This document shows, in pieces, positions 1 through 64,000 of a DNA stretch of 64,000 nucleotides. A program made the translations under genes and the position numbers. A model generated the notes under the pieces. The model was not told the origin of the DNA. It searched no databases and saw nothing but the letters and a program-made list of their open reading frames with translations. Origin of the DNA: Streptomyces violaceusniger Tu 4113 (GTDB lineage Bacteria; Actinomycetota; Actinomycetes; Streptomycetales; Streptomycetaceae). Position 1 is the first letter of the stretch, and every line of letters starts with the position of its first letter. The DNA is taken from NCBI RefSeq assembly GCF_000147815.2, contig NC_015957.1, forward strand, positions 3,038,001 to 3,102,000, read 5' to 3'.

Positions 1-67
1 GTTCTGGAAACGTCTCACTCACGCCTCGCTCACGTCCCGCAAACGAATCGCGAGCGGCAGGGAGGGC

Positions 68-101
68 TTTGCATAAAGCTGCGATCAATCGTATAGTCAT
101 G
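68..101 (+). promoter_or_regulatory. Probable ARG boxes (ArgR operator) upstream of argC
   Basis: An AT-rich island in otherwise GC-rich DNA, containing TTTGCATAAAG and, on the far side, GTATAGTCATG. It ends about 27 bases before the argC start. Paired, imperfectly palindromic 18-20 bp boxes built around GCAT/TATGC are the known ArgR targets of Streptomyces arg genes. A cleaner copy sits before argG in this window. The assignment is by resemblance and position. Confidence 0.6.
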
Positions 102-112
102 CCATCGTGTGA

Positions 113-2303
<2,191 letters not shown>

Positions 2304-2307
<4 letters not shown>

Positions 2308-3281
2308 GCGAGCCGACCGCCCGTAAACACACCGCCCTGCCCAAGGCCCGCATCCTCATCGAGGCGCTGCCCTGGCTGACCCGGCACCACGGCAAGACCG
2401 TGGTGATCAAATTCGGCGGCAACGCCATGGTCGACGACGAGCTGAAGGCCGCCTTCGCCCAGGACGTCGTCTTCCTGCGCCACGCGGGCCTGCGCCCCGT
2501 CGTCGTCCACGGCGGCGGCCCCCAGATCAGCGCCCAGCTCGACCGGCACGGTCTGGTCAGCGAGTTCAAGGCCGGGCTGCGGGTCACCACCGACGACGCC
2601 ATGGACGTCGTACGGATGGTGCTGGCCGGACAGGTCCAGCGCGAACTGGTCGGGCTGCTCAACCGGCACGGCCCGCTCGCCGTCGGCATGACCGGCGAGG
2701 ACGCGCATCTGATGTCCGCCACCAAGCACTTCGCCGAGATCGACGGCGAGCAGGTGGACATCGGCCGGGTCGGCCAGATCACCGAGATCGACACCGGGGC
2801 GGTCCAGGCCCTGCTGGACGACGGCCGGATCCCGGTCGTCTCCTCCATCGCCCGCAGCGCCGATGACGCCCACGTCTACAACGTCAACGCCGACACGGCC
2901 GCCGCCGCGCTCGCCGTCGCGCTGGGCGCCGAGACGCTGGTGGTGCTCACCGATGTCGAGGGCCTCTACGCCGACTGGCCCAACAGCGACGATGTGATCA
3001 GCAAGCTCACCGCGAGCCGGCTCGAGAAGCTGCTGCCGGAGCTGGCCAGCGGCATGGTGCCGAAGATGGAGGGCTGTCTGTACGCCGTGCGCCACGGGGT
3101 CACCACCGCCCGTGTGCTGGACGGACGCGTACCGCACGCCATCCTGCTGGAGATCTTCACCGACGAGGGCATCGGCACGATGGTCCTGCCGGACGGGACC
3201 GTGATCGACCAGCGGGACAAGGGCGGCAAGGGCGGCAACGGACACCAGGACAACCAGGGCGACAAGGGGGAGGACCAGTGA
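2304..3281 (+). CDS. argB: Acetylglutamate kinase ArgB
   Basis: Phosphorylates N-acetylglutamate with ATP, the feedback-controlled step in many bacteria. It belongs to the amino acid kinase fold: [10 protein letters not shown] near residue 32 and [10 protein letters not shown] near residue 68 form the phosphate- and substrate-binding glycine loops, and [10 protein letters not shown] and the GMVPKM segment lie in the C-terminal half. I chose the ATG that overlaps the argJ stop. A longer in-frame extension upstream would lie wholly inside argJ. The 325-residue protein is a little long because of a charged Gly/Asp/Lys-rich tail of about 25 residues after the catalytic domain, which is not part of the conserved fold. 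Its stop overlaps the argD GTG start. Confidence 0.96.
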
Positions 3282-4480
3282 GCAACGCGGAGCTGAAGCA
3301 GCGCTGGCAGGGGGCGCTCATGGACAACTACGGCACCCCCCGCCTCCCGCTCGCCCACGGCGAGGGCACCAAGGTCTGGGACGCGGACGGCAAGGAATAC
3401 CTCGACTTCGTCGGCGGTATCGCCGTCAACTCCCTCGGCCATGCCCACCCCGCCGTCGTCCGGGCCGTGTCCGACCAGATCGCCACCCTCGGCCATGTCT
3501 CCAACCTCTTCGTCGCCGAGCCCCCGGTGGCGCTCGCCGAGCGGCTGCTCCAGCTCTTCGGCCGCTCCGGACGCGTGTACTTCTCCAACTCGGGCGCGGA
3601 GGCGGTCGAGGCCGCCGTCAAGATCGGGCGGCGCACCGGGCGCACCCATATGGTGGCCACCACGGGTGGCTTCCACGGCCGCACCATGGGCGCCCTCGCG
3701 CTGACCGGCCAGCCCGCCAAGCAGGAACCGTTCCTTCCGCTGCCCGGCGACGTCACGCATGTGCCGTACGGGGACGTGGCGGCGCTGCGCGCGGCCGTCA
3801 CCACCGACACCGCCCTCGTCATCGTGGAGCCCATCCAGGGCGAGAACGGTGTCATCGTGCCGCCGGCCGGCTATCTGGCGGCGGCGCGGGAGATCACCCG
3901 GGCCACCGGCACCCTGCTGGTGCTCGACGAGATCCAGACCGGGATCGGGCGGACCGGACACTGGTTCGAGCACCAGGCGCAGGGCGTCGAGCCCGATGTG
4001 GTCACCCTGGCCAAGGGGCTCGGCGCCGGGCTGCCCATCGGCGCCACCCTCGCCTTCGGCCCCGCGGCCGACCTGCTGACCCCGGGTCAGCACGGATCCA
4101 CCTTCGGCGGAAACCCCGTCGCCTGCGCCGCCGCTCTCGCCGTCCTCGACACGATCGCCGCCGACGGCATCCTGGACCGGGTCAAGCAGGCGGGGGAGCG
4201 GCTGCGTAACGGAATCGAATCGCTCGACCACTCTCTGGTAGCCCGGGTCCGCGGCGCCGGGCTGCTGCTCGGTATCGTGCTCACAGAGTCCCTCGCACCG
4301 CAGGTGCAGCAGGCGGCTCAGGACGCGGGACTCCTGGTGAACGCGGTCGCGCCGGATGTGGTCCGGCTCGCCCCGCCGCTCGTCATCGCCGACGAGGAGG
4401 TGGACACCTTCCTCCGGGAGCTGCCCGCCGTTCTGGACGCCGCAGGCGAGGGTGACGGGGAACGACGAGCCGGAGACTGA
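3278..4480 (+). CDS. argD: Acetylornithine aminotransferase ArgD
   Basis: PLP-dependent class III aminotransferase converting N-acetylglutamate semialdehyde to N-acetylornithine. The Schiff-base lysine is Lys246 in [26 protein letters not shown] carries the cofactor aspartate, and [11 protein letters not shown] the substrate/phosphate contact. Length 400 matches the family. GTG start in a GTGA overlap with argB. A broader specificity (succinyldiaminopimelate or ornithine) is possible for this family, but the operon makes the arginine role the main one. Confidence 0.96.
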
Positions 4481-4488
4481 CGACACCG

Positions 4489-5055
4489 ATGACCGAGGCG
4501 CAGCACACCGACGCGCAGCACACCGACGTGCAGGACGCCAACCACGGCGGACCGGCTGTGCCGCAGACCCGCACCGCACGCCACCGCCGGATCGTGGACA
4601 TCCTGAACCGGCAGGCCGTGCGCTCCCAGAGCCAGCTCGCCAAGCTGCTCGCCGACGACGGGCTCTCCGTCACCCAGGCGACGCTCTCCCGGGACCTGGA
4701 CGAGCTGGGCGCGGTGAAGATCCGCAACACCGGCGGTGAGCTGATCTACGCGGTGCCGAGCGAGGGCGGCGACCGCACGCCGCGCGCCCCGCTCGGCGAG
4801 TCGGCGAGCGAGGCGCGGATGGCCCGGCTGGCGGCCGAGCTGCTGATCTCGGCGGAGGCATCGGCCAACCTCGTGGTGCTGCGCACCCCGCCGGGCGCCG
4901 CCCAGTTCCTCGCCTCGGCCATCGACTCGGCCGAGCTGCACGACATCCTCGGCACCATCGCGGGCGACGACACCCTCATGCTGATCAGCCGCGACCCGGT
5001 GGGCGGCCAGCAACTCGCGGACCATCTGCTGCGCCTGGCCCAGAAGGAGCGTTAG
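4489..5055 (+). CDS. argR: Arginine repressor ArgR
   Basis: Arginine-responsive DNA-binding repressor of the arg genes, known to act as a hexamer. Residues about 28-90 form the winged helix-turn-helix, with the recognition segment [17 protein letters not shown]. The C-terminal domain carries the arginine-binding signature LGTIAGDDT near residue 160. A hydrophilic N-terminal tail of about 25 residues with an imperfect [11 protein letters not shown] repeat precedes the domain. Some of this may be unused, but no better start is evident. It lies 8 bases after argD in the same operon, so it is expected to autoregulate through the boxes before argC. Confidence 0.95.
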
Positions 5056-5101
5056 GGGAGGCCCGGCAGATCTTGACGCCTACGGCGGGCTGCTCCCCTC
5101 C

Positions 5102-5308
5102 CCTTCCCGCGGCATCGATATGCGGCTTCGCCGCGTGGCAGGGCTCTGCCCCGGATTCCGGGGTCCAGGGGCGAGGCCCCTGGTAATGGGCACGGGCTGG
5201 CAGGCTGCTCGCCCCCGGCGCCTTCTCGCAGCATGGATATGCGGCTTCGCCGCGTGGCAGGGCTCAGCCGCAGACGCCGGGGTCCAGGGGCGAAGCCCCT
5301 AGTATCGG
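5102..5308. repeat. Two direct copies of an ~88-bp hairpin-bearing intergenic repeat
   Basis: Two closely similar copies begin at 5102 and 5221 (period 119). Each holds a small hairpin GCGGCTTCGCCGC and ends in a second, stronger hairpin: CCAGGGG-CGAGG-CCCCTGG at 5165-5183, and the matching AGGGGC-GAA-GCCCCT at 5286-5300. They fill the gap between argR and the converging transporter gene, so they probably terminate transcription from both sides. Repeats of this style are scattered in Streptomyces intergenic DNA. Confidence 0.7.
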
Positions 5309-5345
5309 GAAGGGGCGGGGAGGGGAAAGATCCACCCGGACACCC

Positions 5346-6422
5346 CTAGGCGCTCGCCGACTTCTCCGCCCCCCGCGCCCGGTACGACATCCAAGCCGCC
5401 ACCACCGCGCCCGAAACGTTGTGCCAGACGGAGAACACGGCGGCCGGGAGCGCGGCCAGCGGGCTGAAGTGGGCGGCGGCCAGGGAGGCGGCGAGCCCGG
5501 AGTTCTGCATGCCGACCTCGAAGGCCATGGCCCGGCTGGCGGGCGCGCCCAGCCGGGCCACCTTCCCGGCCCCGTATCCCAGCGCCAGGCCGAGCCCGTT
5601 GTGGAGCACCACGGCGAGCAGCACCAGCGCCGCCGCCGACTTGATGGCGTCCGCGCTGGCCGCCACCACGACCGCGACGATCACGCCGATGGTGACGGCC
5701 GACAGCCAGGGCAGCAGCCCCAGCACCCGGTGGACGTACCGCCCGGCGACCAGCCGCACGACCAGCCCCCCGACCACCGGCAGCAGCACGGTCTTGAGGA
5801 TGTCGGTGACCATCGACCCCGCGTCCACCGGCAGGAACTCCCCGGCCAGCAGCAGCGTCAGCGGCGGGGTGACTAGGGGCGCGAGCACCGTGGAGACGGT
5901 GGCGACCGAGACCGACAGGGCCACATCGCCGCGCGCCAGATAGGTCACCACGTTCGAGGCCGTTCCGCTCGGCGCACAGCCGACCAGGATGACGCCGGCC
6001 GCCAACTGCGGGGAGAGACCTAGGGCGTTGGCGATCAGCCACCCCAGACCCGGCATGATCACATAGTGCGCGACCAGCCCGAGGGCCACCGCCCAGGGCC
6101 GCTTGACCACACCGGAGAAGTCCTGCGGGGTCATGGTCAGCCCCATGCAGAACATGATCACGCCGAGCAGATAGGGCACGTTCGGCGCCCAGCCGCTGAA
6201 GGTGCCGGGCGTGGTGAGGCCCGCCGCCCCGGCGGCGAGGACCAGAATGGGGAAGACGGTGACGGCCCGCCGGGCCGCCCGGTCGGCGGAGGTGGACTCC
6301 GGCGACGGCGAGGGCGACGGCGAGGGCGGCTGCACCGCCGTCGTCGAGGGGTCCGCCGCGGAGCTCTTCGATTCGGATCGCACCGTGTGATCGAACGCTT
6401 CCGGAGGTATCTTCCGCAACAC
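5346..6422 (-). CDS. Bile acid:sodium symporter (BASS) family transporter
   Basis: Integral membrane protein of the BASS superfamily, Na+-driven carriers whose bacterial substrates are mostly organic anions such as keto acids. After a Ser/Pro-rich hydrophilic head of about 50 residues there are roughly nine to ten hydrophobic segments. Family marks include GLTMTPQDF near residue 95, GCAPSGTASNVVTYLARGD near residue 147 and EVGMQNSGLAA near residue 300. The last two are the conserved crossover segments. The GTG start lacks a ribosome site; an internal GTG 13 codons later (6383) is an alternative. The actual substrate cannot be inferred from the neighbours. Confidence 0.85.
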   Translation of the reverse strand: MLRKIPPEAFDHTVRSESKSSAADPSTTAVQPPSPSPSPSPESTSADRAARRAVTVFPILVLAAGAAGLTTPGTFSGWAPNVPYLLGVIMFCMGLTMTPQDFSGVVKRPWAVALGLVAHYVIMPGLGWLIANALGLSPQLAAGVILVGCAPSGTASNVVTYLARGDVALSVSVATVSTVLAPLVTPPLTLLLAGEFLPVDAGSMVTDILKTVLLPVVGGLVVRLVAGRYVHRVLGLLPWLSAVTIGVIVAVVVAASADAIKSAAALVLLAVVLHNGLGLALGYGAGKVARLGAPASRAMAFEVGMQNSGLAASLAAAHFSPLAALPAAVFSVWHNVSGAVVAAWMSYRARGAEKSASA

Positions 6423-6449
6423 CGTCTCGTTATGTGGTCACTACACCCA

Positions 6450-7040
6450 CTACGGCGAACCGAGAGGCGGCAGCGGCAGCGGAAGCCCCGGCAGACCGTC
6501 GATGCTGCCGGCGATGTGCTCCTTCTTGTGGAAGTAGCGGTCCAGCGACGCGTCGTCCTCCCGCCGGAAGCGGTCGCCGTGCAGCGTGCGCTCCTCGCGA
6601 TAGTCCATGAAGGGGACCGCGAAGCCGCAGGTGTCCCGGATCAGCTCGGCCGTCACCACGATGACCGCCCGCAGCCCGTGCGCGTCCACGTCGATGCCCG
6701 GGAAGTGCTTCAGCAGCGCGCCGAACCGCGGATCGTCACGGAACACCGGCTCGCCCCGGCCATGCACCCGCACGATGTTCGGCGGGCCGGTGAAGGCGCA
6801 CCACATCAGGGTGATCCTGCCGTTCTCCCGCAGATGGGCGATGGTCTCCGCGTTGCTCCCCGCGAAGTCCAGGTAGGCCACGGTCAGTTCGTCGAGTACG
6901 GCGAAGGAGCCGGCCAGCCCCTTCGGAGAGAGGTTCACCGTGCCGTCCCCGTCCAGCGGGGCGGTCGCGGTGAAGAAGATCTTCTGCTCTTCGACGAAGG
7001 TGCGGAGTCTGCCGTCGATGCGTTCGTACACCTTTCCCAT
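6450..7040 (-). CDS. Pyridoxamine 5'-phosphate oxidase-related flavin/deazaflavin protein
   Basis: About 196 residues with the split-barrel fold pattern of the PNPOx-like family (FMN or F420 binding). It begins MGKVYERID, and the early segment FFTATAPLDGDGTVNLSPKG is the classic start of this actinobacterial subgroup. HLRENGRITLMWCAF and GGPPNIVRVHGRGEP-type segments follow. I chose the ATG at 7040. An ATG at 7049 lies too close to the GAGG ribosome site. The function is probably a small-molecule oxidoreductase, and no substrate can be named. It diverges from the DUF488 gene with about 50 bases between starts. Confidence 0.8.
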   Translation of the reverse strand: MGKVYERIDGRLRTFVEEQKIFFTATAPLDGDGTVNLSPKGLAGSFAVLDELTVAYLDFAGSNAETIAHLRENGRITLMWCAFTGPPNIVRVHGRGEPVFRDDPRFGALLKHFPGIDVDAHGLRAVIVVTAELIRDTCGFAVPFMDYREERTLHGDRFRREDDASLDRYFHKKEHIAGSIDGLPGLPLPLPPLGSP

Positions 7041-7091
7041 GTGGCGCATTATCCTCGCGGGCGGCCGCCGGGGCGATGTTTCCATGGGCGT

Positions 7092-7493
7092 ATGGCCTCC
7101 AAGAAAGCCTCCGCGCGAACGTCGGCGACCGGGCCCGCGATCCACATCCGCCGGGTGTACGACACCCCCGGCCCGGACGACGGCACCCGTGTCCTGGTCG
7201 ACCGCGTCTGGCCGCGCGGCCTCGCCAAGGCCGACGCCCACCTGGACGAATGGGCCAAGGACGCCGCCCCCTCCACCGAACTGCGCCGCTGGTACGGCCA
7301 CGAACCGGACCGCTTCCCCGAATTCACCCGCCGCTACCACGCCGAACTCACCACCCCCGAGCGCCAGGCGGCCGTCGACCACCTCCACACCCTGGCCACC
7401 TCCGGCCCCCTGACCCTCCTCACGGCCGTGAAGGACCTCGACCACGGCCACGTCCAGGTCCTGGCCGAGGCGATCCGCGACCACGACGGCTGA
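7092..7493 (+). CDS. DUF488 family protein (YeaO-like)
   Basis: A 133-residue cytoplasmic protein. The block RRVYDTPGPDDGTRVLVDRVWPRG (split here as RRVYDTP and VLVDRVWPRG), followed by WAKDAAPSTELRRWYGH, is diagnostic for DUF488/YeaO proteins, and TLLTAVKD sits near the end. The biochemical function is unknown. The family is widespread in soil bacteria. The ribosome site is weak and the start was picked as the first ATG before the conserved block. It converges on apbE, ending 43 bases from it. Confidence 0.8.
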   Translation: MASKKASARTSATGPAIHIRRVYDTPGPDDGTRVLVDRVWPRGLAKADAHLDEWAKDAAPSTELRRWYGHEPDRFPEFTRRYHAELTTPERQAAVDHLHTLATSGPLTLLTAVKDLDHGHVQVLAEAIRDHDG

Positions 7494-7536
7494 GCGCCGC
7501 TCAGGGGCCGTACCGTACGCACAGCTCAGCCACGCC

Positions 7537-8328
7537 CTACACGCACAGCCCCGCCGTATAGCGGGCGAAGCCGCTGGTGTGCCAGGTGGTGCCGTCGGCG
7601 GTGATGACGAATGCCTCGGCGTCGGGGAGCCGTCCCAGCCAGGGGCGGGCGCGGTCGGCGCCCATGGCGCAGGCCGCGGTGGCCCAGGCGTCGGCGTCGG
7701 CCAGGCTGGTGGCGATCACGGTGAGCGAGGCCAGGCCCTGTGCCGGGGGGCGTCCGGTGCTCGGGTCCACGATGTGGCAGCCCCGTTCGGCCGGGCCGGA
7801 GGTGGCCACGGCGAGTTCGCCGTGTGCCTCCACGACCGCCGCCAGCTCGCCCCGGCGCAGCGGATCGGCGATGCCCACCCGCCAGGGGCCGCCGTGGACC
7901 TGGACGTCGCCGCCGCCGTTCACACACACCGACCCGGCGCCCGAGGAGACCAGCATCCGGGCAGCGCGCTCCACGGCCCAGCCCTTGACCAGGCCCGTCG
8001 GGTCGGGCTGGCCACCGGCGTAGCGGGCGCTGAACCAGCCACCGCTGCGGTGCTCGGCGTCCTCGCACATCCGCAGCACGTCCCGGACCTCCGGGTCGCA
8101 CCGCGAGAGCGTCAGCTCACCGCGCCCCAGCCGGCTGATCTCGCTGTCCGGGCGATAGGTGGAGAACAGCTCGTCCACCCGGTGCAGCCCCACCACGGCC
8201 CCGTCCAGCGCGGCCTGCACCCGGGGCCGGTCGGCGGCCGCGACCTCGCGTATGTCGAAGGAGAAGACCGTGCCCATGACGTGCTCGACATGGCGCAGCG
8301 GCCCGGGTTCGTGGCTCTGGTACGTCAT
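7537..8328 (-). CDS. apbE: FAD:protein FMN transferase ApbE
   Basis: Attaches FMN covalently to a threonine of FMN-binding-domain proteins on the outside of the membrane. At 263 residues it is on the short side. The N-terminus HVMGTVFSFDI, the FSTYRPDSEISRLG segment and CVNGGGDVQVHG are family marks, and the C-terminal DADAWATAACAMG holds the metal-binding Asp/Thr region. No signal peptide is visible, which is odd for an enzyme whose targets are usually exported. The start overlaps the stop of the FMN-binding gene (ATGA), so the pair is translated together. Its obvious client is that protein. Confidence 0.93.
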   Translation of the reverse strand: MTYQSHEPGPLRHVEHVMGTVFSFDIREVAAADRPRVQAALDGAVVGLHRVDELFSTYRPDSEISRLGRGELTLSRCDPEVRDVLRMCEDAEHRSGGWFSARYAGGQPDPTGLVKGWAVERAARMLVSSGAGSVCVNGGGDVQVHGGPWRVGIADPLRRGELAAVVEAHGELAVATSGPAERGCHIVDPSTGRPPAQGLASLTVIATSLADADAWATAACAMGADRARPWLGRLPDAEAFVITADGTTWHTSGFARYTAGLCV

Positions 8329-8801
8329 TGGGCACCTGCCTTGTCGAGGGCGCTCTGCAAGGACTTGGCATAGCCCTCGCTCGTGTAGGTGGCACCGGAG
8401 ACCGTATCCACCTTCGCCGCGGCCACCGCCTGCTGATTGAGCTTCGGGATGGAGTCCTTGGCGATCTGGTCGCTCTGTGGACCGGAGTTCGGCGTCTTGA
8501 CCGCCTGCGCGCCGGTGATCTTCCCGCCGCTGACGGTGAGGCTCACCTGGACCGGGCCGTACTGGGTCTGCGCGACGTCGCCGGTGACCGTACGGGCGCC
8601 GCCCGCACCCGCCCCGGCCCCCGCGCCGCCCCCGCCCGGCTGTGCCGTGCCCGCGACCGGGGGCGCCTGGCCCGGCTGGTTCTGGGCGACGGCATCACCG
8701 CCCCCCGAACCGGGCTGCTTCAGTGCGAGCAGCAGCACCACACCGGAGACGGTGGCGGCCGTGCCCAGGACGATGCGGCGCAGCGGATGCTTCCTCTTCA
8801 T
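8325..8801 (-). CDS. FMN-binding domain membrane-anchored protein
   Basis: Predicted electron carrier flavinylated by ApbE. It is 158 residues: a basic start then one hydrophobic helix (about residues 10-27) anchors it, followed by a Gly/Ala/Pro-rich linker (30-70) and an FMN_bind domain (70-158). The flavin acceptor should be Thr138 in VDTVSGATYTSEGY, matching the known S(G/A)AT attachment motif. A ribosome site AAGGAG lies 5-6 bases before ATG. The membrane reductase encoded further upstream on this strand is the likely electron donor, but a TnpB element now separates the two genes. Confidence 0.92.
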   Translation of the reverse strand: MKRKHPLRRIVLGTAATVSGVVLLLALKQPGSGGGDAVAQNQPGQAPPVAGTAQPGGGGAGAGAGAGGARTVTGDVAQTQYGPVQVSLTVSGGKITGAQAVKTPNSGPQSDQIAKDSIPKLNQQAVAAAKVDTVSGATYTSEGYAKSLQSALDKAGAQ

Positions 8802-8817
8802 CGGGACTCCTTCGTGG

Positions 8818-10190
8818 ATGCCCCGGCCTTCAGGCCGGGGAGGAAACGAAGCTCCTGCGGAGCAGGGCGGGGAAAGGCGGATCGCCGCCAGGGTGATTCG
8901 GCGTCTGTGGTCACTCCGGCCGACACTCGCCCCTCACACGGGAGCTGATAGAGTGTGAGGCATACCGCGGCAGGTCAAGCGGGCGTTCAAGTACCGCTTT
9001 TACCCGACGGACGAGCAGGCGGCTGAGCTGTCGCGCACGTTCGGCTGTGTCCGCCTCGTGTACAACAAGGCGTTGGAGGAGCGCACGCGGGCCTGGTACG
9101 GCGAGCAGCGCCGCATCTCCTACGTGCAGTCCTCCGCCGCGCTGACGGAGTGGAAGAAGAGCGGGGAGCTGGCCTTCCTGGCGGAGGTGTCCTCGGTCCC
9201 GCTCCAGCAGGCGCTGCGCCATCTTCAGACGGCGTTCGGGAACTTCTTCGCCCAGCGTGCGAAGTACCCGCGCTACACGTCGCGGAAGACGTCGCGGGCG
9301 TCGGCCGAGTACACCCGCAGTGCCTTCACGTGGCGCGAGGGGCGCCTGACGCTGGCGAAGACGGCCGAGCCGCTGGACATCCGCTGGTCGCGTCCCCTCC
9401 CGGAGGGTGCCGAGCCCACGACGGTGACGGTGTCCCGCGACGCCGCCGGGCGCTGGTTCGTCTCGATGCTCGTCGAGGACACCATCGCCCCGGCCCCCGC
9501 CACGAGTGCGGCGGTCGGCCTGGACGCCGGGGTCACCTCCCTGGTGACCCTGTCCACCGGGGAGAAGATCGCCAACCCCCGGTATGAGCGCCGCGACCGG
9601 GCCCGCCTGGCGAAGGCGCAGCGGGAGCTGTCCCGGAAGGCGAAGGGCTCGGCGAACCGGGAGAAGGCCCGCCGCCGCGTCGCCAGGGTGCACGCGCGGA
9701 TCGCTGACCGGCGCCGGGACTTCCTGCACAAGCTGACCACTCGGCTCGTCCGTGAGAACCAAACGGTCGTGATCGAGGACCTCACCGTCCGTAACCTGCT
9801 GAAGAACGGCCGCCTCGCGCGCGCCATCTCGGACGCGGCCTGGACGGACCTGCGCATGATGCTGGAGTACAAGTGCGCCTGGTACGGGCGTGAACTCCTG
9901 ACGGTCGACCGCTGGTTCCCGTCCAGCAAGCTGTGCGGTAACTGCGGCACGGTCCGCGAGAAGCTGCCGCTGAACGTCCGCCAGTGGACGTGCGGCTGCG
10001 GCACCGTGCATGACCGCGACGTGAACGCGGCACGCAATATCCTGGCCGCCGGGCTGGCGGTGTCTGCCTGTGGAGACGGTGTGAGACCTCAACGGGAGTC
10101 CTCCCGGACGGGGCGGTCGTCGATGAAGCAGGAACCCCAGCGGGCGACCGCTGGAATCCCCCGCCTTTAAGCGGGGGAGGAAGTCAAGGC
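8818..10190 (+). mobile_element. IS605/IS1341-type element carrying only tnpB
   Basis: The boundaries are inferred from end hairpins. The left end has CCCCGGCC-TTCA-GGCCGGGG at 8821-8840 followed by AGGAAACGAAG. The right end has CCCCCGC-CTTTAA-GCGGGGG at 10158-10177 followed by AGGAAGTCAAG; TCAA at 10184-10187 resembles a right-end cleavage site. No Y1 transposase gene (tnpA) is present, so movement would need one in trans. The guide RNA of such elements normally overlaps the tnpB 3' end and the right hairpin. The element sits in the 5' leader of the FMN-binding gene, inserted against the operon's direction. Confidence 0.8.
8962..10170 (+). CDS. tnpB: RNA-guided endonuclease TnpB, start codon apparently lost
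   Basis: OrfB/TnpB family, the ancestor group of Cas12 nucleases. All three RuvC catalytic acids are intact: Asp in VGLDAGVTSL (9523-9525), Glu in VIEDLTVRNL (9775-9777) and Asp in HDRDVNAARN (10018-10020). The zinc ribbon CGNC ... CGC lies between the last two. The conserved N-terminus (VKRAFKYRFYPTDEQ) begins near 8974, but upstream to the in-frame stop at 8956 there is no ATG, GTG or TTG. At 8962 an ATA occupies the place where ATG would be expected. The first standard start, GTG 9058, would remove the N-terminal helix. The stop TAA lies in the loop of the right-end hairpin. Either ATA is used weakly or the gene is silenced. Confidence 0.85.
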   Translation: MPRQVKRAFKYRFYPTDEQAAELSRTFGCVRLVYNKALEERTRAWYGEQRRISYVQSSAALTEWKKSGELAFLAEVSSVPLQQALRHLQTAFGNFFAQRAKYPRYTSRKTSRASAEYTRSAFTWREGRLTLAKTAEPLDIRWSRPLPEGAEPTTVTVSRDAAGRWFVSMLVEDTIAPAPATSAAVGLDAGVTSLVTLSTGEKIANPRYERRDRARLAKAQRELSRKAKGSANREKARRRVARVHARIADRRRDFLHKLTTRLVRENQTVVIEDLTVRNLLKNGRLARAISDAAWTDLRMMLEYKCAWYGRELLTVDRWFPSSKLCGNCGTVREKLPLNVRQWTCGCGTVHDRDVNAARNILAAGLAVSACGDGVRPQRESSRTGRSSMKQEPQRATAGIPRL

Positions 10191-10198
10191 TTCCTCTC

Positions 10199-10319
10199 GG
10201 TCACAGCTCGAACGACTGGGTCACGGCTCGAATGTCTCGGGTCAGGGCGTGAACGTCTCGGTCACGGCTCGGACGTGTCGGTCATGGCTCGGACGTCTCG
10301 GTCACAGCTCGAAGGATTC
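10199..10319. repeat. Six ~20-bp tandem repeats duplicating the reductase stop region
   Basis: Units start at 10199, 10219, 10240, 10260, 10280 and 10300, with consensus GGTCACGGCTCGGACGTCTC. The sixth unit contains the genuine end of the minus-strand reductase gene (codons for ...SFEL then stop). The other five are degenerate copies lying after it, each still carrying a TGA in the minus direction. The array lies directly beside the right end of the TnpB element. Confidence 0.8.
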
Positions 10320-11672
10320 ATGGTGGATCCGGCGATCCGGAACGCCCGCCTCACGCAGCGCCCCGTACGCGTGCTCGGCCAGGCCCGGTGGGCCGCACAG
10401 ATAGACGTCGTGGTCCGCGATGTCGGGGAGCAGATGGCCCAGCCGCTCCGCGGTGATCTCCGGCCGGGCGCCGTCCGGGCCGTTCACGGCGTACAGCAGC
10501 CGGGCTCCGCGCTCGGTCGCGATCTGCTTCAGCTCGCTCCACAGCGCCAGATCCCCGACGCTGCGGGCCCGGTACAGCAGGGTGAGGTCGCTGCCCTTGC
10601 CCGGCAGTGTCTCGAACAGCGCCCGGATCGGGGTGATCCCGGCCCCGCCCGCGATCATCAGCACCTTGCCCTGGCTGCGCCGCGCCGCGGTCATCGCGCC
10701 GTACGGCCCCTCCGCCCACACCCGCGTCCCCGGCTGCAGCGAGGCCAGCCCGGTGCTGTGGCCGCCCACCGCCTTCACCGTGATCCGCAGCAGCTCCGGC
10801 CGGGGCGGCGCGGAGAGCGAGTACGGATGGGAGCCCCAGCGCATGCCCGGCGCCAGGAACCGCCACCGGAAGAACTGCCCGGCCTGCGCCCCGAGCCGGT
10901 GCAGTTTGCGCCCCTTGATCAGCACCGACACCACCCCGGGCGCCTCGGGCACGACGGCCTCCACCCGCATCCGGTGCCGCAGATTCAGCCGCAGCGGCAC
11001 CAGCAGCCGGTACCAGACCGCCAGCGCGGTGACCGTGCCGTACAGCGCGTACCAGGCGGTCTCCGCGGTCTTGTTCCCGACGAACTCCGCACCGGTCGCG
11101 AGCTGGTGCCAGAACGTCAGGAAGACCGCGGCGTAGGTGAGCAGATGCAGGTAGTACCAGACCTCGTACGGCATCCGGCGGCGCACCATCCCGGCCGAGA
11201 TCAGCCCGATCACCACCAGGATCGCGGTGCCGACCGTCGCCTTGATCATGTCCGGGTAGTCCGTGACCACGGTCACGGACTGGTCGACGAAGCCGGTGCC
11301 GGCCTGCTCCGCGTATCCCGCGATGATCAGCCCGACATGCGCCACGATCAGGCACAGCGCGTACCGCCCGCTCATCGCGTGCCAGCGCGCCACCCGGTCC
11401 GACCCCACCCGCCGCTCCAGCGCCGGAACGCGCGCCATCTGCAGGACGACGAGGGCCAGGACGTAGCCGCCGAGCAGCCCGCTGAGCCGCCCGGCGTGGG
11501 TCAGCCACTGCGCGGTGCCCTCGACGTTCGGAGTGTTCTGCCACCACAGCGACAGCACCGCCGCCGCGCCCGCCCAGCTCAGCAGGATCAACGGCACGGC
11601 TGGCGAACGGCGAGGCTGGATGCGGCGCATGGCCTGCCGCCGCCCGGCCCGGCTGTTCAGTAGCGTCGTCAC
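10302..11672 (-). CDS. Ferric reductase-like membrane flavoprotein (ferredoxin-NADP reductase type)
   Basis: About 456 residues. The N-terminal half has six hydrophobic helices with paired histidines in helices that would hold b-type haem (WHAMSGRY, VAHVGL, YYLHLL, FWHQL). The C-terminal half is a flavin/NAD(P)H reductase: HPYSLSAPP for FAD binding, MIAGGAGITPIRAL for the pyridine nucleotide, and VYLCGPPGLAEHA at the end. Electrons would go from NAD(P)H through FAD and haem to an acceptor outside, plausibly the flavinylated FMN-binding protein. GTG start with a strong GGGAAGGGG ribosome site 7 bases upstream; the longer upstream frame lacks one. This gene, FMN-binding and apbE form one functional set. 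Confidence 0.9.
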   Translation of the reverse strand: MTTLLNSRAGRRQAMRRIQPRRSPAVPLILLSWAGAAAVLSLWWQNTPNVEGTAQWLTHAGRLSGLLGGYVLALVVLQMARVPALERRVGSDRVARWHAMSGRYALCLIVAHVGLIIAGYAEQAGTGFVDQSVTVVTDYPDMIKATVGTAILVVIGLISAGMVRRRMPYEVWYYLHLLTYAAVFLTFWHQLATGAEFVGNKTAETAWYALYGTVTALAVWYRLLVPLRLNLRHRMRVEAVVPEAPGVVSVLIKGRKLHRLGAQAGQFFRWRFLAPGMRWGSHPYSLSAPPRPELLRITVKAVGGHSTGLASLQPGTRVWAEGPYGAMTAARRSQGKVLMIAGGAGITPIRALFETLPGKGSDLTLLYRARSVGDLALWSELKQIATERGARLLYAVNGPDGARPEITAERLGHLLPDIADHDVYLCGPPGLAEHAYGALREAGVPDRRIHHESFEL

Positions 11673-11804
11673 GCCTGTCCCCTTCCCTTGGGCTCCGGCG
11701 CAAGGGAATACGGCCGCGAACGCGGGATGACTCAAAGGCCGACGGGATTCACAGGTTTCGGTCGGGGTTCACAGGTTCGGGGCCGGAATCACAGGTTCCG
11801 GGAG

Positions 11805-12665
11805 TCACCGGCGGTGGCGGCGTACGGGCATCCGCAGGTCGCTCACCACCGGCAGATGGTCGGACGCCTCCGGGTCCGCCGTGACCACCTGGGCGGTGAG
11901 CGGGCCCAGGTCGCGGGAGGCGAGGTGGAAGTCGATACGGGCGTGCGGGTCGAGGGCGTCGTAGGTGAAGCCGTCGCCGCTGCCGGCCCGCGGCCATACG
12001 TCGTCGAGCGCGCCGGTCAGGATCCCGATCTCCGGGGTCTCGGGCGTGGCGTTCAGGTCACCGACCAGGACGGTGTGTTCGGGGGAGGACCCGAGGAGCT
12101 CGACGATCCGGGCTGCCTGTCGCTCGCGCTCCTTGTTGTCGTCGTGCTGCAGATGCGTCACGGCGAACTCGACGCAGGTGCCGCGCACATCCAGCGTGGC
12201 CTGGAGCAGGCCGCGCTGCTCATGGCCGGGGACGAGCGGAAGGTGGGTGTTGGTCCACGACCGGATCGGCCCGCGGGAGAGCACCGCGGTGCCGTACTGA
12301 CGGCGCGGCCGCCCGGGCTCCTCCGGGTCCAAGTCGAGGTTGGCACCGAAGGCGTGCTGCATGCCCAGCCGCTCGGCGAGCCACGCGGGCTGGTCGACGA
12401 AGCCGCTGCGCTTCCAGTACCGGTCGACCTCCTGCAGGCCGATGACGTCCACCCGCAGGTCCTCGATCACCCGGGCGACGCGTTCCAGGTCCAGTACGTC
12501 GGCGGGGCCGGCGCCGTGGTGGATGTTGAACGTGGCCACGCGCAGCCGCCGCGGATCCGTGGCGGCTGCCGCCGCCCCGGAGGTCCCGGCGGCGGCCGCG
12601 GCGCCGAGGCCGGCCGCCACGGCGAGGAATCTGCGTCGACTGGGGGCAGTATTCAGGTGGTTCAT
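11805..12665 (-). CDS. Tat-exported endonuclease/exonuclease/phosphatase family protein
   Basis: 286 residues. The N-terminus has a twin-arginine signal (SRRRFLAVAAGLGAAAAAG, Arg10-Arg12) followed by an Ala-rich segment, so it is secreted. The mature part has the EEP fold: VATFNIHHG (metal/Asn), IGLQEVD (catalytic Glu), VGDLNATPETPE (Asp/Asn) and the terminal SDHLPVV (Asp-His). The family includes extracellular nucleases, sphingomyelinases and inositol phosphatases, and the substrate is not readable from sequence. ATG at 12665 was chosen because it starts the Tat signal. A longer frame upstream encodes nothing signal-like. Confidence 0.85.
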   Translation of the reverse strand: MNHLNTAPSRRRFLAVAAGLGAAAAAGTSGAAAAATDPRRLRVATFNIHHGAGPADVLDLERVARVIEDLRVDVIGLQEVDRYWKRSGFVDQPAWLAERLGMQHAFGANLDLDPEEPGRPRRQYGTAVLSRGPIRSWTNTHLPLVPGHEQRGLLQATLDVRGTCVEFAVTHLQHDDNKERERQAARIVELLGSSPEHTVLVGDLNATPETPEIGILTGALDDVWPRAGSGDGFTYDALDPHARIDFHLASRDLGPLTAQVVTADPEASDHLPVVSDLRMPVRRHRR

Positions 12666-12775
12666 GGCGGTCAGCGTGCGTTCCGGTTCCGAACGTCGTC
12701 CCACGACGCCATGAACGGCCCTGGGCGGGCGGGAGTCGTCGTCGCGTTCCACCTGCCAGGGAACCGCGAACGATG

Positions 12776-13018
12776 TCACCGATGGTCGAACTTGATCGGG
12801 TAGGACACCGTAGAGCGCGGTATGGGCTGCTTCTTGCTGCCCTTCCCGCTCTTGGTGCCTTTCCCGTCGTCCTTCTTCTTGTCGAAGTGGACCGGGTACC
12901 GGGCCGTCTGATGCGGATTCGGCGACTTGCCGTCGCGGGTGTTGCCGTCACCATGGTTGTTGATCACCATCACCCCCACCACGATCGCGCCGAGCACCAT
13001 CATCTGCTTCTTCTGCAC
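12776..13018 (-). CDS. Small single-pass membrane protein with paired YPxxFD motifs
   Basis: Not a family I recognise. The 80-residue product begins with a membrane helix (MMVLGAIVVGVMVI, about residues 6-20) and continues with a Lys/Gly/Asp-rich hydrophilic part. Two copies of a short motif stand out: ARYPVHFDKK and VSYPIKFDHR, the second at the very C-terminus. GTG at 13018 has a good ribosome site (AAGGGGAG, 9 bases upstream). An ATG 17 codons earlier does not. It ends 110 bases beyond the secreted phosphatase start, on the same strand. Confidence 0.6.
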   Translation of the reverse strand: MQKKQMMVLGAIVVGVMVINNHGDGNTRDGKSPNPHQTARYPVHFDKKKDDGKGTKSGKGSKKQPIPRSTVSYPIKFDHR

Positions 13019-13158
13019 GGGCCCCGACTCCCCTTCGGTCCGCAGCTCTGTCTCCCCAGCACCGACCATGGTGACATCACCGCATCAGCCATACGAGTCG
13101 TCCGGCAGCGTGACAACCTCGTCGTCACGCGGGCCGGTTGCGCCGGGGGTGCCGGACC

Positions 13159-13701
13159 TCAGGTCCTGCGCTTGAAATCGCTCGTGGGGATGTCGACCGT
13201 GCTGCCATCCCTCAGATGAAGCGTGACGGTCTCGCCGTAGGCGTATTCGTCCCGGGATGCGTAGCTGTCGTCCTTCGGGCGTGTCAGCAGCGTGCACTGA
13301 CCGATGAAGGGGTCGATGATCAGGTAGATCGGCACGCCGAAGTGTGCGTACTGTCGCACCTTGACCGCGTAATCGTTGCCGTCGTTTTTGGTGGAGACGA
13401 TCTCGACGGCGGCCAGGATGTCCTCGTACGAGTAAGGCTCGACCGCGCCCTCCTCGAGGATCGTGACATCCGGTACGCGAGGGGGCTCTCCGGGGAACTG
13501 GATCAGTACGTCGGACAGCAGGCGGGACTTGTCGATTCCGGCAGCCATGGCGGCCATCTGGACGTCGAGGATGGTCCAGCTCTGAATGCTGCTCTGCGGC
13601 GTCATGACGATGTGGCCCCCCACGACCTCGATCTTGAAGCCCTCGAACTGTGCTGCGGCGCGCTCAGCCGTCTGCCGGAGGATGTCGTCCTGGACGCTCA
13701 T
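13159..13701 (-). CDS. Uma2 family (DUF820) PD-(D/E)XK nuclease-like protein
   Basis: 180 residues matching the Uma2/DUF820 family that is abundant in Streptomyces and cyanobacteria. Core nuclease-fold segments are PRVPDVTILEEG (Asp), AAVEIVSTKND (Glu-x-Ser in place of Glu-x-Lys) and DYAVKVRQYAHFGVPIYLIID, the typical signature. ATG at 13701 follows a strong GGGGAGG ribosome site. The family's function is unknown; DNA cleavage is assumed from the fold only. It diverges from argG, and the argG operator lies in the shared gap. Confidence 0.85.
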   Translation of the reverse strand: MSVQDDILRQTAERAAAQFEGFKIEVVGGHIVMTPQSSIQSWTILDVQMAAMAAGIDKSRLLSDVLIQFPGEPPRVPDVTILEEGAVEPYSYEDILAAVEIVSTKNDGNDYAVKVRQYAHFGVPIYLIIDPFIGQCTLLTRPKDDSYASRDEYAYGETVTLHLRDGSTVDIPTSDFKRRT

Positions 13702-13798
13702 GCTGGTTACCTCCCCTTTCGGGCACCTGATACCGGCATCGTAGTGCCGCTGCCCGACGCCCTCCCGCCCTCCGTTTTGACGAACCATGCGGTCCAGT

Positions 13799-13824
13799 GC
13801 ATACTTATGCCTAAGCACGCATGG
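13799..13824 (+). promoter_or_regulatory. ARG box (ArgR operator) of argG
   Basis: GCATACTTATGC at 13799-13810 is a near-perfect palindrome of the ARG-box type. It is followed after two bases by a second, weaker half-match AAGCACGCATGG. It lies 43-28 bases before the argG GTG start, where bound ArgR would block initiation. It fits the Streptomyces operator pattern better than the site at argC. Confidence 0.75.
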
Positions 13825-13852
13825 ATCGTCAGTGGATCGTCAGGAGGCACCC

Positions 13853-16643
<2,791 letters not shown>

Positions 16644-16666
16644 AAGGGAGAGGTGGGGACCAAGCC

Positions 16667-17656
16667 ATGGGTTTCGAACGACTCGCGAAGATCGCGACCC
16701 CCGGGGCGGGGGCGGCCCGGATCGGGCTCGGCCTGGCCGCGGTCGGCCGCCCCGCCTATATCAACCTCGGCCGGGACCGGGACCTCCCGGCCGAGCGCCC
16801 GGTCGAGGTGATGCGGCAGCGCAGCCAGGAGCTGCTGGACGCCGCGTACGCCGCCGGGGTGCGCTATCTGGACGCGGCGCGCTCGTACGGCCGGGCCGAG
16901 GAGTTCCTCGCCGGCTGGCTGCGCGACCGCCCCGATGCCGCGCGGAACGTGGTGGTCGGCTCCAAGTGGGGCTATACGTACGTCGCCGACTGGCGTACCG
17001 ACGCCGAGACGCACGAGGTCAAGGACCATGGCGTCCGGACCTTCGAGCGGCAGCGCGGGCTGACCGACGCGCTGCTCGGCGACCGGCTGGACCTGTACCA
17101 GATCCACTCGGTGACCCCCGACAGCCCCGCCCTCACCGACCGCGAACTGCAGGCGCGGCTGGCGGAGCTGGCCGCCGAGGGGGTCACGGTCGGCGTGTCC
17201 ACCAGCGGTCCGCGCCAGGCCGAGGCGATCCGCGCGGCGCTCGCCGTGGAGGTCGAAGGGCGCCCGCTCTTCCGTACCGTCCAGTCCACCTACAACCTGC
17301 TGGAGCCCTCGGCCGGGGCGGCGCTGGCCGAGGCCCATGCGGCGGGCCGGGCGGTCATCGTCAAGGAAGCCGTGGCCAACGGCCGGCTCACCGAGGCGGC
17401 CGAGCGGCTTCCGGCGGCCCTGCGCCAGGTGGCCGAGGAGACGGGCGCGACTCCGGACGCCGTCGCGCTGGCCGCGGTCCTGCACCGCCCCTGGGTGACC
17501 GTCGTCCTCTCCGGCGCCGCCACCACGGCCCAACTGCGCTCGAATCTGGCCGCCGCCGACCTCCGCCTGGACGAGCGCCGGCTCACCGAGCTGGAGCGGC
17601 TGGCCGAAACTCCGGAGACCTACTGGCACCACCGCTCCGAGCTGCCCTGGTCCTGA
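16667..17656 (+). CDS. Aldo/keto reductase
   Basis: 329 residues, NADPH-dependent oxidoreductase with the TIM-barrel AKR pattern. The catalytic tetrad can be read as Asp and Tyr in YLDAARSYGRAEE (about residues 66-78), Lys in VGSKWGY near residue 105, and His in YQIHSVTP near residue 147. C-terminal VLSGAATTAQLRSNL contacts the cofactor phosphate. The ribosome site GGGAGAGGTGGGG is strong. Substrate unknown. It follows argH directly, but the gap carries a tandem duplication and a new ribosome site, so co-transcription is possible but not required. Confidence 0.9.
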   Translation: MGFERLAKIATPGAGAARIGLGLAAVGRPAYINLGRDRDLPAERPVEVMRQRSQELLDAAYAAGVRYLDAARSYGRAEEFLAGWLRDRPDAARNVVVGSKWGYTYVADWRTDAETHEVKDHGVRTFERQRGLTDALLGDRLDLYQIHSVTPDSPALTDRELQARLAELAAEGVTVGVSTSGPRQAEAIRAALAVEVEGRPLFRTVQSTYNLLEPSAGAALAEAHAAGRAVIVKEAVANGRLTEAAERLPAALRQVAEETGATPDAVALAAVLHRPWVTVVLSGAATTAQLRSNLAAADLRLDERRLTELERLAETPETYWHHRSELPWS

Positions 17657-17680
17657 CGGATCCTGACGGATCCGGGCAGC

Positions 17681-18508
17681 TCAGAGCGCGCTCAGGAACG
17701 AACGGACCGCGCGGGCGTACGGCCGAGGCGCGTCGTCGTGGATCCAGTGACCGCACCCGGCGAATTCGCGGAGCCTCGTGTTGGGGCGGCGGGCGGCCAT
17801 CTCGTGGGCGTGGCCCGGCGGCAGCAGCGAGCTGTGCTCGCCGCGCATCAGCAGCGCGGGGCAGGAGGAGCCCAGCCAGTCGTCCCAGAAGTCACCGCAC
17901 ATGGCCTGCTGGGACGCCATCATATGGCTGGGCTCGAACAGCAGCCGCCAGCCGCCGGTTTGGGGGTCCCGTTCGGCGCTGTCGAGGAAGTACGAGGCGT
18001 CCGGGATGCCCCGGGACTCGATGTCGGAGCGCAGCTTCTCCCGGTCCACGGCCCAGGTCGGCCACCCCGAGACGTCGAGCACCGGATGGCTGACCACCGG
18101 ACGGTCCGTCACCGCGCCGATGTCCTCGACGACGAGCGCGCTCACCAGGTCCGGATGGCGGGCGGCCAGGGCGTACGCGCCGACCGCGCCGGTGGAGTGG
18201 GCGACGACCGGGACCGGGCCCAGGTGCAGCTCCCGCAGCAGCGCGGCGGCATCGGCCACGTACTCGTCCAGCGTGAACGGGCCACCGCCACCGGTCAGCC
18301 CGTGCCCCCGCTGATCGAGGGCGATCACCCGCCGCTCGGGGGCGAGGGCGGCGGCCAGGGGCGCGTACATCCTGCCCCGGCCGAAGTGGCCGTGCAGGGC
18401 CAGCACCGGGTCGCCCGGTCCGCCGAAATCGGTCAGGGCGAATCGCCGACCGCGCAGCGTCAGGAAGTCGGGGGAGGGCACGGTCACTGTGGTCACCCGC
18501 GGCACCAT
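17681..18508 (-). CDS. Alpha/beta hydrolase
   Basis: 275 residues. Oxyanion region LALHGHFGRG near residue 38, nucleophile serine in VAHSTGAVGA near residue 107, Asp region LLMRGEHSSLLPPG near residue 220, and catalytic His in CGHWIHDDAP near the C-terminus. The last helix RAVRSFLSAL is typical of the fold. The sequence suits an esterase, lactonase or C-C hydrolase of small substrates and cannot be narrowed. ATG at the extreme 5' end has no ribosome site, suggesting a leaderless transcript. It converges with the aldo/keto reductase. Confidence 0.88.
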   Translation of the reverse strand: MVPRVTTVTVPSPDFLTLRGRRFALTDFGGPGDPVLALHGHFGRGRMYAPLAAALAPERRVIALDQRGHGLTGGGGPFTLDEYVADAAALLRELHLGPVPVVAHSTGAVGAYALAARHPDLVSALVVEDIGAVTDRPVVSHPVLDVSGWPTWAVDREKLRSDIESRGIPDASYFLDSAERDPQTGGWRLLFEPSHMMASQQAMCGDFWDDWLGSSCPALLMRGEHSSLLPPGHAHEMAARRPNTRLREFAGCGHWIHDDAPRPYARAVRSFLSAL

Positions 18509-18628
18509 AGTGCCCGGGCCCGGTGGTGACCAGCGGGTAGCGGAATCAGATCTTCCGCCACGATGCCGACGGGCGACGCCGACCGGAGCCGACAGCTCGC
18601 CGTGCCCGGCGGGTTGGCCGGAACTCCA

Positions 18629-18905
18629 GGCGACAGCGGTTCCGCCGGAGCGGAGACGGCGGATTCGCCCGAACGTGCGAGGGCGGCGGCTCGCCGGGGC
18701 GGCGGGACGGCGGCCGGGCCGAACGTGAGGCGGCGGTTTCGCCGGAAGGTGCGGCGACGGCGGTCCGCATCAACGTGCAGCCACGGCGGCGCGCCCGAAC
18801 GCGTAAAGGCCGGGCCGTCACCCGCGGTGAGCCGACGACCCGCGACGGGCGGGCCGTGCCGCTCGCCGCTCGACAGAGCCTTGGCGATTCGCCCGAAACG
18901 TCAGG
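18629..18905. repeat. Degenerate 26-bp tandem repeat array in a 390-base gene-free gap
   Basis: Between the hydrolase start and the acyltransferase stop I see no gene. About seven units follow each other with a period of 26 (once 22): starts near 18629, 18655, 18681, 18707, 18729, 18755, 18781. The core is ACGGCGGNTTCGCCCGAACGTGC. A further copy (TTGGCGATTCGCCCGAAACG) overlaps the acyltransferase stop codon at about 18880-18905. Each core has partial dyad symmetry (GGCG..TTCGCC). Confidence 0.65.
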
Positions 18906-19581
18906 CGGCCGCCTTCGCCTTCGCCTTCGTGGCGTAGATGTCCACGTACTCCTGACCCGACAGCCGCATCACGTGGCTCATCACCTCGTCGGTCACGGCC
19001 CGCAGCACATAGCGGTCGCGGTCCATGCCCTCGTAGCGGGTGAACTCCAGCGGCTCGCCGAAGCGGACCCGCACCCGGCCCGGCCGCGGCAGCCCCTTGC
19101 CGCCCGGCTGGATCCGGTCGGTCCCGATCATCGCGAACGGCACCACGGGCGCGCCGGTCATCAGCGCGAGGCGGGCGATACCGGTACGGCCGCGGTAGAG
19201 GCGGCCGTCGGGGGAGCGGGTGCCCTCGGGGTAGATGCCGAAGACCCGGCCCTCCTCCAGCACCCGGCGCCCTGTCATCAGCGCCGCGACACCGCCGCGT
19301 CCGCCGTCCCGGTCCACCGGGATCATGCCGACACCGGTGAAGAACCAGGCCATCAGCCGGCCCTTGACGCCCTTGCCCGTGACGTACTCGTCCTTGCCGA
19401 TGAAGAAGACCTGACGGTCACAGACCAGCGGCAGGATCATCGAATCGATGAAGGTGAGATGGTTTCCGGCGAGGATCACCGGGCCCGAGCCCGGAATGCC
19501 CTCGGCCCCCTCGACCCGTGGGCGGAACATCAGGCGCATCAGCGGACCGAGTACTGCCTTCAGAAACGCGAATCGGGACAC
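18901..19581 (-). CDS. 1-acyl-sn-glycerol-3-phosphate acyltransferase family protein (PlsC-like)
   Basis: Adds the second fatty acyl chain in phospholipid synthesis, or an analogous acyl transfer, at the inner face of the membrane. 226 residues. Motif I NHLTFID (His41, Asp46) is the catalytic NHx4D. GMIPVDRDGG corresponds to block II, and IYPEGTRSPDG near residue 117 to block III. MRLMFRPRV near residue 14 is amphipathic. The C-terminus is a basic AKAKAAA tail. GTG start with GGAGG close upstream; a longer frame of 41 residues has no ribosome site. It diverges from the glycerophosphodiesterase, a related lipid function. Confidence 0.9.
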   Translation of the reverse strand: MSRFAFLKAVLGPLMRLMFRPRVEGAEGIPGSGPVILAGNHLTFIDSMILPLVCDRQVFFIGKDEYVTGKGVKGRLMAWFFTGVGMIPVDRDGGRGGVAALMTGRRVLEEGRVFGIYPEGTRSPDGRLYRGRTGIARLALMTGAPVVPFAMIGTDRIQPGGKGLPRPGRVRVRFGEPLEFTRYEGMDRDRYVLRAVTDEVMSHVMRLSGQEYVDIYATKAKAKAAA

Positions 19582-19813
19582 GGGTCCTCCGGTCGGGGTC
19601 AAGGTCTGGGACGCACCGTTGTACGGTCCGTCAACCTCGTACCGCACCGGAGCGCCGATGAGGACGATACTCGCCGGTTGCGCCCCGGCGCACACCAGGT
19701 TCACCCACCTGGTACGCAGTGTTGACCCGCGTTCCCTCCGCGTTTCGTCCGATGTCTCCCGCAGGAAAGCCGCCCACGCCTACCATCAGCCCATCTTCTG
19801 ACTGGATTTGACA

Positions 19814-19826
19814 GGTGTTGAACACC
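19814..19826 (+). promoter_or_regulatory. GGTGTTGAACACC palindrome before the phosphodiesterase gene
   Basis: A perfect inverted repeat (GGTGTT-G-AACACC) directly after TTGACA (19808-19813) and 16 bases before the next ATG start. Its position between a possible -35 and the ribosome site suits an operator. The regulator is unknown. Confidence 0.4.
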
Positions 19827-19842
19827 ACATCAAGGAGTGCAG

Positions 19843-21012
19843 ATGGAGCGGGAGCAACAGCCCGGACGGCGCGCCCTTCTGGGGGCCGCGGCCCTCGGTG
19901 CGGGAGCGGTGGCGCTGAGCGGTGCGGGCACGGCGACGGCCGCGGGCACGCAGCCGGCGCCGGGCGCGGCGGCTGCCGCGGGGACGTCCGGCCGGGGCCA
20001 TGAGCTGCCGGTTCCCACCGTGATCGGCCACCGTGGCGCCAGCGGCTACCGGCCCGAGCACACCCTCGGCTCCTACCAGCTCGCCCTCGACATGGGCGCG
20101 GACATCGTCGAGCAGGACCTGGTCCCCACCAAGGACGGCCATCTGGTCTGCCGCCACGAGAACGACATCACGGCCACCACGGATGTCTCCGCGCACCCGG
20201 AGTTCGCCGACCGCAAGACCACCAAGACGGTCGACGGCACCAAGCTCACCGGCTGGTTCACCGAGGACTTCACCCTCGCCGAGCTGAAGACGCTGCGCGC
20301 CAAGGAGCGCATCCCGGGCAACCGTCAGCGCAACACCCTCTACGACGGCCGCTGGGAGGTGCCCACCTTCGAAGAGGTGCTCCAGTGGGCCGAGCGCGAG
20401 GGCCGCAGGCGCGGCCGCCGGGTGTGGCTGTACGTGGAGACCAAGCACCCCACCTACTTCCGCAAGCTGGGCCTGGGCCTCGAGGAGCCGCTGGCCAAGC
20501 TGCTGCGCCGGTACGGCCGCCACAAGAAGGACGCGGCGCTGTTCCTCCAGTCCTTCGAGCCGAGCAGCATCCAGCGGCTGCGCAAGCTGGTCGGCACCCC
20601 GTCCGTCGTGCTGCTGTCCACCCTCGACAGCCGGCCCTGGGACTTCGTCGAGGCGAACGACCCGCGTACGGTCGCGGACCTGGTCAAGCCCGAGGGGCTC
20701 AAGTGGATCGCGAGCTACGCCCAGGGCATCGGCCCCGATTTGTCGGTCATCATCCCCCGGACGCCGGACGGCAAGCTGGGCACGCCGACCAGCGTGGTGA
20801 AGGACGCGCACGCGGCGGGGCTGATCCTGCACCCGTACACGATGCGCAACGAGAACACCTTCCTCCCGGCGGACTTCCGCCGCGGCACCGACCCCAACGC
20901 CTACGGTGACGCTTTCGGGGCGTTCAAGGCATACTTCGCGACCGGAATTGACGGCATCTTCTCCGACAACGCGGACACCGCCCTCCTCGCGGCGGCGGAC
21001 TTCCGTAAGTAG
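19843..21012 (+). CDS. Secreted glycerophosphodiester phosphodiesterase
   Basis: Hydrolyses glycerophosphodiesters to glycerol-3-phosphate plus alcohol, scavenging phosphate and glycerol outside the cell. 389 residues. A twin-arginine-style export signal (GRRALLGAAALGAGAVALSG, Arg9-Arg10) is followed by an Ala/Gly-rich stretch. The GDPD domain starts at VIGHRGASGYRPEHT (His63, Arg64), with metal ligands in IVEQDLVPTKDGHLV and a second catalytic His in CRHENDIT. ETKHP and GIFSDNAD fit the later blocks. ATG with AAGGAG 5-6 bases upstream is preferred over a GTG two codons earlier. Confidence 0.92.
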   Translation: MEREQQPGRRALLGAAALGAGAVALSGAGTATAAGTQPAPGAAAAAGTSGRGHELPVPTVIGHRGASGYRPEHTLGSYQLALDMGADIVEQDLVPTKDGHLVCRHENDITATTDVSAHPEFADRKTTKTVDGTKLTGWFTEDFTLAELKTLRAKERIPGNRQRNTLYDGRWEVPTFEEVLQWAEREGRRRGRRVWLYVETKHPTYFRKLGLGLEEPLAKLLRRYGRHKKDAALFLQSFEPSSIQRLRKLVGTPSVVLLSTLDSRPWDFVEANDPRTVADLVKPEGLKWIASYAQGIGPDLSVIIPRTPDGKLGTPTSVVKDAHAAGLILHPYTMRNENTFLPADFRRGTDPNAYGDAFGAFKAYFATGIDGIFSDNADTALLAAADFRK

Positions 21013-21140
21013 TCCGCACCCAGGGGGTGGGTGACGGCGGGGCGGCGCGAGCGTCAAGGCGCGGCCCCGCCGCTTCCCCGGTCGGGTGAGACCACCGTCA
21101 CCCGGCAACCACCGCACGACCCGGCCTCGTCCCGCCCGGC

Positions 21141-21662
21141 ATGGACCTTGTGAAGCAACTGGGCCCGCTGCTGGCCGCCGAAGCGGCGGCCGAGGCATAC
21201 GGCGTCGGCGTCGAGCCCGCCGAACTCGAACAGGCCGTCTGGCTACGGCTGCTGGAGCGCACCCGGGACACCGGACCGCCGCCCCACCCCGCCCGCTGGC
21301 TGCGCCGCGCCGTACGGGCCGAGGTGCGCGGGGCAAGGCGCCGGGCGCGCCGCGAGGTGCCGTACGACCCGATGGCCGGCGGCCCGCTCAGCGGCCCCGA
21401 GCCCCACCCCGCCGAACACGCCGTACTGACCGCGGAGACCCGCCGGACGCTGCGCGCGGTGGTGCGGCGGCTGCCCGGCCGCTGCCCCGCGCTGCTCGCG
21501 GCGATGCTCTCCCGCTCCGACCTCACGTACCGCGAGATCGCGCACCAGTTGGGAATGTCACAGGGCAGTCTGGGCCCGGTACGTTCCCGATGTCTGGCTT
21601 GCCTGCGCAGAATGCTCATGGCGGAGGTTGCGGCTCCTGAACCATGGGGAAAGGAGCGATAG
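21141..21662 (+). CDS. Sigma-70-like factor (region 2/4 remnant, ECF-type)
   Basis: 173 residues, cytoplasmic. The C-terminal half has a sigma region 4 helix-turn-helix: RSDLTYREIAHQLGMSQGSLGPVRSRCLACLRRML, read in parts as LTYREIAHQLGMSQGSLG and PVRSRCLACL. The N-terminal half (ELEQAVWLRLLERTRD...PARWLRRAVRAEVRGARRRA) resembles a reduced region 2. It is compatible with a small ECF sigma factor or a regulator derived from one. No anti-sigma gene adjoins it. The ribosome site before ATG is weak. Confidence 0.75.
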   Translation: MDLVKQLGPLLAAEAAAEAYGVGVEPAELEQAVWLRLLERTRDTGPPPHPARWLRRAVRAEVRGARRRARREVPYDPMAGGPLSGPEPHPAEHAVLTAETRRTLRAVVRRLPGRCPALLAAMLSRSDLTYREIAHQLGMSQGSLGPVRSRCLACLRRMLMAEVAAPEPWGKER

Positions 21663-21783
21663 ACAACCGGCGCCTCGGAGGCGGACGCCCACCATGCGGC
21701 GCCTCCACCCAGGCCATGAACCCTCGGTCGCATTCCTACCCTCACCGCGGCCGGGGGACTGAGAATAGGGGAGGCATGCGCAC

Positions 21784-22287
21784 ATGGGCATGAGCGTGAC
21801 CATCTCCGCGGCGACCGCGGACGACGCCGAGCAGATCCTGAAGCTGCAATATCTGTGCTACCAGGGCGAGGCGGAGCTCTACGGCGACTACTCGATCGAA
21901 CCGCTGACGCAGTCGCTCGACGACCTGCGCGCCGAACTGAGCGGGGGCTGCGTGCTCGTCGCCCGGCTCGGCGCGGAGGTCGTCGGCTCGGTCCGCGGAG
22001 TCGTCGACGACAAGGGGACCGCCGCCATCGGCAAGCTGATCGTCCACCCGCGGATGCAGCGGCACGGCCTGGGCGGACGGCTGCTCGCGGCCATCGAGGA
22101 GCGGCTGACCGAGGACCGGGCCGCCAAGCGGTACCGGCTGTTCACCGGCCATCGCAGCGAGGGCAATCTGCGGCTGTACCGCCGCTACGGCTACGCCCAG
22201 GTGGGCACCGAGGAGGTCAACCGCCGGCTGAGCCTGGTGACCCTGGAGAAGGACGCCACGGCCACCGCGTACGCGGCCAGCGCGTAG
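21784..22287 (+). CDS. GNAT family N-acetyltransferase
   Basis: 167 residues with the acetyl-CoA-binding motif in IGKLIVHPRMQRHGLGGRLL (about residues 80-99; Q/RxxGxG/A as QRHGLGG). YRLFTGHRSEGNLRLYRRYGY near residue 118 is the usual C-terminal signature. The acceptor substrate cannot be predicted. A GGGGAGG ribosome site lies 9 bases before the ATG. Confidence 0.88.
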   Translation: MGMSVTISAATADDAEQILKLQYLCYQGEAELYGDYSIEPLTQSLDDLRAELSGGCVLVARLGAEVVGSVRGVVDDKGTAAIGKLIVHPRMQRHGLGGRLLAAIEERLTEDRAAKRYRLFTGHRSEGNLRLYRRYGYAQVGTEEVNRRLSLVTLEKDATATAYAASA

Positions 22288-22310
22288 GCGGTGGCCTGAC
22301 GCGCCCGGTC

Positions 22311-22342
22311 GCCGGGCGGGCCGGACTGCCGGCCCGCCCGGC
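22311..22342. terminator. 14-bp perfect inverted repeat, bidirectional terminator
   Basis: GCCGGGCGGGCCGG - loop ACTG - CCGGCCCGCCCGGC, between the plus-strand acetyltransferase and the converging membrane-protein pair. No T-tract. Its symmetric position suggests it serves both directions. Confidence 0.65.
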
Positions 22343-22410
22343 AACCGGGGGCCGCGCTCAGGGGCGGAGCCCCGGCAGGCCTGCGGCGTCGGTCAGGCCG
22401 GCGGCCTCGG

Positions 22411-22929
22411 TCAGGCCCGCGCCGCCGTACCCGGTGCGCCCCGGCGGGCCTTGCGCAGCCACAGCAGGCCCGTGACCGGCAGGAAGATCGGGATGAACAG
22501 ATAGCCCATCCCGTAGTCGGACCACACCGTCTGGTCGGGGAAGGCCGAGGGGTCGGCAAGGGTCCAGGTCCCCACGGTCAGCACCCCCGCCAGCTCCGCC
22601 GCACAGCAGACCATCGCCGCCTTGCGCGCGCCCTCGCCGCCGCGCACCAGCGAGACCGTGATGAACGCGTACACCACGGCGGAGACCGCCGAGAGGATGT
22701 AGGCGAGCGGGGCCTCCCGGTACTGGGCGATCAACTGGTAGATCGAGCGGGACGCGGCGGCCACGGTGAAGACCCCGTAGAGCAGCACCAGCAGCCGCCC
22801 GGGGCCCTGCCCCAGTCCCGTGCGCGCGCCCGTTTCCGTCTCTCCGGCCGTCGTCCCGGCCGCCGAGTCCTCGGCCACCGAGGCCTCCCGTGCTTCCCGT
22901 GTCTGCCGTGCCTCCGGTGAATCAGCCAC
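22411..22929 (-). CDS. Integral membrane protein, unknown function (second of a pair)
   Basis: 172 residues. A charged, Glu/Ala/Thr-rich head of about 45 residues carries imperfect repeats (ARQTREAREASVAED). Four hydrophobic helices follow, and the protein ends in a basic RKARRGAP tail. No catalytic motif is visible. GTG start lies inside the end of the upstream gene (8-base overlap) behind GGGGAGG, so the two are translationally coupled and likely form a complex or work together. I recognise it only as a conserved Streptomyces membrane protein of unknown role. Confidence 0.75.
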   Translation of the reverse strand: MADSPEARQTREAREASVAEDSAAGTTAGETETGARTGLGQGPGRLLVLLYGVFTVAAASRSIYQLIAQYREAPLAYILSAVSAVVYAFITVSLVRGGEGARKAAMVCCAAELAGVLTVGTWTLADPSAFPDQTVWSDYGMGYLFIPIFLPVTGLLWLRKARRGAPGTAARA

Positions 22930-23290
22930 CGATGCCTCCCCAGATGTCGTACAGCCGCACCTCGAGCACGGCCAGCACCACGGCCGCCGCGGAGACCGTC
23001 GCCGACCCCCAGCGGGTCCGCTCCGTGAGCGACATGAACGCCGCGACCGGCACCGCCAGCGCCGAACCGATGAGGTAGGCCACGAAGATGGCCACCCCCT
23101 GCTGCGGGTCGGCACCGCCCGCTAGCCGCACCACTCCTATGACCAACTGCACGATCGCCAGCAGCGCCACCACGGCCATGCCGATGAAGTGCCAGTCCTT
23201 GGTCGGCTGGTCCCGGTAGGCGGCGAAGCCGCACCACGCGGCGAGGAGGAGCGCGGTCACACCGAGCGCGACCGTCAGCGCGTCGATCAA
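22922..23290 (-). CDS. Integral membrane protein, unknown function (first of a pair)
   Basis: About 122 residues, nearly all membrane: four helices, with a short polar loop RDQPTKDWH after the first and LTERTRWGS before the last. I chose TTG at 23290 because GGAGG sits 5-6 bases upstream and the helix starts immediately. The longer ATG frame would add 45 basic residues with no ribosome site. Coupled to the following membrane gene. Function not recognisable. Confidence 0.7.
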   Translation of the reverse strand: MIDALTVALGVTALLLAAWCGFAAYRDQPTKDWHFIGMAVVALLAIVQLVIGVVRLAGGADPQQGVAIFVAYLIGSALAVPVAAFMSLTERTRWGSATVSAAAVVLAVLEVRLYDIWGGIGG

Positions 23291-23439
23291 CGGGACCTCC
23301 GCGCGGTGCGGCGGCGCACCCGACTGCGGCGCACACAGGGAGTGACAAGCATGGGACGAGGGTAATCGGCCCGCCCGGCCGCGCTGCGCTCGGCCCCGCG
23401 CCCGAGGGCGTCCGCGACCCCCCACGTACGCTGCGGCTC

Positions 23440-24087
23440 ATGAAGATCTCCGCTGACGCGCTGTTGTTCGACAACGACGGAACCCTCGTCTCCTCCCTGG
23501 ACTCGGTGCATCGCTGCTGGACCCGCTGGGCCGAGGAGCAGGGGATTCCGGCGGAGGACTTCGCCCGGGTCGAGCTGCACGGCCGCCCGGCCGACGACAT
23601 CATCGCCGATCTGCTCCCCGCCGACCGTGCCCCGCGGGCCCGGGCGCGCATCGACGAGCTGGAGCTGGAGGACGTACCGGGCGGGGTGAAGCTGCTCCCC
23701 GGCACCGCCGAATTGCTGGCGGGGCTGCCCGCCGCGCGCTGGGCCGTGGTGACCTCCGCCAACCGCCCGCTGGCCGAGGCCCGCCTGGCCGAGGTGGCGA
23801 TACGCCCGGGGACCCTGATCACCTCCGACGACATCACCCGCGGCAAGCCCGACCCCGAGCCCTTCCTGCTGGCGGCCGAGCGGCTCGGAGTCGACCCGGC
23901 ACGCTGTGTGGTCTTCGAGGACGCCCCGGCCGGGCTCGCGGCGGGCCGCGCGGCCGGGATGCGGACCGTGGCATTGACCACAACGACCGCCCGCGAGGAG
24001 CTGGTCGCCGACATCGTGGTCGAGGACCTGTCGGCCGTGTCCGCACGGCTCCTCGACGGGGGCGTGGAGATCACCTGCCGGGTCTGA
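23440..24087 (+). CDS. HAD-superfamily phosphatase (subfamily IA)
   Basis: 215 residues. HAD motif I LLFDNDGTLVSS (Asp11 nucleophile, Asp13), motif II VVTSANRPLAEARL, motif III Lys in ITRGKPDPEPF, and motif IV VVFEDAPAGLAAGRAAGM. The helical cap inserts after motif I, as in phosphoglycolate and sugar-phosphate phosphatases. HGRPADDIIADLL resembles sugar phosphatases. A small phosphorylated metabolite is likely, but the exact one is unknown. It diverges from the membrane-protein pair. Confidence 0.9.
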   Translation: MKISADALLFDNDGTLVSSLDSVHRCWTRWAEEQGIPAEDFARVELHGRPADDIIADLLPADRAPRARARIDELELEDVPGGVKLLPGTAELLAGLPAARWAVVTSANRPLAEARLAEVAIRPGTLITSDDITRGKPDPEPFLLAAERLGVDPARCVVFEDAPAGLAAGRAAGMRTVALTTTTAREELVADIVVEDLSAVSARLLDGGVEITCRV

Positions 24088-24133
24088 ACCGGACCCGGCG
24101 CCCCCTCCCACTGTCCACGGACCGGTCAAGGAC

Positions 24134-24190
24134 GTCCGCTATACGGACATGCTTGATGGGTCCGTACGCGTGTCTGGTTTACTTGCAGCC
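24134..24190 (+). promoter_or_regulatory. Promoter and operator-like palindrome before the metNIQ leader
   Basis: GTCCG-CTATA-CGGAC at 24134-24148 is a perfect 5+5 palindrome. Directly after it are TTGATG (24153-24158), a 17-base spacer, and GGTTTA (24176-24181), which form a plausible -35/-10 pair. Initiation would fall at about 24188-24191, exactly on the ATG of the leader peptide, predicting a leaderless transcript. Confidence 0.55.
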
Positions 24191-24277
24191 ATGACCACGA
24201 CGAGCTGCCGCATCCCTGCGACCGAGGCGAACCCCACGCCCGGTGCTCGTTGTCGGTGTCGAATGTGTGACTGCTGA
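24191..24277 (+). CDS. Cysteine-rich leader peptide upstream of metNIQ
   Basis: A 28-codon ORF whose last eleven residues read GARCRCRMCDC: five cysteines in all (positions 6, 21, 23, 26, 28), four packed into the final eight codons. This composition is extreme for Streptomyces proteins, and the reading frame starts at the predicted transcription start, with no ribosome site (leaderless). Cys-rich leader ORFs that sense cysteinyl-tRNA by ribosome stalling are known upstream of sulfur genes in Actinobacteria. Here the downstream operon imports methionine. Control of metN by cysteine supply is therefore a reasoned inference. Confidence 0.7.
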   Translation: MTTTSCRIPATEANPTPGARCRCRMCDC

Positions 24278-24430
24278 GGGCCCCTGCCCGAGCCTCGCGC
24301 CCCGAAGCGAGACCGGCTGAGCCGGACCCGTGCGCCCAGCGCGCCGGGCCGCGCCGCCCCGCGTCACCGGAACCCGAAACGCGCCCACACATCGCGCGTC
24401 TCCTCGGGTCCGCCCTGCCGCGTTCGGAAA

Positions 24431-24493
24431 ATGAACGAGCCGTGCCCGGCGGCACCAACCGCCATGCACTCAACAGTGACGGAAACCCTGTGA
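24431..24493 (+). CDS. Short ORF translationally overlapping the metN start
   Basis: Twenty codons (MNEPCPAAPTAMHSTVTETL), whose TGA stop overlaps the metN GTG start in GTGA. Ribosomes finishing this ORF could restart on metN, which itself has only a weak ribosome site. It holds one cysteine codon. Whether it is really translated is unproven. An internal ATG would give a nine-residue version with the same stop. Confidence 0.4.
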   Translation: MNEPCPAAPTAMHSTVTETL

Positions 24494-25545
24494 TCACCAC
24501 CACGGACCTGACCAAGGTCTACCGCTCACGAGGCCGCGAGGTCACCGCCCTCGACGGCGTCGATCTGCATGTCCGCGAGGGTGAGGTGTACGGCGTCGTC
24601 GGCCAGAGCGGCGCCGGGAAGTCCACCCTCATCCGCTGCGTCAACCTTCTGGAGCGCCCCACCTCCGGCACGGTCACCGTGGCCGGCCAGGACCTGACCG
24701 CACTCGCCGGGCGCCGCCAGAGCGCCGGCTCCGCGCTGCGCCAGGCCCGCAGCCGTATCGGCATGGTGTTCCAGCACTTCAACCTGGTCTCCTCGCGCAC
24801 CGTGCGGGACAACGTCGAGCTGCCCCTGGAGATCCTCGGCGTCTCCGGCAAGGAGCGCACCCGCAAGGCCCTGGAGCTGCTGGAGCTGGTGAGCCTCAGC
24901 GACAAGGCCAAGGCGTACCCCGCGCAGCTCTCCGGTGGCCAGAAGCAGCGCGTCGGCATCGCCCGCGCGCTCGCCGGTGACCCCAAGGTGCTGCTCTCGG
25001 ACGAGGCGACCTCCGCGCTCGACCCCGAGACCACCCGCTCGATCCTGCAACTGCTGCGCGACCTCAATGAGCAGCTCGGCCTGACCGTGCTGCTCATCAC
25101 GCACGAGATGGACGTCGTCAAGACGATCTGCGACTCGGCCGCGCTGATGCGCGACGGCCGCATCGTGGAGTCCGGCCAGGTCAGCGAGTTGCTGGCGACG
25201 CCCGGCTCCGAGCTGGCCCAGGAGCTCTTCCCGGTCGGCGGGGTGCCCTCGGGCGAGGACCGTACGGTCGTGGACGTCACCTTCCAGGGCGAGGCGGCCA
25301 CCAAGCCGGTCATCTCCCAGCTCTCCCGTACGTACAACATCGACATCTCGATCCTGGGCGCCGCGATGGACACCGTCGGCGGCCACCAGGTCGGCCGGAT
25401 GCGGATCGAGCTGCCCGGCCGGTTCGAGGAGAACGTCGTCCCGATCGGCTTCCTGCGGGAGCAGGGCCTGCAGGTCGATGTGGCGGCCATCGCCGACGGC
25501 CCGCGCGCGAACCCGACCCCGCTGCTCAAGGAGGGCGCCAAGTGA
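24490..25545 (+). CDS. metN: Methionine ABC importer, ATP-binding protein MetN
   Basis: Energises methionine uptake. 351 residues: Walker A GQSGAGKS at 38-45, Q-loop MVFQHFNLV, ABC signature QLSGGQKQRVGIARAL, a Walker B segment reading VLLSDEATSALDPE, and switch His in LLITHEMDV. The C-terminal 80 residues form the NIL domain that binds methionine and lets it inhibit transport (DVTFQGEAATKPVISQL onward). GTG start chosen at the ABC fold's first strand; an upstream in-frame start would overlap the leader region. The stop overlaps the metI start (GTGA). Confidence 0.95.
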   Translation: MITTTDLTKVYRSRGREVTALDGVDLHVREGEVYGVVGQSGAGKSTLIRCVNLLERPTSGTVTVAGQDLTALAGRRQSAGSALRQARSRIGMVFQHFNLVSSRTVRDNVELPLEILGVSGKERTRKALELLELVSLSDKAKAYPAQLSGGQKQRVGIARALAGDPKVLLSDEATSALDPETTRSILQLLRDLNEQLGLTVLLITHEMDVVKTICDSAALMRDGRIVESGQVSELLATPGSELAQELFPVGGVPSGEDRTVVDVTFQGEAATKPVISQLSRTYNIDISILGAAMDTVGGHQVGRMRIELPGRFEENVVPIGFLREQGLQVDVAAIADGPRANPTPLLKEGAK

Positions 25546-26330
25546 CCTGGTCCGAGATGGAGCCCCTGCTGGAGCAGGCCTGTTGGGACACCCTCTACAT
25601 GGTCGGCTGGTCGGCGGTGATCGCCGTCGTCGGCGGACTGCCGCTCGGTGTGCTGCTGGTCCTCACCGACCGCGGCGGAGTGCTGCAGAACGTCGTGGTG
25701 AACAAGGTCGTCGGGCAGATCGTCAACGTCGCCCGCTCGATGCCGTTCATCATCCTGATGGTCGCCCTGATCTCCTTCACCCGCGCGATCGTGGGCACCA
25801 CCATCGGCCCCGAGGCCGCGATCGTGCCCCTGGCCATCGGCGCCATCCCCTTCTACGCCCGGCTCGTGGAGACCTCGGTGCGCGAGGTGGACGGCGGGCT
25901 GGTCGAGGCCGTGCAGTCGATGGGCGGCTCCACCTGGGCCGTCGTCCGCAAGGTGCTGCTGCCCGAGTCGCTGCCCGCGCTGATCTCCAGCGCCACCACC
26001 ACGATCGTCGCGCTCATCGGCTACTCCGCGATGGCCGGCACGGTCGGCGCCGGTGGCCTCGGTGACCTGGCGGTCCGCTACGGCTATCTGCGGTTCGAGA
26101 CCAAGCTGATGTGGATCACCGTCGTCATCCTCGCGGTGGTCATCTCCGTCATCCAGTTCGCGGGCGATCTCGCCGCCCGCGGCCTGTCGCACCGCGGCCG
26201 CTCCTCGGTCGCCCCGCGGCTGGTGCTGCTGCGCGGCGGCGCGTCCCGGGCCGGGAAGCCCGCTCCGGCCCCGGAGCCGCAGGCCGCGCCCGCCGAGATC
26301 GAGTCCGTGGAGCCGACCAAGGTCCCCTGA
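25542..26330 (+). CDS. metI: Methionine ABC importer, permease MetI
   Basis: 262 residues with five predicted membrane helices. The permease coupling loop that contacts MetN is visible as VDGGLVEAVQSMGGSTWAVV followed by KVLLPESLP (EAAxxxG-like motif near residues 120-145). RSMPFIILMVALISF is the substrate-channel helix. The C-terminal 50 residues after the last helix are a Pro/Ala-rich cytoplasmic tail, longer than in E. coli MetI. GTG start overlaps the metN stop. Confidence 0.94.
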   Translation: MTWSEMEPLLEQACWDTLYMVGWSAVIAVVGGLPLGVLLVLTDRGGVLQNVVVNKVVGQIVNVARSMPFIILMVALISFTRAIVGTTIGPEAAIVPLAIGAIPFYARLVETSVREVDGGLVEAVQSMGGSTWAVVRKVLLPESLPALISSATTTIVALIGYSAMAGTVGAGGLGDLAVRYGYLRFETKLMWITVVILAVVISVIQFAGDLAARGLSHRGRSSVAPRLVLLRGGASRAGKPAPAPEPQAAPAEIESVEPTKVP

Positions 26331-26426
26331 GCCCCCACCCGCCTCCGTACCCCCCGTATCACCCGCCCGTCATTCCGCTTCCGCACCCGCGGCGGATTCG
26401 TGCGCCCTCGAAGAAAGGCACTTTTC

Positions 26427-27248
26427 GTGCGTAACACCACCAAGACCGTCACCACCGTCCTCGCCGCCGGCGCGCTCGCCCTCGGCGCCGCCGCCTGCAG
26501 TCCCTCGTCCTCCAACGACAAGAACGGCGCGCTGGTCGTCGCCGCGAGCCCGGTCCCGCACGCGGAGATACTCAACTACGTCAAGGACCACCTGGCCGAC
26601 AAGGCGGGCCTCAAGCTGGAGGTCCGGGAGTTCACCGACTACAACACGCCGAACCTCTCCACCCAGGACGGCTCGGTCGGCGCCAACTACTTCCAGAACC
26701 AGCCGTTCCTGGACGACTTCAACAAGAAGAAGGGCACCGACATCGTGCCCGTCGTCACCGTGCACCTCGAGCCGCTCGGCCTCTACTCGCACAAGGTGAA
26801 GAAGGCCGGCGAGCTCAAGAAGGGCGCCACCGTGGCCGTCCCGAGCGACACGGTCAACGAGGCCCGCGCGCTGAAGCTGCTGGACGCGAACGGGGTCATC
26901 AAGCTCAAGAGCGGCGTCGGCAACGAGGCCACCCCCAAGGACATCGTCACCAACCCCAAGGGCCTGAAGTTCAAGGAACTGGAGGCCGCCCAGCTCCCGC
27001 GGTCGCTCGACGACGTGGACGCCGCGGTCGTCAACGGCAACTACGCCATCGAGGCGCACCTCAAGCCCGCCAAGGACGCCATCCTCCTCGAGTCGCCCAA
27101 GAACAACCCGTACGCCAACTTCCTGGCCGTGAAGAAGGGCAACGAGGACGACCCGCGCGTCAAGAAGCTGGCCAAGCTCCTCACCTCCCCCGAGGTGAAG
27201 AAGTACATCAAGGACCAGTACCAGGGCTCCGTGCTGGCGTCCTTCTGA
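26427..27248 (+). CDS. metQ: Methionine-binding lipoprotein MetQ
   Basis: Extracytoplasmic substrate-binding protein delivering methionine to MetNI. 273 residues. The signal peptide ends in lipobox LGAAAC (lipid-modified Cys24), followed by a Ser/Asn-rich linker. The NlpA/MetQ fold starts LVVAASPVPHAEIL. FTDYNTPNLSTQDGSVGANYFQ and DAAVVNGNYAIEA are family signatures that line the ligand site. GTG start with AAGAAAGG 8 bases upstream. It follows metI by 96 bases in the same operon and is followed by a strong hairpin. Confidence 0.95.
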   Translation: MRNTTKTVTTVLAAGALALGAAACSPSSSNDKNGALVVAASPVPHAEILNYVKDHLADKAGLKLEVREFTDYNTPNLSTQDGSVGANYFQNQPFLDDFNKKKGTDIVPVVTVHLEPLGLYSHKVKKAGELKKGATVAVPSDTVNEARALKLLDANGVIKLKSGVGNEATPKDIVTNPKGLKFKELEAAQLPRSLDDVDAAVVNGNYAIEAHLKPAKDAILLESPKNNPYANFLAVKKGNEDDPRVKKLAKLLTSPEVKKYIKDQYQGSVLASF

Positions 27249-27331
27249 TTTCGCGGCGCACCGCGACACCACCGCGACACCACCGCAACGATCGCGCCAA
27301 CCTTCCCGCCCACCGGCGGATCCCCAGGGCT

Positions 27332-27358
27332 CCGCATCCGGACCACAACCGGATGCGG
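27332..27358 (+). terminator. Terminator hairpin of metNIQ
   Basis: CCGCATCCGG - loop ACCACAA - CCGGATGCGG, a 10-bp perfect stem 84 bases after the metQ stop, followed by GGCCTTCC rather than a T-tract. Confidence 0.8.
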
Positions 27359-27457
27359 GGCCTTCCGATTCACCCCCCGTGCTGCGTTCTCCCTGCGTGA
27401 TGCTGCATGCTGGGCCTCTCTACGGCCCTGAAACGACCCCCGGTTACGGAGCGGCGC

Positions 27458-28102
27458 ATGACCACCTTCCCGGACATCTCCATCAGCACGGAACGGCTGG
27501 TGCTGCGCCCGTTCGAGGAAGCGGACATACCCGCGCTCGCGGACATGATGAACGACGAAAGCATCATCGCCTGGACCCGGGCGCCCAATCCGTACAGCCC
27601 CTCCGACGCCCGCGACCAGGCGCTGCGGCTCGCCCCGGCGGAACGGACCACCGGTCGGGGAATCGTCTTCGCGGTCGCCGAATTCCTCACCCAGCGGCTG
27701 GTCGGCATCGTGCATCTGACCCATACCGACTGGAGATTGCTGGCCACCGAGGCCAGCTATGTCGTCGCCCCCTGGGCGCGCGGTGAGGGCTATGCCTCGG
27801 AGGCCGTGCTGGCCGTGGCCCGCTGGCTGTTCCAGGACCAGAAGTTCGAGCGCCTGGAGCTGCGCACCGCCGCCGGCAACACCGCCGCCCAGCAGGTCGC
27901 CCAGAAGGTCGGCTGTATCAGCGAGGGCGTGTTGCGCCACGCCTGGATAGCCCGCACCCAGACGGAGGACGGCGGCTGGACCGATATGCGCACCGACCTC
28001 ATCGTCTGGAGTCTGCTCGCCGAGGACCTCGACGGCACCCCCGACCGGATCTCCGGGCCCGAGGGCTTCGGCGTCTATCCCACCTACTCCGACTGGGGCT
28101 GA
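27458..28102 (+). CDS. GNAT acetyltransferase, RimJ/RimL type
   Basis: 214 residues. Starts with ISTERLVLRPFEEADIPALA, the typical RimJ/RimL opening. Acetyl-CoA loop in VAPWARGEGYASEAVLAVA near residue 107, and RLELRTAAGNTAAQQVAQKVG near residue 135. It may acetylate a protein N-terminus, an amino acid or an antibiotic. ATG at 27458 has GGAG 6 bases upstream; an earlier in-frame start has no ribosome site. Confidence 0.88.
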   Translation: MTTFPDISISTERLVLRPFEEADIPALADMMNDESIIAWTRAPNPYSPSDARDQALRLAPAERTTGRGIVFAVAEFLTQRLVGIVHLTHTDWRLLATEASYVVAPWARGEGYASEAVLAVARWLFQDQKFERLELRTAAGNTAAQQVAQKVGCISEGVLRHAWIARTQTEDGGWTDMRTDLIVWSLLAEDLDGTPDRISGPEGFGVYPTYSDWG

Positions 28103-28384
28103 CGCCCCACCGCGCCCTGGCCGGGGCGGAGATCCGGCGCATTCGCGCCGCCCGCGCCCCCGGCGCACCACCCTCGCGCCCGCCCCCGCTCCGGCGGCCC
28201 GGACCAGCCGGGGTACTCTTCGTCCGCGCCGAACACCCGCGCCTCGGCCGCATCCGGGACCGCGCCCCGCACATCCGCGGCGCACCGGCCGCGACCCGCC
28301 CGTGAACCCTCACAGGCACACCACGCGACCCACCGCGACGCACCGACAGACCCGACCCGCCACACATAGGGGAGAACAAGGACG

Positions 28385-29638
28385 ATGGCCGACCGCGTCA
28401 CGGTGATCGGTTGGGACGGCACCCCGCTCACGGACGCGGCCCGCTCCGCCCTCGCGGCGGCCACCCTCGCGGCCGGCGCCGCCCACCACCTGGCGCTGCC
28501 CGAAGTCCCGCCCGGCGCCGAACGGATCCGGCTCGGCAGCGTGGACCTCGCGGCCCGCAGGATCGCCCAGCACCGCGGCTCCGCCGTGGTCCTGGCCGAC
28601 GGCGACCCCGGCTTCTTCGGCGTCGTCCGCGCCCTGCGCGCCCCCGAGCACGGACTCGAGGTCGAGGTCGTCCCCGCCGTCTCCTCCGTCGCCGCCGCCT
28701 TCGCCCGGGCCGGAATGCCCTGGGACGACGCCCAGGTCGTCGTCGCCCACAGCCGCGACCTGCGCCGCGCGGTCAACGTCTGCCGCGCCCACACCAAGGT
28801 CGCCGTCCTCACCTCGCCCGGCGCCGGCCCCGCCGAACTCGCACTGCTGCTCGGCCCCGTGCACCGCACCTTCGTCATCTGCGAGGCGCTGGGCACCGAA
28901 CGCGAGCAGGTCACCGTCCTGACCTCCGACAAGGCCGCCGACCACGCCTGGCGCGACCCCAACGTCGTCATCGTCATCGGCGGCTCCGGCATAACTCCCG
29001 TCCGCGGCGGCCCGGCGGCCGGTGCCGCCCGCGGCGCGCTGCAGAGCGGCGGCTGGATCGCCGGACGCGACCCCGGCTACCCGGGCACCGTCCGCGGCTG
29101 GGCGCTGCCCGGCCCCGCGTACGGGACCGCGCTGGGCGAGAGCGAGTCCCCGCAACTGCGCGCCCTCCAACTCGCCCGTATCGGCCCCCGCCCGGGCGAC
29201 CTGGTCTGGGACATCGGAGCGGGCAGCGGCGCGGCGGCCGTCGAGACCGCCGGGTTCGGCGCCGCCGTCATCACCGTCGACCGCGACCCGGACGCCTGCG
29301 AGCGCACCGACACCCTGGCCCGCCGCTTCGGCGTACAGCTCCAGGTCGTCCAGGGCGTCGCCCCCGAGGTGCTGGAGGACCTGCCGGAGCCGGATGCGGT
29401 GCGGATCGGCGGTGGGGGCGCGTCCGTCGTCGCCGCGTGCGCCGCGCGCCGCCCCGAGCGCATCGTCACCCACGCCGCGACCCGAGACGAGGCGGAGGCC
29501 ATCGGCCAGGCGCTGGAGGACGGCGGCTACGCCGTCGAATGCGTGCTGCTGCAGTCCGTCGAGTTGGACACGCGGGGCTGGACCGAACGGGAGCGCGCGG
29601 TCGCCTTCATGCTCTGCGGCCACCGCCCGCACCAGTGA
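28385..29638 (+). CDS. cobL: Precorrin-6Y C5,15-methyltransferase (decarboxylating) CobL
   Basis: Aerobic-route cobalamin enzyme methylating C-5 and C-15 of the corrin ring and removing the C-12 acetate carboxyl. 417 residues. The N-terminal half (1-210) is the CbiE-type tetrapyrrole methylase, with VVLADGDPGFFGVVRAL and VVPAVSSVAAAFARAG. The C-terminal half (from about 250) is CbiT-like, with the SAM loop VWDIGAGSGAAAVETA. The fused form is what defines CobL. ATG with GGGGAGAACAAGGA upstream. The BluB-CobT gene follows on the same strand after about 280 bases. Confidence 0.93.
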   Translation: MADRVTVIGWDGTPLTDAARSALAAATLAAGAAHHLALPEVPPGAERIRLGSVDLAARRIAQHRGSAVVLADGDPGFFGVVRALRAPEHGLEVEVVPAVSSVAAAFARAGMPWDDAQVVVAHSRDLRRAVNVCRAHTKVAVLTSPGAGPAELALLLGPVHRTFVICEALGTEREQVTVLTSDKAADHAWRDPNVVIVIGGSGITPVRGGPAAGAARGALQSGGWIAGRDPGYPGTVRGWALPGPAYGTALGESESPQLRALQLARIGPRPGDLVWDIGAGSGAAAVETAGFGAAVITVDRDPDACERTDTLARRFGVQLQVVQGVAPEVLEDLPEPDAVRIGGGGASVVAACAARRPERIVTHAATRDEAEAIGQALEDGGYAVECVLLQSVELDTRGWTERERAVAFMLCGHRPHQ

Positions 29639-29777
29639 TTTTGTCCTTGTGACGTTCGCCCCGAGCTTCGCCCCGGTGACCTGCCCCGGGCACCGCCCGG
29701 GGTAGGCTGGCGGATCGTTGTACTGCCTGTACCGCTGCCCGGCGTTCGGCGCTTTATTGGCCAAAGGCCGGAAAATG

Positions 29778-29794
29778 CCCCTTCCTTGAAGGGG
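29778..29794. repeat. Small hairpin in the cobL-cobT gap
   Basis: CCCCTTC - CTT - GAAGGGG, a perfect 7-bp stem about 125 bases before the BluB-CobT start. The surrounding 280 bases contain no gene and no recognisable riboswitch; a leader structure or a weak terminator for cobL are both possible. Confidence 0.4.
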
Positions 29795-29901
29795 TGGCGG
29801 TAGGCAAGCCTCGGGCGTGTCTACGTGCCGCGCACGGCGCATGCTCGTTCTTGCTCAGGGGGCTTGCTCTCGGCGGTAGGCGGTTGGAAGGAGCACTAAC
29901 G

Positions 29902-29922
29902 ATGGGCGAGGGGTACGCATGA
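29902..29922 (+). CDS. Six-codon uORF MGEGYA coupled to the BluB-CobT start
   Basis: A strong ribosome site (GGAAGGAG, 29885-29892) is placed for the ATG at 29902, not for the long gene. This uORF's stop overlaps the downstream start in ATGA. Initiation on the 1405-residue protein therefore probably depends on termination of this mini-ORF. GAGGGG inside it could also serve the second start. Confidence 0.45.
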   Translation: MGEGYA

Positions 29923-32900
29923 CCGACACCGGCCAGGTCCCGGGAGAGGGACTGCCGGAGAACGCAGGCGGACGACTCGGACATCCGCACCCGGCGGATG
30001 TCCATGCCCCGCCTGCCGACGCCGGTTACATCGAACAGCCGCATCCCGGTGTCCCTCCCGGCGCCGCCTACACCTTCCTCGACGGGCCCGAACACGTCGG
30101 GGAGGAGGACGATCTGCTGCTGATGCCGGGCGCCCAGGGCGCCTGGAGCGAGCAGCAGGCCCAGTACCAGACCGGGGCGTACGAGGCGGGTGTGCTCGAC
30201 CCCGGCGCCGCCGCGTACGCCGAGACCCAGATGCCCGAGCCGCAGCCCGTGGCGGAGCAGCCCGTACCGCAGTCGGCCCCCGCCCAGGCCGCGTACGCGG
30301 CGCCCGCCGCCCCCGCCCGGCGGCCGCTCCACATGGGCCCGCCGGTGCCCGACACCTCCAACGGCGTGGTGCGTTCGCTCGCCGACCGGGGCCCGGCCGC
30401 GGGCCGGCACGCCGCGCCCGTACGCCAGCCGGAGCCCGAGCCGCAGGCCGTACCGGAGCCGCAGGTGCCGCACCAGGTCGGGACCCAGCCCGAGTACGGG
30501 GCGGGGCCGCAGCAGGGCGTTCCGGCGCCTGAGCAGGGCGGGATGGCGGAGCAGCAGTTCGCCGGGCCCGAGCACTTTGCCGGGCCCGAGCAGCAGTTCG
30601 CGGAGTCCGAGCAGTTTGCCGAGTCAGAGCAGTTCGCCGGGCCCGAGCACTTTGCCGGGCCCGAGCAGCAGTTCGCCGAGTCCGAGCAGTTTGCCGTTCC
30701 TGAGCAGTTCGCCGAGTCCGAGCAGTTCGCCACGCCTGAGCAGTTTGCCGCGCCCGAGCAGTTCGTCGTTCCCGATCAGCCGGTCATGCTCGAGCAGCCG
30801 CTGGCGGCCGACTACTCCACCGCGCCCCAGTACGCCGCCGGGCCGCAGTACTTCACCCCGCAGCCCGACGACCTGAGTCGGCTCCCCGGGCCCCAGCTCG
30901 CGGACCTCCCGCAGATGGTCGACGCCCCGCAGCCGGGGGACGCCTGGGACTCCACGCCGCCTGCGCAGCAGGCCGCGCAGGCCGCCGCGCCCGCTCCCGC
31001 TACCGCGGAGACGGCCGGTACGGCCGAGGAGCCTCAGGTCGCGGAGGGGCCCGAAGCGGAGCCCGCTCCCGAGCAGTTCGTCCAGCCCGAGGCGATGGCG
31101 CCGGAGGCACAGCCGGTCGCGATGGACCAGGCGTACGGGGACCCGGCGGTCGCGGACCCGCACCGGCTGGGCGCGGGCGCGACCATCCCGGCCCAGGCCG
31201 GGGAGCCCGTCATGGAGCCCGCCCCAGAGGCCGCCGTGGCCGAGGAGCAGGTCGTCGACATCCCGGCCCAGGCGAAGGCCGAGCCCGTCACCGAACATCC
31301 CGACGCCCAGCCCGCTCCCGCCCCGGTCGCGGAGGCCGTACCGGAGATCCCGGCGCAGCTCGCCCATGAGCCGGTCACGGCCGAGGAGCCGTACGCCCCC
31401 GCCGCCGAGGAACTCCCGGATCAGCCCGCCGAAACGGTGGAGCAGGCCGCCGTGGACCCGGCGCTCTCGATAGTGGCCGACGAGGCGCCTCAGCCCGAGG
31501 AGCCCGCCGCAGAGGAACCGGTCGCTGCCGAGACGCCTCAGCAGGAGGCGCCCGTCGAGCCGGAGGCCGAGGCCGCGCCCGAAGCGGAGGTCGTACCGGA
31601 GGCGGAGGCAGCGACGCCGGCGGAGCCCGCCGAGATGCCTGAGCAGGCGGCGGCCGAGCCGGAGCCCGAGCCGGAGCCCGAGCCCGAGATGATCGCCGAG
31701 GCGGAGACCGTGGCCGAGGCCGACGCTGAGGAGCAGTCCCCGGAGGAGCGGGCTCCCGAGGCCGAAGCGGTGGACACCCCGGAGGCCGAGGCTACCGAGA
31801 GCGAAGCCGCTGAGGCGGAGGCACCCGAGACCGCAGAGGCCGAGGCGGCGCCCGCCGAGCCGGATGCGGAAGCGGCGCCCGAGGCAGCGCCGGAGGCAGC
31901 GCCCGAGGCCGCAGCCGAAGCCACCGAGCCCACGGCGGAGCCCGAGGCGGAGGCGGAAGCCCAGCCCACCGAGCCCGAGGCCACGACGCCCGAGACGGCA
32001 CCCGAAGCCGAAGCCACGGAGCCCGTGACCACCGAGCAGGAAGCCACGGAGCCCGAGACCACCGAGCAGGAAGCCACGGAGCCGCAGGCCGGTACCGCTG
32101 AGGCCGATAGCCCGGAAGCCGCCGAGCCCGCAGCCGCCGAGCCCGAGACCGGCGCGACCGAAACCCCCGAGCCCGAGGCCGGGACCGCCGAACCGGAGCC
32201 CACGGACCCGGAAGCCGTCGAGCCCACAGCCACGGACGACCCCGAGGCGACCACCTCCGAGCCGGAGCCCGAGCCACAAATGGATCCCGAAACGGCCACC
32301 GACCCCCTGGCGGAAGCGGCCCAGGAATCCACACCGGAGCCCGGGACCGACGCCGACGCCGACACCGAGATCGAGCCCGAGCCGATCCCCATCCCCATCG
32401 GCCCCCGCGCCGAGGGGTACGACGAGGCCGAGCGCGCCGCCGTCCACCGTGTGATGCGCGAGCGCCGGGACATCCGTAACGGCTTCCGGTCCGACCCCAT
32501 CCCGCATGAGGTGCTGCTGCGCGTCCTCGAAGCCGCGCACACCGCGCCCAGCGTGGGCCACTCCCAGCCATGGGACTTCGTCGTCATCCGCTCGGCGGAG
32601 ACCCGGCGCGCCATGCATGAGCTGGCCATGCGCCAGCGGGACGCGTACGCCAAGTCCCTCCCCAAGGGCCGGGCCAAGCAGTTCAAGGAACTGAAGATCG
32701 AGGCCATCCTCGAGACCCCGGTCAACATCGTCGTCACCGCCGACCCCACCCGCGGTGGCCGCCACACCCTCGGCCGGCACACCCAGCCGCAGATGGCGCC
32801 GTACTCCTCCGCGCTCGCGGTGGAGAACCTGTGGCTCGCCGCCCGCGCCGAGGGCCTCGGCGTCGGCTGGGTCAGCTTCTTCGACGAGCGCGAGATGGTG

Positions 32901-34136
32901 CGGGAGCTCGGGCTGCCCGACCATCTGGAGATCGTGGCGTATCTGTGCGTCGGGTATGTCGACGAGTTCCCGCAGGAGCCGGAGCTGATGAAGGCCGGGT
33001 GGTCCAAGCGCCGCCCGCTGTCCTGGGTCGTCCACGAGGAGACGTACGGCCGCCGCGCCTTGCCAGGCGGCGATCCGCACAATCTGCTCCAGGAGACCCT
33101 GCGGGGCATCCGCCCGCTGGACGCCAAGGCGCTCGGCGAGGCGTGGGAGCGGCAGAAGCGGATGACCAAGCCGTCCGGTGCGCTCGGCATGCTGGAGATC
33201 ATCTCCGCCCAGTTGAGCGGGCTGTCCCGGCAGTGCCCGCCGCCGATCCCGGAGCCCGCGGCCGTCGCGATCTTCGCGGGCGACCACGGGGTGCACGCCC
33301 AGGGCGTCACCGCCTGGCCGCAGGAGGTCACCAGCCAGATGGTGGCCAATTTCCTGGGCGGCGGCGCGGTCTGCAACGCCTTCGCCGCCCAGGTGGGCGC
33401 CGAGGTGTGCGTCGTGGACGTCGGGGTGGCGAGCGATCTGCCCAGCACCCCCGGGCTGCTGCCGCGCAAGGTGCGGGCCGGCACCGGAGACTTCACCGTC
33501 GGCCCCGCGCTCACCCGCGAGGAGGTGCTGCGCGCCATCGAGGTGGGCATCGAGACGGCCCGCGATCTGGTGGCCGCCGGGAACAAGGCGCTGCTCAGCG
33601 GAGAGATGGGGATCGCCAACACCACCGTGTCGGCCGCCCTGGTCTCCATCTACACCGGCGCCGACCCCGCCGAGGTGACCGGGCGCGGCACGGGCATCAA
33701 CGACGAGATGCACGCGCGCAAGATCGATGTCGTACGGCGCGGTCTCGAGCTGCACCAGCCCGATCCGGCCGACCCCATCGGCGTCCTGTCGGCGATCGGC
33801 GGCCTGGAGCACGCCGCGATCACCGGGCTGCTGCTGGGCGGCGCCTCGCTGCGTACGCCCGTGATCCTGGACGGGGTGAGCGCGGGCGCCGCCGCGCTGG
33901 TCGCCCGGGCCATCGCGCCCGAGGTGCTGGCGGCCTGCATCGCGGGCCACCGCAGCGCCGAACCGGGCCATGTGGCGGCCCTGAACAAGCTGGGCCTGCG
34001 CCCTCTGGTGGACCTGGATCTGCGGCTCGGCGAGGGCACCGGGGCGCTGCTCGCCCTCCCGGTGGTGCAGAGCGCCGCACGGGCGATGCACGAGGTGGCC
34101 ACGTTCGACTCCGCAGGGGTCACGGAGAAAAACTGA
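29919..34136 (+). CDS. cobT: BluB-CobT fusion with a giant acidic disordered N-terminus
   Basis: 1405 residues in three parts. Residues 1 to about 830 are low-complexity Pro/Glu/Ala/Gln sequence with no fold, including a run of FAGPEHFAGPEQQFAESEQF-type repeats near 210-285 and dense PE/AE repeats later. About 832-1048 is a BluB-type flavin destructase (ERRDIRNGF, SVGHSQPWDFVVI, GVGWVSFFD), which makes 5,6-dimethylbenzimidazole from FMNH2. About 1055-1405 is CobT, nicotinate-nucleotide:DMB phosphoribosyltransferase (FAGDHGVHAQGVTAWPQEVT, GEMGIANTTVSAAL, HRSAEPGH, RLGEGTGALLAL, the last holding the catalytic Glu). Making and activating the lower ligand of B12 in one chain is plausible channelling. 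The role of the acidic half is unknown. Confidence 0.9.
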   Translation: MTDTGQVPGEGLPENAGGRLGHPHPADVHAPPADAGYIEQPHPGVPPGAAYTFLDGPEHVGEEDDLLLMPGAQGAWSEQQAQYQTGAYEAGVLDPGAAAYAETQMPEPQPVAEQPVPQSAPAQAAYAAPAAPARRPLHMGPPVPDTSNGVVRSLADRGPAAGRHAAPVRQPEPEPQAVPEPQVPHQVGTQPEYGAGPQQGVPAPEQGGMAEQQFAGPEHFAGPEQQFAESEQFAESEQFAGPEHFAGPEQQFAESEQFAVPEQFAESEQFATPEQFAAPEQFVVPDQPVMLEQPLAADYSTAPQYAAGPQYFTPQPDDLSRLPGPQLADLPQMVDAPQPGDAWDSTPPAQQAAQAAAPAPATAETAGTAEEPQVAEGPEAEPAPEQFVQPEAMAPEAQPVAMDQAYGDPAVADPHRLGAGATIPAQAGEPVMEPAPEAAVAEEQVVDIPAQAKAEPVTEHPDAQPAPAPVAEAVPEIPAQLAHEPVTAEEPYAPAAEELPDQPAETVEQAAVDPALSIVADEAPQPEEPAAEEPVAAETPQQEAPVEPEAEAAPEAEVVPEAEAATPAEPAEMPEQAAAEPEPEPEPEPEMIAEAETVAEADAEEQSPEERAPEAEAVDTPEAEATESEAAEAEAPETAEAEAAPAEPDAEAAPEAAPEAAPEAAAEATEPTAEPEAEAEAQPTEPEATTPETAPEAEATEPVTTEQEATEPETTEQEATEPQAGTAEADSPEAAEPAAAEPETGATETPEPEAGTAEPEPTDPEAVEPTATDDPEATTSEPEPEPQMDPETATDPLAEAAQESTPEPGTDADADTEIEPEPIPIPIGPRAEGYDEAERAAVHRVMRERRDIRNGFRSDPIPHEVLLRVLEAAHTAPSVGHSQPWDFVVIRSAETRRAMHELAMRQRDAYAKSLPKGRAKQFKELKIEAILETPVNIVVTADPTRGGRHTLGRHTQPQMAPYSSALAVENLWLAARAEGLGVGWVSFFDEREMVRELGLPDHLEIVAYLCVGYVDEFPQEPELMKAGWSKRRPLSWVVHEETYGRRALPGGDPHNLLQETLRGIRPLDAKALGEAWERQKRMTKPSGALGMLEIISAQLSGLSRQCPPPIPEPAAVAIFAGDHGVHAQGVTAWPQEVTSQMVANFLGGGAVCNAFAAQVGAEVCVVDVGVASDLPSTPGLLPRKVRAGTGDFTVGPALTREEVLRAIEVGIETARDLVAAGNKALLSGEMGIANTTVSAALVSIYTGADPAEVTGRGTGINDEMHARKIDVVRRGLELHQPDPADPIGVLSAIGGLEHAAITGLLLGGASLRTPVILDGVSAGAAALVARAIAPEVLAACIAGHRSAEPGHVAALNKLGLRPLVDLDLRLGEGTGALLALPVVQSAARAMHEVATFDSAGVTEKN
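30553..30780 (+). repeat. In-frame Gln/Phe-rich tandem repeats inside the BluB-CobT gene
   Basis: Repeated units coding for (Q)FA-x-x-EQ/EH: about fifteen copies of TTTGCCGAGTCCGAGCAG-like 18-21-base units, with one longer block (FAGPEHFAGPEQQFAESEQF) present twice. All copies keep frame, so length change is tolerated by the protein. Confidence 0.85.
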
Positions 34137-34141
34137 TGCGC

Positions 34142-34171
34142 GCCCCCGCCGCGTAGGGTGTCGGCGGGGGC
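34142..34171 (+). terminator. Hairpin after BluB-CobT
   Basis: GCCCCCGCCG - 10-base loop - CGGCGGGGGC, beginning 6 bases after the stop codon. A likely transcription terminator despite lacking a T-tract. Confidence 0.65.
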
Positions 34172-34184
34172 TCCGCACCAGAGC

Positions 34185-34232
34185 CGATCAAGCCCCAGTC
34201 GAGCAAGCTTCAGTCGATCAAGCCCCAGTCGA
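34185..34232. repeat. 18-bp direct repeat before cysG
   Basis: CGATCAAGCCCCAGTCGA at 34185-34202 and again at 34215-34232 (period 30), with CAGTCGATCA-type partial copies between and after. Non-coding leader of the next gene. Confidence 0.8.
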
Positions 34233-34288
34233 TCAGCCGCTCCAGCGCCGCAGCGGCCGCGCATTCGCCCGAGGAGAGCCGCACCGCC

Positions 34289-35509
34289 ATGTCCGAACAC
34301 TTCGCATACCCCGTCGGACTGCGCCTTTCCGGGCGGCGTGTGGTCGTCCTCGGGGCGGGGCAGGTCGCCCAGCGCCGGCTGCCCGCGCTGATAGCGGCCG
34401 GTGCGGACATCCTGCTGATCTCGCCGTCCGCCACCGCCTCCGTCGAGGCCATGGCCGAGGCGGGGGAGGTGCGCTGGGAGCGCCGCCGCTACCAGGAGGG
34501 CGACTTCGAGGGCGCCTGGTACGTCTTGATCACCACGGACGACCCGGAGGCCAACGCCACCGCGTCCGCCGAGGCCGAGGCGCGCCGCATCTGGTGCGTC
34601 CGCAGCGACGACGCCGAGGCCGCCTCCGCCTGGACTCCGGCCACCGGGCGGAGCGAGGGCGTCACCGTCGCCGTGCTCACCGGACAGGACCCGCGCCGCT
34701 CCGCCGCCGTCCGGGACGCCGTGGTGGAGGGGCTGCGCGACGGCACCCTCGCCGCGCCCCGCCACCGCAGCCGTGGCCCGCGGGTGGCGCTGGTGGGCGG
34801 CGGACCGGGCGATCCGGACCTGATCACCGTGCGCGGCCGCCGTCTCCTCGCCGAGGCGGACGTGGTGGTGGCCGACCGGCTCGGCCCGCGCGATCTGCTC
34901 GATGAACTCCCGCCGCATGTCGAGGTGATCGACGCGGCGAAGATCCCGTACGGCCGTTTCATGGCCCAGGAGGCGATCAACAACGCGCTGATCGAGCACG
35001 CCAAGGCGGGCAAGTCGGTCGTCCGCCTCAAGGGCGGCGACCCCTTCGTGTTCGGGCGCGGCATGGAGGAGGCGGAGGCGCTCGCCGAGGCCGGTATCCC
35101 GTGCACCGTCGTTCCCGGCATCTCCAGCTCCATCAGCGTCCCGGGCGCGGCCGGGATCCCGGTGACCCACCGGGGCGTCGCGCATGAGTTCACGGTGGTC
35201 AGCGGCCATGTCGCGCCCGACGACCCCAGCTCTCTGGTGGACTGGGCGGCGCTGGCCCGGCTGCGCGGCACGCTGGTGCTGCTCATGGCCGTGGAGAAGA
35301 TCGGCGCCATCGCCGCGACCCTCGTCGCCCACGGCCGGGCGGCCGACACCCCCGTCGCCGTGGTCCAGGAGGGCACCACTCCGGCCCAGCGCCGGGTGGA
35401 CGCGACCCTCGCCACCGTCGGGGAGAAGGCCGCGACCGAGGGCGTACGGCCTCCGGCGGTCGTCGTGATCGGCGATGTCGTCGCCCTCTCGTCCCGTGAC
35501 CACCGCTGA
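34289..35509 (+). CDS. cysG: Uroporphyrinogen-III C-methyltransferase / precorrin-2 dehydrogenase, CysG-like
   Basis: 406 residues joining two enzymes. The N-terminal NAD-binding part (LSGRRVVVLGAGQVAQRRLP, residues 13-32) is the precorrin-2 dehydrogenase/ferrochelatase type. The C-terminal part (from about 165) is SUMT, with VALVGGGPGDPDLITVRG, RLKGGDPFVFGRG and VVPGISSSISVPGAAGIPVTHRG. SUMT makes precorrin-2, the branch point to B12 and sirohaem. The middle dimerisation region is shortened compared with E. coli CysG. Good ribosome site (GAGGAGAG). It lies beside cobL and BluB-CobT, so a corrinoid role is favoured, with sirohaem for sulfite/nitrite reduction also possible. Confidence 0.92.
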   Translation: MSEHFAYPVGLRLSGRRVVVLGAGQVAQRRLPALIAAGADILLISPSATASVEAMAEAGEVRWERRRYQEGDFEGAWYVLITTDDPEANATASAEAEARRIWCVRSDDAEAASAWTPATGRSEGVTVAVLTGQDPRRSAAVRDAVVEGLRDGTLAAPRHRSRGPRVALVGGGPGDPDLITVRGRRLLAEADVVVADRLGPRDLLDELPPHVEVIDAAKIPYGRFMAQEAINNALIEHAKAGKSVVRLKGGDPFVFGRGMEEAEALAEAGIPCTVVPGISSSISVPGAAGIPVTHRGVAHEFTVVSGHVAPDDPSSLVDWAALARLRGTLVLLMAVEKIGAIAATLVAHGRAADTPVAVVQEGTTPAQRRVDATLATVGEKAATEGVRPPAVVVIGDVVALSSRDHR

Positions 35510-35589
35510 CGTAAGCGGACGTAACCGCCGGTAACTTATTCGCGTCGGGCTCATTGGCACCGCATCCAGGACAAGGCAGTATCACTTAA

Positions 35590-36408
35590 GTGGCTGATCT
35601 CATCACCGTCGATGATCCGGACGACCCGCGGCTGCGCGACTACACGGGTCTGACCGATGTGGAGCTGCGACGCAAGCGGGAACCGGCCGAGGGCCTGTTC
35701 ATCGCCGAAGGCGAGAAGGTGATCCGGCGCGCCCGCCTCGCCGGCTACGAGATGCGCTCGATGCTGCTGTCGTCCAAGTGGGTCGATGTGATGCGGGACG
35801 TCATCGAGGACGTCCCCGCCCCCGTCTACGCCGTCAGCCCCGAACTGGCCGAACGCGTCACGGGCTACCACGTCCACCGCGGCGCCCTGGCCTCCATGCA
35901 GCGCAAGCCGCTGCCGGACGCGGAGTCGGTCCTTCAGAACGCCCGGCGCGTCGCCATCATGGAATCCGTCAACGACCACACCAACACCGGCGCCATCTTC
36001 CGCAGCGCGGCGGCCCTCGGCATGGACGCCGTGCTCCTCTCCCCGGACTGCGCCGACCCCCTCTACCGGCGCTCGGTCAAGGTCTCCATGGGCGCCGTCT
36101 TCTCCGTGCCGTACGCCCGCCTGGAGAGCTGGCCGCGCGGGCTGGAGGCGGTCCGGGACGCCGGGTTCAAGATCCTCGCCCTGACCCCCGACGAGAAGGC
36201 CACCACCATCGACGACGCGGCCCCGCACCGCCTGGAGCGGGTCGCGCTGATGCTGGGCGCGGAGGGCGACGGGCTCTCCACCCAGGCGCTGATGGCCGCC
36301 GACGAGTGGGTCCGTATCCCGATGGCCCACGGTGTGGACTCGCTCAACGTGGGCGCGGCGGCGGCGGTCGCCTTCTACGCCGTCACCTCGGGCAGACCGG
36401 GGCTCTGA
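35590..36408 (+). CDS. SpoU/TrmH family RNA 2'-O-methyltransferase
   Basis: 272 residues. The N-terminal substrate-binding part (FIAEGEKVIRRARLAGYEM) is followed by the SPOUT knot: ESVNDHTNTGAIFRSAAALG (motif 1), LMLGAEGDGLS (motif 2) and IPMAHGVDSLNVGAAAAV (motif 3). It methylates a ribose in rRNA or tRNA using SAM. Members in thiostrepton producers give resistance, but this one looks like the housekeeping type. GTG start; the nearest ribosome site is the weak AAGG. It converges with the kinase, leaving only three bases between stops. Confidence 0.9.
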   Translation: MADLITVDDPDDPRLRDYTGLTDVELRRKREPAEGLFIAEGEKVIRRARLAGYEMRSMLLSSKWVDVMRDVIEDVPAPVYAVSPELAERVTGYHVHRGALASMQRKPLPDAESVLQNARRVAIMESVNDHTNTGAIFRSAAALGMDAVLLSPDCADPLYRRSVKVSMGAVFSVPYARLESWPRGLEAVRDAGFKILALTPDEKATTIDDAAPHRLERVALMLGAEGDGLSTQALMAADEWVRIPMAHGVDSLNVGAAAAVAFYAVTSGRPGL

Positions 36409-36411
36409 CCT

Positions 36412-37803
36412 TTACCGGCCGTCCGGCCCGGCCGCCGCCGCGGCCGCCGCCTCCGCCTCCGCCGAGGTCGGCTCCTCCACCGAGTGCGACGCCGCCGACG
36501 AGACCGACTCGGTCGGCCCGTGCGACGCCGCCGACGAGACCGACCCCGTAGGCCCGTGCGGCGCGCCCAGGCCGTTCGCCGGGCCCTGGCAGCCTTGCGC
36601 CGCCGCGATCCCCAGCGCCACCAGCAGCGTCACCACGACGAACACGGTCAGCCGCTGCCGCAGCAGCCGGCGGTTCGGGCCGCTGGGGCGGCGTCCGCCC
36701 GGCGAGGTGCGAACGGTGTTGACCGGGCGCCCCGAGCGGTCCGTGCGTGCGGGCGGCCGCGGGCCCCGGCGCTGCGCCTGCGCCGGACGCGCGGGGGTGT
36801 TCCGCCCCGTGGGGCGGCCCGAGGCCCCGCCCGTACTGGCTCCCGGCCGCGAGGACGGGGACCCGTTCCGCGGTGCCGGCGTACTGCCCGGGCGCCGCTC
36901 CGTGTGCTGGTCGGCGTACGCCTCGGGGTGCCGCGCCGGAGGGCGGCCCGGCCCGCCGCCGTAGCCCCCGGCGTCGTGCCCGTGCGCCTCGCGCGCCGCG
37001 ATCTCCTTGAGCCGCAGCGACAGTTGCAGGGTGCTCGGCCGGTCCTCCGGATCCTTCGCCAGACAGGCGTGGAGCAGCGGTGCCAGGGCGTCGGGGACGC
37101 CCAGCAGCTGCGGCTCCTCGTGCACCACCCGGTACAGCATCACCTCGGAACTGCCGTGCCCGAACGGAGAGTCCGCCGTCGAGGCGTACGCGAGCGTCGC
37201 GCCCAGCGCGAAGACATCGGTCGCCGGGGTCACCGCCGCGCCCCGCACCTGCTCGGGCGCGAGGAAGCCGGGCGAGCCGACCGCCGTGCCGACGTGGGTG
37301 AGGGTGCTGGCCCCGGTCGCCCAGGCGATGCCGAAGTCGATGATGCGCGGGCCCTTGGGGGACAGCAGGATGTTCGAGGGCTTGAGGTCACGGTGAACGA
37401 CCCCCGCCTCATGGACCGCCAATAGCCCCTCCGCCAGCGCCGACCCGATCGACGCGACCTGGGCGGCGGGCAGCGGGCCCTCCTCGTTCACCTTGTCGTG
37501 GAGGGAGGGGCCGGGTACGTACTGGGTGGCGAACCAGGGGCGGTCGGCCTCCAGGTCGGCGGCCACCAGCCGGGCCGTACAGCCGCCGCGGATCCGCCGC
37601 GCGGCCGAGACCTCCCGGGCGAACCGTGACCGGAACTCCCGGTCCTCGGCGAGATCCGGCCGGATCACCTTCAGGGCCACCCGCTGACCGCGCCGGTCGG
37701 AGCCGAGGTAGACCACCCCCATGCCGCCCGCGCCGAGCCGCCGGTGCAGCCGGAAGGAACCGACGACACGCGGGTCCTCGCGCCGGAGCCGCATCATCGC
37801 CAT
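36412..37803 (-). CDS. Membrane Ser/Thr protein kinase (PknB-like)
   Basis: 463 residues. Kinase domain about 15-270: glycine loop GAGGMG (24-29), ATP lysine Lys45, catalytic HRDLKPSN (Asp139), DFG (156-158), and APEQVRG. A Gly/Pro/Arg-rich linker (275-385) leads to one membrane helix (LTVFVVVTLLVALGIAAAQ) and a short outer tail. That tail holds two copies of GPT(G/E)SVSSAASH and an Ala/Glu-rich end, so no PASTA or other sensor domain is present. Signals may be sensed through partners. The target is unknown. Confidence 0.92.
   Translation of the reverse strand: MAMMRLRREDPRVVGSFRLHRRLGAGGMGVVYLGSDRRGQRVALKVIRPDLAEDREFRSRFAREVSAARRIRGGCTARLVAADLEADRPWFATQYVPGPSLHDKVNEEGPLPAAQVASIGSALAEGLLAVHEAGVVHRDLKPSNILLSPKGPRIIDFGIAWATGASTLTHVGTAVGSPGFLAPEQVRGAAVTPATDVFALGATLAYASTADSPFGHGSSEVMLYRVVHEEPQLLGVPDALAPLLHACLAKDPEDRPSTLQLSLRLKEIAAREAHGHDAGGYGGGPGRPPARHPEAYADQHTERRPGSTPAPRNGSPSSRPGASTGGASGRPTGRNTPARPAQAQRRGPRPPARTDRSGRPVNTVRTSPGGRRPSGPNRRLLRQRLTVFVVVTLLVALGIAAAQGCQGPANGLGAPHGPTGSVSSAASHGPTESVSSAASHSVEEPTSAEAEAAAAAAAGPDGR
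36485..36556. repeat. 36-bp tandem repeat in the kinase C-terminal tail
   Basis: Two units beginning TGCGACGCCGCCGACGAGAC at 36485 and 36521, coding on the minus strand for the twice-seen SVSSAASHGPT segment. The repeat preserves reading frame. Confidence 0.85.
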
Positions 37804-38109
37804 GTCCGTCCCCTACCTCCGGTGGGGAGCCCCTCCCTTAACCCCTGGTGGGGAGCCCCATCCGCTGCCGTCTGCTTGCCGTTTGCCGCTGATCTGCCGT
37901 CAGTCCGCCGCTGTTGTCCGTCGCTGTCCGTCTGACGTGCACAGCTTACGGATTGACGGCCCCGCGCGCTGAGAGGCCGCGCATGCGTCGGCCGATGGAT
38001 TGTCAGTGGTGCCTGAGATCCTGGAGAAGTGGGCCGGAACCGTGGCAATCCACGCTCGGGTCCGTGCTGCGTGATCTCAAGATGCCGTCTCAGAAGGGGG
38101 ATTGAGACC

Positions 38110-38346
38110 GTGAAGGGTGATCGTGTGGAGATAGTCGTGGATGCGGGGGACACGACGCGGACGTATGAAGTGGTGGCCGGCAGGGCGGGCCGGAGGGTCG
38201 AGACAGCGGTCCGGCGGGGGGTGGTGGAAGTGAGCGAAGTCACCCGTAATGGGTCCGTGGTGCGGACGGCCCGCTTTATGGCCAATCGCGTCCTGGCACT
38301 GGTCGAGCAGCCGGTGCCGCGGGGCGAGGAGGGAGAGGGTGAGTAG
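38110..38346 (+). CDS. Small conserved hypothetical protein
   Basis: 78 residues: VKGDRVEIVVDAGDTTRTYEV, then a basic stretch GRAGRRVETAVRRGVVEVSEV, and an acidic end. Beta-strand-rich pattern, no membrane helix, no known motif. GTG with AGAAGGGGG 8-9 bases upstream decides the start; a longer upstream frame is Cys/Arg-rich and has no ribosome site. I recognise it only as a protein typical of Streptomyces genomes. Confidence 0.7.
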   Translation: MKGDRVEIVVDAGDTTRTYEVVAGRAGRRVETAVRRGVVEVSEVTRNGSVVRTARFMANRVLALVEQPVPRGEEGEGE

Positions 38347-38475
38347 AGCTCGCACGCGCTCGGAGGGGCACACTCCGGGGGCCCCGGAAGGGCTCCGGAA
38401 GGATCGATTTCCCGGACCCCTCCGGGAAGACCCCAAGGCGTGAGGGCGCATCTCCACCCAGGGGAGTAGTCGACG

Positions 38476-38500
38476 CCTCCCGGGGTCATCCTCCGGGAGG
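38476..38500. terminator. Hairpin between two small genes
   Basis: CCTCCCGG - GGTCATCCT - CCGGGAGG, eight paired bases, 130 bases after the upstream small gene. Probable terminator. The rest of this 286-base gap shows no gene. Confidence 0.5.
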
Positions 38501-38632
38501 CCCGGCAATCGGTACGAAGGCATGACGCCGAGGACCGGGCTGCGCGCCTAATGTTGTGCTCAAGCGGCGGGCGCAGCACTCGTCCCCCGAGGTCAGACGC
38601 TCGCCGCCCCCAGATGTGACGGAGGAGGGACG

Positions 38633-38851
38633 ATGGCGGACACGGCTGGACGCACGGTCATCCACACGCGTCGTCGCAGGTCCATTCGCGCCGCGGCCGA
38701 CGCCTTCGGCGGCCCGCAGACCGGCACCCGCCACCCTCTGGTCGCGGCGGCGATGGTGCTGCCGATGGCCATCCTCCTGACCATCACCTTCGGCGGCTGG
38801 GAAGCCGTCGTCACACAAGCGTCGTCCGTGGCCGGAATGCTGGGGCGCTGA
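38633..38851 (+). CDS. Small single-pass membrane protein
   Basis: 72 residues. A basic head with VIHTRRRRSIRAAADAFGG is followed by one hydrophobic helix (HPLVAAAMVLPMAILLTITFGG, read as LVAAAMVLPMAILLTITF) and a short tail. GGAGGAGGGACG before the ATG is an excellent ribosome site. Function unknown. The last gene before the accessory region. Confidence 0.75.
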   Translation: MADTAGRTVIHTRRRRSIRAAADAFGGPQTGTRHPLVAAAMVLPMAILLTITFGGWEAVVTQASSVAGMLGR

Positions 38852-39003
38852 GCGCCCCAGGCCTGGGAGAGCGGCCCGGGCCGGGGACTTCCGGCCATTA
38901 ACCCCGTGGGGACGGGGGTGCGGCGGACGGCACGAATGCCCGGACAGCTGGGCACCTGTTGCGGTAAAACACCCGCAACAGTGTCCAGCGTCCGGGCATC
39001 AAA

Positions 39004-39047
39004 CGGGCCCTGTCCGAATCGCTGGGGAGCGATGCGGACGGGGCCCG
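39004..39047. terminator. Strong nested terminator hairpin at the edge of the accessory region
   Basis: CGGGCCCTGTCCG pairs with CGGACGGGGCCCG (one G-T), and inside it ATCGCT-GGGG-AGCGAT pairs again. A smaller hairpin TGTTGCGG...CCGCAACA precedes it at about 38957-38981. It separates the small membrane-protein gene (plus) from the converging accessory operon (minus). Confidence 0.75.
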
Positions 39048-39057
39048 GTGCGTGTCT

Positions 39058-39672
39058 CTATAAGCGGCTCATAAGGTAACGACTGTGCACGCGTTGAGTC
39101 CGCGGACGAGTTGCCCCGCGACTGTCCATCGGATCGCGGGCGAGGTGAGCGCGACGGCATCCCGCGGACCTGGCACAAGCCCCTGTCGGGTCAGGGTGTG
39201 GGTGAACCCCGATCACCGCGCAGACATCCGTTTCGCCTACACGCACGGCGACGTACCGACCACGGAGATTCGGGCAGGCGCGCACTGCCACTTGTGCGCA
39301 CGGACGGCACACGGGTGGATGGGCGGTCAGCAGATCCTCCGGCCACCCCTCCCAGTCGCCGCGGCGGTCCTCCAGCAGCCACAGCGTGCCCCGCTCGTCC
39401 TGATCGGCGAGGCCGCCGCACACTTGGCACAAGAGCACTTCCATGGCGACGCGCTGCCGCTGTGGATGAACAGATCCGAGTATCGGTTGGCCTACGCCCT
39501 GCGCGGTTGTGTTCCGGCTCCACAGCACACCCCGCGCGTCTCGATCTGCTGGCGTCTCCTTGTCGGATGCGATTCCGTGGATGCTCGCGAGTATCGCGGG
39601 CCGCTCGATTGGTGCCTCGCCGCTCCATTGCGCGATGTATGGCACCGTGGGTCGGTTCGGTGTGGTGGTCAC
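39058..39672 (-). CDS. Cys-rich protein of an actinobacterial accessory operon
   Basis: 204 residues, not a named family to me. CQVCGG near residue 82 and CRPCAQVAVRAC near residue 121 could form a zinc site. TLWLLEDRRGDWEGWPEDLLTAHPP lies between them (read as LWLLEDRRGDWEGWPE). Proteins of this layout accompany the zinc-ribbon gene and small membrane protein seen just upstream in many Streptomyces islands. GTG start; GGAG is 12 bases upstream, so the start is moderately sure. Confidence 0.65.
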   Translation of the reverse strand: MTTTPNRPTVPYIAQWSGEAPIERPAILASIHGIASDKETPADRDARGVLWSRNTTAQGVGQPILGSVHPQRQRVAMEVLLCQVCGGLADQDERGTLWLLEDRRGDWEGWPEDLLTAHPPVCRPCAQVAVRACPNLRGRYVAVRVGETDVCAVIGVHPHPDPTGACARSAGCRRAHLARDPMDSRGATRPRTQRVHSRYLMSRL

Positions 39673-39807
39673 CGGAACAGGTCTCCAGGTAGGGGCTGAT
39701 GTGGTGGGTGCCCGTCCGCCCCCATGGGCTCATGGGGGCGGACGGGCGGGGCGGTCGCCGGTGCCGTCGTCCGGTACGGGGGCCCGGAACTCCGACGACC
39801 GCCCGGT

Positions 39808-39951
39808 CTATGGGGCCGGGGTGCCAGCGATGCAGAGGTAGACGGCGAGCACCACCGACGCGGGGATCGCGCCGAGCAGGAGGCCCAGACGGGCGGCACG
39901 GAAGGCAAGCAGTCCGACCCTGGCGGCGGGCGACTGTCGACGGTGCTTCAT
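39808..39951 (-). CDS. 47-residue single-pass membrane protein
   Basis: A basic head (MKHRRQSPAARVGLL) and one helix (LGLLLGAIPASVVLAVYLCIAG). It starts 5 bases after the stop of the upstream zinc-ribbon frame, which suggests an operon. GGAG is 11 bases upstream. Function unknown. Confidence 0.55.
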   Translation of the reverse strand: MKHRRQSPAARVGLLAFRAARLGLLLGAIPASVVLAVYLCIAGTPAP

Positions 39952-39956
39952 GCAGT

Positions 39957-40311
39957 TCACCGCTCCTGCCGGAATGCCGTCTCGTAGGCGGCCAGCAGGC
40001 GCTCACCTTCCGAACAGCCGTCGCCAGGCGTCCGGCAGGCCAGGCAGCCCGCGGCGTGCTCCAGGGCCGCGATCCACTCGGTTTCGGCGGCCGGGCTGGT
40101 GGAGCTCTCAGTGCAGGGGGGCGCAGGCCCACACTTCGTAGGTCGTGTGCGTCGCGCCCCGCGTGATCGTGACCCTGCCTAGAGGCCGGTCCGCGCCGAG
40201 CGTCATCCCGCACAGGGCGCAGTGCCAGCCCTGAAGCTGCTCACGGGTGAGCGTGGTCGGGTCGATATCGGCGAGGCCCGGTTCCGTGGCGGCCTGTTGG
40301 CTCCCGTTCAT
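39957..40311 (-). pseudogene. Frameshifted zinc-ribbon-like gene (C6 run)
   Basis: The first frame starts at ATG 40311 (GAGGGG 5 bases upstream). It contains [17 protein letters not shown] and [12 protein letters not shown], then hits a stop (40108-40110) two codons after a run of six Cs (40116-40121 as G on the plus strand). With one C fewer, the frame continues [34 protein letters not shown] and [18 protein letters not shown] to a stop at 39957. The continuation looks conserved in style (paired Cys, acidic/Trp helix). Mutation, sequencing error or slippage cannot be separated here. Confidence 0.65.
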
Positions 40312-40607
40312 CGGCGCCCCTCGTGCTCCGTCGCGGTCGCGCTGGGGAGGCTTCTCGGGTGCCGGCGCTTCTCGTAGAGCGGCGCATGGGCGGGGCAGGC
40401 GTACCTGGTCCTGCCGACGGCGCTGCCACTGTCCTCCGCCTTAACCGGGATCGGCTCGTCGGTGGGCAGCTGGCAGCGGTCGCAGAGCTGTCGACCCTCG
40501 GGCAGGAGTCCGTATTCGGCGTGGACGACCTCGGCCAGCGCCTTCCACAGCTTCCAGGCGTCGGTGAGGTAGTGGTCGGCTGTGAGCGGGACGCGCCAAT
40601 GGGTGCC
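40308..40607 (-). pseudogene. 5'-truncated gene of the XRE-associated accessory family
   Basis: An open frame without any start codon. It runs from an in-frame stop at 40608-40610 down to TGA at 40308, overlapping the next gene's ATG. It reads VPLTADHYLTDAWKLWKALA, EVVHAEYGLLPEGRQLCDRC and TRYACPAHAPLYEKRRHPR, with two likely zinc cysteine pairs. The well-preserved codons and the ATGA coupling downstream show that this was a real gene whose N-terminal part has been removed at about 40600. Confidence 0.7.
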
Positions 40608-40640
40608 TTACGCGTGCAGTTGCGGGCGGCATTTACGCGG

Positions 40641-41453
40641 ATGACACGGGTCGAGACCCCAGCCGGGGCGATCGAGTTCGCGGCGGAGGCGCGGGACGTA
40701 CTAAACCAAGCGGAGGACGTTGCTACCGCCGACCAGCCGTTGCGGTCTCCTTTCCCTGAGCCAGAGGAGCAGACGCCACGGAGGGAACCGACGTCTTCAG
40801 ATGCAGGATACGAGTACCAGGCGCCCATCAATGAACCTGCAGGGAACGAGCACCAGGTGCCCATCAATGAACCGTTCGACTTGCCCAAGCCCCCGCCGTG
40901 GTTTCGGCAGAATGCGGGGCAATCCCCGCCTCCTACGGCGACCGAGGCGCCGCCGCCTCCGCCTCCAACTCCTGCGCCCGAACCTCCGCTCGCTGAGCCA
41001 CCGTCCTCTGTGAGGCTGGACACTGATTACGCACCACCGGTATTCCCGCCGCTGCTTCCTGACCCGCGTCAAGCTCCTGCGTTGGAGGCCCCAAGTGCTG
41101 CCGGAGGCCAAGCTCCCACGTGGCTTGCGGAGTTCAGAGATGCCCGGGACATGGTTGACGCTTCAGCCGTTGGAGCCGTGGTCACAGCGTGGAATGTGCT
41201 CAGCACCTTGTGCCTGGACGCCCTCCGGGCGCGAGCCATCCTGCTGCCTGCAAACCCCAGCCCGCTGGACTTGGGGAAGGCGCTGAGGCTGCTGGGACTC
41301 CCTCCAAGTGCCACAACCGTTTTCGATCGGTTGCGTAAGCTGCGCAACCAAGCTGTGCACAGCGCCAACACCGTTACACCTGGTGCTGCACGTGACTTCG
41401 TCGACAGCTGCCTAACTGTGGCACGTGAGCTCGATCCGCTGAATACGTTCTGA
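40641..41453 (+). CDS. HEPN-motif protein with a Pro-rich linker, start uncertain
   Basis: About 270 residues. The N-terminal third is acidic (AGAIEFAAEARDVLNQAEDV). The middle is Pro/Glu-rich with a 36-bp in-frame duplication. The last 110 residues are helical and carry RNQAVH (Arg235-His240), the Rx4H signature of HEPN ribonucleases, inside LRKLRNQAVHSAN. HEPN proteins are frequent toxins or abortive-infection effectors. No ribosome site precedes ATG 40641 or the alternatives (ATG 40599, GTG 40614), so the 5' end may be missing. Base composition is lower in GC than the core genes. No antitoxin gene is evident next to it. Confidence 0.6.
   Translation: MTRVETPAGAIEFAAEARDVLNQAEDVATADQPLRSPFPEPEEQTPRREPTSSDAGYEYQAPINEPAGNEHQVPINEPFDLPKPPPWFRQNAGQSPPPTATEAPPPPPPTPAPEPPLAEPPSSVRLDTDYAPPVFPPLLPDPRQAPALEAPSAAGGQAPTWLAEFRDARDMVDASAVGAVVTAWNVLSTLCLDALRARAILLPANPSPLDLGKALRLLGLPPSATTVFDRLRKLRNQAVHSANTVTPGAARDFVDSCLTVARELDPLNTF
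40812..40873 (+). repeat. 36-bp duplication in the HEPN gene linker
   Basis: GAGTACCAGGCGCCCATCAA and GAGCACCAGGTGCCCATCAA start 36 bases apart and both continue TGAACC, coding for E(Y/H)Q(A/V)PINEP twice. Confidence 0.85.
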
Positions 41454-41570
41454 ACGATTACGGACACGGTTGAGAGGCTGCCACGATGCCTCCGGTGATC
41501 TCGTCTCAGGGCCCTGCGCGTGGAGGCGGCGCACCTGCTCGCGGTAGTTGTCGTTGATGTGTCGCGCCAT
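41412..41570 (-). pseudogene. 3'-truncated helix-turn-helix gene fragment
   Basis: ATG at 41570 follows a near-perfect ribosome site (GAGGAGGTGA). The first 20 residues, MARHINDNYREQVRRLHAQG, match the start of a small Streptomyces DNA-binding protein type. From about 41510 the sequence changes to an unrelated Arg/Ser-rich tail that ends inside the HEPN gene's 3' end. The gene therefore appears cut at the same cassette that truncates the gene on the other side. Confidence 0.6.
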
Positions 41571-41604
41571 GGGCGGTCACCTCCTCGCGGCGGGCGGGCA
41601 TGCG

Positions 41605-41637
41605 AAACGCCCCGACGCGGTGTGCGACAGGGCGTTT
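41605..41637. terminator. AAACGCCC...GGGCGTTT stem-loop
   Basis: 8-bp stem with a 17-base loop, with A and T ends on both sides, so it can act in either direction. It lies upstream of the HTH fragment. Confidence 0.6.
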
Positions 41638-41639
41638 GG

Positions 41640-41975
41640 CCTGCACTCTCGCGTGCCGTTTTCGGGCACACCGGAGACGCCCGCTATTCGATCACATATT
41701 CGATGTGCGAAGCAAGCGCACTAGGTGTTCGTGTCGCTTCGCTGTGATTGCGTGATTCAAGGACGAGAACGACATACCTGCCGGTTCCCTGCTGAAGGGG
41801 TCAGACACCCTCGACAAACCCATGTGAGAGGGGTCAACGTTGTGCTCACGCCGCCCTTTTCGAGGGCCTCGGCTTGTCCCTCGCACGTGAAGGTACAAGC
41901 TGTGCCTTCACGGTCGGGAGCCGGACTTCCGTAACCGCTGGATTCCTGACGGGGAGCCAGGAGGGAGACGCGGTC
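41640..41975. other. Gene-free stretch with a palindrome
   Basis: I see no convincing gene. CGTGAAGGTACA - AGC - TGTGCCTTCACG at 41886-41912 is a 12-bp inverted repeat with one mismatch, 64 bases ahead of the next small ORF. It resembles operators of plasmid-type GntR repressors in Streptomyces, but that is only a likeness. Confidence 0.5.
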
Positions 41976-42104
41976 TTGAAGCCGATCCGTTGGCTAAGGG
42001 ACCGGTGGCAGAGCCATGTACGACCGCATGTCTCTTCGGAGAGGGTCTCTACGGCCTGCGAGGTGTTCCTCGTGACCGTGTGGATCTGGGAGAAATGGCT
42101 CTGA
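41976..42104 (+). CDS. Possible 42-residue small protein
   Basis: TTG start 7-8 bases after AGGAGGGAG. The product begins KPIRWLRDRWQSHVRPHVSS and ends in an aromatic, hydrophobic helix EVFLVTVWIWEKWL. A basic amphipathic head with a hydrophobic tail suggests membrane association. The family is not one I can name. The good ribosome site is the main support. Confidence 0.45.
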   Translation: MKPIRWLRDRWQSHVRPHVSSERVSTACEVFLVTVWIWEKWL

Positions 42105-42515
42105 AAGGGGAGAGCCCCAGCTGAGACGTCAGCCAGGGCTCACCACGCCGGACAGTGGCCCTGTCCTCGCAGTCCGCCGGGTGGAGCCGACGGGAGGGCA
42201 GGGTCTCTGCCGTATCGTGCATACGTATGTTGGCATGCTGACACACAAGCGCCCTTCGAGGCTACTACGCCCCTTGAGCGCAAGCGGCTTTGCCGCCCAA
42301 CGTCACAACTGAGGGTTTTGCTGGTGACCGTACTGCGCTGGTGGCTAACTGCCGCGCGTACACCTGCGCCTGCGGCATGGGAGTTGACGAACGACGCGTC
42401 ACGCGAGGGCGGGGGGCGTCCGGTCGTGCGGCGCCCACCGGAGTGTGGTGCGGCAGGGCGTCGGTGTCGTGCCTGCGTCGTGCGGAGCGTCCCACGCGCG
42501 TCATGCGCGGGAGCG
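42105..42515. other. Non-coding or decayed plasmid-like stretch with palindromes
   Basis: No protein-like frame. CATACGTATG (42220-42229) is a perfect 10-bp palindrome, directly followed by GTTGGCATGCTGAC, a partly symmetric site. AICE and plasmid promoters of Streptomyces often carry such sites in front of GntR-type genes, but no such gene is present here, which fits decay. Confidence 0.45.
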
Positions 42516-42752
42516 TCAGGGGGCAGCGGGTATCTCTCTGACGTGCGGGTATGACGTGTGACGCGAGGCGGGCGCGGGCTCGGGCGTGCCGTCGTGCAGC
42601 GTGTAACGCACGGCGAGAACCTGCGGCGCTGCGCCCTCGGGCACGTCTCCGTAGTCCCATGCACGGCAGTAGGCGTTGGCGAGTAGGCGCACGGCGAGTC
42701 GTGCGGGGTCGGCTGCCTCGCCGTGCGCGCGCATGAGTACGGTCGGAATCAT
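42516..42752 (-). CDS. Possible small hypothetical protein
   Basis: 78 residues, with normal Streptomyces codon bias (third positions mostly G/C) and a mixed, soluble composition: VRLLANAYCRAWDYGDVPEG and VLAVRYTLHDG. No ribosome site before ATG, and no family recognised. It may be a remnant of the surrounding accessory DNA. Confidence 0.4.
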   Translation of the reverse strand: MIPTVLMRAHGEAADPARLAVRLLANAYCRAWDYGDVPEGAAPQVLAVRYTLHDGTPEPAPASRHTSYPHVREIPAAP

Positions 42753-42909
42753 CGCTGAAGCACTACAGGACAGCGGCTTTCCCGCCGAGCAATGCTCATG
42801 ACCTGTGGATCAATGTCGGGGAGACGCGCGAAGGGCGTACCTTCCCGAATGATCCTGTGATGGTCATCGAGTAGGCCGACGTTGTCGCGTCGGTCGGGAA
42901 GGCACGCCC

Positions 42910-44109
42910 GTGCTCACCGTAGTGAATGGCGACGACTCCATGCGAGACGGCTCCTTGATCGACGAGATCGTCCGCGAGGGTGCTCGGCGGATGTTGGCGG
43001 CTCGCGACGGTCGCCGTCTGGTCGTGCGCAACGGCTACCACCAGCCGCGGAAGGTCACCACGGCCGCCGGGACAGTCGAGGTCAGGGCCCCGCGGGTGAA
43101 CGACAGGCGCACAGACGAGGCGAGTGGCGAGCGCAAGCGGTTCTCCTCGGCAATCCTGCCGCCGTGGTGCCGCAAGTCCCCGAAGATCAGCGAGGTGCTG
43201 CCGCTGCTCTACCTGCATGGTCTGTCCTCGGGTGACTTTGTGCCCGCGCTGGAGCAGTTCCTCGGTTCCTCGGCCGGCCTCTCGTCGGCGACCGTGACGC
43301 GGCTGACCGCGCAGTGGCAGGCCGACCACACCGCGTTCATGGACCGTGATCTGTCCGTCACGGACTACGTCTACGTCTGGGCCGACGGCGTCCACCTGCG
43401 CATACGCCTGGAGGAGGCGAAAGCCGCGGTCCTGGTGCTGATGGGCGTGCGCGCGGACGGCATGAAGGAACTGATCGCGATGACAGACGGCTACCGCGAA
43501 TCGTCCGAGGCGTGGGCGGGCCTGCTGCGGGATTGCGCGCGCCGGGGTATGCGTGGTCCGGTCCTGGCCGTCGGCGACGGCGCACTCGGCTTTTGGAACG
43601 CGCTGAACGAGGTGTTCCCCAACACCCGTCATCAGAGGTGCTGGGTTCACAAAACGGCCAATGTGCTCGACGCCCTCCCGAAGTCCGCCCAGCCCGCGGC
43701 CAAGCGTGCGATCCAGGAGATCTACAACGCCGAGGACAAGGAACACGCGGCCAGGGCCGTCCGCGACTTCGAGCGGGCCTACGGGGCGAAGTACCCCAAG
43801 GTCGTCAAGCGGATCACAGACGACGAGGACGAGCTGCTGGCGTTCTTCGACTTCCCCGCCGAGCACTGGCTCCACCTGCGGACCACCAACCCGATCGAGT
43901 CGACCTTCGCCACCGTGCGACTGCGGACCAAGGTCACCAAAGGCGCAGGCTCCCGGGCCGCCGCACTGGCCGTGGTCTTCAAGCTCATCGAGTCCGCCCA
44001 GGCCCGGTGGCGGGCCGTGAACGCGCCCCATCTCGTTGCTCTTGTCCGCGCCGGGTCCCGCTTCGAGCGCGGCCACCTCGTCGAACGACCCGAGAACCTC
44101 GCGGCATGA
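42910..44109 (+). CDS. IS256-family (Mutator) transposase with a probable internal deletion
   Basis: 399 residues. The DDE triad is intact: Asp159 (VWADGVHLRIR), Asp223 (AVGDGALGFW) and Glu330 (TTNPIESTFATVR). C/H pair HQRCWVH is present at 241-247. Full-length relatives have about 25-30 more residues (an ALEAEV..YI.. helix) between GARRMLAA and NGRRLVVRNG. Here GARRMLAA joins directly to RDGRRLVVRNG at residue 31/32. That in-frame loss removes part of the DNA-binding N-terminus and may inactivate it. GTG start with GGAAGG upstream. I could not define terminal inverted repeats. Confidence 0.88.
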   Translation: MLTVVNGDDSMRDGSLIDEIVREGARRMLAARDGRRLVVRNGYHQPRKVTTAAGTVEVRAPRVNDRRTDEASGERKRFSSAILPPWCRKSPKISEVLPLLYLHGLSSGDFVPALEQFLGSSAGLSSATVTRLTAQWQADHTAFMDRDLSVTDYVYVWADGVHLRIRLEEAKAAVLVLMGVRADGMKELIAMTDGYRESSEAWAGLLRDCARRGMRGPVLAVGDGALGFWNALNEVFPNTRHQRCWVHKTANVLDALPKSAQPAAKRAIQEIYNAEDKEHAARAVRDFERAYGAKYPKVVKRITDDEDELLAFFDFPAEHWLHLRTTNPIESTFATVRLRTKVTKGAGSRAAALAVVFKLIESAQARWRAVNAPHLVALVRAGSRFERGHLVERPENLAA

Positions 44110-44170
44110 ACAAGTCCCTCTGCAGAAGTACAGATCTGCCTGAGTGTTGAGTCGGATCGCCCGCCTGCGT

Positions 44171-44911
44171 CTAAAGGTCCGCTACGAGAAGTCGGTAGCC
44201 GACGTCTAGTGTTTCGCAGTCGAGCAGGTCAGCATGGCGTTCGTGCCACAGGCCAGAGGATAGGTCGCTGGACAGCCGGGCCAGACCCGGGAGGACGACC
44301 TCCTCGCCGGTCTGGGCGAGCATCGAGATGCCAGCTCGCACGTTCGGATCGAGGTATGCCGCAGGTCGGCGCCAGAAGGCGGCGCCGAATCCGTCGGTGC
44401 AGTCGTGCGGAATCGGGACCGTCTCGACGCGGGCGTCTCCCAGCAGCGCAATCAGCCGATCGATGAGGACGCTCCGTGTGTCGGTGAACGCGGCTACCTC
44501 GGGCAGGTACTCGTCCAGCAGCCAAAACCTGCGGAAGATGGCCTGGTCCCAAGTGAAGATGACGACGCGTTGCCGGGCAATCCGAAGGAGTTCTTCGATA
44601 CCGGCTTCCAGGTTCGTCCAGTGGTGCACAGTCAGGATGGCCATCGCGGCGTCGGCCGAGTTGTCGGCGATGGGGATCGACTCTGCGGATGCCTGCAGGG
44701 CCCGCGCGGATCCGGCTGGACGTTGGGCGATCATCACTGCACTGGGTTCAACCGCCAGGACGGTGTGCGGCGGTTCGTAGGAGCTGGCGCCAGCACCGAC
44801 GTTGATGACAGTGCTGGCATCGCCGAGCGCCTCGTGGATCTTGACAGCGATCCGGTGGTCGGGGCGTCGCGTGTGATTGTAGGTCGCACCGATGCGGTCA
44901 TACGTCGTCAC
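44171..44911 (-). CDS. Class I SAM-dependent methyltransferase
   Basis: 246 residues. SAM loop VINVGAGASSYEPP near residue 35, followed by VLAVEPSAVMIAQRP (acidic ribose-binding residue), ESIPIADNSADAAMAIL and VHHWTNLEAGIEELLRI: the UbiE/Ubie-like small-molecule methyltransferase pattern. GTG start has no ribosome site, perhaps leaderless. It is the third gene after the XRE regulator on this strand. Substrate unknown. Confidence 0.82.
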   Translation of the reverse strand: MTTYDRIGATYNHTRRPDHRIAVKIHEALGDASTVINVGAGASSYEPPHTVLAVEPSAVMIAQRPAGSARALQASAESIPIADNSADAAMAILTVHHWTNLEAGIEELLRIARQRVVIFTWDQAIFRRFWLLDEYLPEVAAFTDTRSVLIDRLIALLGDARVETVPIPHDCTDGFGAAFWRRPAAYLDPNVRAGISMLAQTGEEVVLPGLARLSSDLSSGLWHERHADLLDCETLDVGYRLLVADL

Positions 44912-45072
44912 GACTGACAGTATGCCGCGGAACTCACCACCTACCGTTGCTGATGAGCCATCCACAAGTATTGACAATTTCTCTTTCCCCGCCGGCCTGC
45001 TACGCGTGCACGACCGAGAGTGCCCATGCGAGCGGGCCAAACAAGGGCTGCGGTGCCCCAACTACCTACTTG

Positions 45073-45366
45073 TCAATGGTGCTCACGCAGCCCGCCGTAG
45101 CGGCCCTCAGCCCGGAGACGGTGCGTGACCGGCACGGGCACGGGGCGCAAGGTGGTACCGCTGGACGGGGCCGACCATTCCCGACCACCTCCCGGCGGGC
45201 GCAGGTGGTAGGACGCCGAGCTTGGGCTCGGCACAGCGACGACGACGCCGATCCGCCCTTTCTCCGCGAGGTCTGAGACGAGGTCGCCGAGCCGGGGGTG
45301 AAACGGGGCGCCTGCGCTTAACTCGGCGCCCTGCGCGGGAAGTTGCTTCGAGGTCTGTTCAGCCAT
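45073..45366 (-). CDS. Small partner protein of the XRE regulator
   Basis: 97 residues ending in a basic tail. The segment GDLVSDLAEKGRIGVVVAV...YHLRPPGGGREW is typical of the small proteins encoded directly behind XRE regulators in Streptomyces (the counterpart to DUF397-type partners). It starts 55 bases after the regulator. GGAG lies almost against the ATG, so the exact start is not certain. Confidence 0.65.
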   Translation of the reverse strand: MAEQTSKQLPAQGAELSAGAPFHPRLGDLVSDLAEKGRIGVVVAVPSPSSASYHLRPPGGGREWSAPSSGTTLRPVPVPVTHRLRAEGRYGGLREHH

Positions 45367-45421
45367 GCTCCGAAGCTAGGAGCGGGGCGGCAGCCGAATA
45401 TGAACCGCAGGAATATCGCCC

Positions 45422-46651
45422 TCATCCGTCGAGGTGAAAGCGGTCTGACATGCGGCGCAGCTTCTCGCGGGTGGTCGCTCGTTCGGCGTAGACGAGGCTG
45501 CGCAGAGTTGACCGCGCAATGGGGTGGTTGCGGATGAGCTGGGGCGCGATGCGTTCGGCCTGCTCCAGTTCCTTCAACGCCTTGTCCCGGTTGCCATCCC
45601 AAAGCCACGCGCGGGCTAGGTCCATGTGGTGGTGCCCCTGACGGGAGTTGGGGAGCCCGGCGACAAGTTCCGAACCGGTCTTCCGGTTTATGGCCAGAGC
45701 CCTTCGCTGCTCGCGCATCTCAAGCGCAACGCTGATGGCGTGAATCTGCACGTTGCCCGGCGAGAACGTGAGCGAATGCCGGTCGTACACCGGAGGACCG
45801 GAGTATTCGCCCAACCGATCTGCGGCGTCCCTGGCGTGCGCGATGCGGTCCTCGGCCTCTGCTCGGCGTCCACCCCGTGCTGCCGAGACTGCCGCGCGCA
45901 GTTGCAGCGATCCCCATGCGCGGATGGCCAGCGGTTCGCCCTGGTCGTAACCCTGCTGCACGCTTTGTAGCGCCTTGTCCGAGAGGGCGACGGCGTCCGC
46001 CCAATCTGCGGTTGCCCACATGTCCCATACCCGCATCCAGTCGGCCATGGCCGGCATGACGGAGTCGCCGGACAGCCGGGCCGACCATGCGGCTCGTTCA
46101 CAGGCCATGGCGACCAATTCGGGGTGGCCGAGGGCGTGTGCGGCGGTGTGCGCGAACTTGCAGCACACGGCGTAGATCGCGAAAGCTTCCTCGCGCTCAT
46201 GGCCGGTGGACACCTCGGCGAGGGCGCGAGCTTCACGGAACAGGTCGGGAAGCACCTGCATGATCGCCACGTTCGCCGCTGCGTCGCGTAGGCGGTGCAG
46301 TCGGGTGGTCTCCTGCCAGAGCTGACCAGCAGGCCGCGGGGTGCCGTCGAAAATGGGGGCGAGGTCGTACCGGCGCAGCTCGCGCAGGACGGATGACGCG
46401 ACGACCTGCCATTGATTCTCTTCTGGCGAGCTGTTGTACGGACGGCCGATCAAGTCGTTCGGGTGCACATGGAGCTCGGCGGCGAGCAGATTGAGCAGGC
46501 CGACCCGGTCAAGTTCGATGAGGCCGCGTTCCATCTTCGACACCCACCCCTGAGACTTCCCCAGGGTGGCGGCGAGGTCGGCCTGGGGCATCCCGAGACG
46601 GAGCCGTGCGCGACGTGCGCGACGGCCGATCTCCTCGGCTTCTTCCAACAT
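45422..46651 (-). CDS. XRE-family regulator with TPR-like C-terminal domain
   Basis: 409 residues. Helix-turn-helix at about 10-65 (LGMPQADLAATLGKSQGWVSKMERG). The remaining 340 residues are helical repeats (TPR-like), as in large Streptomyces XRE regulators that sense a peptide or partner protein. KALKELEQAERIAPQL is near the end. AAGGGGG lies 8 bases before the ATG. It probably controls the partner gene and perhaps the methyltransferase. Confidence 0.88.
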   Translation of the reverse strand: MLEEAEEIGRRARRARLRLGMPQADLAATLGKSQGWVSKMERGLIELDRVGLLNLLAAELHVHPNDLIGRPYNSSPEENQWQVVASSVLRELRRYDLAPIFDGTPRPAGQLWQETTRLHRLRDAAANVAIMQVLPDLFREARALAEVSTGHEREEAFAIYAVCCKFAHTAAHALGHPELVAMACERAAWSARLSGDSVMPAMADWMRVWDMWATADWADAVALSDKALQSVQQGYDQGEPLAIRAWGSLQLRAAVSAARGGRRAEAEDRIAHARDAADRLGEYSGPPVYDRHSLTFSPGNVQIHAISVALEMREQRRALAINRKTGSELVAGLPNSRQGHHHMDLARAWLWDGNRDKALKELEQAERIAPQLIRNHPIARSTLRSLVYAERATTREKLRRMSDRFHLDG

Positions 46652-47163
46652 CAGTGCGCCCCCTTTGTGGTGTGGCGCCAGCGGGGTTCAAGCGGGCGAC
46701 GATGCATCCGTGCTCCATCCGTCAGGCGTATATCTCAGACGGTACCCAGGGTGCGAGAGGGGTGTGGAGCGCTACAGGGCAAGAAGTGCGGCGGTAATGA
46801 CAAAGGCGCCCCCGCGCCCCCTGCGTGGCCGCGAGCGTCGGGCGTTGCCGTGTCATCGGCTGGTGAGCTGCCACAGGGACAGCAGCAGGCGGCACGGGGC
46901 GACCAGCGCGGCCACGGACGGGAGCGGCCAGCGTGCGCGCTCGAGGGTGCCCCTCCCCATCCAAGCCGAGGCGGACGTCGGTCGCTTCTGGCGGCCGGTC
47001 TCGCCGGGCTGGAGAGCGTCTCCTTGCCGCCCTCGTTGCTGTCGGGCTCCCAAGTCCCCACCTGTCGTCATCGTTGCGCAGGCACACCCCGGTTGCATGA
47101 TCGCCCGGACAAGTCCGTCGGCCACGTTCGTCATCGCGCTTGGCCGCAGTGGGGGGCAGGACG
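46652..47163. other. Gene-free stretch upstream of the XRE regulator
   Basis: No frame shows protein-like composition in either strand; the open frames are Arg/Pro-rich and lack ribosome sites. It presumably holds the regulator's promoter. The transporter's 3' end lies on the other side. Confidence 0.5.
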
Positions 47164-48396
47164 TCACGCCACTGGGCCCAGGTGCCGGGTCGTCGCCCAC
47201 AGCAGCAGGGCTGCGCAGCTCAATGCCGCTCCCAGGGCGGACACCGCTGTCCATCCGGCCGTCGCGTACGCCACGGAGGAACCGATGGCGCCGAGGGCGC
47301 TGCCGGCCGAGTAGAAGACCATGTAGCCGCCGATGATTCTGCTTCCCGCGTCCGGGTGGACGGCGTAGATGAGGGACTGGTTGGTGACGTGCACGGCCTG
47401 GACGGCGAAGTCCAGGAGGACCGCTCCGATGGCCAGGGCCCAGAGCGACTGCCGGGTGAAGGCCAGGGGGAGCCACGACACGGTGAGCAGGACGAGTGCG
47501 GTGCCCGTGGTCCGCTGGGCGAGGCCGCGGTCGTTCCATCGGCCGGCGGCACCCGCGGCCGCGGCTCCGGCCGCTCCGGCGAGTCCGAACGCGCCGATCG
47601 CGGTGTGCGTCAGCGACCAGGGGGGACTGCTGAGCGGCTGGACGACGCTGCTCCATAGCGTGCTGAAGGCCGCGAAGACCAGCAGCGCCAGCATGCCGCG
47701 GACCCGGAGCAGGGGGTGGCGGGCGAACAGGACGACGGTTGATGCCAGGAGACGCCGGTACGGCATGGTGACCGTCGGCGGCCGGCCGGTCGGCAGGGCG
47801 AGGCGCAGGAGCACGGCGAGCGTCGCGGTCACCACGGCCGAGAGGAAGTAGACGGCGCGCCATCCGGCCAGGTCGGCCACGACGCCCGCCACGGTGCGGG
47901 CCAGCAGAATGCCGGTGATCACCCCGCTGGTGACCGCTCCGACGACCCGCCCCCGAAAGGCGGGAGCGGTGAGGTGGGCCGCTGCGGCGACCATCGTCTG
48001 GGCGACGACGGCGAGCGCACCGACCGCCGCGAGGGCGGTGAGCAGCGCGGCGGTCCCGGGTGCCAGACCCGCGATCAGCAGCGCGGTGGTGAGCAGGCCG
48101 AGCTGGAGTGTGATCAGCCTGCGCCTGTCGATGAGGTCGCCGAGCGGGACGAGTAGGAACAGACCTGCGGCGTAACCGAGTTGGGTGATCGCGACGATGG
48201 CGCCGAGCAGGCCGGGGCCGAGCGCGAACTGCTCGCCGAGCGTGACCAGCAGGGGCTGGGCGAAGTAGACGTTGGCCACCGCGCTGCCGCAGGCAATGGC
48301 GAAGATCAGGACCAGGCGCGCGGATGGCGGCCCGGACGGAGCGAGTGCGGTGTTCACGGCCGTCCGACCGTCGGCCGTCGAGCAGTCGCTCGGCAT
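47164..48396 (-). CDS. MFS transporter, drug or sugar efflux type
   Basis: About 410 residues with twelve hydrophobic helices. The loop 2-3 motif is visible as VPLGDLIDRRRLI, and FRGRVVGAVTSGVITGILLARTVAGVV is the helix-5 antiporter region. The opening NVYFAQPLLVTLGEQF is typical of the AraJ/YnfM-like efflux group. ATG at 48396 has GAGGGGG 6 bases upstream. It is divergent from the HxlR gene, and an 18-bp inverted repeat sits between them, so it is probably derepressed by an inducer of that regulator. Confidence 0.9.
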   Translation of the reverse strand: MPSDCSTADGRTAVNTALAPSGPPSARLVLIFAIACGSAVANVYFAQPLLVTLGEQFALGPGLLGAIVAITQLGYAAGLFLLVPLGDLIDRRRLITLQLGLLTTALLIAGLAPGTAALLTALAAVGALAVVAQTMVAAAAHLTAPAFRGRVVGAVTSGVITGILLARTVAGVVADLAGWRAVYFLSAVVTATLAVLLRLALPTGRPPTVTMPYRRLLASTVVLFARHPLLRVRGMLALLVFAAFSTLWSSVVQPLSSPPWSLTHTAIGAFGLAGAAGAAAAGAAGRWNDRGLAQRTTGTALVLLTVSWLPLAFTRQSLWALAIGAVLLDFAVQAVHVTNQSLIYAVHPDAGSRIIGGYMVFYSAGSALGAIGSSVAYATAGWTAVSALGAALSCAALLLWATTRHLGPVA

Positions 48397-48415
48397 GCGG
48401 CGCCCCCTCATTGAT

Positions 48416-48469
48416 GGTTGCAAGTTGCTACCTGCCGGACCTTAGGTCAGGAGGTAGCATGTTGCAACC
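48416..48469 (+). promoter_or_regulatory. Long inverted-repeat operator between MFS and hxlR-type genes
   Basis: Left arm GGTTGCAAGTTGCTACCT (48416-48433), right arm AGGTAGCATGTTGCAACC (48452-48469), 16 of 18 positions complementary, spacer 18. Each arm also has internal TTGCAA symmetry. The right arm overlaps the expected -35 of the HxlR gene, whose TATATT (48489-48494) could be the -10. Confidence 0.75.
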
Positions 48470-48510
48470 AGGCTGTGTTCCAGCCAGATATATTGCGAGG
48501 AGGAAGTGCG

Positions 48511-48975
48511 ATGGTCGCCCGTACGCGATTCGACGCCGAACCGTGTCCCGTTGCCCGGTCGATCGACGCCATCGGCGACTGGTGGTCCCTGCTGATCGTG
48601 CGCGACGCGTTCGACGGCAGTCGCCGCTTCGGCCAGTTCCAGCGAAGCCTGGGCATCGCCAAGAACATCCTCACCAGCCGGCTGCGCACGCTGGAGCAGA
48701 CCGGAGTGATGGAAACGGTGCCCGCCTCCGACGGCAGCCGTTACCAGGAATACGTGCTCACGCAAAAGGGCCGCGCGCTCTTCCCCGTCGTCGTGGCGCT
48801 GCGCCAGTGGGGCGAGACGCACTGCTTCGGCCCAGGGGAGGAGCACTCGCGACTCCTCGACCGTCGGAACGGGCACCCGCTGAGCCCGCTGGAGATCCGC
48901 TCCAGCGACGGACGCCCCGTCGGCCCGGACGAGACCATCGTCGAGAAGCTCAGCAGTGCGGACGGCGCGGGCTGA
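48511..48975 (+). CDS. HxlR-family transcriptional regulator
   Basis: 154 residues. CPVARSIDAIGDWWSLLIVRDAF is the signature opening of HxlR proteins, with the N-terminal Cys12 (often redox- or aldehyde-sensing in the family). The winged helix is RRFGQFQRSLGIAKNILTSRLRTLE, then the wing DGSRYQEYVLTQKG. GGAGGAAG lies just before the ATG. It should bind the operator shared with the MFS gene. Confidence 0.92.
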   Translation: MVARTRFDAEPCPVARSIDAIGDWWSLLIVRDAFDGSRRFGQFQRSLGIAKNILTSRLRTLEQTGVMETVPASDGSRYQEYVLTQKGRALFPVVVALRQWGETHCFGPGEEHSRLLDRRNGHPLSPLEIRSSDGRPVGPDETIVEKLSSADGAG

Positions 48976-49032
48976 CTCGTCCTGCGGCCATCCACCGCAC
49001 AGACCGTCCCTACGCGCGCCGCGTTCAAGGGA

Positions 49033-49626
49033 TCAGCGAGAGCGCAGGCCGTTGATGAGCAGGGCGCAGACGGACTCCAAGGCGGCCTCGGCGCCCGGGG
49101 TCTGCCACTCGGGGGCGTGCGCGGGGTGGTGGTAGGCCGTCGTGGCGTCGAAGACGGTCCGCGCCGTCGCGGTGGGGTCGGGGGAAGTGAAGTCACCGCT
49201 GGCGACGCCGTCGGCGATGATGACGCGCAGTTGCTCGATCAGATCGGCCACATGGTCGGCGGCCGCGTCACTGTGCTCGGCCGCCAGGACCCGGTAGGTG
49301 GCGAAGAGCTCCGGGTCCTCGGACAGCAGCTTCCGCTTGGCGGCGAACAGCGTGGTGAGCCAGGTGCGCAGTCGCTCGGGCGGGGCCTGCCGGGTGTCGG
49401 CCGCGACCGTCGCGAGGGGCTCGCGCGCCAGGCCCAGCCAGCGCCGGGTCACGGCTTCGCGCAGCGCCGCCTTGGACGGGAAGTGCCGGTAGACGCTGGC
49501 GTGGCTGACTCCCAGAACCCGCGCCACGTCCAGCACCGTGGCCTTCGCCGGTCCATGGCGGCGCAGCACGTCCTCCGTGGCCGTCAGGATGGTCTCGGCG
49601 TCAAGGGGGCCCGAACCCGGACGCAT
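49033..49626 (-). CDS. TetR-family repressor
   Basis: 197 residues. N-terminal HTH: ILTATEDVLRRHGPAKATVLDVARVLGVSHASVYRHFPSK (read as VLDVARVLGVSHASVYRHF). The C-terminal ligand domain is helical and unspecific. It follows the cyclase gene on the same strand by about 96 bases and probably controls it through the palindrome upstream of that gene. Confidence 0.9.
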   Translation of the reverse strand: MRPGSGPLDAETILTATEDVLRRHGPAKATVLDVARVLGVSHASVYRHFPSKAALREAVTRRWLGLAREPLATVAADTRQAPPERLRTWLTTLFAAKRKLLSEDPELFATYRVLAAEHSDAAADHVADLIEQLRVIIADGVASGDFTSPDPTATARTVFDATTAYHHPAHAPEWQTPGAEAALESVCALLINGLRSR

Positions 49627-49722
49627 CAGCGCTCGCCGTTCCGTACGAACCGCGCCGCGCGGCTCCCGGCCCCGGCGGCGGGCACCGCCTGCTCCCTCAC
49701 TGCCAGTTCCTCCTAGTGGCCG

Positions 49723-50622
49723 TCAGAAGACCGCGAGCGGGTTGACGGGCACCCCGGTCAGCCCATGGATACGTGGCGGTGCCACCGTGAGCAGAAAAGC
49801 ATAGCGGCCCAGCTCCGCGCAGACGGCGGCGAGCCCGTCCACCTCGGCGGCGTCGATCAGCGGCAGGCCCATCATCGGCAGGGCGACCCGGTGCAGTGGC
49901 AAGGGGCAGGCGGGGTCCAGGTCCGGGTGCGCGTCGCCGATGTCGCCCGCGTAGAGCGATACGCCGCGCCGGTGCATCCAGCGCACCGCGTCCAGGCTCA
50001 TCCCCGGCATCGGCCGCTCGGGGTCGGGCGTCATGGGCCATCCGCAACGCACCACCAGGGCGTCCCCGGACTCCAGCCGCACGCGCTGGCGTTCCTCGGC
50101 CGCCTCGAGGTCCCGCGCAGTGACCGCATGGCCACTGGGCAACGGGCCGTCGGCCGCCAGGTCGAGCAGGATGCCCCGGGTGGCGAGCCCGGCGGCGAAC
50201 GCCGTCGTGGAGCCGTGCCGGGCGCCGGCCGGTGTCACGGCCTCGTCCACGGGCCGCCCCGGATAGACCCGCCCGTCGCGGATCGCGTGCCCCAGCGCGT
50301 CGAGGTGTGTCGAGCGCGGGTGGTGATTGGTCACCAGCATCACGTCCGCCATCGCCGGCGCGGGGGAACCGACGTAGACCATCATCTGCTGAACGGGCGA
50401 GGCGTCCTGGGTGGACGGCGCGAAGGGGCCGCTGATGAGCGGCGCCGGCTGGATCGGCACCGCGAGTGACACCGTCCGCCCGGTGCGGGCCTCCGCGGCG
50501 CCCCTGGCCCGGGCCTCCGCGGTGATGAGGTTGACCGTGCCGAGCTGGTCGTCCTCACCCCACCGGCCCCAATTGCTCGGCAGGTCTGCTGAGTTGCTCG
50601 TTCCCGTGTGTGATGCGTCCAT
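49723..50622 (-). CDS. Cyclase family protein (KynB-like metal hydrolase)
   Basis: 299 residues. The metal-binding motif is HHPRSTHLDALGH near residue 100 (family HxGTHxDxPxH). SNWGRWGEDDQLGTVN opens the protein in the style of actinobacterial cyclase-like hydrolases. RCGWP and MMGLPLIDAAEVD occur later. Relatives hydrolyse formamides, lactones or isatin. The substrate here is unknown. ATG at 50622 starts the conserved region. A longer frame would lie over the operator. Confidence 0.85.
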   Translation of the reverse strand: MDASHTGTSNSADLPSNWGRWGEDDQLGTVNLITAEARARGAAEARTGRTVSLAVPIQPAPLISGPFAPSTQDASPVQQMMVYVGSPAPAMADVMLVTNHHPRSTHLDALGHAIRDGRVYPGRPVDEAVTPAGARHGSTTAFAAGLATRGILLDLAADGPLPSGHAVTARDLEAAEERQRVRLESGDALVVRCGWPMTPDPERPMPGMSLDAVRWMHRRGVSLYAGDIGDAHPDLDPACPLPLHRVALPMMGLPLIDAAEVDGLAAVCAELGRYAFLLTVAPPRIHGLTGVPVNPLAVF

Positions 50623-50645
50623 GGCGCCGAACCGTACCGGGTTGG

Positions 50646-50671
50646 GGTTACAGGATTCAAACTCTGTAACC
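50646..50671. promoter_or_regulatory. GGTTACAG...CTGTAACC operator of the cyclase/TetR unit
   Basis: Perfect 8-bp arms separated by 10 bases, 24 bases upstream of the cyclase start on the minus strand: typical size and place for a TetR operator, and a TetR gene is in the same unit. Confidence 0.7.
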
Positions 50672-50799
50672 GTGGGTGTGGCGCCGCCTGCGCCCACGGC
50701 CCGCACTCGGGTGAGCGCCCGACATCAGGAGGGGCGGAGCACCGGCACCCCGCCCGGCAGGGGCTACGATCCCGGGGCAGCCGATGACATGGGGGAGCC

Positions 50800-51801
50800 G
50801 TGAGCCAAACCGCGGCGCAGCTCGTCGCCGCCCTTCGCCGGGGCCGGCGTGGCGCCACCGCCGAGGTGACCGTCCTGGCCGACCGGCCCGACGCCACCGT
50901 CGTGCGGTACGGCCATGTCGTCGCCAAGGCGCACCCGCCCGGCACGGACCCGGCCGAGCTGGCCGTCCGGCTCGGGGTCGCGGCCCACCCCCGGTGCGCG
51001 GGGATACTGCTGCCGCCGGTCGACGACGGCATGGGCGCGCTGCCCGATGGCCGGCGGGTCACCCTCTGGCCGTACGGCGAACCCGTGGCGCCCGACGCGC
51101 CGGACGCGGCCCCGTGGGTCGAGGCGGGGAAGCTGCTGGCCCGGCTGCACGCCGTGCCGGTCGCCGAACTGCCCGGCCCCCTCCCGGCGATGCGCGGTCC
51201 GGCCAAGGCGGCCCGCGCCATCGCCCGGCTGCGGGCGGCGGAACTCCCCGACAGCGCGGCCATCCGGGCCGTGCTGCACGCCTGGGCCGGTCTGCCCGGC
51301 TGGGCGCGAGGAGTGGACCGCACGGACCACGCGGACCACGCGGACCACGCGGACCTGGACCGTACGGACCGCCGGGACCGCGGAGATCGCCGGGATCGCG
51401 CGGACCGCCAAGAGGCCAACAGCCTCTGCCACGGCGATCTCCACCTGGGCCAACTCATCCGCCCCCACGCCACCGACTGGCGGCTCATCGACATCGACGA
51501 CCTCGGCCTCGGCGACCCGGCCTGGGATCTCGCGCGGCCCGCCGCCTGGTACGCCGCCGGGCTGCTCGCCCCCGAGGACTGGGACCGGTTTCTGGGGGCG
51601 TACCGGGCGGCGGGCGGTTCCGCCGCGGGGCAGGGCGACCCCTGGCCGCGGCTGGACGTGCCCGCCCGCGCCCTCACTGTCCAGACCGCCGCGCTCGCGC
51701 TCGCCAAAGCGGCGGCCGCCGGGCGGGCGTTGGACGAGGCCGAGGAGGCGATGGTGGAGGCGGCTGTCCGCATCGCCCGGTACATGGAGGCCATAGGGTG
51801 A
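50800..51801 (+). CDS. Aminoglycoside phosphotransferase-family kinase
   Basis: 333 residues. Kinase-like fold: SLCHGDLHLGQL (Brenner motif with catalytic Asp) and LIDIDDLGLGDPAWDLA (metal Asp). Directly before the catalytic loop there is an inserted hydrophilic tract of about 32 residues rich in Asp, Arg and His (DHADHADHADLDRTDRRDR), coded by a 9-bp repeat. GTG start. The substrate may be a sugar, a choline-like compound or an antibiotic; neighbours do not tell. Confidence 0.85.
   Translation: MSQTAAQLVAALRRGRRGATAEVTVLADRPDATVVRYGHVVAKAHPPGTDPAELAVRLGVAAHPRCAGILLPPVDDGMGALPDGRRVTLWPYGEPVAPDAPDAAPWVEAGKLLARLHAVPVAELPGPLPAMRGPAKAARAIARLRAAELPDSAAIRAVLHAWAGLPGWARGVDRTDHADHADHADLDRTDRRDRGDRRDRADRQEANSLCHGDLHLGQLIRPHATDWRLIDIDDLGLGDPAWDLARPAAWYAAGLLAPEDWDRFLGAYRAAGGSAAGQGDPWPRLDVPARALTVQTAALALAKAAAAGRALDEAEEAMVEAAVRIARYMEAIG
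51323..51358 (+). repeat. 9-bp tandem repeat (about four units) inside the phosphotransferase gene
   Basis: CGGACCACG in three exact copies plus CGGACCTGG. It keeps frame and codes for Asp-His-Ala units. Confidence 0.9.
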
Positions 51802-51866
51802 AGTCCACGCGGTCGGATGGATGTTCCGGCGCGTTGTTGTCCGAAGCATGAGGAGTTGAGCGGACC

Positions 51867-52151
51867 ATGCAGTGTCCCAAGTGCCATGCGCCGATGCACA
51901 CGTATAACCGCAATGGCGTGCAGATAGAGCAGTGCAGCGGCTGCCGGGGGATCTTCCTGGACTATGGGGAGCTGGAGGCGCTGACCCGCCTTGAGACGCA
52001 GTGGACCCAGCAGATGCCGCCCGCCGCGCCCGGCCCGCAGGGGTACCCGGCCGCGCCCGCGCCCGCGTGGGGCGCGCCGCAGCACGGGCACCATGGCGGT
52101 CACCACGGCCACCACAAGCGGGGCTTCGGGCACATGCTCTTCTCGTCCTGA
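51867..52151 (+). CDS. TFIIB-type zinc-ribbon protein
   Basis: 94 residues. The zinc ribbon CPKC (residues 3-6) ... CSGCRGIFLDYGELEAL is the family hallmark. A Pro/Ala linker and a His/Gly-rich tail (GHHGGHHGHHKRGFGH) that may bind metal follow. RBS-like GAGTTGAG precedes the ATG. Function unknown. Confidence 0.88.
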   Translation: MQCPKCHAPMHTYNRNGVQIEQCSGCRGIFLDYGELEALTRLETQWTQQMPPAAPGPQGYPAAPAPAWGAPQHGHHGGHHGHHKRGFGHMLFSS

Positions 52152-52181
52152 GAGCTGAGAGCTGAGAGCCGAGAAACGTCA

Positions 52182-52210
52182 GAGGGCCGGAGCTCTCAGC
52201 TCCGGCCCTC
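52182..52210. terminator. Bidirectional terminator between zinc-ribbon gene and tRNA cluster
   Basis: GAGGGCCGGAGCT - CTC - AGCTCCGGCCCTC, 13-bp perfect stem, reached from the left by the protein gene and from the right by the tRNA transcript. Confidence 0.8.
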
Positions 52211-52222
52211 AGCCGATCAGTG

Positions 52223-52294
52223 TGGACGATACTGGGATTGAACCAGTGACCTCTTCCGTGTCAGGGAAGCGCTCTCCCGCTGAGCTAATCGTCC
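52223..52294 (-). tRNA. tRNA-Val (anticodon GAC), copy 1
   Basis: 72 bases. Acceptor GGACGAT/ATCGTCC, D-arm AGCTCAGCGGGAGAGC, anticodon loop CTGACAC, T-arm GGTTCAATCC. CCA is not encoded. Confidence 0.95.
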
Positions 52295-52305
52295 GCGGGA
52301 CTGCG

Positions 52306-52377
52306 TGCGCGATACTGGGATTGAACCAGTGACCTCTTCCGTGTCAGGGAAGCGCTCTCCCGCTGAGCTAATCGCGC
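52306..52377 (-). tRNA. tRNA-Val (anticodon GAC), copy 2, altered acceptor stem
   Basis: Identical to copy 1 through all arms except the acceptor, which is GCGCGAT/ATCGCGC instead of GGACGAT/ATCGTCC. Both strands of the stem have changed together, so pairing is kept. Confidence 0.93.
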
Positions 52378-52419
52378 AGGTGGATCCGCGAGGATCCCAG
52401 GTGGATCCGCAAGGATCCG
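52378..52419. repeat. 21-bp tandem repeat between tRNA copies 2 and 3
   Basis: AGGTGGATCCGCGAGGATCCC followed by AGGTGGATCCGCAAGGATCC: two BamHI-like GGATCC sites per unit. Confidence 0.8.
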
Positions 52420-52421
52420 AG

Positions 52422-52493
52422 TGGACGATACTGGGATTGAACCAGTGACCTCTTCCGTGTCAGGGAAGCGCTCTCCCGCTGAGCTAATCGTCC
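52422..52493 (-). tRNA. tRNA-Val (anticodon GAC), copy 3
   Basis: Same sequence as copy 1, with acceptor GGACGAT/ATCGTCC and loop CTGACAC. CCA is not encoded. Confidence 0.95.
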
Positions 52494-52494
52494 G

Positions 52495-52565
52495 AGGTGG
52501 AGACGGGATTTGAACCCGTGTAGACGGCTTTGCAGGCCGTTGCCTCGCCTCTCGGCCACTCCACC
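52495..52565 (-). tRNA. tRNA-Cys (anticodon GCA)
   Basis: 71 bases. Acceptor GGTGGAG/CTCCACC, anticodon loop CTGCAAA, T-arm GGGTTCAAATCCC, discriminator U, as expected for tRNA-Cys. Confidence 0.95.
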
Positions 52566-52593
52566 AACCGTGGAGGTCGAAACCCCCACTCCG

Positions 52594-52666
52594 AGCGGAC
52601 GACGAGATTCGAACTCGCGACCCTCACCTTGGCAAGGTGATGCTCTACCAACTGAGCCACGTCCGC
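52594..52666 (-). tRNA. tRNA-Gly (anticodon GCC)
   Basis: 73 bases. Acceptor GCGGACG/CGTCCGC, anticodon region CTTGCCAAGG, T-arm GAGTTCGAATCTC. First gene of the five-tRNA cluster in the direction of transcription. Confidence 0.95.
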
Positions 52667-52826
52667 ACGTGTCGTTTGTCCGGGGCGCTTCCGCGTCCCG
52701 GCGACGTGTTGAACTCTAGCGGATTCCCCGGCCAGCTCAAATTCCGTTTCCGCAGCGTGCTGCCCTGCTCGGGGGCCGCACGCCCTCCCGGGGCCGCCCT
52801 GACCTGGGCACCATAGACTCGCAACC

Positions 52827-53882
52827 GTGCACGATCTGCCCCCGCTCGCCCGCTTCGGCGGCCTGCTCGCCACCGATCTACGCGAGGTGACCAGCGATCC
52901 GTCGGCCCTGGACACCCACGGTTTCTGGGCCGTTGTCGCGGACTTCGAGGGCCGTCTGGTCTGTGCACGCTTCGGGGACGTACGGACCGAGCCCGTGCCG
53001 CCCCCCGCGCCCGGCGGCTGGCGCGGCCCCTCGGCCGGGGAGTGGACCTCGTCCCTGGACCGGGACGCCTACACCGCCGGGGTGCGCGGCATCCGGCGGC
53101 GCATCGCGGCCGGTGAGGTCTACCAGGCCAATCTCTGCCGGGTGCTGACCGCGCCGCTGCCCGATCCGGCCGGGGCCGATGTGGACGCGCTGACCGCGCT
53201 GCTGGCCCTGGGCAACCCCGCCCCGTACGCGGGCACCGTAAGGCTGCCCGCCCACGGGGTGGAGGTCGCCACTGCCTCGCCCGAACTGTTCCTGCGGCGC
53301 GCCGGGCGCACCGTGGAGTCCGGCCCCATCAAGGGCACCGGCCGCGGCCCCGAAGACCTGCTGGAGAAGGACCACGCCGAGAACGTGATGATCGTGGACC
53401 TGGTCCGCAACGACCTGGGCCGGGTCTGCGCCACCGGCTCGGTGACCGTCCCGGCCCTCTGTGCGGTCGAACCGCATCCGGGACTGGTCCACCTCGTCTC
53501 CACGGTGCGCGGCGAACTCGCCCCCGGCACCGGCTGGCCGGAACTGCTCGCGGCCACCTTCCCGCCCGGATCGGTCACCGGCGCGCCCAAGTCCAGCGCG
53601 CTGCGCGTCATCGAGGAGCTGGAGACCGCGCCCCGACGTCCGTACTGCGGGGGCATCGGCTGGGTCGACGCCGACCGCGGCACCGGTGAGCTGGCGGTCG
53701 GGATACGGACCTTCTGGATCGACCGCGGCCCGGCCGGGGCCGTGCTGCGGTTCGGCACCGGGGCGGGCATCACGTGGGGCTCCGACCCGGAGCGCGAATG
53801 GGACGAAACGGAACTCAAGGCCGCCCGACTGCTCGCGGTAGCGTCGGGCGTACAGCAGCCGACGGGAAGGGCGACGCGATGA
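52827..53882 (+). CDS. pabB: Aminodeoxychorismate synthase component I (PabB-type chorismate-binding enzyme)
   Basis: Converts chorismate with ammonia to 4-amino-4-deoxychorismate for folate. 351 residues: the chorismate-binding domain without the glutaminase half. Signature VYQANLCRVL near residue 98, PIKGTGRG near residue 167, RNDLGRVC near residue 195 and TFPPGSVTGAPK near residue 247. It lacks the long N-terminal part of full PabB. Coupling (ATGA) to the aminodeoxychorismate lyase gene argues for p-aminobenzoate over anthranilate or isochorismate. The GTG start has no ribosome site and may be leaderless. Confidence 0.88.
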   Translation: MHDLPPLARFGGLLATDLREVTSDPSALDTHGFWAVVADFEGRLVCARFGDVRTEPVPPPAPGGWRGPSAGEWTSSLDRDAYTAGVRGIRRRIAAGEVYQANLCRVLTAPLPDPAGADVDALTALLALGNPAPYAGTVRLPAHGVEVATASPELFLRRAGRTVESGPIKGTGRGPEDLLEKDHAENVMIVDLVRNDLGRVCATGSVTVPALCAVEPHPGLVHLVSTVRGELAPGTGWPELLAATFPPGSVTGAPKSSALRVIEELETAPRRPYCGGIGWVDADRGTGELAVGIRTFWIDRGPAGAVLRFGTGAGITWGSDPEREWDETELKAARLLAVASGVQQPTGRATR

Positions 53883-54706
53883 AACCGGCCATCTGGCTCG
53901 ATGGATCCCTCTGCGACGCGGACAGCGCCAGGGTGTCCGTCTTCGACCATGGGCTCACGGTCGGCGACGGTGTCTTCGAGACCGTCAAGGCCACCGAGGG
54001 GCAGCCTTTCGCCCTCACCCGCCATCTGCGGCGGCTGGCCCGCTCCGCTGAGGGCCTGGGGCTTCCCGAGCCGGACCTGGACGAGGTGCGGCGGGGCTGC
54101 GAGGAGGTGCTGGGGGCCCACCCCGTGCCGTTCGGGCGGCTCAGGATCACCTACACCGGCGGGCTCTCGCCGCTCGGCTCCGACCGCGGCACGGCCGGAC
54201 CCACGCTGGTGGTCGCGCTGTCCGAGGCGGCCCGCCGGCCCGACGCCACGGCCGTGATCACCGTTCCCTGGGCGCGCAACGAACGCGGGGCGCTCACCGG
54301 CCTGAAGACCACCTCGTACGGCGAGAACGTGGTCGCGCTGGCCCGCGCCCGCGAGCAGGACGCCACCGAGGCCCTCTTCGGCAACACCGTCGGCGCGCTC
54401 TGCGAGGGCACCGGCACCAACGTCTTCGTGGTCCTCGACGGCGAGCTGCACACCCCGCCGCTCTCCTCCGGCTGCCTCGCCGGGATCACCCGCGCCCTGG
54501 TGCTGGAATGGGTGGGCGCCAAGGAGACCGATCTGCCGCTGGAGGCGCTGCGCCGGGCCGAGGAGGTCTTCCTGACCTCCACGACCCGCGACGTACAGGG
54601 CGTGCACCGGGTGGACACCCGCATCCTGCCCGGCGCCCCCGGCCCGGTCACCGCCGAGGCCCTGCGGATCTTCACCGAGCGGGCCGCCGCGGACATCGAC
54701 CCCTGA
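53879..54706 (+). CDS. pabC: 4-amino-4-deoxychorismate lyase (class IV aminotransferase fold)
   Basis: Releases pyruvate from aminodeoxychorismate to give p-aminobenzoate. 275 residues. The PLP lysine is Lys143 in GLKTTSYGEN. FDHGLTVGDGVFET near residue 22 and EGTGTNVFVV near residue 175 are class IV signatures. It could be a branched-chain or D-amino acid aminotransferase by sequence alone; the overlap with pabB supports PabC. Confidence 0.88.
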   Translation: MKPAIWLDGSLCDADSARVSVFDHGLTVGDGVFETVKATEGQPFALTRHLRRLARSAEGLGLPEPDLDEVRRGCEEVLGAHPVPFGRLRITYTGGLSPLGSDRGTAGPTLVVALSEAARRPDATAVITVPWARNERGALTGLKTTSYGENVVALARAREQDATEALFGNTVGALCEGTGTNVFVVLDGELHTPPLSSGCLAGITRALVLEWVGAKETDLPLEALRRAEEVFLTSTTRDVQGVHRVDTRILPGAPGPVTAEALRIFTERAAADIDP

Positions 54707-54775
54707 CCGGCCGGTAGCGGCGGATCCGCGCGGAAAACGGGTGACGTCGGCCCGACGGACCGGTAGAACACCCTC

Positions 54776-55621
54776 GTGACCACCACGCTGCGGCCCATCG
54801 CGCCCGAACAGCACACCGACGGCGGCGGGCGTGCCCGTTCGTACGAGGTGTGTGTCAACAGCCGCCCCGTCGGCTCCGTCCAGCTCACCACCGACGCCCG
54901 CCTGGGCCCGACGGCCGGGCGCATCGAGCGGCTCGACATCGACGAGGGCGAGCGGCACCGGGGCCGCGGCACGGTCGCCGCGCTCGCCGCCGAGGAGGTG
55001 CTGCGCGGCTGGGGCTGCACCCAGCTCGTGGTGAGAGTCCCCGCACCGGCCACGACCGCCCTCGCGCTCGCGGCCGCGCTCGGCTACCGCGAGCGCGGCC
55101 GCAACATGCTAAAGCGGCTCACGGAGCCGCCCGCACTGCCCGGGGACAGCGCGATACGCCCCATGGCGGAGGCCGAGTACCCGGCGTGGCGCGCCCGCGA
55201 GCGGGCCGGATACATCGCCGACCTGTTGGAGCGCGGAGTCACCCGGCAGCAGGCCGAGACCAAGGCGGACACCGACTACGCGACGCTGCTGCCGCAGGGC
55301 CCGGACACCCCCGGGGCCCTACTGCGCGTCCTCGCCCACGGCGGTACGGACGTGGGCACCCTCTGGGTCGCGCTGCGCGAGGGGGAGCCCGACGCCGCCG
55401 AGAGCGGGGAGGCGTACGTCTTCGCCGTCGAGGTCACCGAGGAGCACCGCGGCCGCGGACACGGCCGCACCCTGATGCTGGCCGCCGAGCGCGCGAGCCT
55501 GGCGCACGGGGCGCGCAGCCTGGGCCTGCATGTCTTCGGCGGCAACACCCCGGCGCTGCGGTTGTACGAGTCGCTGGGCTACGAGCCGACCGAGTACCAG
55601 CTCTACAAGCCGCTGCTCTGA
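54776..55621 (+). CDS. Two-domain GNAT acetyltransferase
   Basis: 281 residues with two GNAT repeats. The first (1-120) has IERLDIDEGERHRGRGTVAAL, and the second (130-281) has VFAVEVTEEHRGRGHGRTLM and GLHVFGGNTPALRLYESLGY. The second is the better preserved and probably catalytic. MshD (mycothiol synthase) has a similar double arrangement, but this is shorter, so the function stays open. GTG start. Confidence 0.82.
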   Translation: MTTTLRPIAPEQHTDGGGRARSYEVCVNSRPVGSVQLTTDARLGPTAGRIERLDIDEGERHRGRGTVAALAAEEVLRGWGCTQLVVRVPAPATTALALAAALGYRERGRNMLKRLTEPPALPGDSAIRPMAEAEYPAWRARERAGYIADLLERGVTRQQAETKADTDYATLLPQGPDTPGALLRVLAHGGTDVGTLWVALREGEPDAAESGEAYVFAVEVTEEHRGRGHGRTLMLAAERASLAHGARSLGLHVFGGNTPALRLYESLGYEPTEYQLYKPLL

Positions 55622-55665
55622 GGGCCTGCTCCGGGGCCCAGCTCCGAGGGTCTGCTCCGGGGGCC

Positions 55666-56181
55666 TTACGGTCGCTCGGCGATGAGGCGGGCGGCGATCT
55701 CCTCGACGCGCTCCCGCAGCCCCTCCTGGCTCTTGCCGCCGTCGAGCCGCTCGCCGCCGATCACATACGTGGGGGTGCCGGTGACCCCGATCGCCTTGCC
55801 CTCGGCCTGGTCCGCGTCCACGATCAGCATGTGCCGGCCGTCGACCAGCGCGGTGTCCATCTCCTCGGCGTCCAGCCCCAGCTCCCGGGCCACCTCCACC
55901 AGCAGCGGCTCACCGCGGGTCCCGAGCTCCTCGGTGCGCTCCAGGACGGCCTCGACATACGGCCAGCCGCGCCCCTGCGCGATGGCCTCCTCGGCCGCCT
56001 GGGCCGCCGCGTGGGCGTGCCGGTGGCGCTCCAGCGGGAAGTGGCGCAGCCGGATGTCCAGGGCGTCCTGGAAGCGGTCGCGCAGCGCGCGCAGATCGCC
56101 CAGGGCGGTACGGCAGTCGGGGCACTGCAGCTCGCACCAGACGTCGAGGACGGGGCGAGGGGAGGGGTCGGTGTGGCTCAT
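55666..56181 (-). CDS. DsbA-family thioredoxin-fold oxidoreductase
   Basis: 171 residues. The active site CPDC in WCELQCPDCRTALGDL (near residue 20) and the cis-proline loop VTGTPTYVIGGERLDG near residue 135. No signal peptide, so it is cytoplasmic, like actinobacterial FrnE/DsbA relatives. It probably handles thiol-disulfide exchange or a mycothiol-linked reaction. Confidence 0.85.
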   Translation of the reverse strand: MSHTDPSPRPVLDVWCELQCPDCRTALGDLRALRDRFQDALDIRLRHFPLERHRHAHAAAQAAEEAIAQGRGWPYVEAVLERTEELGTRGEPLLVEVARELGLDAEEMDTALVDGRHMLIVDADQAEGKAIGVTGTPTYVIGGERLDGGKSQEGLRERVEEIAARLIAERP

Positions 56182-56313
56182 GGGGCCAGTCTTCCAGCCC
56201 CTGGTCCCCGCTCCGTACCCGGAGATGTCCCTGATCCCGGGCCTGGGCCATGGCCCTCGCCGCCTTACGGGGTGCACGATGGACATACCGGAACGCCAGT
56301 CGCGGGAGGAACG

Positions 56314-56772
56314 ATGCTGACCGACACCATTTGTGCCGCGCTGTCCGCGGCCGGTCTGGGCATCGCCGGGCTGACCGCCTACCGCAAGCGGTTCCTGGCC
56401 GCGACCCGGATCGCCGCCTACGCCCTGGTCCCGCTGGGCCTGGCGATGACCGGCATTCTGGACTGGATGGCCGACCTGGTCTTCAAGCCGACCGTGTGGG
56501 TGGGCTTCGGCGTGCTCGGCCTCTCCTGGGCGCTGTTCATGATCAGCCGGGCGGTCGAGCGCCGCTCCGGTGGCACCCGTAAGGAGCGCAGGGCGGCGGC
56601 CGCGGCCGAACGTGCCGGGGTGTCCGCGGGGGCCTCGGAGCCCGCGCTGGGGCCCGGCCGAGGAGCCGCCGCGACGAAGGCAGCGGAGCGGCCGAAGGCC
56701 AAGGGCGGAACGAGCTCTGGCACAGATGACTTCTCCGACATCGAGGCCATACTCAAAAAGCACGGGATCTGA
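56314..56772 (+). CDS. Membrane protein of unknown function
   Basis: 152 residues with three N-terminal helices: LTDTICAALSAAGLGIAGL, IAAYALVPLGLAMTGIL and VGFGVLGLSWALFMIS. A charged cytoplasmic tail (RRSGGTRKERRAAAA...) follows, ending DDFSDIEAILKKHGI, which is well conserved in style. GGGAGGAACG precedes the ATG. Database names for this kind vary; I do not assign a function. Confidence 0.72.
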   Translation: MLTDTICAALSAAGLGIAGLTAYRKRFLAATRIAAYALVPLGLAMTGILDWMADLVFKPTVWVGFGVLGLSWALFMISRAVERRSGGTRKERRAAAAAERAGVSAGASEPALGPGRGAAATKAAERPKAKGGTSSGTDDFSDIEAILKKHGI

Positions 56773-56840
56773 CAAGCGACCGATCAAAAAACGATCACCG
56801 GTCGCAGGCGGGGTGAGGGCTGGGTCATGATCTCCGCGAG

Positions 56841-57014
56841 ATGTTGCAATCACCGCCCGGGGAGCAATCCCCCATCGAAGGACCCCGTGTTCCGCCGAGC
56901 GACGAGACCCGTGGCTGTCTCTTCGCCCTCTCGCAGCCGCCGCTGATGCTGTTCCTGGCGTTCATCGGCACCCTGCTCTTCGTGACCGCCGTTCACGACC
57001 TCCACCGGTGGTGA
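56841..57014 (+). CDS. 57-residue single-pass membrane protein
   Basis: Begins MLQSPPGEQSP, has an acidic stretch, then CLFALSQPPLMLFLAFIGTL with LFVTAVHDLHRW at the C-terminus. One clear helix with good codon bias. Ribosome site weak (GCGAG). It follows the previous membrane gene after 68 bases, with which it may be co-transcribed. Confidence 0.55.
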   Translation: MLQSPPGEQSPIEGPRVPPSDETRGCLFALSQPPLMLFLAFIGTLLFVTAVHDLHRW

Positions 57015-57070
57015 GGCGGCGCCCCGCCCGTTCCCCCTCCGCCCGGCCGCCGACCGCCGGGTGCGGGCCG

Positions 57071-57640
57071 TCAGCTCGCGGCCTCGCGGCGCCGGGCGCG
57101 GTACGCGGCGACATGCAACCGGTTGCCGCAGGTGCGGCTGTCGCAGTAGCGCCGGGAGCGGTTGCGGGACAGGTCCACGAAGGCGTGGCGGCAGTCCGGG
57201 GCCTCACAGCGGCGCAGCCGCTCCCGCTCGCCCGCCACCACGATGAACGCCAGCGCCATGCCGCAGTCGGCGGCGAGGTGGTCGGCCAGCGAGGCTCCGG
57301 GCGCGAAGTAGTGCACATGCCAGTCGAAGCCGTCGTGGTCGGTGAGCCGGGGGGTGGTGCCGGCCGCGGCGATCATCGCGTTGAGCAGCTCGGCGGAGCG
57401 GCGGGTGGCGGCCTCGTTCCCGGCCGCCGAGAAGACCTCGGCGAAGCGCTCCCGTACGGCCCGGACGGCGGCGAGGTCGCGCTCCCCGAGCGTGCTGATG
57501 TCGCTTATGTCATTGCGCTCGACGAACCGGCGCAGGGCGGCGACATCGGCGAGGTCGTCCCGGTCCGCACCCTCGGGCGCGGTGTTCACCAGATCGACGA
57601 CCGCGTCGAGCGCGCACCGGGTGTCGTGGTTGATCAGCAC
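57071..57640 (-). CDS. ABATE / CGNR zinc-finger regulator
   Basis: 189 residues. The N-terminal ABATE domain (LDAVVDLVNT...LRRFVERND) is followed by a C-terminal zinc finger with CEAPDCRHAFVD and RYCDSRTCGNRLHVAAYRAR, containing the defining CGNR. Proteins of this type are stress-linked transcription regulators. GTG start with GGGAG nearby. A longer frame upstream is Pro/Arg-rich and rejected. Confidence 0.9.
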   Translation of the reverse strand: MLINHDTRCALDAVVDLVNTAPEGADRDDLADVAALRRFVERNDISDISTLGERDLAAVRAVRERFAEVFSAAGNEAATRRSAELLNAMIAAAGTTPRLTDHDGFDWHVHYFAPGASLADHLAADCGMALAFIVVAGERERLRRCEAPDCRHAFVDLSRNRSRRYCDSRTCGNRLHVAAYRARRREAAS

Positions 57641-57771
57641 GATTGGCTCCCTGGCCGGCTGGGTCGGCGGCGGCCCCTGGGCTGCCCTCGATCTGCCCGA
57701 CTCTAGCCCTGCCGGGCGCCGGGCGGTCACCGGACGGCCCGGGCGGGCACGCGATGGTGCCGCGCGGCACA

Positions 57772-57817
57772 CGACGGTGCCGTCGCCGCGGGGGGTGCCG
57801 CGGCGACGGCACCGTCG
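57772..57817 (-). terminator. 20-bp perfect stem-loop behind ssgB
   Basis: CGACGGTGCCGTCGCCGCGG pairs fully with its complement after a 6-base loop (GGGGTG at 57792-57797). It lies 135 bases after the ssgB stop on the transcribed side. The remainder of the 311-base gap (57641-57951) holds no gene. Confidence 0.75.
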
Positions 57818-57951
57818 CCTGCCTCTGCCGTTGTCGGGTTGCCGTGGTCGGGATGGTCGGTACTGAAAGGTTGTGCATGTCGCGTAGATCGCGCCCAGGC
57901 TTGCGCCGTCTCCCCGAGTCGGACGGCCGAGCGCTCAGCTCTCTCCGGGTC

Positions 57952-58365
57952 TCAGCTCTCCGCCAGGATGTGGGAGAGCTCTGTGTCGAGGTCGAAATGG
58001 CGGTGTTCGGTACCGGGTGGCACCGCGGCGTCGGTTCGCTTCAGGAACGACTCCAGGGCCCGCGCCGGGGCTTCGAGCAGTGCCTCCCCCTCCGGGGAGC
58101 TCAGGGCGATGCAGACGACTCCCTGGCCGTGGCTGCGGGACGGCCACACACGGACGTCGCCGGTGCCGGTGGGCCGGTGCAGACCCTCGGCGAGAAGATC
58201 GCGGGCAAACACCCATTCGACCGTCTCTTCGGCTCCGGTGTGGAAGGTGGCGTGCACGGCGTAAGGGTCGGCCGTGTCATACCGCAGGCCCGCGGGTACA
58301 GGCAGTGAGGATTCGCTCGACACAACGAGGCGCAGGTGCAGCTCGCAGCTGACCGTGGTGTTCAT
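57952..58365 (-). CDS. ssgB: Sporulation regulator SsgB
   Basis: SsgA-like protein that, together with SsgA, recruits FtsZ to place septa in aerial hyphae. 137 residues, the archetype length. The family opens TVSCELHLRLVVSSESSLP, and continues LRYDTADPYAVHATFHTG and VEWVFARDLLAEGLHRPTG, nearly invariant in Streptomyces SsgB. ATG at 58365 selected because it starts the conserved protein; an upstream frame extension is basic and unconserved. Expected to be under sporulation sigma control, but I cannot confirm the promoter. Confidence 0.94.
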   Translation of the reverse strand: MNTTVSCELHLRLVVSSESSLPVPAGLRYDTADPYAVHATFHTGAEETVEWVFARDLLAEGLHRPTGTGDVRVWPSRSHGQGVVCIALSSPEGEALLEAPARALESFLKRTDAAVPPGTEHRHFDLDTELSHILAES

Positions 58366-58555
58366 AAGCGCCAGGGCCTTTCGCTCAGTGTGCGCTCGGG
58401 GATTCGCACGTCGGCGAAATCGACATGCCACCTACGGTGCCGTTGTAAACCCCTCTGACCGTTTTGCGGCGCTTCCGGTAGCTCTTGCGGCCCAGCTCCG
58501 ACATGGGTACTGCCGCCGTTCCGGTGACGTCAAATGATCAGGTAGGTTGGGTCAC

Positions 58556-59011
58556 ATGAATGCGGAGAGTGACCGGCGGCGGGGGGCTGCCGAAACGCCG
58601 CCCCAGGCCGCGACGGGGGGCGACGGGTCGAAGCGGGAGCCGGTGTGGGGTTCCCGGGCGCCGCGGTTCATCAAGCGGTCGCGCCCGCTCCACCTGAGCT
58701 GGCAGGTCGGCGTCTTCATCGTCGGCCTCGGGGTCGTGGGTCTGGGCATCATTCTGCTGCCCCTGCCCGGTCCGGGGTGGCTGGTGATCTTCGCTGGAAT
58801 GGCGATCTGGGCGACCGAGTTCGTCTGGGCCCAGTTGGTGCTGGCCTGGACCAAGCGCAAGGTCACCGAGGCGGCGCACCGTGCCCTGGATCCGAGGGTG
58901 CGCCGGCGCAATCTCATACTGACCACGATCGCGGTGGTGATCTGCGCCGCGGCGGTGTCGGTGTACGTGTGGAAGTTCGGCATCGTGATGCCGTGGAAGA
59001 TCGAACAGTGA
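58556..59011 (+). CDS. TIGR02611-type membrane protein (PGPGW motif)
   Basis: 151 residues. A hydrophilic head of 40 residues, then a helix pair around LGIILLPLPGPGWLVIFAGM, which carries the PGPGW motif, and a third helix near the C-terminus (TIAVVICAAAVSVYVW). Function unknown. The ATG follows AGGTAGG. It diverges from ssgB and lies ahead of a tRNA gene. Confidence 0.85.
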   Translation: MNAESDRRRGAAETPPQAATGGDGSKREPVWGSRAPRFIKRSRPLHLSWQVGVFIVGLGVVGLGIILLPLPGPGWLVIFAGMAIWATEFVWAQLVLAWTKRKVTEAAHRALDPRVRRRNLILTTIAVVICAAAVSVYVWKFGIVMPWKIEQ

Positions 59012-59077
59012 CCGGTCCGGGGTCGTAGGACTGGTCATGAGCACGGTCCGGCATACGCTAATGTTGGCCGTGCGCCA

Positions 59078-59149
59078 GGGCGATTAGCTCAGTGGGAGAG
59101 CGCTTCGTTCACACCGAAGAGGTCACTGGTTCGAACCCAGTATCGCCCA
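59078..59149 (+). tRNA. tRNA-Val (anticodon CAC)
   Basis: 72 bases. Acceptor GGGCGAT/ATCGCCC, anticodon loop TTCACAC (CAC, reads GTG), T-arm GGTTCGAACCC. It is highly similar to the tRNA-Val GAC copies 6.5 kb away. Confidence 0.95.
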
Positions 59150-59157
59150 CCCTGGAC

Positions 59158-59193
59158 CGAGGGCCCGGAAGGCATCAGCCTTCCGGGCCCTCG
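59158..59193 (+). terminator. Rho-independent terminator of the tRNA-Val(CAC) gene
   Basis: CGAGGGCCCGGAAGG - CATCAG - CCTTCCGGGCCCTCG, 15-bp perfect stem, then GCGTTTT. The only clear stem-plus-T-tract terminator in the window. Confidence 0.9.
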
Positions 59194-59322
59194 GCGTTTT
59201 CGCATGTCCGAAGGTGCCCGGCGGCTGTCCGAAGGTGTCCGGCGGCGGGAAGCCGTCCGTGCCGCCCTCAGCGCTGTTGTCGAAGCGCTTCACCTCAATC
59301 CTGATCGATCCTGTCCGAACCG

Positions 59323-59381
59323 TTGACGTACGCGTCGCTGGTCCTTAACTTGTCCCGGCAAGCGCTTGCCTAAAACGTTTC
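59323..59381 (+). promoter_or_regulatory. Promoter and LacI-type operator of the sugar ABC operon
   Basis: TTGACG (59323-59328), 17-base spacer, TAACTT (59346-59351): a good sigma-70-type promoter. GGCAAGCGCTTGCC (59357-59370), a 14-bp perfect palindrome with the central CG of LacI/CRE sites, covers the predicted transcription start. AAACGTTT (59374-59381) follows. A LacI-family sugar repressor should block initiation here, although no such gene is in view. Confidence 0.75.
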
Positions 59382-59426
59382 AACCAACGAGGGCGGTCGG
59401 ACGGCCTGCCCGGGGAGGGGCGTGTC

Positions 59427-60707
59427 ATGGGTGCTCGGCGATGGACGGCGAGGGCGAGAGGGGTTCGCGCGGCCGCGGCCGTGGTCGCCGCGCTGGGGCT
59501 GCTGGCCACCGGCTGTGGCGGGGGGAGCGGCTCGGGGGACGGCAAGGTGACCATCCGCTACTCCTGGTGGGGCGCCAAGGACCGCGCCGAGCTGATTCAG
59601 AAGACGGTGAAGCTGTTCGAGAAGGAACATCCGAACATCAAGGTCAAGACAGACTTCTCGGAATACACCGACTTCTGGAGCAAGTTCAACACCCAGGCCG
59701 CGGGCGGAAACCCCCCGGACGTCTTCCAGAACTCCTACGCCTTCCTGCGCAAATACGGCGACAAGAACCTTCTCCTGGATCTGAATGGTCAGGCCAAGGC
59801 CGGAAATCTCAGCCTGAAGGGTTTTCGTAACGGGCTGGAGAAGGCCGGGGATATCGACGGCAAGCTCCTGGGAGTGCCGGTCGGCGCCAATACCTTCGCC
59901 CTCTTCTACAACCCGGACGCGTTCAAGAAGGCCGGAGTGAACGTCGAGGCCGGATGGACCTGGGACGACTTCTTCACGGCCGCCAAGAAGGTGCGCAGGA
60001 GCGACGACGCGCTCTACGGCGCCAGCGACAACGCCAATGTGATGTACCTCTACGACCTGTATCTGCGGCAGAACGGCAAGGCGTTCTTCACCAAGGACAG
60101 CAAGCTCGGCTTCACCAAGGACGACCTCACCGAGTGGTGGGGCCGGTGGCAGCAGCACGCCAAGGCCGACGAGCTGGTGCCGGGCAAGAAGTCCGAGCAG
60201 GCCAAGCCCAAGGCGTCGATCAGCGCCGATCTGTCGGCCTCCGAGTTCACCTGGGACAACTTCCTGGTCCGCTTCGCCGCCGAGACCAAGACCCCCCTCG
60301 ACCTCGGGCCCATCCCGACCACGGACGGCAAGCGGACCGGCCAGTACCTCTCCTCGCTGATGCTCAGCGGCTCCGCCCGCACCCAGCACCCCGAGGAAGT
60401 CGCCCAGTTCATCGACTTCATGACCCATGACCCCGAGGTGGGCAAGGTCATGGGCTACAACCGCGGCATCCCGGCGACCACCTCCCAGTACGACGCCTAC
60501 CGGCCCCAGGGCGTCGACGCCAAGATCGCCGCGTATGAGAAGAGCGTGAGCGCCAAGCTGGAGCCGATCACCCCGCATCCGGCCGGTGCCGATGTCGCCG
60601 AGGCCGCCTTCCTGAGGATCTACACCCAGGTCGCGCTGGGACAGACCTCGATGGGCAAGGCCGTCGACCAGTTCTTCAACGAGGCCGAGTCCGCGCTCGG
60701 CTCGTGA
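59427..60707 (+). CDS. Carbohydrate ABC transporter, substrate-binding lipoprotein
   Basis: Extracellular sugar-binding protein. 426 residues. The signal peptide ends in LLATGC (lipid-modified Cys30). Then a family-1 binding fold follows: VTIRYSWWGAKDRAELIQKT, FWSKFNTQAAGGNPPDVF, LLGVPVGANTFALFYNPDAF, AGWTWDDFFTAAKKV, all typical of oligosaccharide-binding lipoproteins. It is the first gene of the operon. GGGGAGGGG before the ATG. The downstream lyase-like gene hints at rhamnogalacturonan-derived oligosaccharides as ligand. Confidence 0.92.
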   Translation: MGARRWTARARGVRAAAAVVAALGLLATGCGGGSGSGDGKVTIRYSWWGAKDRAELIQKTVKLFEKEHPNIKVKTDFSEYTDFWSKFNTQAAGGNPPDVFQNSYAFLRKYGDKNLLLDLNGQAKAGNLSLKGFRNGLEKAGDIDGKLLGVPVGANTFALFYNPDAFKKAGVNVEAGWTWDDFFTAAKKVRRSDDALYGASDNANVMYLYDLYLRQNGKAFFTKDSKLGFTKDDLTEWWGRWQQHAKADELVPGKKSEQAKPKASISADLSASEFTWDNFLVRFAAETKTPLDLGPIPTTDGKRTGQYLSSLMLSGSARTQHPEEVAQFIDFMTHDPEVGKVMGYNRGIPATTSQYDAYRPQGVDAKIAAYEKSVSAKLEPITPHPAGADVAEAAFLRIYTQVALGQTSMGKAVDQFFNEAESALGS

Positions 60708-60718
60708 GGAGAGCTTCC

Positions 60719-61720
60719 GTGACACCGACCACGACGCGTGCGACGGACGGAGCGCGGCCTCCCGCCGGGAAGCCCCGGGCCAAGGCCGTCCCCGGCACCC
60801 GCCCCGCGCCCGCGGCGGGGCGGCGGCCGGGCCGCCGCGAGAACCTCGCGGGCTATCTCTTCCTCACGCCCTGGTGCATCGGGATCCTGCTGCTCACCCT
60901 CGGCCCGATGCTCGTCTCGCTCTATCTGGCGTTCACCGACTACAACCTCTTCGACTCGCCGCGGTGGATCGGGTTCAGGAACTTCCAGGACCTCTTCCAG
61001 GACGACCGCTGGTGGACCTCGGTCCAGGTGACGCTCAAGTACGTACTGATCGGCACCCCGCTGAAGCTGGCCGCGGCGCTCGCCGTGGCGTTGCTGCTGG
61101 TCAAGCCCCGTAAGGGCCAGGGCTTCTACCGCTCGGCGTTCTACGCCCCCTCGCTCATCGGCGCCAGCGTGAGCGTCGGCGTCGTCTGGCGGGCGATCTT
61201 CAACGACGACGCGATCGTCGACAAGTCGATGAGCCTCTTCGGATGGGACGTCGGCGGCTGGATCGGCGACCCGGACTGGGCGCTGCCCACCCTCATCACC
61301 CTGACCGTCTGGCAGTTCGGCGCGCCGATGGTGATCTTCCTGGCCGGGCTGAAGCAGGTGCCGGGCGAACTCTACGAGGCCGCCGAGATGGACGGCGCCG
61401 GCCGCTGGCAACGGTTCCGGTCCATCACCCTGCCGATGATCTCGCCGGTGCTCTTCTTCAACCTCCTGCTGGAACTCATCCACTCGTTCCAGGTCTTCAC
61501 CTCGGCGGTGGTGATCGCGGGGTCGGGCACCAACACCGGCGGACCAGGCGACTCCCTGCTGGTGTACGGCTGGTACCTCTACGAGCAGGGCTTCCGCAAT
61601 CTGCGCATGGGCTACGCGGCCGCGATGGCCTGGATGCTGATGCTCGGCATCGGCCTGGTGACCGCCGTGCTGTTCAAGACCCAGCGCGGCTGGGTGCACT
61701 ACGAGGAGGATGCCAGATGA
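60719..61720 (+). CDS. Carbohydrate ABC transporter permease (first)
   Basis: MalF-type permease, 333 residues. A hydrophilic head of 40 residues precedes six helices. The ATPase-contact loop is visible as VPGELYEAAEMDGAGRWQRFRSITLP (EAAxxDGA motif), near residue 220. GTG at 60719 has GAGGAGAG upstream. An earlier GTG that overlaps the previous stop is also possible. It ends with ATGA overlapping the repeat ORF. No ATP-binding gene is present in the window; in Streptomyces a shared ATPase (MsiK) usually serves such systems. Confidence 0.92.
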   Translation: MTPTTTRATDGARPPAGKPRAKAVPGTRPAPAAGRRPGRRENLAGYLFLTPWCIGILLLTLGPMLVSLYLAFTDYNLFDSPRWIGFRNFQDLFQDDRWWTSVQVTLKYVLIGTPLKLAAALAVALLLVKPRKGQGFYRSAFYAPSLIGASVSVGVVWRAIFNDDAIVDKSMSLFGWDVGGWIGDPDWALPTLITLTVWQFGAPMVIFLAGLKQVPGELYEAAEMDGAGRWQRFRSITLPMISPVLFFNLLLELIHSFQVFTSAVVIAGSGTNTGGPGDSLLVYGWYLYEQGFRNLRMGYAAAMAWMLMLGIGLVTAVLFKTQRGWVHYEEDAR

Positions 61721-61956
61721 GCGTGTCCCGGCGCGCTGCGCGGGCTGGACTGAGGAGCCGCGCAGTGACGAAGGAGCGAGCAGTGACGAAGGAAGCCCGC
61801 GCGCAGGAGCGCGCCGGGACTGAGCGGGGGGAGGGGCGCGTGTCTTGGCGCGCTGCGCGGGCTGGACTGAGGAGCCGCGCAGTGACGAAGGAGCGAGCAG
61901 TGACGAGGGAAGCCTGCGCGCCGGAGCGCGCCGGGACTGAGCGGGAGGCGCCGTGA
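61717..61956 (+). CDS. Tandem-repeat ORF between the two permease genes
   Basis: 79 residues made of two nearly identical 39-residue units after a two-residue start. Each unit contains RAARAGLRSRAVTKERAVT and a (K/R)EA(R/C)A-ERAGTER end. Within each unit RAVTKE is itself repeated. The product is extremely basic (Arg/Lys/Ala/Glu) with no membrane helix. The start overlaps the upstream permease stop (ATGA) and the stop overlaps the downstream permease GTG (GTGA), so translation is continuous. It looks like an inserted repeat that preserved coupling. A function as a protein is unproven. Confidence 0.55.
   Translation: MSVSRRAARAGLRSRAVTKERAVTKEARAQERAGTERGEGRVSWRAARAGLRSRAVTKERAVTREACAPERAGTEREAP
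61723..61956. repeat. 117-bp tandem repeat, two units, inside the sugar operon
   Basis: Unit A 61723-61839, unit B 61840-61956, differing at only a few positions, period 117 = 39 codons. Each contains the internal 18-bp duplication GCAGTGACGAAGGAG. The repeat spans exactly the gap between two permease genes. Confidence 0.9.
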
Positions 61957-62813
61957 GTGCCCTTGTGACGGTCGGGCGGCAGCGCCGGGCGCGCTCCGTG
62001 ATCTGGCATGTGGGGGCGCTCGCCGTGCTGGCGGTGATCCTCTACCCCGTGGTGTGGGTGATCGGCGGCTCGTTCAAGCCCGGTGACCAGATCATCGGCA
62101 GCCTTCAACTGCTGCCCACCGATCCGATCACCGACAACTACCGTCGGCTCAGCGATGGCATCGCGGACGTGCCGATCTCGACCTTCTTCGCCAACTCGCT
62201 GCTGCTGGCGGGCGGTTCGGTGATCGGCGTGCTGTTCTCCTGCTCGCTGGCGGCCTACGCCTTCGCCAGGATCCGCTTCGCGGGGCGCGACGCGCTCTTC
62301 ACGCTCATGATCTCCACCCTGCTGCTGCCGTTCCAGGTGCTGATCATTCCGCAGTACATCCTGTTCCAGAAGCTGGACCTGATCAACACGTATGTGCCGC
62401 TGCTGCTCGGCAAGTACCTGGCAGCGGATGCCTTCTTCGTCTTCCTGCTGGTGCAGTTCATGCGCGGGCTGCCCCGGGAACTGGACGAGGCGGCCCGGCT
62501 GGATGGCTGTGGCCATCTGCGCATCTACTGGAACATCGTGCTGCCGCTGTGCCGCCCGGCGCTGATCACCAGCGCGATCTTCACCTTCATCTGGTCCTGG
62601 AACGACTTCATCGGGCCTCTGCTCTACCTCAACGAACCGGACAAGTACACGGTCTCGCTGGGCCTGAAGCTCTTCATCGACCAGGACTCCGTCGCCGACT
62701 ACGGAGGCATGGTCGCCATGTCGCTCGTCGCCCTGCTGCCGGTGCTGCTGTTCTTCCTGGCCTTCCAGCGCTATCTGGTCGAGGGCGCGGCGACCTCCGG
62801 GCTGAAGGGCTGA
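61953..62813 (+). CDS. Carbohydrate ABC transporter permease (second)
   Basis: MalG-type permease, 286 residues, six helices. FFANSLLLAGGSVIGVLFSCSLAAYAFAR and the coupling loop LPRELDEAARLDGCGHLRIYW (EAAxxDG, residue about 170) are signatures. GTG start overlaps the repeat-ORF stop (GTGA). Normally the two permease genes would overlap directly; the repeat has been fitted in between. Confidence 0.92.
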   Translation: MSALVTVGRQRRARSVIWHVGALAVLAVILYPVVWVIGGSFKPGDQIIGSLQLLPTDPITDNYRRLSDGIADVPISTFFANSLLLAGGSVIGVLFSCSLAAYAFARIRFAGRDALFTLMISTLLLPFQVLIIPQYILFQKLDLINTYVPLLLGKYLAADAFFVFLLVQFMRGLPRELDEAARLDGCGHLRIYWNIVLPLCRPALITSAIFTFIWSWNDFIGPLLYLNEPDKYTVSLGLKLFIDQDSVADYGGMVAMSLVALLPVLLFFLAFQRYLVEGAATSGLKG

Positions 62814-62820
62814 GGCCGCC

Positions 62821-63456
62821 ATGGGACAAGCCACGGGGGATGCCATGGGAAGAGCCGTGGGACCAGCCGCCGTACGACGCGCCGCGCAGCGGCCCGCACG
62901 CGGCACACTGCGCTTCGCGCTGTTCGCCGAATGCCTGCTGACCGGTGTCTGGATGGTGCTCGCCGCCCTGCCGGTGATCACCGTGCTGCCCGCCTTCGCC
63001 GCAGGCTGTGCGCACCTTCGCCGCCATCTGGACGGTGAGCGGTCCACCTGGCGGGACTTCCTGACCGGGCTGCGGGAGGCCACCCGCAGCGGCTGGCGGT
63101 TCTCCCTGCTGTGGTGGGTGGCGCTCGCGCTGCTCGCCTTCGATCTGCGGGTGGCCCGCACCGGCGCCCTGCCCGGCGGGCCCGCGCTGATCGCCGTCAG
63201 CGTGGCGGGCCTGCTCGCGGTGCTCGTCCTCGGGCTGCGGACGGCGACCGTACGGCGGCCCGGCACCGCCTGGCCGGCCGCCGCCCGTACCGCCGCACGC
63301 CAGGGCCTGGCCGCCGACGTCGGCGGATCGCTGCTGCTCATCGGCGGGCTCGCGGTACTCGCCGTCGCCGCCTGGCAGATGCTGCCGCTGATCGCCCCGG
63401 CGGCGGGCGCCCTCGCGGGCTGTGCGGTCGCGGTGGAGCGCCGCGCCCGCGCCTGA
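62821..63456 (+). CDS. DUF624 (YesL-like) membrane protein
   Basis: 211 residues. A basic head, then four to five helices: CLLTGVWMVLAALPVITVLP, with the early FAECLLTGVWM block and the RRHLDGERSTWRDFLTGL loop typical of YesL/DUF624. It is regularly found beside carbohydrate ABC permeases in Gram-positives, including pectin-utilisation operons, with an uncertain role. ATG at 62821 or 62845. Confidence 0.82.
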   Translation: MGQATGDAMGRAVGPAAVRRAAQRPARGTLRFALFAECLLTGVWMVLAALPVITVLPAFAAGCAHLRRHLDGERSTWRDFLTGLREATRSGWRFSLLWWVALALLAFDLRVARTGALPGGPALIAVSVAGLLAVLVLGLRTATVRRPGTAWPAAARTAARQGLAADVGGSLLLIGGLAVLAVAAWQMLPLIAPAAGALAGCAVAVERRARA

Positions 63457-63552
63457 CACAGCGCAACCAGCCTCCGGCGCCACCCACCCCCGGCGCCGAC
63501 CCCTCCGCCGTTCATGTCATGCACCTGCCCCCGTACGAAAGGTGAAGCGGAC

Positions 63553-64000
63553 ATGCCCCCGATCGCCCGACGCAACCTCCTCAAGGCCGCCGCCGTCACC
63601 GGCGCCGCCATACCGTTCTCCTGGCTGCTCGCCAAGAACGCCCCGCAGGCCGCCGCCGACAGCCCCGCCGCCAAGTCCGCCGACGAGCCCGTGGACATCA
63701 CCTGGCTGGAGGACGGCGGCCTGGGCGCGGCCGCGGGCTCCACCTTCGGCGTCCCCTGGCCCAAGGGCGCCCACCCCGGCGACCGGACCTTCGCACTGAC
63801 CACCGCCGACGGCAAAGAGGTGCCCGTGCAGACCTGGGCCACCGCACACTGGCCCGACGGCTCGCTCAAGTGGACCGCGCACGCGGCGGGGGAGGGGCTC
63901 ACCGGCGACGCCCACAAGCTCACCACCGGCACACCCGCCGCGCCCGCCAAGAAGGTCACCGTCGCCGAGAGCGGCGGCCGGATCACCGTCGACACCGGAG
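63553..64000 (+). CDS. Tat-exported rhamnogalacturonan-lyase-like protein (PcRGLX/YetA type), partial
   Basis: Cut by the window end; 149 residues visible. Twin-arginine signal IARRNLLKAAAVTGAAIPF, then ITWLEDGGL, GSTFGVPWPKGAHPGDRTF and VPVQTWATAHWPDGSLKWTA. These N-terminal blocks match the PcRGLX/YetA group of exo-acting rhamnogalacturonan lyases. AAAGGTGA 8 bases before the ATG. Its place behind a sugar importer and DUF624 suggests that the operon takes up and breaks down pectin side structures. The assignment rests on the N-terminus only. Confidence 0.65.
   Translation, partial: MPPIARRNLLKAAAVTGAAIPFSWLLAKNAPQAAADSPAAKSADEPVDITWLEDGGLGAAAGSTFGVPWPKGAHPGDRTFALTTADGKEVPVQTWATAHWPDGSLKWTAHAAGEGLTGDAHKLTTGTPAAPAKKVTVAESGGRITVDTG

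Follow-up and report, generated by a model that had tools for sequence, protein, structure and literature searches.

What does a 28-codon, cysteine-rich open reading frame (ORF) do in front of the genes of a predicted methionine importer? The question is raised by a locus in a 64,000-nucleotide stretch of Streptomyces violaceusniger Tu 4113 DNA (NC_015957.1, positions 3,038,001 to 3,102,000; hereafter the window), where such an ORF lies upstream of metN, metI and metQ. The initial annotation of this DNA proposed that charged Cys-tRNA, acting through translation of the ORF, would control methionine import. Here we present comparative evidence that the ORF quite probably is a leaderless upstream ORF (uORF) through which ribosome stalling attenuates metNIQ in response to sulfur amino acids.

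The leader ORF and the genes downstream

The coding features of the locus are the following:

24191-24277, plus strand: leader ORF of 28 codons with five Cys, orthologue of S. lividans metL (from conservation and the published orthologue)
24251-24274, plus strand: Cys codon cluster C-R-C-R-M-C-D-C, the presumed stall site
24490-25545, plus strand: metN, ABC transporter ATPase with NIL domain
25542-26330, plus strand: metI, permease (NF008049, 221 bits against a cut-off of 212)
26400-27248, plus strand: metQ, NlpA lipoprotein (PF03180, 313.8 bits)

The MetN equivalog model and the MetQ models scored below their cut-offs, and methionine is therefore assigned as the substrate on the basis of family and operon. 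The leader ORF encodes the peptide MTTTSCRIPATEANPTPGARCRCRMCDC, with Cys residues at positions 6, 21, 23, 26 and 28, four of which lie within the final eight codons. Of the 512 short ORFs of the whole window (12–50 codons, both strands, one per stop), the leader ORF alone has four or more Cys among its final eight codons.

The ORF with its Cys codons, the hexamers TTGATG (24153-24158) and GGTTTA (24176-24181) with their 17-nt spacer, and the palindrome at 24134-24148 upstream are all present where the initial annotation had put them. Its description of the ORF as unannotatable has to be corrected, as the S. lividans orthologue has already been published as metL (PMC8079986). Searches of the window peptide against NCBIfam and Pfam identified no known protein family. 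The Rfam matches in the window were six tRNAs (a five-gene cluster at 52223-52666 on the minus strand and a sixth gene at 59078-59149 on the plus strand). Five hits were obtained for the region 23950-24600, all far below the gathering scores, and a known riboswitch or other Rfam cis-regulatory RNA was rejected for want of a match above the gathering score.

Conservation of the leader in Streptomyces and in a second family

A search of 150 congeneric genomes detected MetN in 143. In the alignment of Streptomyces leaders that the initial annotation had proposed, the leader ORF is kept upstream of metN in 30 of 30 congeneric loci (the best 30 of the 143 were opened), with a peptide consensus of approximately MTTTSxRxxATEAxxxPGARCMCRMCxF. 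The alignments are almost invariant at the box TCTGNTTTACT, at the ATG, over much of the ORF, at GAGGGCC (which spans the stop and the bases following it), at a hairpin whose loop is GCCCCGAA (hairpin T, see below) and directly before metN; the stretch between hairpin T and metN varies in length and sequence. At the level of the family, 117 unique leaders with the leader ORF were obtained (loci L001-L126, 124 of which were recognized, L066 and L122 not, and then collapsed). The search pattern required CG[AC]ATG[TC]G and so selected for Arg-Met; Cys counts elsewhere were not selected. The peptide identical to that of S. lividans metL (MSTTSDRTPATEATTTPGARCMCRRMCAF in the available part of PMC8079986) is encoded at locus L020. 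As metL (SLIV_29928) also occupies the same place before metNIQ, it is, by sequence and position, the orthologue of the leader ORF of the window.

A covariance model built from the 30 congeneric leaders matched 120 of 150 family genomes at E ≤ 1, where matches above about 0.01 are probably due to chance, and 85 of 150 at E < 1e-3, with one match each (hand count of the listing). The own genome contains one match. At the class level, 23 of 246 genomes matched at E ≤ 0.01, namely 22 of the own genus and one (G511) of another actinobacterial family. In this second family, 9 of 120 genomes matched at E ≤ 0.05; seven of the nine matches have a leader ORF before metN with an unrelated body and the same end (e.g., MTAVRPCPTRRPRAPRAMGCTCRCRMCSH), so that it is mainly the CRMC-type end that is retained. 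These seven also keep GAGGGCC and the hairpin, which in two cases reads CTCAC/GTGAG. A leader ORF of this kind was absent from the two weakest matches. MetN itself is present in 62 of the 120 second-family genomes, and opening the best 30 of these loci revealed further Cys-rich leader ORFs with other ends, such as MTADLMRRRPHRAMRFACRRTCCC and MTVDVMCDGAMARLTRGVMMCCCRPA; the ends seen include CRRTCCC, MMCCCRPA and PCMCRCRRHPV. Of the opened loci, 8 of the 30 had no or no clear leader ORF candidate.

Cysteine and methionine codons

All 117 family leader peptides contain at least one Cys (range 1–6) and 115 contain at least two, the remaining two retaining a single Cys. Internal Met residues number 1–5 per leader, one of which was fixed by the search pattern. 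Outside the core, Cys accounts for 86 of 1989 residues (4.3%) and Met for 3.1% (97 distinct peptides); for reference, four genes of the window have 7 Cys and 14 Met codons among 1114. The codon directly before CG[AC]ATG is Cys in 96 of the 117 leaders and the codon two before is Met in 68. In 19 leaders, Arg takes the place of the final Cys. The leader of the window and those of its three nearest relatives (together L001-L004) combine one internal Met with four or five Cys.

The 22 second-family ORFs, which were picked from the 30 opened loci by Cys near the ORF end and thus chosen for Cys, not for Met, contain 11.6% Cys and 11.4% Met. Several of them (L160, L165, L167, L170, L172, and L173) carry repeated Met-Cys units, e.g., VMCRGARMCGMSRMCAMGGMPSTG, and many Met codons, and these Met-rich ORFs are the main hint of a Met co-signal. 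On these counts, we read the signal as sulfur amino acids in general rather than Cys alone, although the support for Cys is the stronger. The original proposal of Cys-controlled methionine import thus retains its conserved, probably leaderless Cys-rich peptide, but Cys as the sole signal may be too narrow, the Met codons being kept too.

Promoter, leaderless start and upstream palindrome

Two elements precede the ORF:

24173-24183, plus strand: -10-type box TCTGGTTTACT, whose spacing to the uORF ATG is fixed in 112 of 117 leaders
24134-24148, no strand assigned: palindrome GTCCGCTATACGGAC, candidate NdgR-like activator operator, centered 49.5 bp before the uORF ATG

The N of the box TCTGNTTTACT sits 13–14 nt before the ATG in those 112 leaders, and a fixed distance of this kind is the geometry expected of a leaderless transcript. 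From this spacing, the leader ORF is probably translated leaderless; a leaderless start has been reported for S. lividans metL (PMC8079986). Of the promoter put forward in the initial annotation, both hexamers are present; the -35 hexamer is not conserved in the congeneric alignment as judged by eye, and a generic sigma-70 scan returned no promoter at the leader region.

The palindrome, in the form GTCC[GA]N5[CT]GGAC, occurs in 92 of 117 leaders, with its center 48.5–51.5 bp (58 leaders) or 57.5–60.5 bp (34 leaders) before the ATG. These two position classes are about one helical turn apart, and the phasing suggests an activator. A 15-bp GTCC-N7-GGAC palindrome near the promoter, as found in these 92 leaders, is characteristic of NdgR operators, which lie before sulfur and amino-acid genes, and the NdgR ChIP site GTCCGCCATGCGGAC is equal in form to the leader palindrome (PMC4340878). 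NdgR binds cysteine, methionine and branched-chain genes; metNIQ is absent from the 19 bound loci and 34 regulon genes in the available part of that study, which used one growth condition (PMC4340878).

A looser palindrome pattern gave 37 sites in the own genome against 10 for the reversed control. Six of 11 other palindrome loci that were fetched yielded eight reading frames, with matches to a class-V aminotransferase, DUF5753 and phosphofructokinase and five without a match, and these other own-genome palindromes did not reveal a sulfur regulon. Another palindrome of the own genome, TGTCCGGGATGCGGACA (L128, near position 1509), is located approximately 300 bp from a class-V aminotransferase reading frame. 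Oxidative stress raises SCO1557-1559 together with cysM in S. coelicolor (PMC4991794). A conserved block, CTGCCGCGTTC in the window (24415-24425) and in the aligned leaders and CCGTGCCGCGTTCCG before SCO1559, has been predicted as a SenR DNA site though it lies inside the transcribed leader; SCO1559 is not among the fragments tested for SenR binding in the available part of the same study (PMC4991794).

RNA structure of the leader

The leader RNA of the window folds better than 100 of 100 shuffled sequences (z = -3.89). The following structures were delineated:

24197-24253, plus strand: three-way junction inside the ORF (P1 24197-24205/24245-24253, P2 24209-24212/24217-24220, P3 24221-24229/24237-24244)
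24294-24311, plus strand: hairpin T, CTCGC-GCCCCGAA-GCGAG, in 100 of 117 leaders
24442-24469, plus strand: hairpin H2, before the metN ribosome-binding region, with 3 of 8 pairs changed on both sides among 30 leaders
24267-24281, plus strand: 5' arm of the proposed stem S (GTGAC 24267-24271, GGGC 24278-24281)
24356-24367, plus strand: 3' arm of the proposed stem S (GCCC 24356-24359, GTCAC 24363-24367)

The junction was evaluated on 63 of 101 distinct uORFs; uORFs that carry insertions were set aside, as were the deeply diverged ones, whose P1 register seems shifted by eye. In these 63 leaders, 97.1% of cells are paired. Both partners have changed in 5 of the 21 pairs, where shuffles gave 2.2 on average and reached the observed number in 1 of 500; one G-C to A-U exchange, common to 18 leaders, constitutes much of this signal. 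Sliding the partner strand abolishes the pairing, and further pair types were not above shuffles (438 of 500). These comparisons show the three-way junction to be a conserved RNA structure. Hairpin T takes the form CCCGC/GCGGG in three of the 100 leaders that have it.

Stem S would pair the last Met-Cys codons (plus the GGGC after the stop) with a site in the C-rich leader that is complementary to GCCCCGCG. For X = TGCGCC, GCGCA[CT] is present in 22 leaders, GTCAC in 1 and neither in 6; for X = TGTGAC the counts are 20 with GTCAC, none with GCGCA[CT] and 8 with neither. Neither partner form was found in 9 of 15 CGCGCC leaders and in 11 of 11 TGTCAC leaders. An anchor is present in 109 of 117 leaders, which supplied 90 distinct pairs for a permutation test; the observed mean was reached in 0 of 2000 trials, though the genomes are related and hence not independent. 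Per genome, at most 5% of shuffles were as good in 15% of 122 leaders, where 5% was expected. Stem S is thus likely, not proven, to be real.

The output step and the second small ORF

A scan of 24060-24520 for intrinsic terminators found none on the plus strand and one on the minus strand (0.4 expected), and a classical attenuator with an intrinsic terminator was rejected because there is no terminator-like site on the plus strand. Downstream of the uORF, C exceeds G in 115 of 115 leaders. Stalling was modeled by folding 57 leaders of intermediate length. Accessibility at the start of metN was 0.412 in the free RNA and changed little when the A site was placed on the second Cys (0.439, p 0.14) or on the third (0.436, p 0.09); a control stall position upstream of the Cys cluster gave 0.447 (p 0.01). 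Folding thus lends no support to simple unmasking of the Shine-Dalgarno sequence by a stalled ribosome, as the effect was not significant and the control position did more. Given the lack of a plus-strand terminator, the excess of C over G and the slight change in accessibility, our first guess for the output is Rho-dependent termination relieved by the stalled ribosome; translational control, by analogy with mycobacteria, is the second.

A further small ORF lies directly upstream of metN:

24431-24493, plus strand: 20-codon mini-ORF whose stop overlaps the metN GTG, not conserved and probably incidental

Its position and the overlap with the GTG (24490-24492) are as first described. The accompanying proposal, that this coupled mini-ORF restarts ribosomes on metN, did not survive comparison: an ATG ORF ending in a TGA that overlaps the metN GTG occurs in just 31 of 116 leaders, with mostly unrelated sequences, and the form MNEPCPA is limited to L001-L003. 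What is conserved at this place is hairpin H2 and the ribosome-binding region.

In some relatives, the interval from the Cys-rich leader ORF to metN holds another conserved small ORF, with ends of forms such as RRCRLAHDPQPPGTHC or VLRRLSHLPFPPGTR, both in the own family (L055, L068-L074, and L078) and in the second family (L148, L158, L160, L161, L165, L167, L168, L170, L172, and L173). The PPG near the stop of this ORF suggests a programmed ribosome pause. The PPGT pattern used also caught a few unrelated frames (L012, L015, and L076), and no PPG-ending second small ORF was seen in the window.

A model for the metNIQ leader and its alternatives

In the reading that we favor, transcription would start at or next to the uORF ATG, probably aided by an activator at the palindrome, so that every transcript would first be translated into the 28-codon peptide that ends in the Cys codon cluster with one Met. 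When charged Cys-tRNA is short (in relatives perhaps also Met-tRNA), the ribosome would stall in the cluster. The stalled ribosome would cover the last Cys codons and the stop region, block the formation of stem S with the C-rich site approximately 90 nt downstream, and melt the three-way junction. As in known amino-acid attenuators, the stall is expected to increase metNIQ expression, with Rho-dependent termination in the C-rich, variable leader devoid of an intrinsic terminator as the leading guess for the output. A more specific version of this model, which we consider possible and put forward tentatively, is a two-signal attenuator in which Met and Cys codons are interleaved, so that the leading ribosome would stall whenever one or the other amino acid is scarce. 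The last Cys codons would then double as an arm of the attenuator stem and the ORF body as the junction, for the import of sulfur amino acids in at least two actinobacterial families, with some relatives adding a PPGT-ending leader ORF.

Translational attenuation of the mycobacterial type would assign the output differently. Without a stall, the Cys-Arg-Met-Cys codons TGTCGAATGTG would pair with GCGCACTCGACA just before the metN Shine-Dalgarno sequence, exclude H2 and block initiation, and stalling would free the site. By eye, both sequences hardly vary among congeneric leaders and can form approximately 12 pairs interrupted by a single mismatch, and mycobacterial Cys uORFs have been described as translational (PMC9031893, PMC13236596), but the clade of the window has TCAACA, which adds one further mismatch, other genera alter the GCGCACTCGACA strand while their uORF, by eye, shows no compensating change, and modeled stalling produced no clear change in accessibility. 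We therefore regard this mechanism as rather doubtful. The published reading of S. lividans metL, in which Met codons are sensed and the Cys codons are incidental, draws on a peptide with "several methionines and threonines" (PMC8079986). It fits downstream genes that resemble a methionine importer and the 11.4% Met in 22 second-family uORFs that had not been selected for Met. Against it, the uORF of the window has five Cys and one internal Met, Cys directly before CG[AC]ATG (96 of 117 leaders) is more frequent than Met two codons before (68 of 117), and the Met of Arg-Met was itself fixed by the search pattern, which makes a purely methionine-type attenuator unlikely.

The remaining alternatives do away with codon supply as the signal. 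If the Cys-Arg-Met-Cys end were a tunnel arrest sequence, or a small metal- or thiol-binding peptide, its conservation as a near-constant sequence (CGAATGTG) in two families would be accounted for. That end, however, belonged to the search pattern and the model, the second-family leaders found through MetN end otherwise (CRRTCCC, MMCCCRPA, PCMCRCRRHPV), and the RNA at the end would itself be constrained by pairing if stem S is real; we judge such a peptide quite improbable. Finally, the ORF could be a by-product of a structured RNA, such as an unknown riboswitch, whose junction is open in frame by chance. This would agree with a junction that covaries, with pairing that dictates much of the peptide body and with a peptide that matches no protein family. 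It is hard to reconcile with a start codon at a fixed distance from the box, with in-frame insertions that keep or add Cys, and with second-family ORFs whose bodies are wholly different, and we consider it very improbable.

Relation to known leader peptides

A close parallel is provided by the polycysteine uORFs of mycobacteria (PMC9031893, PMC13236596), which are likewise leaderless, have Cys near the stop, precede sulfur genes and belong to an actinobacterial host. In those uORFs, as far as the available parts of these studies describe them, the Cys codons are contiguous, the downstream genes are for cysteine synthesis and control is translational. In the leaders described here, the Cys codons also cluster near the stop but are interleaved with Arg and Met, the downstream genes metN, metI and metQ serve methionine import and not cysteine metabolism, and folding shows no unmasking of the Shine-Dalgarno sequence. 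Cys leader peptides have also been described for Mycobacterium, P. acnes and B. longum, as short ORFs with Cys near the stop and no obvious terminator; these lie before cys or cbs genes, unlike the metNIQ leader here. For these, too, Rho was suggested, and no conserved RNA structures before methionine operons in Actinobacteria are reported in the available part of that work (PMC1262725).

For metL itself, the published account favors a methionine-type reading with termination left unclear, and its available parts contain no cross-species comparison, RNA structure, Cys argument or operator (PMC8079986). Among the literature matches listed, none treated the Streptomyces metNIQ leader as Cys-responsive or described its RNA structure, most subscription journals lying outside the search. 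The feature is thus known as metL; as far as this search shows, the family-wide conservation of its Cys and Met codons is new, as are the covarying three-way junction inside the ORF, the candidate stem S and the phased NdgR-like operator.

If the model is correct, sulfur sensing by leaderless Cys-rich uORFs, known from mycobacteria, would also operate in Streptomyces and relatives, and ribosome-mediated sulfur sensing would govern methionine import. The published guess that metL is a methionine attenuator becomes directly testable, because the comparative data implicate the Cys codons no less strongly than the Met codons.
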